Assembly (NCBI GenBank): GCA_029265075.1 | Contig: JAJUJZ010000016.1 | Coordinates: forward strand, 1 to 37,661 | Source: Gammaproteobacteria bacterium | GTDB lineage: Bacteria; Pseudomonadota; Gammaproteobacteria; Pseudomonadales; CAMLJR01 | Direction of reading: 5' to 3' | Length of the DNA stretch: 37,661 bases | Shown: piece by piece, positions 1 to 37,661 of the stretch | How the letters are laid out: the number at the start of each line of letters is the position of its first letter | Numbering within the stretch: position 1 is the first letter of the stretch | Notes under the pieces: generated by a model | Seen by the model: only the letters and a program-made list of their open reading frames with translations | Told to the model about the DNA's origin: nothing | The model's database searches: none | Translations under genes and position numbers: made by a program

Positions 1-141
1 GAAATGGTAATGCCGGGTGACAACGTGCAGCTGGAAGTGACGCTGATCGCTCCGATCGCGATGGAAGAAGGTCTGCGCTTCGCCATCCGTGAAGGCGGTC
101 GCACCGTCGGTGCTGGCGTCGTAGCCAAGATCATCGAGTAA
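1..141 (+). CDS. tuf: Elongation factor Tu, C-terminal fragment (5' truncated by window)
   Basis: Frame 1 reads [46 protein letters not shown], the EF-Tu C-terminus; located directly upstream of rpsJ. Confidence 0.97.
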
Positions 142-175
142 GCGATAGGTGCCTGCCCAGGTGGCGGGCCAACCG

Positions 176-203
176 AAAGGCGCCGTCCGCGGCGCCTTTT
201 TTT
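176..203 (+). terminator. Rho-independent terminator after tuf
   Basis: AAAGGCGCC-GTCCGC-GGCGCCTTTTTTT: GC-rich stem followed by a T tract. Confidence 0.9.
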
Positions 204-284
204 GTCGCGGTGACAGTAAGTTAGAGAGAGTAGAAGCGGCTGTAGCCAGGTTGGAAGGTAGTGAGACGGCCTCCCCGAATGTTG

Positions 285-313
285 TTGACAGGGTGAGAGT
301 CGGCCACTAAAAT
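285..313 (+). promoter_or_regulatory. Probable sigma70 promoter of the S10 operon
   Basis: TTGACA (285-290), 17-nt spacer, TAAAAT (308-313); about 80 nt upstream of rpsJ. Confidence 0.8.
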
Positions 314-393
314 GCCGCTTCCATTTTTCAGGGTGGGTCCGGCCGGAATAGCCGGGCTGCTCAATTTAAAATCGGTATTGGAGTGTTGGTCAA

Positions 394-705
394 GTGCAAA
401 ACCAGCGAATTCGTATTCGTCTAAAGGCCTTCGACCACCGCCTCATCGACGCGTCGGCGCAAGAGATTGTCGATACGGCCAAGCGTACCGGTGCCCAGGT
501 TTGCGGACCCATCCCGCTGCCCACCCGCACTGAGCGCTACACCGTACTCATTTCTCCGCATGTGAATAAAGATGCGCGTGATCAGTACGAAATTCGTACT
601 CACAAGCGTCTGCTCGATATTGTCGAGCCTACGGAAAAGACCGTAGATGCGCTGATGAAGCTCGATCTGGCGGCTGGTGTTGAAGTTCAGATCAGTCTGG
701 GCTGA
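394..705 (+). CDS. rpsJ: 30S ribosomal protein S10 (GTG start)
   Basis: [18 protein letters not shown]...; S10 family; operon position. Confidence 0.97.
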
Positions 706-735
706 TCAGGAAAGACTAAGCAGTTCCGGAATACA

Positions 736-816
736 GAAAGACCCGCTCAGGGCTTTCCCCCTGGGTTGTGTAACACGCGGCAGAGCGTGGCCATAGAGGG
801 TGAAAGCCCCGTACAC
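736..816 (+). promoter_or_regulatory. Structured rpsJ-rplC spacer containing a 23S rRNA-like hairpin (candidate r-protein autoregulatory site)
   Basis: GAAAG-a-CCC/GGGCTTTC hairpin at 736-757; GGGT-GAAA-GCCC hairpin at 798-809; GGCCATAGAGGGTGAAAGCCCCGTACAC resembles 23S rRNA domain I. Confidence 0.5.
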
Positions 817-830
817 TGTGAGGTTCTAGC

Positions 831-1472
831 ATGGCTATTGGTTTGGTCGGTCGTAAGGCCGGCATGACCCGCGTTTTCAATGACGACGGCGTCTCAATCC
901 CGGTGACGGTGATCGAAGTTGATCCCAATCGTGTCACCGCTATCCGCACCACGGAAGGCGAAGGCTACGACGCCGTTCAGGTCACCACCGGTACGCGCAA
1001 GGCGTCGCGGGTCACCAAGCCCGAAGCGGGTCACTTCGCCAAGGCGAGTGTCGCTGCTGGTCGCGGTCTCTGGGAGTTCCGTCTCGAGGGTGAAGAGGCA
1101 CCTGAGGTTGGCTCAGAGCTGACAGTGTCGCTGTTCAGTGCCGGACAAAAAGTTGATGTTACCGGTACCTCGAAGGGTAAAGGCTTCCAGGGTACCGTAA
1201 AACGCTGGAACTTCCGCACCCAGGATGCCAGTCACGGTAACTCTATCTCTCACCGCGTTCCCGGTTCGATCGGTCAGAACCAGTCTCCCGGTAAGGTCTT
1301 CAAGGGCAAGAAGATGTCGGGGCACATGGGCGCCGAGCGTGTCACCGTGCAGTCGCTCGAAATTGTGCGCGTAGACACCGAACGCAATCTGCTGTTGGTC
1401 AAGGGAGCAGTTCCAGGCGCGCCAGGTGGCGATGTGCTGGTTCGTCCTGCGGTCAAGCTGAAGAATTCCTGA
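831..1472 (+). CDS. rplC: 50S ribosomal protein L3
   Basis: [20 protein letters not shown]...; L3 family. Confidence 0.98.
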
Positions 1473-1483
1473 GGGGACGAGCA

Positions 1484-2104
1484 ATGGAATTGAATATTGC
1501 CAAGCCCGGCAACGACGGGGCGGCGGGTACTGTAAAGGTATCTGATGTCACGTTTGCGCGTGATTACAACGAAGATCTGGTGCATCAGGTCGTTACGGCT
1601 TACCTGGCGGGCGCGCGTCAGGGTACTCGTGCCCAGAAGACCCGCTCGGAAGTGAGCGGTGGCGGCAAGAAGCCGTTCCGTCAGAAAGGTACTGGTCGCG
1701 CTCGCGCCGGAACCATCCGTTCGCCGCTGTGGCGTACTGGTGGTACCACTTTCGCCGCGCGTCCCCAGGACCACAGTCAGAAAGTAAACCGGAAGATGTA
1801 CCGCGCCGCGCTGCAGGTCATCCTGTCTGAGCTCGCGCGTCAGGATCGTCTGGTGGTGGTCGAGGACTTCACGGTCGAGCAGCCGAAAACCAAGCTGCTG
1901 GTTCAGGCGCTGGGTCAGTACGGCCTCGACAACGTGCTGATCGTTGGCGAAGAAGTGACTGAGAATCTGTACCTTGCAGCGCGCAACCTTCACAAGGTTG
2001 ATGTGCGTGATGTGGCAGGCGTCGACCCTGTGAGCCTGATCGCCTACGACAAGGTCATGGTTACTGTGCCGGCCCTCAAGAAATTCGAGGAGATGTTGGG
2101 ATGA
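1484..2104 (+). CDS. rplD: 50S ribosomal protein L4
   Basis: L4 family motif [29 protein letters not shown]. Confidence 0.98.
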
Positions 2105-2397
2105 ACCCGGAGCGCATTTACAAAGTACTGCTGGGCCCGCACATTTCGGAAAAGGCTGCGATCAGCGCCGAGCGTGGCAACCAGGTGGTGTTCAAGGTTG
2201 CGCGTGATGCCAGCAAGCTCGAAATCCGCAAGGCGGTCGAGACGCTGTTCAAGGTCAAGGTGCAAGGTGTGCAGACCCTGAACGTGAAAGGCAAGGTCAA
2301 GTTCAACCGGTTTGGGCAAGTCAAAAAGCCGAGCTGGAAAAAGGCTTACGTTCGTCTGGAGCAAGGTCAGGATATTGACTTTGCCGTAGCGGAATAA
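2101..2397 (+). CDS. rplW: 50S ribosomal protein L23
   Basis: [20 protein letters not shown]...; ATGA overlap with rplD. Confidence 0.97.
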
Positions 2398-2413
2398 CCG
2401 GGGGTCAGGTCAG

Positions 2414-3238
2414 ATGGCAATTGTAAAAAGTAAACCGACTTCTCCGGGGCGCCGCTTCGCCGTACGTGTTGTAAACCCGGATCTCCACAAGGGCAAGCCG
2501 TACCGTCCGCTGCTTGAAAAGCAGAGCCGGACCGGCGGTCGTAACAATAACGGCCGGATCACGACGCGGCACGTTGGTGGCGGTCATCGTCAGCACTACC
2601 GCGTCATCGACTTCCGTCGTAACAAAGACGGCGTACCGGCTACGGTCGAGCGTATTGAGTATGATCCGAACCGCACGGCCTTCATCGCACTGGTGCTGTA
2701 TGCAGACGGCGAGCGTCGCTACATCATCGCGCCGAAAGGCCTGAAAGTGGGCGACAAGATCGAGTCCGGCGATGCAGCAGCGATCAAAAGCGGTAACACG
2801 CTGCCGCTGCGTAATATTCCGGTCGGTAGCACCATTCACTGCATCGAGATGAAGCCTGGTAAGGGCGCTCAGCTCGCTCGCAGCGCTGGTGCCTCTGTCC
2901 AGCTGGTGGCGCGCGAAGGGCAGTATGCAACGCTGCGTCTGCGTTCCGGCGAAATGCGCAAGGTGCTCGCTGAGTGCCGCGCGACTCTGGGTGAAGTGTC
3001 GAACAGCGAACACAGCCTGCGGAAACTCGGCAAAGCTGGCGCTCAGCGTTGGCGTGGCGTCCGTCCGACGGTGCGCGGTGTTGCGATGAACCCGGTTGAT
3101 CACCCGCACGGTGGTGGTGAAGGGCGTACCTCTGGCGGCCGTCATCCGGTTACGCCCTGGGGTGTGCCGACCAAGGGTTACAAGACTCGCAAGAACAAGC
3201 GTACGAACGATTTCATCGTTCGCCGTCGCACCAAGTAA
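2414..3238 (+). CDS. rplB: 50S ribosomal protein L2
   Basis: [14 protein letters not shown]...[18 protein letters not shown]...[10 protein letters not shown]. Confidence 0.98.
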
Positions 3239-3277
3239 TGCGCGCAGCGCTAACGGTTTCTGAAAGAGGATAGGTTT

Positions 3278-3553
3278 GTGCCACGTTCACTGAAGAAAGG
3301 TCCTTTTATCGACCTTCACCTGATGAAGAAGGTAGAGGCCGCCATCGAAAAGAACGATCGTCGCCCGATCAAGACCTGGTCGCGTCGCTCGATGATCTCT
3401 CCCGATATGGTGGGTCTGACGATTGCCGTCCACAACGGTCGCCAGCACGTTCCCGTGCTGATCTCCGAGGATATGGTCGGTCACAAGCTGGGCGAATTTG
3501 CTGTTACGCGGACCTTCAAGGGCCACGTCGCAGACAAGAAAGCCCGGCGGTAA
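3278..3553 (+). CDS. rpsS: 30S ribosomal protein S19 (GTG start)
   Basis: [20 protein letters not shown]...; S19 family. Confidence 0.98.
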
Positions 3554-3579
3554 CAGTTTGCTGAGACGAGGTTGAGACA

Positions 3580-3921
3580 ATGGAAGCTGCGGCACGACTG
3601 ACAGGCGCACGTATTTCCGCTCAGAAGGCCCGTCTGGTGGCAGACCAGATTCGTGGCAAGAAGATCGAAGAGGCGCTGAACATTCTGACGTTCAGCCCGA
3701 AGAAGGCAGCTCACCTGATCAAAAAGGTGTTGAATTCAGCAATCGCAAATGCTGAAAACAACGAAGGTGCTGACGTTGATGAACTCAGGGTGGCAACGAT
3801 TTTCGTTGACGAGGGTGTGACGCTGAAACGCATCATGCCGCGCGCGAAAGGTCGTGCCGACCGTATTTCGAAAAGAACCTGCCATATCACGGTGAAAGTT
3901 GCCGACGGCGAAGGTAAGTAG
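3580..3921 (+). CDS. rplV: 50S ribosomal protein L22
   Basis: [18 protein letters not shown]...[21 protein letters not shown]. Confidence 0.98.
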
Positions 3922-3932
3922 GAGTCCACTAG

Positions 3933-4607
3933 ATGGGTCAGAAAGTACACCCGACAGGCATTCGCCTCGGCATTGTCCGCGACCACAACTCCATTTGGTA
4001 TGCCGGTCGCAAAAACTATGCCCAGCGCCTGATCAGCGATCTCGAAGTGCGGAAGTACCTCGAGGAGAGGCTTGGCAATGCGTCGGTCAGCCGCATCGTA
4101 ATCGAGCGCCCCGCGCAAACTGCACGGATTACGATCCACACAGCACGCCCCGGTATCGTTATCGGTAAGAAGGGCGAGGATGTTGATCGTCTGCGCAAAG
4201 ATCTTGCTGCGCGCATGGGTGTACCCGTTCAGATCAATATCGAAGAGATCCGGAAGCCCGACCTCGACGCCAAGCTCACGGCGATGAACGTTGCCCAGCA
4301 GCTGGAACGTCGCGTAATGTTCCGCCGCGCCATGAAGCGCGTGGTTCAGAACGCGCTTCGCCAGGGCGCGGGTGGTATCAAGGTACAAGTAAGCGGACGT
4401 CTGGGTGGCGCTGAAATTGCGCGCACTGAATGGTACCGCGAAGGTCGTGTTCCGCTTCATACGCTGCGTGCCGATATCGATTACGCAACGCACGAAGCCC
4501 ACACGACTTACGGTGTAATCGGCGTCAAGGTGTGGATCTTCAAAGGCGAGATCCTTGGCACCCGCGAAGCGGTAGAAACGAAAGCCGCCAAAGCGCCAGC
4601 TAATTAA
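3933..4607 (+). CDS. rpsC: 30S ribosomal protein S3
   Basis: [25 protein letters not shown]... Confidence 0.98.
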
Positions 4608-4618
4608 GGGTTATCGCA

Positions 4619-5032
4619 ATGCTTCAACCTAAGCGTACCAAGTTTCGCAAGCAGCACAAAGGTCGCAACCGTGGGCTGGCCCAGCGCGGCAGCAAGGTGA
4701 GCTTTGGCGAGTTTGGCCTGAAAGCCACCGAGCGCGGTCGGCTGACAGCGCGGCAGATTGAAGCTGCGCGGCGGGCCATGACGCGCCACATCAAGCGGGG
4801 CGGCAAGATCTGGATCCGTGTGTTCCCGGACAAGCCCATTACCCAGAAGCCGCTGGAAGTGCGGATGGGTAAAGGTAAAGGCGCGGTGGAATACTGGGTA
4901 GCACAGATTCAGCCGGGCAAGATGCTGTACGAAGTTGAGGGTGTTTCCGAAGAGCTGGCGCGTGAGGCCTTTGCCCTGGCTGCTGCCAAAATTCCGCTGG
5001 AAACCACTTTTGTTAAACGGTCGGTGATGTGA
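4619..5032 (+). CDS. rplP: 50S ribosomal protein L16
   Basis: [21 protein letters not shown]... Confidence 0.98.
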
Positions 5033-5223
5033 TGAAAGCGCAAGAATTACGGAACAAGTCCGTAGAAGAACTGAATGCCGAACTTCAGAAGGCGCTGTCC
5101 GAGCAATTCAAGCTGCGTGTTCAGAAAGCAACCGGCCAGTTGGCTCAGACTCATCTTCTGAAGAGCACGCGTCGCGAAATCGCGCGCGTCAAGACGGTGC
5201 TGGCAGAGAAGGCAGGTAAGTGA
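5032..5223 (+). CDS. rpmC: 50S ribosomal protein L29 (ATG at 5032 preferred over GTG at 5029)
   Basis: [22 protein letters not shown]...; start overlaps rplP stop. Confidence 0.95.
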
Positions 5224-5225
5224 CT

Positions 5226-5495
5226 ATGAGCGAAGCAGCAGAAAACCGCGCGCGCACCGTGACCGGCCGCGTCGTCAGCGACAAAGCAGACAAGACAGTC
5301 ACCGTGCTGATCGAGCGTCGCGTCAAGCACCCGGTCTACGGCAAGTATCTCACCCGCTCGTCCAAGATCCACGTTCACGACGAGAACAACGAGTGCAAGG
5401 TGGGTGACCTGGTTACGGTTTACGAAACGCGCCCCGTTTCGAAAACCAAGACCTGGGCACTGTTGAAGATTGAAGAGCGGGCTGCGGCCGTTTGA
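5226..5495 (+). CDS. rpsQ: 30S ribosomal protein S17 (ATG at 5226 preferred over GTG at 5220)
   Basis: [31 protein letters not shown]... Confidence 0.96.
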
Positions 5496-5553
5496 ACGGC
5501 TGAAGTGCTGATGTCATCGAGTGATGCACAGTAAGCAGGTTTTGGAGTAGAAC

Positions 5554-5922
5554 ATGATCCAGACAGAATCCTATTTGGAAGTCGCAGATAACAGCGGCGC
5601 CCGCCAAGTTATGTGCATCAAGGTGCTCGGTGGCTCGCACCGCCGTTACGCTCGCATCGGCGACGTCATCAAGGTGACCGTTAAAGAAGCGATCCCGCGC
5701 GGCAAGGTCAAAAAAGGCCAGGTCATGAATGCGGTGGTTGTACGCACTCGTAAGGGCGTGCGTCGTCAGGATGGCTCAGTGATTCGGTTCGACGACAACG
5801 CCGCGGTGTTGTTGAACAACCAGTTGGCGCCGATTGGCACCCGTATTTTTGGACCGGTCACGCGCGAGCTGCGTAGTGAACGTTTTATGAAGATTATTTC
5901 TCTCGCGCCGGAAGTACTGTAA
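5554..5922 (+). CDS. rplN: 50S ribosomal protein L14
   Basis: [28 protein letters not shown]... Confidence 0.98.
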
Positions 5923-5947
5923 CCGAATCGGGAGTTGAGGGGTCGTT

Positions 5948-6265
5948 ATGCGTAAGATCAAGCGGGAGGACGAGGTAATCGTCCTCACTGGCAAAGACAA
6001 AGGCAAGCGCGGCAAGGTCACCAGGGTGCTGGCCGATGACAAGGTGCTGGTCGCTGGCGTGAACATCATCAAGAAACACCAGCGCCCCAATCCGCAGGCG
6101 GGCATCGCTGGCGGTATTGTCGAGCGCGAAGCTCCGCTGCACATCTCTAACGTAGCGATCTTCAACCCGACCAGCAACAAGGCAGACCGGGTGGGCTTCA
6201 AGATTCTGGAAGACGGCCGCAAGGTGCGCGTTTACAAATCCACCGGCGAAGAGATCGACGCCTGA
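5948..6265 (+). CDS. rplX: 50S ribosomal protein L24
   Basis: [22 protein letters not shown]... KOW motif. Confidence 0.97.
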
Positions 6266-6285
6266 AGGCGAGCGGGAATCGGAAA

Positions 6286-6825
6286 ATGGCACGATTGAAA
6301 AAGTTGTATGACAGCGAGCTGCGTCAGAAGCTGAAAGACGAGCTCGGTATCGAGAACATCATGGCGGTCCCGCGTATCACCAAGATCACTCTGAACATGG
6401 GTGTGGGTGAAGCTGTCGGCGACAAGAAAGTCATGGAAGCGGCACTGCGCGACCTGCAGGCGATCGCGGGTCAGAAGCCCGTGGTTACCGTTGCACGCAA
6501 GTCGGTTGCCGGCTTCAAGATCCGTGACGGCTGGCCCATTGGCTGCAAGGTCACCCTGCGGCAGGACCGCATGTATGAATTCCTCGATCGCCTGATCAAT
6601 ATTGCGATCCCTCGTATTCGCGACTTCCGCGGCATCAGCCCGAAGTCGTTCGACGGCCGCGGTAACTTCGCAATGGGCGTATCGGAGCAGATCATTTTCC
6701 CGGAGATCGATTACGACAAGGTCGATACTCTGCGTGGTCTGGATATCACGATCACTACGTCGGCGCGGAATGACAAGGAAGGGCGTGCACTGCTGGGCGC
6801 CTTCAATTTCCCGTTCAAGAGCTAA
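6286..6825 (+). CDS. rplE: 50S ribosomal protein L5
   Basis: [14 protein letters not shown]...[24 protein letters not shown]. Confidence 0.98.
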
Positions 6826-6853
6826 CGTTCAGAAAACGTAAAAGGTAGCGTAC

Positions 6854-7159
6854 ATGGCCAAATTATCGATGATTGCCCGCGAGAAAAAGCGCGCTCGTCT
6901 CGTTGAAAAATTTGCAGCAAAGCGCGCAGCGCTGAAGGCGATCATCGCCGATCCGAAGGCGGATGACGATGCTAAGTGGGAAGCACAGCTCAAGCTGCAA
7001 AAGCTGCCGCGTGATGCAAGCCCGGTTCGCAAGCAGAATCGTTGCCAGCTGACCGGCCGGCCGCGCGGCGTCTATCGCAAGTTTGGCCTGGGTCGCAACA
7101 TGCTGCGCGAAGCTGCAATGCGCGGCGATGTGCCCGGCCTGGTCAAATCCAGCTGGTAA
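6854..7159 (+). CDS. rpsN: 30S ribosomal protein S14 (long, zinc-free type)
   Basis: [20 protein letters not shown]...[38 protein letters not shown]. Confidence 0.97.
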
Positions 7160-7220
7160 GCGATTCAGCAAGCCGCTGCCACGCGCAGCGCCTTACGGTT
7201 AGAGAGTTTCGGAGCCAAAC

Positions 7221-7616
7221 ATGAGCATGCAAGACCCACTGGCGGATATGCTGACCCGTATCCGCAATGCGCAACAGGCCGGCAAGCCGACGGTGGCCAT
7301 GCCGTCGTCCAAGCTCAAGGTCGCTGTTGCCAAGGTCCTCGAAGAAGAGGGCTACATCGGCGGTCATCGCGTCGACGCTAACGAAGGCAAGCCTTCGCTG
7401 GTGCTGGATCTCAAGTATTTCCAGGGCAAGCCGGTTATCGAGGAAATCACCCGGATCAGCAGCCCGGGGCTGCGTTCCTACAAAGGCACCAGCGAGCTGC
7501 CGAAAGTACGGAATGGCCTGGGTGTGGCGATCATCTCGACCAGCCGGGGTGTCATGACCGATCGCGCAGCGCGCCAGGCCGGTGTCGGCGGCGAAGTTCT
7601 GTGCACCGTGTTCTAA
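7221..7616 (+). CDS. rpsH: 30S ribosomal protein S8
   Basis: [22 protein letters not shown]...[11 protein letters not shown]. Confidence 0.98.
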
Positions 7617-7642
7617 TCACTCAGATTTGACGAGTTAACGCT

Positions 7643-8176
7643 ATGTCCAGAATTGCAAAAAGCCCGGTGGTTTTACCGGCCGGCGTCGAGGTGAAGCTCG
7701 ACGGGAATAAGGTTACCGTCAAGGGTGGCAAGGGCACGCTTGAGACCGCGATCAACGACAAAGTTGAGATCAAGGTCGAGGACGGTCAGGTAACGTTCGC
7801 GCCCCGCCACGGCGACGCGATCGCATGGGCCCAGGCTGGCACCGCGCGGTCGCTGGTGAACAACATGGTAATCGGCGTAACCAATGGCTTTGAGCGGAAG
7901 CTTGAGCTGGTTGGTGTTGGTTATCGTGCCAAAGCTGCGGGCAAGACGCTGAACCTGTCGCTGGGTTTTTCTCACCCGGTCGACTACGAGATGCCGGAAG
8001 GCGTCAGCGTAGAAACCCCCAGCCAGACCGAAATCGTCCTGCGGGGTATTTCCAAGCAGGTGCTTGGTCAGGTTGCAGCTGAAATCCGTTCGTTCCGGCC
8101 GCCGGAGCCTTACAAGGGCAAAGGTATCCGCTACTCCGATGAGCAGGTGCTTCGGAAAGAAGCCAAGAAGAAGTAA
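7643..8176 (+). CDS. rplF: 50S ribosomal protein L6
   Basis: [31 protein letters not shown]...[11 protein letters not shown]. Confidence 0.98.
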
Positions 8177-8185
8177 GGCAAGGTT

Positions 8186-8536
8186 ATGAACGCAAAGAAA
8201 GAGTCGAGAATTCGCCGTTCGCGCCGCTCACGCTCGAAGATGCGGGAGCTTGGGGCCACCCGGCTGTGCGTATACCGCACTCCGCGGCACATCTATGCGC
8301 AGATCATCGCCGCCGATGGCGCTCAGGTTCTGGCCAGCGCTTCGACGCTCGACGGCACCCTGCGCTCGGGCAACACGGGCAATGTCGAGGCGGCCGCGAA
8401 AGTCGGTGCACTGATTGCGGAGCGTGCCAAAGCCGCTGGCGTCAGCCGCGTCGCTTTCGACCGCAGCGGTTTCAAATTTCATGGCCGGGTGAAAGCACTG
8501 GCTGACGCAGCCCGCGAGGGTGGACTGGAATTCTAA
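8186..8536 (+). CDS. rplR: 50S ribosomal protein L18
   Basis: [17 protein letters not shown]...[26 protein letters not shown]. Confidence 0.98.
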
Positions 8537-8547
8537 AGGTTTGAGCG

Positions 8548-9060
8548 ATGGCGTTTAACGATCAGAAAGACAAGGGCAGCAACGAAGGCCTCCAGGAGAA
8601 ACTGGTACAGGTCAACCGTGTGGCCAAAGTTGTTAAGGGTGGCCGTATCTTCGCCTTCACCGCGCTGACTGTGGTCGGCGACGGCAAGGGCAAGGTCGGC
8701 TTCGGTCGCGGTAAGGCCCGCGAAGTGCCGGCTGCGATTCAAAAGGCTATGGAAGCTGCCCGCCGCAACATGATCGAAGTCGATCTGAACGGCGACACCA
8801 TCCACTACGCCATCAAATCCGGTCACGGCGCATCGAAGGTTTACATGCAGCCGGCGCTGCCGGGTACTGGTATCATCGCGGGCGGCGCCATGCGGGCGGT
8901 ACTGGAGCTCGCCGGTGTACACAACGTGCTGGCCAAGTGCTACGGCTCGACCAATCCGGTCAACGTCGTACGCGCGACCTTCAATGCACTGAAAGAGATC
9001 TCCTCGCCCGACGCGATCGCTGCCAAACGCGGCAAGTCGGTTGAAGAGATCACTGGGTAA
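8548..9060 (+). CDS. rpsE: 30S ribosomal protein S5
   Basis: [51 protein letters not shown]. Confidence 0.98.
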
Positions 9061-9080
9061 TCTAGAGCTGGAAGATAGCC

Positions 9081-9260
9081 ATGACCAAGAAAGTAAAAGT
9101 TACGCAGGTGCGCAGCGCGTTTGGGCGCCTTGAGGCGCACAAAGCCACTATCAGAGGGCTGGGCCTGCGTCGGATTGGTCATACCGTTGAGCTTGAGGAC
9201 ACTCCCTCGGTACGCGGAATGATCAATAAAGTGAGCTATCTCGTACGAGTAGAGGAATAA
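9081..9260 (+). CDS. rpmD: 50S ribosomal protein L30 (59 aa; absent from ORF track)
   Basis: Manual translation [59 protein letters not shown]. Confidence 0.96.
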
Positions 9261-9263
9261 ACG

Positions 9264-9710
9264 ATGACCGCTGTTATGCGTCTCAATGGCCTGAGCCCTG
9301 CGCCCGGCCGCAAGCAGAAAGGCAAGCGCGTTGGTCGTGGTATCGGTAGCGGGCTTGGCAAGACCTGTGGCCGCGGTCACAAGGGTCTGAAGTCCCGCTC
9401 CGGCGGTCGCGTTCCGGCGAGCTTCGAAGGCGGTCAAATGCCGCTGCAGATCCGCCTGCCGAAGTATGGCTTCAGCTCGCGGATCGGCCGTGTCACCGCC
9501 GAGATTCGCCTGGCTGAGCTTAACCTGGTGACGGACGACGTCATCGATCTAGATGCGCTGAAGCGGGCTGGACTGATCAGCCGTAACATGTTGCGCGCCA
9601 AGGTATTCCTGGCAGGTGAACTGAACCGTGCAGTAACGGTCAAGGGTCTGCTTGTTACCAAAGGTGCACGCGAAGCCATCGAGAAGGCCGGCGGAAAGGT
9701 CGAAGAATAA
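9264..9710 (+). CDS. rplO: 50S ribosomal protein L15 (start could be ATG at 9276)
   Basis: [37 protein letters not shown]... Confidence 0.96.
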
Positions 9711-11053
9711 TGGCGAAGGCGCGGTCCCTCCCTTCTTCGGGGGCGCAAGCAGGCATGGGCGAGCTTCTGGCTCGCCTTCGCTTTCTGTTGCTGGCGATAA
9801 TCGTCTACCGGATCGGCACGCACATCCCGGTACCGGGTATCGATCCGGTGCGGCTCGCCGCCATGTTCAGTCAGAACCAGGGCACCATCTTGGGGCTGTT
9901 CAACATGTTCTCCGGTGGTGCACTGGAGCGGATGAGTATCCTTGCGCTGGGGATCATGCCGTATATTTCGGCATCGATCATCATGCAGCTGCTGTCGGCC
10001 GTGAGTCCGCAGCTCGAAGCGCTGAAAAAAGAAGGTGAAGCCGGGCGGCGCAAGATCACCCAGTACACACGCTATCTGACGGTCGGTCTGGCGCTGATTC
10101 AGGGCGCCGGGATGACGGTAGGGCTGGCCAATCAGGGGCTCGCTTATGCCACTGGGTTCAGCTTTTACTTCATCGCCGTAGTGTCGCTGGTGACAGGTGC
10201 AGTGTTTCTGATGTGGCTCGGTGAGCAGATTACCGAGCGCGGCATCGGCAACGGTATTTCGCTGCTGATCTTCGCTGGTATCGTGGCTGGGCTGCCGGCA
10301 GCAATTGGCCAGTCGCTTGAGCAGGCGCGTCAGGGTGAGATGAACATTCTGGTGCTGCTGTTCATTCTTCTGCTTGCCATTGCCGTGGTGTTCCTGGTGG
10401 TGTTTATCGAGCGCGGCCAGCGTCGGATCACCGTCAACTATGCCAAGCAGCAGCGCGGCAACCGGATGTATCAGGCGCAGTCGAGTCATCTGCCGCTCAA
10501 GGTGAATATGTCCGGCGTTATTCCGGCCATCTTCGCCAGTTCGATTCTGCTGTTCCCGGCGTCGATCGCGCAGTGGTTCGGGCAGGGTACGACGGGTACC
10601 GGTGGCGAATGGCTGCAGGAACTGGCGCTCGCCATCGGACCGGGCCAGCCGCTGAATATTCTGCTGTTCTCGGCGTTGATCGTGTTCTTCTGCTTCTTCT
10701 ATACGGCGTTGATGTTTAACCCGCAGGAAGTGGCTGAGAACCTGAAGAAATCGGGTGCTTTTCTGCCCGGCATCCGGCCCGGTCAGCAGACCGCGAACTA
10801 TATCGACGGGGTGCTGACGCGTCTGACCATGTTTGGCGCGCTCTACATCACACTGGTCTGTCTGCTGCCGCAGTTCCTGGTGGTCATGTGGAACGTCCCG
10901 TTCTATCTGGGCGGTACCTCGCTGCTGATCGTGGTAGTGGTCGTGATGGACTTTATGGCTCAGGTGCAGTCGCACTTGATGTCTCATCAGTACGAATCGC
11001 TGATGAAGAAGGCGAATTTGAAGAACTACGGCCGCACCGGCATCACCCGCTGA
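9710..11053 (+). CDS. secY: Preprotein translocase subunit SecY
   Basis: [25 protein letters not shown]...; multiple TM segments; 1-nt overlap with rplO. Confidence 0.98.
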
Positions 11054-11080
11054 GCGGTCAGGTCCGAGGAGTCAGGGGAA

Positions 11081-11197
11081 ATGAAAGTACGTGCATCAGT
11101 GAAAAAGGTATGCCGGAACTGCAAGGTCATCCGTCGCCGTGGTTCGGTGCGGGTTATCTGCACGGCTGAGCCGCGCCATAAACAGCGCCAGGGTTGA
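11081..11197 (+). CDS. rpmJ: 50S ribosomal protein L36 (38 aa, zinc-ribbon C+ form; absent from ORF track)
   Basis: Manual translation [38 protein letters not shown]; CxxC...C...H. Confidence 0.97.
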
Positions 11198-11210
11198 TAC
11201 TGGTCGGTTA

Positions 11211-11239
11211 TTGATTTTTCAGCCCCGGAACGGTAGACT
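11211..11239 (+). promoter_or_regulatory. Possible internal promoter of the alpha operon
   Basis: TTGATT (11211-11216), 17 nt, TAGACT (11234-11239), in the 107-nt rpmJ-rpsM gap. Confidence 0.45.
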
Positions 11240-11304
11240 CTTGCGCCTTTCGCGCCTGGTAGTCCCCTTTCGGCGGCAGACAGTTTAAGTACGGAGTAAA
11301 GTGA

Positions 11305-11661
11305 ATGGCTCGTATTGCTGGTGTCAACATACCAGATAACAAACACGCCGTGATCTCGCTGACCTATATCTACGGCATTGGCCGCACTACTGCCAAAGAA
11401 CTGTGTGCCAGCACCGGGATCCAGGAAACCGCGAAGATCGGCTCGCTTTCCGAAGAGCAGCTCGACCAGCTGCGGAACGCAATCGGCAAACTCACGGTTG
11501 AGGGTGATCTGCGCCGTGAAGTGAACATGAACATCAAGCGTCTGCTTGACCTGGGCTGCTACCGTGGCCTACGTCATCGCAAGGGGCTGCCGACGCGTGG
11601 ACAGCGCACCAAGACCAACGCGCGCACTCGCAAGGGCCCGCGCAAACCGATCCGCAAGTAA
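11305..11661 (+). CDS. rpsM: 30S ribosomal protein S13
   Basis: [30 protein letters not shown]... Confidence 0.98.
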
Positions 11662-11727
11662 TCGCGGGTCTCATTCGCTTTAGTGTAGCTACACCTTCGT
11701 GTAGTGCTGATATTAGAGTAGGTATCA

Positions 11728-12123
11728 ATGAGCAAGGCTTCCAGCAAGCAGGCCCCGCGCAAAAAGGTCAAAAAGACCGTTGTCGACGGCATTGCACACA
11801 TCCACGCATCGTTCAACAACACGATCGTGACGATCACAGACCGTCAGGGCAACACTCTTTCCTGGGCCACCTCGGGCGGTTCGGGCTTCCGCGGCTCGCG
11901 TAAGAGCACCCCGTTCGCTGCGCAGGTTGCAGCAGAGCGCGCCGGCAACGTCGCCAAAGAGTACGGGCTCAAGAATCTCGACGTCGAAGTCAAGGGTCCC
12001 GGCCCGGGCCGGGAGTCGGCGGTTCGCGCGCTGCATAACTGCGGCTTCAAGGTGACCAATATCACCGACGTGACGCCCATTCCCCACAACGGCTGCCGTC
12101 CGCCGAAGAAGCGCCGCGTCTGA
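11728..12123 (+). CDS. rpsK: 30S ribosomal protein S11
   Basis: [23 protein letters not shown]...[18 protein letters not shown]. Confidence 0.98.
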
Positions 12124-12194
12124 CGCCGGCGCTCCGGTGAACACCGCCGGCGTGGATCTCGAACTCTAAAGGTTGCACAACAGGAAATTATCAA

Positions 12195-12815
12195 ATGGCT
12201 AGATATCTGGGCCCGACTTGCAAGCTGGCGCGCCGCGAAGGGACGGATCTGTTCCTCAAGAGTGGCGTGCGCCCGCTTGATTCGAAGTGTAAGGCTGAGA
12301 CCGCCCCCGGTCAGCACGGCGCGCGTCGCGGCCGCCTGTCGGATTACGGCGTACAGATGCGCGAAAAGCAAAAGGTTCGTCGCATCTATGGCGTGCTCGA
12401 GAAGCAGTTCGCCAACTACTACAAAGAAGCTGCCCGCATCAAAGGCTCAACCGGTGAGAACCTGCTCCGGTTGCTCGAATCGCGTCTCGATAACGTCGTC
12501 TATCGCATGGGCTTCGGCTCCACCCGCGCCGAGGCGCGTCAGCTGGTGTCGCACAAAGCCATTCAGGTGAACGGTAAGACGGTCAACATCCCGTCGTACA
12601 ATGTCAAGCCGGGCGACGTGGTGTCGGTGCGTGAGAAGTCGAGAAATCAGCTTCGCATTCAGCAATCCCTCGGTCTCGCAGCGCAACGCGGTGACGTAGA
12701 GTGGATCGACGTCAATGCCAGTAAAATGGAAGGCGTCTTCAAGCATTATCCCGAGCGTAGTGAGCTGTCTTCGGACATCAACGAGAATCTGATCGTCGAG
12801 CTTTACTCGAAGTAA
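12195..12815 (+). CDS. rpsD: 30S ribosomal protein S4
   Basis: [24 protein letters not shown]...; S4 domain. Confidence 0.98.
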
Positions 12816-12854
12816 GCGCTCTCTTCCGCACCACTCGCTACCACAGGTGTTTTT

Positions 12855-13856
12855 ATGCAAAGTGCAGTGAACGAATTCCTGACACCTCGTCACATAGCTG
12901 TTGAGGAGCTCGGCCCTACGCATGCCAAAGTCACGCTCGAGCCATTGGAGCGTGGGTTCGGTCATACGCTGGGCAATGCGCTGCGCCGTATTCTGCTGTC
13001 GTCGATGCCGGGTTGCGCCATCACCGGCGTCGAGATCGACGGAGTTTTGCATGAGTACAGCGCGGTGGAGGGGGTGCAGGAGGATGTCATCGAGATCCTT
13101 CTGAACCTGAAAGGCGTTGCTATCGTCATGCATGGCAAGGACGAAACGACGCTCACGCTGAGCAAGAAGGGCCCCGGTGTGGTCACCGCAGGTGACATCG
13201 CCGTCGACCACGGTGTTGAAATTCGCAATCCGGAACACGTCATCGCGCATCTCAACGATCGCGGCGCCCTGAACATGAAGCTCACCGTTGGGCGTGGTCG
13301 TGGCTACGTGCCGGCTGACGCGCGTGAGAGTGCTGAAGACGAGACTCGCGCAATCGGACGTCTCCAGCTGGACGCCACCTTCAGCCCCGTAGTGCGGGTC
13401 AGCTACGTGGTCGAGAACGCGCGCGTTGAGCAGCGCACCGACCTCGATAAACTGGTGCTCGATCTCGAGACCAATGGCACGCTGGATCCGGAAGAGGCCA
13501 TCCGTCGCGCCGCGACCATTCTGCAGCAGCAGTTGGCAGTGTTCGTCGATCTGGAAGGTGAGAAGCAGGCGGAGCCGGAAGAGGAAGAGGAAGAGATCGA
13601 TCCGATTCTGCTGCGTCCGGTGGATGACCTCGAGCTGACCGTTCGCTCGGCCAACTGCCTGAAAGCTGAAAACATCTACTACATCGGCGATCTGGTGCAG
13701 CGCACCGAGGTCGAGCTGCTCAAGACGCCGAACCTGGGCAAGAAGTCGCTGACCGAGATCAAAGATGTCCTGGCCTCGCGCGGGCTGTCCCTCGGGCTGC
13801 GCCTGGACAACTGGCCACCCGCCAGTCTGCGGAACGAAGACAAGGCGCTCTCCTGA
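12855..13856 (+). CDS. rpoA: DNA-directed RNA polymerase alpha subunit
   Basis: ...[36 protein letters not shown]...; alpha-CTD present. Confidence 0.98.
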
Positions 13857-13942
13857 GCGCCAGCGGCTACCTGGTGCGGCCGATAAGGTCGGCGCCGCAA
13901 CGTATTCATTGCTGAGATAGCAATAGCAGGAAGGAAATCAAC

Positions 13943-14338
13943 ATGCGTCATCGTCACAGTGGTCGCTATTTCAATCGCGACAGCTCGCACCGGAAAGCCA
14001 TGTTCCGCAACATGACCGCTTCGCTGGTTGAGCACGAGCTCATCAAAACCACGCTGCCGAAAGCCAAAGAGCTGCGCCGCTTCGCGGAGCCGCTGATTAC
14101 GCTGGCTAAAGAAGATTCGGTAGCCAACCGTCGTCTGGCATTCTCGCGCCTGAACAACAAAGCAGCCGTAGGCAAGCTGTTCGGCGAGCTGGGTCCGCGC
14201 TTCAAAGCCCGTCCCGGTGGCTACATCCGCATCCTGAAATGCGGCCTTCGCGCTGGCGACAACGCGCCGATGGCGTATGTCGAGCTGGTCGATCGTCCGG
14301 TTCAGGACGTCGCCGCAGAGGAAGAGGCTGCAGAGTAA
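13943..14338 (+). CDS. rplQ: 50S ribosomal protein L17
   Basis: [45 protein letters not shown]. Confidence 0.98.
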
Positions 14339-14370
14339 GGCAGCCAGCTTCGTGAGAAGCTGCTGTAAAG

Positions 14371-14396
14371 AAACCCACCGCACGGTGGGTTTTTTT
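14371..14396 (+). terminator. Rho-independent terminator of the alpha operon, between convergent rplQ and uvrA
   Basis: AAACCCACCG-CA-CGGTGGGTTTTTTT. Confidence 0.9.
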
Positions 14397-14447
14397 ATAC
14401 CTGTTGTTTGGCATGGGCGACTCTTGCCGCCAGAGTTGCGGGCCTGC

Positions 14448-14472
14448 CGCAGGAACCTACCCTGCAGGCGAA
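14448..14472 (+). repeat. Degenerate REP-like element, copy A
   Basis: CGCAGGAACCTACCCTGCAGGCGAA, 19/25 identical to copy at 20108. Confidence 0.45.
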
Positions 14473-14513
14473 CAGCAGCGGCACGCAGCGGATTGTAGTG
14501 TGCGGCTGCCGGC

Positions 14514-17393
14514 TTATTTCCTGGCCCGCTTCGCGCTTTTCTTTGCTGACGCTGTCGCCGGCGGGGGCGTCGTCAGGATTGGGCCCAGGAATCTGCCGGT
14601 ATGGGAGTTCTTGTTGGCGGCGACCTGCTCCGGCGTGCCGGTGGCGATGATCTGGCCGCCACCGCTGCCACCTTCCGGGCCGAGATCAACGATCCAGTCA
14701 GCGGTCTTGATCACATCCAGATTGTGCTCAATGACGACAATGGTGTTGCCATGGTCGCGCAAGCGATGGAGCACATCGAGCAACTGCTGGATGTCCGCAA
14801 AGTGCAGGCCGGTGGTGGGCTCGTCCAGAATGTAGAGGGTCTGGCCGGTATCGCGCTTGGAGAGCTCCTTGGCGAGCTTGACCCGCTGCGCTTCACCGCC
14901 GGACAACGTGGTGGCCGCCTGGCCCAGCTTGATATAAGAGAGCCCCACATCCATCAGGGTCTGGAGCTTCCTGGCCACGGCAGGAACGTTCTCGAAGAAG
15001 CTGAGCGCCTCTTCGACTGTCATTTCCAGCACTTCGTAGATGTTCTTGCCCTTGTACCGGATTTCGAGCGTCTCGCGGTTGTAACGCTTTCCTTTGCAGA
15101 TATCGCAGGGGACATAGATATCGGGGAGGAAGTGCATCTCCACCTTGGTTACGCCATCGCCCTGGCACGCCTCGCAGCGGCCGCCCCGTACGTTGAAGCT
15201 GAACCGCCCAGGCTTGTAGCCGCGCGAACGGGCCTCCTGGGTGCCGGCAAACAGCTCCCGGACCGGCGTGAAGATACCGGTATAAGTGGCGGGGTTGGAG
15301 CGTGGTGTACGGCCGATCGGGCTCTGATCGATGTCGATGCATTTGTCGACCTGATCGAGTCCGTGAATCGCCCGATAAGGCGCGGGCTGCAGTGTCTCCG
15401 CGCCGTTGAGTTCGGTGGCAGCGATCGGGTAGAGCGTCGCGTTGATCAGGGTTGACTTGCCCGAGCCCGATACGCCCGTGATGCAGGTCATCAGACCAAG
15501 CGGCAGCTCCAGCGTCACGTCCCTGAGGTTGTTGCCGGTGGCGCCCTCCAGCACCAGCATCCGCTCCGGATCAACCGGCACCCGCTGCTCGGGTACCGCA
15601 ATCTGACGTTTCCCCGACAGGTACTGGCCAGTCAGCGAGCGCGGGCTCTCGAGAATATCCTTCAGCTCGCCGCACGCCACGACGGTACCGCCGTGTATGC
15701 CTGCCCCCGGGCCGATGTCGACAATGTAGTCAGCGGCACGAATGGCGTCCTCGTCGTGTTCGACCACGATCACGGTATTACCAAGATCACGGAGATGCGT
15801 GAGGGTGTTAAGCAGCCGCTCATTGTCGCGCTGATGCAGGCCGATTGATGGCTCATCCAGGATGTACATCACGCCGACCAGGCCGGCGCCGATCTGGCTG
15901 GCGAGCCGGATCCGCTGCGCCTCGCCGCCAGACAGCGTATCGGCGGAGCGGTCGAGAGTAAGGTAGTTGAGCCCGACATCGACCAGAAACTGCAGCCGGT
16001 CCCGTATCTCCTTCAGAATCTTGTCCGCAATCTGGCCCTGGCGTCCTTTCAGTCTGAGCTTGCTGAAGTACGCCAGCGCCTCGCCGACGGGCTGCGCGGT
16101 CACGGCAGACAGGTTGCGATCCTTGATAAAGACATGGCGCGCCTCGGTGCGCAACCGGGTACCACTGCAATCGGGGCAGGGCTGCTGGCTCAGGTACTTG
16201 CTGAGCTCTTCGCGCACTGCCTGTGATTCGGTTTCCCGAAAGCGGCGCTCGAAGTTGGCGATCACGCCTTCGAAGGTATGGGTGCGGCGGTAGATATCGC
16301 CGCGATCATTGATGTAGCTGAAGCGGATTTCTTCGTTGCCACTACCGTAAAGAATCGCTTTCTGGTGTTTACGGGACAGTTTGTTGAACGGCGTATCGAT
16401 ATCGAAGCCGTAATGCTCCGCCAGTGAAGTCAGCAGGTGGAAGTAGTAGACACTGCGCCGGTCCCAGCCGCGGATGGCGCCGTTGGCGAGGCTGGTCTCG
16501 GGATGCTGGACGATGCGTGCCTCATCGAAGAACTGCCGGACACCGAGGCCGTCGCAGGTGGGGCAGGCCCCGGCGGGGTTGTTGAATGAAAAGAGGCGTG
16601 GCTCCAGCTCAGTAATGCTGTAACCACAGACAGAACAGGCAAAACGTGACGAGAATATCAGCGGCTCCGGACCGCTTTCGTCCATGCTGTCCACGATCGC
16701 CAGCCCGTCGCTGAGCTCGAGCGCAGTTTCGAACGATTCAGCCAGCCGCAGCTGCAGGTCCGGTCGTACCCGGAAGCGATCGACGACGGCTTCGATGGTG
16801 TGTTTCTTTTTCTTGTCGAGTGCCGGTACATCGTCCAGGTCAGTGACGATGCCGTTGATGCGAGCCCGTACGAAGCCCTGGCTGCGGAGCTGTTCAAAGA
16901 TATGTAAATGCTCGCCCTTGCGCTCTCGCACCAGCGGCGCCAGCAGCATCAGGCGACTGCCCTCGGGCTGGGCCAGGACGGTGTCCACCATCTGGCTGAC
17001 GGTCTGCGCGGCCAGCGGCGTGTCGTGTTCGGGGCAGCGTGGCTCGCCGGCCCGGGCGAACAGCAGGCGCAGATAGTCGTAGATCTCGGTGATGGTGCCG
17101 ACCGTCGAGCGCGGGTTGTGAGAGGTGGACTTCTGCTCGATCGAGATGGCCGGGGAGAGGCCTTCGATATGGTCGACGTCCGGCTTTTCCATCATCGAGA
17201 GAAACTGCCGGGCGTAGGTCGACAGTGACTCGACGTAACGGCGCTGCCCTTCCGCGTAGAGGGTATCGAAGGCCAGCGACGACTTGCCCGAACCCGACAA
17301 CCCGGTGATTACCACCAGCTTGTCGCGGGGGATGGTGAGGTCGATGTTCTTCAGGTTGTGGGTGCGGGCGCCACGAACGGCAATGGTTTCCAT
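14514..17393 (-). CDS. uvrA: Excinuclease ABC subunit A (start trimmed to [16 protein letters not shown])
   Basis: Two ABC ATPase modules ([38 protein letters not shown]), LSGGEAQR signatures, Zn-binding CxxC pairs. Confidence 0.98.
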
Positions 17394-17574
17394 AAGATCT
17401 CGGTGTGGAACGGGGCAGGCAGGGAAAAGGGCTGAGTATAAAGGCGTGCCGGATTCGATCACAAACGGGGGCCACCCGTTCCCGTGAGGCGAACAGCGAT
17501 TTCCGGTATAGTGCGAACACGAAACAGCGCGTCCGGTCAGCGGGCGCACAGACAGAGGCGTGACGGAGAGCACC

Positions 17575-18081
17575 ATGAGTCGAGGCGTGAACAAGGTCAT
17601 TCTGATCGGCAATCTGGGTGGGGACCCGGAAACTCGTTACATGCCCTCGGGCGGTGCGGTGACCAACATCACGCTGGCCACGTCGGAGTCCTGGAAAGAC
17701 AAGGCAACAGGGCAGCCTCAGGAGCGCACCGAGTGGCACCGGGTCGTGTTCTTCAACCGTCTGGCCGAGATTGCCGGCGAATACCTGCGCAAGGGTTCCA
17801 AGGTGTACGTCGAGGGCAGCCTGCGGACCCGTAAGTGGCAGGGCCAGGACGGGCAGGACCGCTACACTACCGAGATCGTGGCCAGCGAGATGCAGATGCT
17901 CGACAGCCGTGGACAGGGTGGCGGTAGCTATGCCGGGGGCGGTGAAGGATTCGATCAGGCCCCGCAGCGCAGCGCTCCCCCCCAACGGCCTGCCGCGCCG
18001 GCACGGAATCAGCAGCAGCCGGCTGCACAGCCCGCACCGCCGCCCGGTTTCGACGACTTCGACGACGATATTCCGTTCTGA
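17575..18081 (+). CDS. ssb: Single-stranded DNA-binding protein (ATG at 17575)
   Basis: [46 protein letters not shown]...; acidic tip DDFDDDIPF. Confidence 0.98.
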
Positions 18082-18156
18082 GTTTTACCTGCGCACGTCC
18101 CGCGGGCCTGCCCAGCCCTGCAGGGGCGCCGCTCGGCGAGGTCCCGTCTTGAAACG

Positions 18157-18181
18157 TTCGCCGGCAAGGCCGGCTCATGCA
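18157..18181 (-). repeat. REP-like element, copy B
   Basis: Minus strand TGCATGAGCCGGCCTTGCCGGCGAA, matching TGTAGGAGCCTGCCTTACAGGCGAA with a compensatory stem change. Confidence 0.55.
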
Positions 18182-18190
18182 GGCTCACAC

Positions 18191-18350
18191 ATCCTCAGCG
18201 ATGCCAGTCTCAGCGGGGTGAGCGCGACGAGCGAAGGCGCCGCCTGAGAACAATAAGTACCGGGCCGTCGCACGAGCTGGTCTGCAAGCAGGCAGCAGGG
18301 ACGTTACCGTAAGGCTCTCGCTGCTGCCCATCTTCTTGGAGGTAACCGTT
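18191..18350 (+). promoter_or_regulatory. Structured 5' leader of moaB-moeA; candidate molybdenum-cofactor-type riboswitch with pseudoknot expression platform
   Basis: CTCAG (18194-18198)/CTGAG (18244-18248) closing stem; GGCAGCAG (18291-18298)/CTGCTGCC (18321-18328); loop GTTACC (18303-18308) complementary to GGTAAC (18341-18346) overlapping SD GGAGG (18338-18342). Confidence 0.45.
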
Positions 18351-18351
18351 C

Positions 18352-18891
18352 ATGAGTACTCTCTCGGATGACCACGCGCAGCCACTCTCCATTGCCATCC
18401 TGACGGTATCGGACACCCGCACCGACGCGACAGATACTTCGGGTCAGTATCTGGTCGATGCCGTGACGGCAGAGGGGCATCGGGTGATCGACCGGCAGAT
18501 TGTGAAGGACGATATCTACCGCATCCGGGCTCTCGTCTCGGTCTGGATCGCCGATCCGCAGATTCAGGTGATCATCAGCACCGGTGGCACCGGCTTCAGT
18601 GGCCGGGACTCGACGCCCGAAGCCGTTTCGGTCCTGTTTGACAAGCAGATTGAGGGGTTCGGCGAGCTGTTCAGGCATCTTTCCTATGCCGATATCGGCA
18701 CTTCAACAGTGCAGTCACGCGCGTTGGGCGGGCTGGCCAACAACACGGTGATCTTCTGTCTGCCGGGTTCGACGGGTGCCTGCCGGACCGGCTGGGAAGG
18801 CATCATCCGCGAGCAGCTCACCAGTACTCATCGGCCCTGTAACTTTGTCGGCGTGCTCAAGGTGCGCGAACAGCTGCAGGGTGGACAGTGA
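18352..18891 (+). CDS. moaB: Molybdenum cofactor biosynthesis protein B (MoaB/Mog family)
   Basis: SIAILTVSDTRTDATDTSGQYLVDAV...IISTGGTGFSGRDSTPEAV...LPGSTGACRTGW. Confidence 0.95.
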   Translation: MSTLSDDHAQPLSIAILTVSDTRTDATDTSGQYLVDAVTAEGHRVIDRQIVKDDIYRIRALVSVWIADPQIQVIISTGGTGFSGRDSTPEAVSVLFDKQIEGFGELFRHLSYADIGTSTVQSRALGGLANNTVIFCLPGSTGACRTGWEGIIREQLTSTHRPCNFVGVLKVREQLQGGQ

Positions 18892-18892
18892 G

Positions 18893-20092
18893 ATGGCGCT
18901 GCTCAGTGGGGAAGAGGCAAAAGCGCGGATTCTCGCCGACGTAGGTGCTCCGCCGGCAGCAGAGAGCGTGTCACTGGAGCATGCTGTCGGCCGGTATCTT
19001 GCGGAGGCTCAGCAGGCCGCCATCGACGTCCCGCCGGCCGATAACAGTGCCATGGACGGATATGCCCTGCGGGCGGCTGATGTGCAGCCCGGGGGCGTTC
19101 TGCCTGTCTCGCAGCGCATCGCCGCCGGCACGGTCGGCCAGCAGCTGCAGCCGGGCACCGCCGCGCGCATCTTCACGGGCGCGGAATTGCCGCCCGGCGC
19201 CGATGCCGTAGTGATTCAGGAAGAGTGCGAGCTCGTCGATGAAGGCATCCGTGTCAGCGGCGCCGTGCGGGTGGGCGACCACATCCGCCAGCGCGGCCAG
19301 GATGTTCGTGTCGGCCAGGTACTGGTGCAGGCGGGAGAGCGGCTGTCACCGGCTGCCGTGGCGCTGCTGGCCTCCGTCGGCATCGCCACGGTGCCGGTGT
19401 TCAGGCCACTTCGCGTGGCGCTGCTTTCTACCGGTGATGAGCTGGTAGACCCCGGCACGCCGCTGGCTCCGGGCGAGATTTACAACTCCAACCGGCCGCT
19501 GCTCGCCGGTATCCTCACGCAGCTGGGTTATCAGGTGGTGGATCTCGGTCGCGTGCCGGATACCGCCGTTGACACTGCTGCTGCGCTGCAGAGTGCGGCA
19601 GCGCAGGCAGATTGCGTGCTTACCACGGGTGGCGTATCGGCAGGTGATGAAGATCATGTGCGCGTCGCGATTGAGCGTCTGGGCGAGCTGCAAGTCTGGA
19701 AGCTGGCCATCAAGCCGGGCAAGCCGCTGGCCTATGGCCGTGTGGCCGATACGCCGCTGTTCGGCCTGCCCGGCAATCCGGTGTCAGCGTTCGTGACCTT
19801 CCATCTGTTCGTAAAGCCTTATCTGCACCGTCTGCAGAGCGGGGCCGATCTGCCTGAGCGGCGCTGGCGGGTGCGTGCGGGTTTCGATATGTCACGGGCA
19901 GGCCGGCGCACCGAGTATCTGCGTGTGCGCCTTGAGGACGGCGACGACGGAATGGTAGCAACACTATTCCCGAATCAGAGCTCGGGCGTGCTGACTTCGG
20001 TTGCGTGGGCCGATGGCCTGGCCGTGGTGCCGGCAGGCAGCACCGTCAGCGCTGGCGATTATGTCGACTATCTGCCGCTGCCCCGCTTGTAA
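18893..20092 (+). CDS. moeA: Molybdopterin molybdenumtransferase MoeA
   Basis: VPPADNSAMDGYALR...TGAELPPGADAVVIQEE...STGDELVDPG...TTGGVSAGDEDHV...GLPGNPVSAFV. Confidence 0.96.
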   Translation: MALLSGEEAKARILADVGAPPAAESVSLEHAVGRYLAEAQQAAIDVPPADNSAMDGYALRAADVQPGGVLPVSQRIAAGTVGQQLQPGTAARIFTGAELPPGADAVVIQEECELVDEGIRVSGAVRVGDHIRQRGQDVRVGQVLVQAGERLSPAAVALLASVGIATVPVFRPLRVALLSTGDELVDPGTPLAPGEIYNSNRPLLAGILTQLGYQVVDLGRVPDTAVDTAAALQSAAAQADCVLTTGGVSAGDEDHVRVAIERLGELQVWKLAIKPGKPLAYGRVADTPLFGLPGNPVSAFVTFHLFVKPYLHRLQSGADLPERRWRVRAGFDMSRAGRRTEYLRVRLEDGDDGMVATLFPNQSSGVLTSVAWADGLAVVPAGSTVSAGDYVDYLPLPRL

Positions 20093-20107
20093 CGCCCGGT
20101 AGCTGAT

Positions 20108-20132
20108 TGTAGGAGCCTGCCTTACAGGCGAA
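20108..20132 (+). repeat. REP-like element, copy C
   Basis: TGTAGGAGCCTGCCTTACAGGCGAA; resembles Pseudomonas-type REP sequences. Confidence 0.6.
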
Positions 20133-20214
20133 TGGATTGGCACCACAGCTGCAAAAGCTGCCGACCGGTGGTTGCAAGCGAACGGGGGGCATTAAATTTT
20201 GACGGCGATAAACG

Positions 20215-20239
20215 AAACGGGCCCCAGAGGGGCCCGTTT
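20215..20239. terminator. Bidirectional terminator-like hairpin between convergent moeA and fabB
   Basis: AAACGGGCCCC-AGA-GGGGCCCGTTT: perfect 11-bp stem. Confidence 0.8.
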
Positions 20240-20244
20240 GTAGT

Positions 20245-21471
20245 TCAGCCTTGGTAGCGCTGCAGTACCAGGCTGGCATTGGTGCCGCCAAATCCGAAGC
20301 TGTTGGAGAGCACGCGGTTGAGCGTGACATTGTCGCGACGGCTCTGCACGATCGGCATGCCTTCGGCTTTCGGGTCGAGCGTCTCGATGTTGGCGGATGC
20401 AGCGATGAAGTTGTTCTGCATCATCAGCAGGCAGTAGATCGCCTCATGCACCCCGGCTGCGCCCAGCGAGTGCCCTGACAGAGACTTGGTCGAGCTGATC
20501 GGCGGAACTTCGGTGCCTCTGGACTCAAATGCCTGGCGGATCGCCTCCAGCTCCTGGATGTCGCCAGCCGGGGTCGATGTGCCGTGGCTGTTGATGTAGT
20601 CGATCGGGCCATCCACGGTCGCCAGCGCCTGATGCATGCAGCGGATCGCGCCTTCGCCGCTCGGGGCTACCATGTCGACGCCATCGGAAGTGGCGCCATA
20701 GCCCACCACTTCGGCGTAGATGGTGGCGCCGCGTGCTTTAGCGTGCTCCAGCTCCTCGAGTACCACCATGCCACCGCCACCGGCAATGACGAAGCCGTCG
20801 CGGTTGGCGTCATAGGTGCGCGACGCTTTGGTCGGTGCGTCGTTGTATTTGCTGGAGAGGGCGCCCATGGCGTCGAACAGGCAGCTCAGCGTCCAGTGCT
20901 CTTCCTCGCCGCCACCCGCCAGCACGATGTCCTGCTTGCCGAGCTGAATCAGCTCTGCGCCGTTGCCGATGCAGTGGGCGCTGGTGGCACAGGCCGAAGA
21001 GATCGAATAGTTGACGCCCTTGATCTTGAGCGGGGTCGCCAGACAGGCAGAAACGGTGCTGCCCATGGTTTGCGTGACGCGGTAGGGCCCCACCCGCTTG
21101 ACGCCTTTTTCGCGGAGGATGTCTGCTGCTTCGACGAGGTTGGCCGACGAAGCGCCACCGGAGCCGGCGATGATACCGGTGCGGACGTTCGAGACCTCAG
21201 CCTCGGTCAGACCAGCGTCAGCGATGGCCTGCTGGGCTGCCAGGAAGGCGTAGGCCGCAGCGTCGCCCATGAAACGCAGCTGCTTGCGGTCGATCAGCTC
21301 GGAAAAATCGATGTCGATGGTGCCGGCAACCTGGCTGCGAAAACCGAGCGCCTGGTAATCCTCGCGGAAACGGATGCCTGAGCGTCCTTCGCGCAGAGAG
21401 TCCAGCACCTGCTCCTTGTTCTGGCCGAGGCAGGACACGATGCCCAGACCGGTGATGACGACTCGTCTCAT
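20245..21471 (-). CDS. fabB: 3-oxoacyl-[acyl-carrier-protein] synthase I (start [10 protein letters not shown])
   Basis: [33 protein letters not shown]...; active-site region [19 protein letters not shown]. Confidence 0.97.
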
Positions 21472-21509
21472 GGAATACCCCTGACTAAGCGTGGATAGTG
21501 GCAATCGGT

Positions 21510-22037
21510 TCAGGCCAGCGCTTCACTGTCCGCCTGGAACAGGCCGACCCGCAGATCCTTTGCCTCATAAATGATCTTGCCATCGACCGCGACAGTGCCG
21601 TCGGCGATACCCATGACCAGTTTGCGCTCGATGACGCGCTTGAGGTCAAGCTGATACGTAACGCGGTGCGCAGTCGGCAACACCTGGCCGGTAAATTTTA
21701 TCTCGCCGGCACCCAGTGCACGACCGCGTCCGGGGTTCCCGCGCCATGCCAGATAGAAGCCGACCAGCTGCCACATCGCGTCCAGACCGAGACAGCCGGG
21801 CATCACCGGGTCGCCGGGGAAGTGGCACTGGAAGAACCAAAGGTCCGGATGGATGTCCAGTTCCGCTCGCAGCTCACCTTTGCCGAACTGCCCACCCTCA
21901 TTCGAGATGTGGGTAATGCGGTCGAGCATGAGCATGTTATCGGTCGGCAGCTGAGCATTGCCAGGGCCAAACATGCGGCCGTGGCCGCAGGCGATCAGTT
22001 CGTCTTTAGTGAAGGAGTGCTGCGTGCGAAAAGGCAT
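21510..22037 (-). CDS. fabA: 3-hydroxydecanoyl-[acyl-carrier-protein] dehydratase/isomerase
   Basis: [35 protein letters not shown]...[26 protein letters not shown]. Confidence 0.98.
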
Positions 22038-22301
22038 GTCGGGCGGTCACCAGCTTGGTTGGGGCGCCGGAATCACAAATTGTGCCCGCGCCAGCAAAAA
22101 GGATTGCAATTGTAATAGGCACTGGTGGATTGTCCAGTCCGGGCGGCCGCCCTCTGTGACGCGCCTGGAGCTTGGCGTACCATAGTCGCCTTTGCGTCGG
22201 CTTGACCGGGAGCTGTCTGCAGCAGCTCAGGGAACGCACACGGCGACCCAGCGGCTGGACCAGAGCGCTGAACGAATCGCTAGTTAAGGAAGGAGAAAAG
22301 T

Positions 22302-23651
22302 GTGCACATTACAGTAATCGGCACCGGCTACGTAGGGCTGGTGACGGGCACCTGTTTCACCGAGATGGGCAACCACGTCACCTGCGTGGATACCGACGAA
22401 GCCAAGCTCACGCGTTTGCAGAACGGCATCATCCCCATCTATGAGCCCGGCCTTGAGCCGATGGTCGAGAGCGCCATGGCCAACGGCCTGCTGCGTTTCA
22501 CCACCGACCTGGCGGACGGCCTGCAGCGGGCTGAATATGTGTTTATCGCTGTCGGTACGCCACCGGGCGAAGATGGTTCGGCCGATCTGCAATATGTGCT
22601 CGCCGCTGCGCGTTCCATCGGCCAGCATCTGCAGCAGTATGCCGTCATTGTGGATAAATCGACGGTACCGGTAGGGACTGCCGAGCTGGTGCGTCAGACC
22701 ATTGCTGAAGAGCTCGCCGCGCGGGGTGCGGATATCGAGTTCGATGTGGTGAGCAACCCCGAATTTCTCAAGGAGGGGGCCGCTGTCAACGACTTCATGC
22801 GCCCCGACCGCGTCGTCATCGGCACCGAGAGCGAGCGCGCGCGCGAACGGATGGCAGCGCTCTATGCGCCCTATGTGCGCGCCAGCGACCGCCTCATCTT
22901 TATGGGCACCCGTGACGCGGAAATGACCAAATACGCCGCCAACGCCATGCTGGCAACGCGAATCTCCTTCATGAACGAAATCGCCAATCTCTGTGACCAG
23001 CTCGAGGTGGATGTCGAGAATGTGCGCAAGGGGATCGGGTCCGACAGCCGCATTGGCTATGCCTTCCTCTATCCTGGCTGCGGCTATGGTGGTTCCTGCT
23101 TTCCGAAGGACGTGAAAGCACTGGTGCATCTGAGCAAGCAGCAGTCGTTTATGCCGGCGCTGCTGGAAGCGGTTGAAGAGCGCAACGAAAAACAGAAACA
23201 CGTCCTCTTCGAAAAGATCAGCCGTTATTTTGGCGGCGATCTGAGTGGCCGGCGTTTCGGCATCTGGGGTCTGGCGTTCAAGCCGGAAACCGACGACATG
23301 CGTGAAGCCCCCTCCATTGTGCTGATCAATGCGCTGATTGCGGCGGGTGCCATTGTGGCCGCCTACGACCCGGTCGCCACGGAGACTGCTGCCCGTGAAT
23401 TTCCGGCCGAATGGCTGGAGGATGGCCGGCTCACCATCAACAAGTATCAGTATGACGTGCTCAAGGATGCCGATGCGCTGGTGCTGGTGACGGAATGGAA
23501 GCGTTTTCGCCAGCCCGATTTCGGTGCGGTTAAAGAGCTGCTGCGACAACCGCTCATTTTCGACGGGCGTAACCAGTACGACCCCGACCGGCTGCGGGAG
23601 CGCGGCTTCACTTACTTCGGCATCGGTCGTCGGAACGCCGTGCTGTCCTGA
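22302..23651 (+). CDS. ugd: UDP-glucose 6-dehydrogenase (GTG start)
   Basis: MHITVIGTGYVGLVTGTCFTEMGNHVTCVD...GIGSDSRIGYAFLYPGCGYGGSCFPKDVKAL. Confidence 0.94.
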   Translation: MHITVIGTGYVGLVTGTCFTEMGNHVTCVDTDEAKLTRLQNGIIPIYEPGLEPMVESAMANGLLRFTTDLADGLQRAEYVFIAVGTPPGEDGSADLQYVLAAARSIGQHLQQYAVIVDKSTVPVGTAELVRQTIAEELAARGADIEFDVVSNPEFLKEGAAVNDFMRPDRVVIGTESERARERMAALYAPYVRASDRLIFMGTRDAEMTKYAANAMLATRISFMNEIANLCDQLEVDVENVRKGIGSDSRIGYAFLYPGCGYGGSCFPKDVKALVHLSKQQSFMPALLEAVEERNEKQKHVLFEKISRYFGGDLSGRRFGIWGLAFKPETDDMREAPSIVLINALIAAGAIVAAYDPVATETAAREFPAEWLEDGRLTINKYQYDVLKDADALVLVTEWKRFRQPDFGAVKELLRQPLIFDGRNQYDPDRLRERGFTYFGIGRRNAVLS

Positions 23652-23703
23652 GTGGGTTCCCTGAAACCAAATATTGAACTGATTCAAGGAGAGGTATCGC
23701 CGC

Positions 23704-25116
23704 ATGCTCGTTCCCGTTCTACTTTCCGGAGGTGTCGGCAGCCGGCTCTGGCCGGTCTCCCGCGAGCTCTATCCCAAGCAGTTTCTGCCGCTGGCCGGTG
23801 AGGAGAGCCTGCTGGTGCAAACGCTGCAGCGCGCAAAAGAAATAAAGGGTGCTGCCGCGCCGCTGGTGGTCTGCAATGCGGAACACCGCTTCCTGGTGGC
23901 GGAGCAACTGCGTCACGCCGGGGTGGAGCCCCAGGCCATTATTCTGGAGCCGGAGGGGCGCAATACTGCACCCGCCGTTGCCATTGCTGCGCTCGAGGCA
24001 CTTAAACAGGAGCCGGATGCGACGCTGCTGGTGCTGCCGGCGGACCACGTGATCATGGAGCCCGACCAGTTCCGGACCGCAGTTGAGCAGGGCATGCCGG
24101 CGGCGGCAGCGGGACAGCTGGTGACCTTCGGCATCGTCCCGTCAGGGCCAGAAACCGGTTATGGCTATATCCGCTGTGGCAGGCCGCAGGATGAGTGTCT
24201 GCGGCAGGTAGCTGAGTTCGTTGAGAAGCCTGACCGCGAGACCGCGCAGAGCTACCTCGACAGCGGTAACTATCTCTGGAACAGCGGCATGTTTCTGCTG
24301 CGGGCCGACAGCTATCTGAACGAACTCGAGCGATTCGCGCCGGCCATCCTCGCCGCCAGCCGGGCGGCGCTGGAGGGCGGACAGCAGGATCTGGACTTTG
24401 TGCGCCTTGATGCGGCCGCCTTCGCCGACTGCCCGAGCGACTCCATCGACTATGCGGTGATGGAACACACCGATAAGGCTGTGGTCGTACCGCTGGCCTG
24501 TGGCTGGAGCGATGTCGGCTCCTGGTCATCGCTGTGGGAAGTGGGCACCAAGGATGATATTGGCAACACCACCACGGGTGATGTGCTGCTTCACGATGTC
24601 GATAACAGCTATATCCGGGCCGAATCGCGCCTGGTAGCAGCGGTCGGTGTCGACGACCTGGTGGTGGTCGAAACCTCTGACGCGGTGCTGGTGGCCAGAC
24701 GCGACCGCGTACAGGATGTGAGGCACATCGTTAATTCGCTCAAGGAGGCCAGGCGCGACGAAGCGACTGTCCACAAACAGGTATTCCGGCCGTGGGGGTC
24801 TTATGAGTCACTCGTCTCCGCCGGCCGCTTCCAGGTGAAGCGTATTATCGTCAACCCGGGTCAGCAGCTGTCGCTGCAGATGCACCACCACCGCGCCGAG
24901 CACTGGATCGTGGTCAGTGGCACCGCGGAAGTCACCTGCGAAGACAAGGTATTTCTGCTGGGCGAGGATCAGTCCACCTACATTCCGCTTGGCAACCGGC
25001 ACCGCCTCACCAATCCCGGCGTCATCCCGCTGGAGATTATCGAGGTGCAGACCGGCAGTTATCTGGGTGAGGACGATATCGTCCGTTTTCAGGATGTGTA
25101 CGGCCGCGATCAGTAA
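23704..25116 (+). CDS. manC: Mannose-1-phosphate guanylyltransferase / mannose-6-phosphate isomerase (type II bifunctional)
   Basis: LSGGVGSRLWPVSRELYPKQFLPL...; C-terminal cupin FRPWGSYESL...QLSLQMHHHRAEHWIVVSGTAEV. Confidence 0.95.
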   Translation: MLVPVLLSGGVGSRLWPVSRELYPKQFLPLAGEESLLVQTLQRAKEIKGAAAPLVVCNAEHRFLVAEQLRHAGVEPQAIILEPEGRNTAPAVAIAALEALKQEPDATLLVLPADHVIMEPDQFRTAVEQGMPAAAAGQLVTFGIVPSGPETGYGYIRCGRPQDECLRQVAEFVEKPDRETAQSYLDSGNYLWNSGMFLLRADSYLNELERFAPAILAASRAALEGGQQDLDFVRLDAAAFADCPSDSIDYAVMEHTDKAVVVPLACGWSDVGSWSSLWEVGTKDDIGNTTTGDVLLHDVDNSYIRAESRLVAAVGVDDLVVVETSDAVLVARRDRVQDVRHIVNSLKEARRDEATVHKQVFRPWGSYESLVSAGRFQVKRIIVNPGQQLSLQMHHHRAEHWIVVSGTAEVTCEDKVFLLGEDQSTYIPLGNRHRLTNPGVIPLEIIEVQTGSYLGEDDIVRFQDVYGRDQ

Positions 25117-25185
25117 GCAAGGGCGCCCGCGCTCGTTGCTGGCCGGGTCAGATACCTTGAAACATCAGCACACAGGAAGCGTTCC

Positions 25186-26016
25186 ATGATCAAGAAGTGT
25201 CTGTTTCCGGTAGCGGGCTACGGTACGCGATTTTTGCCCGCGACCAAATCGATGCCCAAGGAGATGTTGCCGATCGTTAACAAGCCGCTGGTGCAGTACG
25301 GCGTGGAAGAGGCGATCGAGGCTAATCTCTGCGAAATCGCGCTGGTGACTGGTCGCGGCAAGCGCGCCATTGCCGATCACTTCGACACAGCTTACGAGCT
25401 GGAACATCAGATTGCGGGTACCAGTAAGGAAAAGTACCTCAGTAGTATCCGCAACGTGCTCGACAAAGGCACTTTCGCGATGACGCGTCAGCGCGAGATG
25501 AAAGGGCTGGGGCACGCCATCCTCACGGGCGAAGTGCTGATTGGCAACGAGCCATTCGGTGTGATTCTCTCAGACGACCTCTGCATCAATGACGGCGGCG
25601 AAGGCGTCATGGCACAGATGGTGCGATTGTTCCGGCAGTTCCGCTGCAGCATCGTGGCAGTACAGGAAGTGCCGGCGGATCAGATTGAAAAATATGGGGT
25701 GATCGCCGGCGAGTCGCTGAAGGATGGGCTCTACCGGGTTGACAATATGGTTGAAAAGCCGAAGGCCGACGAGGCGCCGTCCAACCTGGCCATTATCGGC
25801 CGTTACATCCTCACCCCGGATATCTTCGACATCCTGCGTGATACGCAGCCAGGAAAAAATGGCGAGATTCAGATCACCGATGCGCTGCTGACGCAGGCGC
25901 GTGAAGGCTGCGTCATGGCTTACAAGTTCCAGGGTCGCCGCTTCGACTGCGGATCGGTCGATGGTTTCGTTGAGGCCACCAACTTCGTTTACGAGAATAT
26001 CTACCAGCCCGAGTGA
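25186..26016 (+). CDS. galU: UTP--glucose-1-phosphate uridylyltransferase
   Basis: [43 protein letters not shown]. Confidence 0.97.
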
Positions 26017-26048
26017 TTGCTCGGGTGCACGCCGCGGAGAAGAGGTTA

Positions 26049-27407
26049 ATGGCAGGCACACTGGAATGCTTCAAGGCTTATGACGTGCGTGGTCGCGTTC
26101 CCGACCAGCTCAACGAAGAGATTGCTTATCGTATCGGTCGAGCCTATGCCGAGGTGGTGCGGCCAGCTAATGTCGTCGTCGGCCGCGATATCCGGCTCAC
26201 CAGCGAGCAGATTAAAGCGGCGCTCAGTGAAGGCCTGCGGGACAGCGGCGTCGATGTTTACGACATCGGGTTGTGTGGTACCGAGGAGATCTATTTCGCC
26301 ACGGCACATGCTGGCATGGGCGGCGGCATTGCTGTGACTGCCAGCCACAACCCCAAGGACTACAACGGCATGAAGTTTGTGCGTGAAGAGTCCAGGCCGA
26401 TCAGTGGCGACAGCGGCCTCAAAGAGATTCAGCGGCTGGCCGAGCAAAATAACTTTGCACCGGCCTCACGACGTGGCGACCTGCAGCCGCTCGACACCTC
26501 GGCTGCCTATATCGAACATCTGCTCAGCTATGTCGATATGACGACGCTGAAGCCACTTAAAATTGTGGTAAACGCTGGCAATGGGGGCGCAGGTCAGGTC
26601 ATCGATCGTCTCGAACAGCACCTGCCTTTTGAGTTCGTAAAAATCCAGCACGACCCCGACGGCAACTTTCCGAACGGCGTACCAAATCCGCTGCTGGAAG
26701 AAAACCGCGCAATTACCTCCAATGCTGTGCTTCAGCATGGCGCCGATCTCGCGGTTGCCTGGGATGGCGACTTCGACCGCTGCTTCCTGTTCGACGAGAA
26801 AGGCAATTTTCTGGAAGGCTATTACATCGTTGGGTTGCTGGCGGAGGCGTTTCTGCGCCAATCACCGGGCGAGAAGATCGTCCACGATCCGCGCCTTACC
26901 TGGAATACAATCGATGTCGTGCAGAGCCTCGGCGGCGAACCGGTGCAGAGCAAGACCGGGCATGCCTTCATCAAAGAGCGGATGCGCAAGGAAAACGCCA
27001 TCTACGGTGGTGAGATGAGCGCGCATCACTACTTCCGCGATTTCGCGTACTGCGACAGCGGCATGATCCCCTGGCTGCTGGTGACCCAGCTGATCACCGC
27101 TGCTGGCAAGCCGCTCTCTTCGCTGGTGGAAGAGCGCATGCGCGCCTATCCCTGCAGTGGCGAGATCAACCGGACCGTGACCGACGTGACGGCTGTGATC
27201 GCGGCCATCGAGGCAGAGTACGCACCGGTAGCGAACGAAGTCGACCACACAGATGGCGTCAGCATCATCATGGGCGAATGGCGCTTCAATCTGCGAGGTT
27301 CCAACACCGAACCGGTCCTGCGACTCAATGTCGAGAGCCGTGGTGATGTAGAACTGATGCGGGACAAGACCGCCGAGCTGCTGCATCTGATCGACAAGCT
27401 GGCCTGA
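26049..27407 (+). CDS. manB: Phosphomannomutase (CpsG/ManB type; ATG at 26049)
   Basis: [30 protein letters not shown]...[15 protein letters not shown]...[16 protein letters not shown]. Confidence 0.93.
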
Positions 27408-27576
27408 TTCTTTGCGTTCGCAGAGGCTGCGTTTGCAGAAGTTCGTTCGCAGCGGACGCCAGTGCCAACGCCGTCAGCTTGTCCCTGCAGGCGGCTTCCT
27501 GCGGCCGGTTTTTACTTCGTTCTTGCAGAGGTCGCCACGCTGTGGGCCCCGGGCATATTCCAAACCGCGACCTGCA

Positions 27577-28854
27577 TCAGAGCCGGCCGTCTACATGGTC
27601 GGCTGGCAACAGGTACTTGATATCAAAAACCACGGAGGCCGGCTTGGCAAAGGCACGGATGCGGTCCTCGCCAAGTTCGCGGAAGAGGTCGTGCGCCACG
27701 GCGATGACGATGGCGTCGTAGGCCCCGGTCGCCGGTTCCTCGATCGGACGGATGCCGAACTCGTCATGCGCTGCCGAGGCATCCACCCACGGGTCGTAGA
27801 TGTCGACCTGGGCATTGGAGTGCTGCAGCTCCCGCACGATGTCCACCACCCGGGTATTGCGGAGATCCGGGCAGTTTTCCTTGAACGCCAGTCCCATGAT
27901 CAGGATGCGCGAGTCCACGATGTGGATGCGTTTCTGCGTCATCAGCCGCATCACCTCAGTGGCCACGTAGACACCCATGTTGTCATTGATGCGGCGGGCG
28001 GCAGTGATGATCTCGGGGTAGTAGCCAGTCTGCTGGGCCTTGTGCGCCAGATAGTACGGATCGACTCCGATGCAGTGGCCGCCGACCAGGCCGGGGCGGA
28101 AAGGCAGAAAGTTCCACTTGGTACCGGCGGCTGCCAGCACATCCTCGGTGTTGATGCCCAGACGCTTGAAGATCTGTGCCAGTTCGTTGACCAGTGCGAT
28201 ATTGACGTCGCGCTGGGTGTTTTCGATCACCTTGGCAGCCTCGGCGACACGAATGCTCGAGGCCAGATGTGTACCGGCCGTTACAATGCGACGATAGAGC
28301 TGATCGACGAACTGCGCTGTCGCCGGTGTTGAACCGGAAGTGATCTTGAGGATGTTGGTCAGGCGGCGCTGCTTGTCGCCCGGGTTGATACGCTCGGGGC
28401 TGTAGCCAACAAAGAAGTCCTGATTGAAACGCAGTCCCGAGCTCTGCTCCAGGATCGGTACGCACACCTCTTCGGTTGCGCCGGGATAGACGGTCGACTC
28501 ATAAACTACGACATTGCCCGCTCGCAGCACGCTCCCGACCAGTGCACTGGCGCTGCGCAACGGGCTCAGATCCGGCTGCTTGCTGTTATCGATGGGCGTC
28601 GGCACCGTCACGATAAACACGTCGCAGTCAGTGAGGTCGGACTCACTGTCCGTGACATGGAGGTACGTGGCCGTGGCCAGCTCCTCGCGGCTCGATTCCA
28701 GCGTGGTGTCCACGCCCTGGCGCAGGCTGGCCACGCGCTGCCGGTTGATGTCGAACCCGACCGTGGGCATCTGCTTGCCGAACTCGACCGCCAGCGGTAA
28801 TCCGACGTAGCCGAGACCGATGACGGCAATTTTGGGGGTGGCGGGAAAGTTCAT
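27577..28854 (-). CDS. tviB: Nucleotide sugar dehydrogenase, TviB/VipA/WbpA type (probable UDP-N-acetyl-hexosamine 6-dehydrogenase)
   Basis: [31 protein letters not shown]...[13 protein letters not shown]...[21 protein letters not shown]. Confidence 0.88.
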
Positions 28855-28941
28855 GATCACTCCGTGATAGTGGTTGTGGCCGCCGCGGCGGCCTCGGGTA
28901 GAAGGGCCGCGTCGATGGCGGTAAGCGAGACCAGTGAGCGG

Positions 28942-30582
28942 CTAGCGTTCACTGGTGGCCGCGTGTCCAAGTACATAGTCGGCGATCAACCTGGCGGTCA
29001 GCGGATCGCCATTCTCGGCAGTCCCGCTGGTGAGCTGCGGCGCGATCCGCTCGCTGATCTGTTTGCCCAGCTCGACACCCCACTGGTCAAAGGGGTTGAT
29101 GCCCCAGATCACTGCACTGGTATACACCCGATGCTCATAACAGGCGAGCAGGGCACCGAGCGTGGCCGGAGTCAGTTTCGGGAAGGTGATCAGCGTACTG
29201 GGGCGATTGCCCGGCATCACGCGATGCGGCGCGAGGCGCTCAGCGTCGGCCTGTGCGAGGCCCTCGTCCAGAGCCGCCGCGATCGCTTCTGATGCAGTGC
29301 GACCGTTGGCAAGCGCTTCGCTCTGGGCGAGACAGTTGGCCACCAGCAGACGGTGCTGTTCGGCGTCGAAGTCGCTGGTAAGCGGCAGGATGAAATCGCA
29401 GGGGATCAGCTCGGTGCCCTGATGCAGCAGCTGATGAAACGAATGCTGACCGCGTGTGCCCGCTTCGCCCCAGAACACCGGGCCCGTGGCATAGTCGACT
29501 GGCACCCCGTCGCGCGTTACCCGCTTGCCGTTGCTCTCCATGGTGAGTTGCTGGAGATACGCCGGCAGCAGTGCCAGGTCGTGGCTGTAGGGAAGGACCG
29601 CCACGCTGCGACTGTTCCAGAAGTTGCCATACCAGACATCGAGCAGACCGAGCAGGGCCGGCACATTCTGCGCCAGCGGCGCCTCGGCAAAGTGGCGATC
29701 CAGCGCGTGCGCACCGGCGAGCAGTTCGCGGAAGGCGGTGGCGCCGATGGCGCACATGATCGGAAAGCCGATGGTCGACCAGAGCGAGTAGCGGCCGCCC
29801 ACCCAGTCCCACATCGTCAGGATCTGTTCCGGCGGCATGCCCAGCGCCCCGGCGCGCTCCGGGCTCGCCGTGATGGCGATGAAGTGGCGTCCCAGCACGT
29901 TCTCCGGACAGCCTGCGGCCAGCAGCCAGCGCCGTGCGGCGGCCGCGTTGACCTGCGTCTCCTGCGTGCGAAACGACTTGCTGGCCACCACAAAGAGGGT
30001 GCGTGCAGGATCGAGCGCCTGCAGGCAGCGGCCGATGTCGGCGGGGTCGATATTGGCGACGAAGTGGACGCGCAGGTCGGTGGCGCGAGAGGCAGACAGG
30101 GCGGCCACGGCCATGCGCGGGCCGAGATCGGAGCCGCCAATACCGATATTCACCACATCGGTGACCGGCTGGTCGCTGAAGCCGGGCCACTGACCTTCGC
30201 GCAGCCGCGTCGCCAGCGCTGTCATCGACGCCAGCGCCTGCTGGACGGCGGCTGGTGCATCGGGCCGCCGCAGGTCCGTATGCAGGGCAGCGCGCTGCTC
30301 GGTGTTATTGACCAGCTCCCCCTGCAACAACGCTGCGATGGCGGCCGGCAGCCGGCGCGCTTCGGCGAGGTCACTGAGCGCTGTCAGAATGGCGGCGTCA
30401 AGATGGTGACGGCTCAGGTCGACGGTAAGTCCTGCCGCCTCACGGCGCCAGCTGGCAACCCGGTCGGTTTCAGTGGCGAAGCGCTCGCGCAGCGACTGTT
30501 GCCGGGCGCTGATGACGGCGTCGCCAATCCTTTTCCAGGCCGATAAACGGGTGAGGCTGTCATGTCCATTCGACGGCGTCAT
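28942..30582 (-). CDS. pgi: Glucose-6-phosphate isomerase
   Basis: VVNIGIGGSDLGPRMAVAAL...; PGI signatures; GINPFDQWGVELGK. Confidence 0.97.
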   Translation of the reverse strand: MTPSNGHDSLTRLSAWKRIGDAVISARQQSLRERFATETDRVASWRREAAGLTVDLSRHHLDAAILTALSDLAEARRLPAAIAALLQGELVNNTEQRAALHTDLRRPDAPAAVQQALASMTALATRLREGQWPGFSDQPVTDVVNIGIGGSDLGPRMAVAALSASRATDLRVHFVANIDPADIGRCLQALDPARTLFVVASKSFRTQETQVNAAAARRWLLAAGCPENVLGRHFIAITASPERAGALGMPPEQILTMWDWVGGRYSLWSTIGFPIMCAIGATAFRELLAGAHALDRHFAEAPLAQNVPALLGLLDVWYGNFWNSRSVAVLPYSHDLALLPAYLQQLTMESNGKRVTRDGVPVDYATGPVFWGEAGTRGQHSFHQLLHQGTELIPCDFILPLTSDFDAEQHRLLVANCLAQSEALANGRTASEAIAAALDEGLAQADAERLAPHRVMPGNRPSTLITFPKLTPATLGALLACYEHRVYTSAVIWGINPFDQWGVELGKQISERIAPQLTSGTAENGDPLTARLIADYVLGHAATSER

Positions 30583-30753
30583 GCTGGCTTCCTGTGCGAG
30601 CGGCAGAATCGTGATGGAGAATTGCGATGAGAGTGCCGCGATGCGCGCGAGTTCGCACGAGTGAGGCGCGCTGAGCGGTAGTCTATACTGCGCGTCAGCG
30701 ATACGGAATTGCTGACCCCCGCCAAGGTCTGTAGTTTGCAGTACAGCAGAGCT

Positions 30754-30785
30754 ACACGACGGTGCCCCCCCGCCAGTCGTGTTTT
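30754..30785 (+). terminator. Attenuator-like hairpin in the 5' leader of the EPS operon
   Basis: ACACGAC-GG...CC-a-GTCGTGT followed by TTTT, 27 nt before the GTG start. Confidence 0.45.
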
Positions 30786-30811
30786 CGAGATGATGCCCTC
30801 AAGGAGTGTTA

Positions 30812-32227
30812 GTGGCTCACATTCGACTCTTCAATCACTATATTCAAGGCCCCTATCTGCTCCTTGCGCTGCTTGAACTGGGGGTGCTTTTTGGCGCTGC
30901 GTATGGCGCCATGTACCTGCGGTACGGTGACGAGTTCGTCATGCAGCTCTACCTGGGCTCGGATCCTGTCTACCGCGCGGTCGTGTTTGCGCTGGTAATG
31001 TCGCTCACGACCTGGGCAATGGGGGTTTATGGCTCGCGCCTGCGCGAAGGGTTCGCCGGAATGGCGGTGCGCTCGGTGGTGAGCTTCTGTCTGCTGGGCA
31101 GTGCCTCGCTCTCGCTCCTCTATTATCTCGTTCCGCAGATCAGCATGGGGCGCGGCGTGCTGTTCTGGGCCGTAGTGCTGTCGCTGGCGGGCGTGCTGCT
31201 GCTTCGCTATCTGTTTTTCAAACTGGTTGACGTGCAGCGACTGCGGCGACGCGTCGTGTTCTACGGCGCCGGCCGGCGTACTGCGGAGCTGCTCGAGCAG
31301 CTGCAGGGGGCGGAGCGCGGCATGAGTGTCGAGATCGTTGGCTGTATTCCGGCCGGTGACAATGATCCCTGTCTTGCTGCCGCACCGATCCTTCAGGCCC
31401 CCGACGACTGGCTGCAGTTCGTGCGCACCCAGCGCATTTCGGAAATTGTCATCAGCATGGACGAGCGGCGGCGGGGCGAGGGCGCAGTGTTTCCGCTGGC
31501 GAAATTCCTCGACTGCAAGCTGGCGGGCGTGCGCGTGTGCGATGCTATCGGATTCTACGAACGCGAAACCGGCAAGATAGAGCTGTCGCTGGTGCAACCG
31601 GGCTGGATGCTGTTCTCGGAGGGCTTCCGTTACAGTCAGGGGCGCGATATCGCGAAACGTGCGTTCGATATCGTGGTCAGTCTGGCGCTGCTGGCGGTGG
31701 TGTGGCCGCTGATGCTGATCGCTGCGGTGATGATCGCGCTGGAGAGCGGCTTTCCCATTATCTATCGCCAGACGCGTACCGGCCTGAATGGCAAGCCCTT
31801 CCAGGTGCTCAAGTTTCGCAGCATGCGCAAGGATGCCGAAAAAGATGGCAAGGCGGTCTGGGCGAAGAAAAATGACGATCGAATCACGCGTTTCGGCCAC
31901 TTCATGCGGAACACTCGCATAGATGAGTTGCCTCAGCTGTACAACGTGCTCAAGGGCGATATGAGCTTCATCGGTCCGCGTCCGGAGCGGCCCGAGTTCG
32001 TGTGTGACTTGGTGGAGAAAATCCCGTACTATGACACGCGTCATCGCGTCAAGCCCGGATTGATGGGATGGGCCCAGCTCAAGTACCCCTACGGGGCATC
32101 GGTCGACGATGCCGCGCAGAAGCTCCGGTACGATCTTTATTACGTAAAGAATCATAGTCTGCTTCTCGATATCGTCATTCTGGTCCAGACGGTCGAGGTC
32201 ATTTTGTTAGGCAAAGGCGTGCATTGA
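30812..32227 (+). CDS. Undecaprenyl-phosphate sugar transferase, EpsB-like (resembles the XrtA/PEP-CTERM-associated glycosyltransferase family)
   Basis: RLFNHYIQGPYLLLALLELGVLFGAAYGAMYLRYG N-terminus; C-terminal bacterial sugar transferase domain KRAFDIVVSLALL...VLKFRSMRKDAE...DELPQLYNVLKGDMSFIGPRPERPEFV; SD AAGGA before GTG at 30812. Confidence 0.88.
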   Translation: MAHIRLFNHYIQGPYLLLALLELGVLFGAAYGAMYLRYGDEFVMQLYLGSDPVYRAVVFALVMSLTTWAMGVYGSRLREGFAGMAVRSVVSFCLLGSASLSLLYYLVPQISMGRGVLFWAVVLSLAGVLLLRYLFFKLVDVQRLRRRVVFYGAGRRTAELLEQLQGAERGMSVEIVGCIPAGDNDPCLAAAPILQAPDDWLQFVRTQRISEIVISMDERRRGEGAVFPLAKFLDCKLAGVRVCDAIGFYERETGKIELSLVQPGWMLFSEGFRYSQGRDIAKRAFDIVVSLALLAVVWPLMLIAAVMIALESGFPIIYRQTRTGLNGKPFQVLKFRSMRKDAEKDGKAVWAKKNDDRITRFGHFMRNTRIDELPQLYNVLKGDMSFIGPRPERPEFVCDLVEKIPYYDTRHRVKPGLMGWAQLKYPYGASVDDAAQKLRYDLYYVKNHSLLLDIVILVQTVEVILLGKGVH

Positions 32228-32272
32228 GCTGACGTCCCGGAGGGCGCGGCGAATACGATCAATGGAGGCGTA

Positions 32273-32896
32273 GTGACGATGTGGCGTGTTTTTATTTATC
32301 TGACGATGGCGCTGTTTGCGCTGGCTGGGTGCACATCGTCCCATTACGGACCGATCGAGCAGCCTGAAGAGGCGCTGGCATTCAGCCCTGAGGATTACCG
32401 CATCGGGGTGGGCGACAACCTTGCCATCAACGTCTGGCGCGATCAGGCACTCTCCGTCACGGTGCCGGTGCGTCCCGACGGCAAGATCTCGATGCCGCTG
32501 ATTGGCGATGTGCTGGCGGCCGACAAGACCGCTGAAGGCCTGGCCGACGAGATCACCACGAAGCTCGAGAAATACGTCCGCAATCCGCAGGTCACGGTCA
32601 TCATCACCAATCCCAGCAGCACCGATTTCCAGCACCGTGTACGGGTGACCGGTGCGGTGCGTGGTCCGCAGTCCATTCCCTATCGTCAGGGCATGACCGT
32701 GCTCGACCTGGTGCTGATGGCCGGCGGCCCCAATGAGTTTGCACAGCCCAATGCGGCGAAGCTCTATCGTCGGGTCGCCGGCGAAGTGAGGGTCTACCCG
32801 ATTTACCTGCGGGATATCCTGGAGCGAGGTAATCTGGAGAGCAATTATCAGCTGCTCCCGGGCGATATTGTCACTGTCCCAGACCGCGCGTTCTGA
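32273..32896 (+). CDS. Polysaccharide export lipoprotein (Wza/poly_export family, XrtA-associated type)
   Basis: Lipobox LAGC; EDYRIGVGDNLAINVWRDQALSVTVPVRPDGKISMPLIGDV; SLBB-like region. Confidence 0.9.
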   Translation: MTMWRVFIYLTMALFALAGCTSSHYGPIEQPEEALAFSPEDYRIGVGDNLAINVWRDQALSVTVPVRPDGKISMPLIGDVLAADKTAEGLADEITTKLEKYVRNPQVTVIITNPSSTDFQHRVRVTGAVRGPQSIPYRQGMTVLDLVLMAGGPNEFAQPNAAKLYRRVAGEVRVYPIYLRDILERGNLESNYQLLPGDIVTVPDRAF

Positions 32897-32911
32897 TAGT
32901 CCGGAGGTAAC

Positions 32912-34426
32912 ATGGAGACTACCTACTACAGTGACATGGTGCGCGCGTTTCTGCGCGAGGTCGTCAACCTGAAGGAATGGGTTGTCGGACTGTTCCTGAT
33001 CGCCGTCTTTGCAATTCTGCTGGTCGGCTTCTTCTGGCCCAAGAGCTACCAGACCAGTGTCCTGCTCTCCGCCGATGTGTCGAACATCATCGGACCGCTG
33101 CTGGAAGGCAAGGCCGCCATCACCACCATTGACCGCTCCCGACAGGCCCAGGAGCTGATCTATACCCGCCGTATCATGGAAGCTGCTGCCCGCAAGGCCG
33201 GGTTACTGACGGGCAATGAGCCGGTTGAACGCCAGGAGGCGATTATTGCCGGCCTGCGCGCCGGCGTGCAGGTCAAGAGCGAAGGCCAGAATTACTTCCG
33301 CATCCTCTATTCGAGCCCCGACCCCGACCGCTCCTTCAACGTCCTTAACGCGGTGGTGGACACCTTTATCGATGATGCGGCTCAGCGCAAGCGCGCGGAG
33401 AGCCGCAGCGCCTACGAATTCATCAACGAACAGGTTGAAGCCTACAAGCGGCAGCTGCAGGCGGCGGAAGATCGCCTCAAGAACTTCCGCATGGGCAATC
33501 TGGATGGTACCGAAGCTCAGTCGGCGTCCCGCATCGCCTCGCTTACGATGAAGATCGAGGAGATCAAGATCGCTATCGACGAGGCGCATTCGCGCGAGCG
33601 TTCCATCCAGGAGCAGCTGGCCAGCGAATCGGAATATCTCGCTGCCCGCAGTCAGATCGATGCCTATCGCGAGCGTCTGCATGCGCTTCAGACCCAGCTC
33701 GACACACTGCGACTCAGCTACCAGGACACTTACCCGGACGTTGTGTCGCTGACGCAGCAGATCGAAGAGCTGCGCGGCCTGATTGGCCGGCTCGAAACGG
33801 AAGGCGGCATTGCCGTCGTCGGCCGCGCTACCGAAAACCCGTTGTATGAAGACTTGCGACGCCAGCTGGCCAACACCGAAACGGAAATCCGCTCGCTGCA
33901 CCGGCGCCTGCAGGTGCATGAAACCCTGCTCGAGGAAGAGTACGCACGGGCCAAGCGGGTGGCTGCCAACCAGGCTGAGTTTTCCGAGCTGACCCGGGAT
34001 TACAACGTAACCCGGCAGATCTATGAAGACATGCTGGAGAGTAAGGAGAAGGCGCGGCTGTCGATGACGCTCGATATCGAAGGGCAGGGCGTCAGCTACA
34101 AGATCCAGGAGCCGGCACGGTTCCCGATCCACCCCAGCGGCCTGCGTTTCATCCACTTCGCTCTGGCAGGGCCATTCCTGGCGCTGCTGGTACCGCTTGG
34201 CCTGGTGGCGGTCTATATCGTGCTCGATCCGCGCATTCGCTCGGTCAGTCTGCTGGCTAACAATTTGCCGGCCGACATCACTGTGCTGGGTGTCGTACCG
34301 CACATGCGTACCCCGGTGGCGCGTCGTATTCTGCAAGGCGATGTGATCCGCCTGTCGTTCATCGTTGCACTCGGGCTGGCGGCCTATATCGGCCTCGCTG
34401 CTGCCCGTCTGCTGGACAAGCTCTAA
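32912..34426 (+). CDS. Polysaccharide chain-length determinant (Wzz/GNVR, XrtA-associated type)
   Basis: N-terminal TM, long coiled coil, second TM near C-terminus (FIHFALAGPFLALLVPLGLVAVYIVLDPRI); lacks a fused kinase domain. Confidence 0.88.
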   Translation: METTYYSDMVRAFLREVVNLKEWVVGLFLIAVFAILLVGFFWPKSYQTSVLLSADVSNIIGPLLEGKAAITTIDRSRQAQELIYTRRIMEAAARKAGLLTGNEPVERQEAIIAGLRAGVQVKSEGQNYFRILYSSPDPDRSFNVLNAVVDTFIDDAAQRKRAESRSAYEFINEQVEAYKRQLQAAEDRLKNFRMGNLDGTEAQSASRIASLTMKIEEIKIAIDEAHSRERSIQEQLASESEYLAARSQIDAYRERLHALQTQLDTLRLSYQDTYPDVVSLTQQIEELRGLIGRLETEGGIAVVGRATENPLYEDLRRQLANTETEIRSLHRRLQVHETLLEEEYARAKRVAANQAEFSELTRDYNVTRQIYEDMLESKEKARLSMTLDIEGQGVSYKIQEPARFPIHPSGLRFIHFALAGPFLALLVPLGLVAVYIVLDPRIRSVSLLANNLPADITVLGVVPHMRTPVARRILQGDVIRLSFIVALGLAAYIGLAAARLLDKL

Positions 34427-34438
34427 AGGATCGCTGCC

Positions 34439-35170
34439 ATGGAAAAGGAAAAGGTCAACGTGCTGCGCCCGGCACCGTCCCAGCCGCGGGCGAACGGCAC
34501 CATCCAGCAGATGGCGGAAGTGCTGATGCTGTCGCCGGACGAGCTGACCGAGCGCAAGATTATCTTCCCCGGCATGCGACAGCGCGAGGTGCTGAACGCA
34601 TTCCGGGAGATTCGTACCCGGCTGATGCAAAAGATGGGCAGCAGCAACTTCGTGCTGCTGGTCAGCTCGGTCGGCACCCGGACCAGCTCCAGTTACACTG
34701 CCATCAACATTGCCGCTGCCATCGCGCTCGATGAGCGCATGACGGCCCTCTACGTCGACTGCAACCTCTACAGCCCGTTCGCGCCGCGACTGCTGCCCAC
34801 CGAGCCGGAATACGGCCTGACGGATTACCTCGACTCCCAGACACTCGGTGTCGAGGAGATCATCTATGCCTCGGGTATTCCGCGGTTGCGGGTGATTCCG
34901 CCGGGCCGACCGCACGAGACCGCGGTGGAGTATTTCAACTCGCAGCGCATGCGCAACCTGATCGACGCACTCAAGAACCGCTATCCCGACCGTTTCATCA
35001 TCCTCGATGTGCCGCCGGTGAGTGCGACCACCGAAGCCCGTATTCTGGCGCAGCTGTGCGATGCGGCTGTGCTGGTGGTACCGTTTGGCGAAGTGACCAC
35101 GTCGCAGGTTCTGGCTGGCGTGGACGCCGTTGGCCGTGATCGCTTTGCGGGCCTGATCTTTAACGAATAA
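34439..35170 (+). CDS. CpsD/CapB (BY-kinase)-like protein with degenerate Walker A motif
   Basis: FREIRTRLM...FVLLVSSVGTRTSSSYTAINIAAAIALDERMTALYVDCNLYSPFAPRLL...GLTDYL...FIILDVPPVSATTEARI...; fold and position of BY-kinases, but no GKT/S and no Tyr-rich tail. Confidence 0.75.
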   Translation: MEKEKVNVLRPAPSQPRANGTIQQMAEVLMLSPDELTERKIIFPGMRQREVLNAFREIRTRLMQKMGSSNFVLLVSSVGTRTSSSYTAINIAAAIALDERMTALYVDCNLYSPFAPRLLPTEPEYGLTDYLDSQTLGVEEIIYASGIPRLRVIPPGRPHETAVEYFNSQRMRNLIDALKNRYPDRFIILDVPPVSATTEARILAQLCDAAVLVVPFGEVTTSQVLAGVDAVGRDRFAGLIFNE

Positions 35171-35196
35171 CACCAAATACCGGATCGAGACCTGAC

Positions 35197-36489
35197 ATGA
35201 ATAGCCGTTTTTTGATGCTGCCACTGGTGATCGGCACGGCCGTTGCCGGCAGCATGGTCCACGCACTCGAGTTCAATGCCAAAGGTGACCTGCGCGTTGA
35301 ACATTCAGATAACGCCCGTCGCAGCAGTGACGAGAAAATCTCTGAACTGCAGGAGCAGGTGGCGCTGGAAGTTGGCGGCGTCCATGCAGGCGAGCGCGTC
35401 ACAGCGAATTTCCGCTATCGGGCTGAACGCTGGTTCTTCAGCGAGGACTCGCAGAGCGATCGCACCTCGCTGGAAGGGCTGGCATCGGTGCGCTGGGAGC
35501 AGATTGAACAGGCACTGTTCTGGGATCTGGAACACAGCCGCAAGGATGTGTTGCGCGACAATGCGCTGGTCGACATTCAGGAAAACCGCGATGAACGCGA
35601 TCTCACCACACTGTCACCGCTGCTGGTGCTGCGACTGACCGATGTCGATCTGTTGCAGGCGCGCCTCAACTACACGCTGGTCACTTACCGCGAAGCAGAG
35701 GATCTCGATAGTGAACGTTACGGCGGCAGCCTCAGCTGGTTGCACTATCTGTCGCCCACCGACTTTTTTAGTGTCACGGCCGAGAGCAGTGAAGTCGATT
35801 TCGATTCGCGGCTGCAGGAAGACTACCGCTACGACGCGCTGACGCTGGCCTACAGCGCGCAGCTGGCTCGCATCAGTTACACCGTTACAGTGGGCTACAA
35901 CAGCGCTGATCGCGACCGCAGTGGCGACTTCAGCGGCCCGATCTATGGTCTTGATGTGCGTTTCAACGACGGCCTCAATGAATGGTACGCCCATCTTGAC
36001 TCACGGATTACCGACTCGTCGCTGGGCGATGCGAACCGGAGCATTTTCGAGGGCATCAATGTCAACGACACTACGCTGGGACGGGCGGATGTGATGAAGA
36101 AGACGCTGATGGAAGTCGGCGTCGAGTCGCAGGCGATCTGCTCCGTATGCCGCGTCGGCGCTGCGATTTTCTTTGACCGCGAGGATTACGATACCCAGCC
36201 GCGCGACAACGATGAATACGGCATCGAGCTGGATGGCACCTATCGCCTGTCGCAGCAGTCGGCCCTGCGCGCCAGCTATCGCTTCCGCTCGATCTCCTAT
36301 TCAGGCAGCAATAACCCGCGCTCCGACTACGATCAGCACGAATACCTGCTTGAGTACAATCGCCGTATCACGAATAACTTCTCGGGCGAAATCTATGTCG
36401 GCCGTTCGGAGCGGGACGGCTCGGGTCAGTTCGGCCAGTCGTATGACGAGAACATTGTGGGCATCCGCCTGAGCTACAAATTCCTCTAA
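35197..36489 (+). CDS. Outer-membrane beta-barrel protein (EPS-locus associated)
   Basis: Signal peptide MNSRFLMLPLVIGTAVAGSMVHA; alternating amphipathic strands; C-terminal aromatic GIRLSYKFL. Confidence 0.75.
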   Translation: MNSRFLMLPLVIGTAVAGSMVHALEFNAKGDLRVEHSDNARRSSDEKISELQEQVALEVGGVHAGERVTANFRYRAERWFFSEDSQSDRTSLEGLASVRWEQIEQALFWDLEHSRKDVLRDNALVDIQENRDERDLTTLSPLLVLRLTDVDLLQARLNYTLVTYREAEDLDSERYGGSLSWLHYLSPTDFFSVTAESSEVDFDSRLQEDYRYDALTLAYSAQLARISYTVTVGYNSADRDRSGDFSGPIYGLDVRFNDGLNEWYAHLDSRITDSSLGDANRSIFEGINVNDTTLGRADVMKKTLMEVGVESQAICSVCRVGAAIFFDREDYDTQPRDNDEYGIELDGTYRLSQQSALRASYRFRSISYSGSNNPRSDYDQHEYLLEYNRRITNNFSGEIYVGRSERDGSGQFGQSYDENIVGIRLSYKFL

Positions 36490-36528
36490 TCTGGTGACGA
36501 CGCGCAGGATGCGCGGAACTACCGCCAG

Positions 36529-36551
36529 ACGCCCCCTTCACGGGGGCGTTT
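36529..36551 (+). terminator. Terminator-like hairpin after the beta-barrel gene
   Basis: ACGCCCCC-TTCAC-GGGGGCGTTT. Confidence 0.65.
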
Positions 36552-36569
36552 CATTTCAGCGTACTCACT

Positions 36570-37661
36570 ATGTCGATCAAGCGCTGGGTTAAATCTCCGG
36601 GTGAGCCGCTGAGCATCGCGCCGGGCTACCGCGAAGCCTTCTTGCTCTCGGGCTACCAGGCTGATCTCGTTGCGTTCAGTAACACGGCTGCCGCCCGGGC
36701 TGCACTCGGAGAAAAGTGGCAGGCACTGGAGCTGCTCGCGGAGCCTTCAATTTTTCTGAGCTGGGCATGGATCGAGACCTGGCTGGAAGTAGTTATCGAG
36801 CCCGCGATGAACCTGTTGCTTATCGAAGTGCAGAAGGCCGGTGTGTGCTGTGGTCTGGCACTGGCAGCGGTCTGCGAACGTGGTGCCGGCCCTTTTCGTT
36901 CGCGGGTGGCGTTTCTCAACGAGCTGCCCGTCGGCGGACGCGACCTGACCATGGAGAAGAATGGTGTGCTGGCGCATGCTGGCCTGGAGCGCGCCATGTT
37001 CGCGGCGGTGACCGGTGCACTGGCTCGCTCCAGTATGCGCATCGATGAAATTCGCGCCAGTGGTATTGATCAGCGCTACCTGAGCGAGCCGGACGACCGC
37101 GCAGTAGCTGTGGTGGTGACTGATGAACGGCGCCGTTGCTGGCTGCTAGGCAAACCGGAAACCGAGGCTGTAGCCTCGCTTGATCTGACTGCCCTGCTTG
37201 CCCAGCTGAGCCGGAGCCGGCGCTGGCAGATTACCCGCTTTCAGCGCCTCGCCGAAGCGGAGGGCGGCGCTGTTGTTCTCGAGGAGACACGGGAGCCTGC
37301 GGAAGCAGCGCGCTGGTTTGAGCGCCTTGCCGAGCTTCACACAGCCTATTGGCAACAGCAGGGGAAGCCGGGAGTGTTCCGTAATCCGCGCTGGCAACGT
37401 TTCCACTGGCGTCTGATCGAGCGGCTGCTGCCAGCCGGTCAGGTTCAGCTGGCGCGCGTTCGGGCGGGTGAGATCGAGCTCGGATACCTCTACAACCTGC
37501 GACAGGGCGACGAGATGGTGAACATCCAGAGCGGGTTCGCCTATCGCGCCGACAATCGCTGGCGGCCGGGCTATCTCTCGCACCTGCTGGCGGCCGACGC
37601 CGCGCAGCGACAGGGTTGTACGCGCTATGATTTGCTGATGGGCGACGACGATTACAAAGCC
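36570..37661 (+). CDS. GNAT-superfamily acetyltransferase, BioF2/CelD-like (Acetyltransf_6), 3' truncated by window; absent from ORF track
   Basis: Open frame from ATG 36570 to window end: MSIKRWVKSPGEPLSIAPGYREAFLLSGYQADLVAF...RWFERLAELHTAYWQQQGKPGVFRNPRWQRFHWRLIERLL...GYLYNLRQGDEMVNIQSGF...GYLSHLLAADAAQRQGCTRYDLLMGDDDYKA. Confidence 0.8.
   Translation, partial: MSIKRWVKSPGEPLSIAPGYREAFLLSGYQADLVAFSNTAAARAALGEKWQALELLAEPSIFLSWAWIETWLEVVIEPAMNLLLIEVQKAGVCCGLALAAVCERGAGPFRSRVAFLNELPVGGRDLTMEKNGVLAHAGLERAMFAAVTGALARSSMRIDEIRASGIDQRYLSEPDDRAVAVVVTDERRRCWLLGKPETEAVASLDLTALLAQLSRSRRWQITRFQRLAEAEGGAVVLEETREPAEAARWFERLAELHTAYWQQQGKPGVFRNPRWQRFHWRLIERLLPAGQVQLARVRAGEIELGYLYNLRQGDEMVNIQSGFAYRADNRWRPGYLSHLLAADAAQRQGCTRYDLLMGDDDYKA

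Follow-up and report, generated by a model that had tools for sequence, protein, structure and literature searches.

The rpsJ–rplC spacer of the S10 operon

The window, by which we mean the whole stretch of DNA that was analysed, comprises 37,661 nt of Gammaproteobacteria bacterium GCA_029265075.1 (contig JAJUJZ010000016.1), and all positions are numbered on its forward strand. It begins with the end of a gene for a translation factor (probably tuf) and continues into the S10 operon, in which a spacer of 125 nt (706–830) separates rpsJ from rplC. The remaining S10 and spc genes lie downstream of rplD, and rplX (L24) is found at 5948–6265 in the same gene cluster. The probable promoter at 285–313 would leave rpsJ with a leader of only ~75 nt. 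The relevant features are listed here by position and strand.

285–313, +: probable S10-operon promoter TTGACA-17-TAAAAT, near-consensus sigma-70 (11/12 consensus letters)
394–705, +: rpsJ (S10), GTG start, ORF of 103 aa
746–765, +: P1 hairpin, CUCAGGG (746–752) with CCCUGGG (759–765), immediately upstream of the mimic; both sides changed in L012, L264 and L017
750–757, +: GGGCUUUC, alternative partner of 802–809 in MFE folds, which would melt the H20-like hairpin
768–816, +: 49-nt mimic of the 23S rRNA H18 tip, H19 and H20 (E. coli 23S 295–343), matched by model R1 and the Rfam 23S model
768–772, +: closing helix (H18 tip), 5′ arm GUGUA, partner 812–816; two-sided changes in relatives
774–789, +: H19-like hairpin, CACGC (774–778) with GCGUG (785–789); two-sided changes at 5/5 pairs
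790–797, +: H19/H20 junction GCCAUAGA, invariant in the profile comparison
798–809, +: H20-like hairpin, GGGU (798–801), GAAA, GCCC (806–809); loop free to vary, stem unchanged in nearly all carriers
812–816, +: closing helix, 3′ arm UACAC; two-sided changes in relatives
820–823, +: rplC Shine-Dalgarno sequence GAGG, 3 nt 3′ of the mimic, read from the sequence; same spacing in relatives
831–1472, +: rplC (L3), ORF of 213 aa, proposed first repressed gene
1484–2104, +: rplD (L4), ORF of 206 aa, proposed repressor

A mimic of the 23S H18–H20 junction

The mRNA segment 768–816 mimics the H18–H20 junction of 23S rRNA in both sequence and structure. It aligns with E. coli 23S 295–343, a segment that comprises the tip of H18, H19, the H19/H20 junction and H20, without a gap over all 49 nt. 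Identity is 34/49 to E. coli 23S and 37/49 to the 23S consensus, compared with a maximum of 26 among 20,000 shuffles, and the 28-mer at 789–816, with at most 3 mismatches allowed, has a chance expectation of 0.00 in the window. The host 23S is not in its 90%-complete MAG; 23S sequences of relatives were used as the reference. The sequence-only reading, whose letters and coordinates all proved exact (spacer 706–830; GGCCATAGAGGGTGAAAGCCCCGTACAC, 789–816; GAAAGACCC, 736–744; GGGCTTTC, 750–757; GAAAGCCC, 802–809), had noted a likeness to E. coli 23S at 22/24 positions of its 789–816 segment. That count was correct, but the extent was understated, as the match runs 5′ to 768.

Searches in both directions led to the same site. 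When relatives were scanned as whole genomes, the Rfam bacterial 23S model matched the rpsJ–rplC spacer unaided in G037, G035 and G038 (E values on the spacers of 6.7e-12 at model positions 329–385, 3.5e-8 and 1.1e-6, respectively). Conversely, model R1, built from spacer sequences only, matched 23S exactly once per locus, at the site equivalent to the mimic, in 74/74 rRNA loci; it scored E=2.8e-13 in the window's own genome and E=7e-10 on E. coli 23S 295–343. Across 369 class-wide genomes, each match of model R2 that was examined was either genuine 23S or an rplC spacer, and because several of those outside the order are true 23S, the raw hit tallies are not counts of the mRNA element. With Rfam 15, no family exceeded its gathering score in the window and nothing relevant appeared up to E 10. 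A mobile or phage origin was considered and rejected, the core pattern having 0 exact matches in a viral collection. We found no description of this element in the open-access papers searched, and an earlier description elsewhere is possible.

The mimic adopts the same fold as the 23S segment, with a closing helix, an H19-like hairpin, a junction and an H20-like hairpin. Covariation in relatives supports this fold: across 46 distinct sequences, 98.3% of cells are paired, and two-sided changes occur in 8/14 pairs, namely all five of the H19-like hairpin and three of the closing helix. None of 500 shuffles attained any of five measures (0/500), and compensatory changes were also seen on an independent MAFFT alignment. 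The H20-like stem is uninformative in this respect because it hardly varies. The upstream P1 hairpin (746–752:759–765) varies between families with two-sided changes, reading CUCGGGG:CCCCGAG in L012, CUCGGAG:CUCCGAG in L264 and CCCCGGG:CCCGGGG in L017. In two loci, L014 and L175 (genomes G018 and G006), tens of nucleotides are inserted in the H20-like hairpin, with junction and stem intact. The minimum free energy of the spacer was uninformative (window z -0.55), and by nearest-neighbour energies alone the 23S-like junction is often not the minimum-energy fold, which may be what is expected of a protein-stabilised junction.

Position-by-position comparison of the mimics with 70 distinct 23S sequences separated the letters that are retained from those that are not. 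The mimic keeps the AA at 299–300, the junction, the GGGU/GCCCC stem and the UAC. Constraint is lost at the apical loop of H19 (306–311) and at the H20 loop (329–330), two loops that are practically invariant in 23S. In several mimics, H19 is cut to about three pairs. Not all 23S-invariant positions are thus kept, which sets the mimic apart from genuine 23S and from an rRNA pseudogene. As an observation on the rRNA side, H20 has drifted in the 23S of G037 (L118, reverse strand 4055–4103; GCAGGUGAUAGUCCUGU), and the mRNA mimic of the same genome is still canonical.

Distribution of the mimic and of the E. coli-type leader hairpin

To survey the order, the spacer was read in one or two genomes per family (f numbers are working labels for families). 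The element is present in 34/43 readable families, the match in f18 being borderline, and nine families are without it; among the named carriers are Marinobacter, Microbulbifer and Billgrantia. Scores peaked at 76.6 bits in f21, whose S10 protein, judging by its sequence, is of the Pseudomonas type. A second order also carries the element before rplC, in family f218, which has small (~1.3 Mb), streamlined, AT-rich genomes, and here the closing helix GUGUA:UACAC has been rewritten, for example as UUUUA:UAAAA in L205. In all carriers read, the element lies in the rpsJ–rplC spacer, and examined matches elsewhere are 23S. In nearly all of them its distance is 0–9 nt to the Shine-Dalgarno sequence and 11–21 nt to the start codon.

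The mimic was not found in 42 loci of Enterobacterales and related groups, where rplC spacers are mostly 16–38 nt long. Other genomes without it are L096, L112 and those of families f17, f19, f22, f26, f29, f33, f34 and f40. L025 and L061 (Alloalcanivorax marinus) have spacers of ~71 nt without the mimic and with another conserved G+C-rich hairpin region, CUACGGGCGGUUCAACCGCGACAGG, which is possibly a different operator. L070 is a contig from a MAG labelled Pedobacter (Bacteroidota) with a gammaproteobacterial-looking rpsJ–rplC region, and is probably a case of contamination or mislabelling.

We compared this distribution with that of the hairpin conserved in S10 leaders of the E. coli type, for which model R3 was built. 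All 36 held-out leaders, from genomes without the mimic (Enterobacterales, Pasteurellaceae, Alteromonadales, Idiomarinaceae and others), matched R3, one of them weakly. On the mimic side, R3 matched 0/33 loci, including 0/31 carriers, its sole match being on the wrong strand (E=0.42), and the hairpin was not found in window 1–3000. The two sites are therefore distributed in a complementary manner and appear to be alternative solutions to the same control. A review states that Pseudomonas does not conserve an L4 site like that of E. coli (PMC10931766). In L096 and L112, non-carriers outside the order, neither the mimic nor the E. coli-type hairpin was found, and control of the S10 operon is accounted for by neither site.

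A putative L4 operator and its alternatives

Control of the S10 operon by L4 is a textbook feedback loop in E. coli, and L4 is the established regulator of this operon. We propose, at a probability of roughly 0.78, that the mimic is a putative intercistronic L4 operator that blocks rplC translation and replaces the E. coli attenuator. The suggestion that a 23S domain I mimic acts as an r-protein feedback site on rplC/rplD, put forward from the window alone, is the best-supported reading: the element is conserved and covarying, it lies at the rplC ribosome-binding site, and it occurs where the L4 site of the rpsJ leader is missing. Most likely, it is a decoy through which L4 would shut down its own operon when rRNA is scarce. 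rplD, the gene of the candidate ligand, lies within the controlled operon as the second gene downstream of the element. L4 in excess over available 23S rRNA would bind the mimic and stabilise or lock the junction at a distance of 3 nt from the Shine-Dalgarno sequence of rplC, so that 30S binding would be blocked. Loss of rplC translation would then reduce expression of rplD and of the coupled genes further downstream; any effect on rpsJ would be indirect. Given the position of the mimic next to the Shine-Dalgarno sequence and the lack of any terminator-like site in window 120–900, a translational step is the likeliest; intrinsic attenuation was rejected on the latter ground.

We infer steric repression, coupling and L4 as the ligand, the choice of ligand following from the pattern of loop loss and from precedent. 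Stelzl and colleagues (2000) reportedly isolated a 53-nt fragment of domain I to which L4 and L24 bind simultaneously; if so, the mRNA segment corresponds almost exactly to a minimal site for L4. The same fragment could be read as pointing to L24, or to L4 and L24 together, acting through the same mimic in the same operator role, and rplX is in the same cluster. In the 50S subunit, moreover, G307 of H19 pairs with A330 of H20, a contact facilitated by L24 (PMC7049716). However, the loops joined with the help of L24 vary or are deleted in the mimic, G307 and A330 being jointly present in 70/70 23S sequences but only 23/45 mimics. Since the loops are free and the junction and H20 stem are kept, the selected feature would be the junction and stem rather than the L24-assisted loop contact. 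This pattern suggests a mimic that binds a protein, not a relic of rRNA, and makes L4 a better candidate than L24. L24, in addition, is not established as a regulator of the S10 operon, and we consider its involvement unlikely.

A further proposal was that two exclusive hairpins form before rplC, with 750–757 pairing either in an upstream hairpin or with 802–809 and thereby gating the mimic. Both pairings do exist computationally in the window, but a conserved switch is generally unsupported. At minimum energy the full spacer folds with 750–757:802–809, 5.9 kcal/mol below the fold that contains the 23S-like junction. A counterpart also dominates the computed folds of the near relatives L009 and L008, and in L008 two U-A pairs have become G-U with both sides changed. 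In contrast, the long-range pairing is partly broken in L261, where 6 bp are left, and has no counterpart in most carriers. P1 covaries, whereas support for the long-range alternative is confined to near relatives. Pseudomonas shows a similar energy gap without a pairing of this type, and adjacent G/C-rich hairpins cross-pair easily. A bistable switch thus lacks support as a general mechanism, and gating appears quite improbable; the pairing may be peculiar to this lineage, or may simply arise where G/C hairpins lie side by side. Still more doubtful is the idea of a portable copy of an early 50S assembly site, which would sense free L4 and L24 jointly and so read assembly state rather than a single protein, with 750–757 as an additional toggle in the clade of the window.

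An rRNA look-alike inside operon mRNA might instead recruit an RNase or a factor for rRNA processing or modification, and retroregulation through mRNA destabilisation is known for the S7 and S8 sites (PMC10931766). The location of the mimic at the rplC ribosome-binding site in every family, its distribution against the L4 leader site and the lack of a terminator-like site make such recruitment very improbable. Finally, despite the near-verbatim, collinear 49-nt match, a non-regulatory relic or gene-conversion copy of 23S is scarcely credible, as it is contradicted by compensatory changes in the helices, the fixed distance to the start codon and retention in streamlined AT-rich genomes; recent copying or gene conversion is ruled out because the mimic does not follow its genome's own 23S (in G037, 33/49 to its own 23S and 43/49 to that of G006).

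The proposed L4 operator resembles several known systems without coinciding with any of them. It shares with the E. coli S10 leader the operon, the likely repressor L4 and competition with 23S domain I. The E. coli leader, an autogenous attenuator and translational operator, however, precedes rpsJ and contains an intrinsic terminator but no obvious letter-by-letter copy of 23S. The present site follows rpsJ, lacks a terminator and reproduces the 23S junction almost verbatim. The S8 operator (rplE, spc operon) and the S7 operator (rpsL–rpsG, str operon) are likewise internal, intercistronic rRNA mimics; in both, a downstream cistron is blocked and the other genes are affected through coupling and retroregulation (PMC10931766). 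These are 16S mimics bound by S8 and S7, whereas the element described here imitates 23S domain I and belongs to the S10 operon. S15 and L1 r-leaders are also mRNA mimics of an rRNA protein site, those of S15 mimicking a three-way junction, but they involve another protein, another rRNA and another operon. The Archaeoglobi L4 r-leader candidate (Eckert and Weinberg 2020, PMC7247131) is a predicted L4 leader upstream of rplC–rplD; unlike the present element, it is archaeal, was rated borderline and has no listed rRNA resemblance. The r-leader table of the same paper holds no gammaproteobacterial rplC leader.

The L4 leader site has been reported missing in Pseudomonas, which raises the question of how the largest r-protein operon is balanced there, and an internal 23S junction mimic at rplC offers a concrete, testable answer for Pseudomonas and its relatives. 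The letters invariant in 23S that the mRNA has kept or dropped separate protein contacts from RNA tertiary contacts within 23S domain I. If the proposal is true, this would be a case of rRNA mimicry that is unusually clear at the sequence level, and would neatly exemplify how one regulator can switch to an unrelated operator in a new position.
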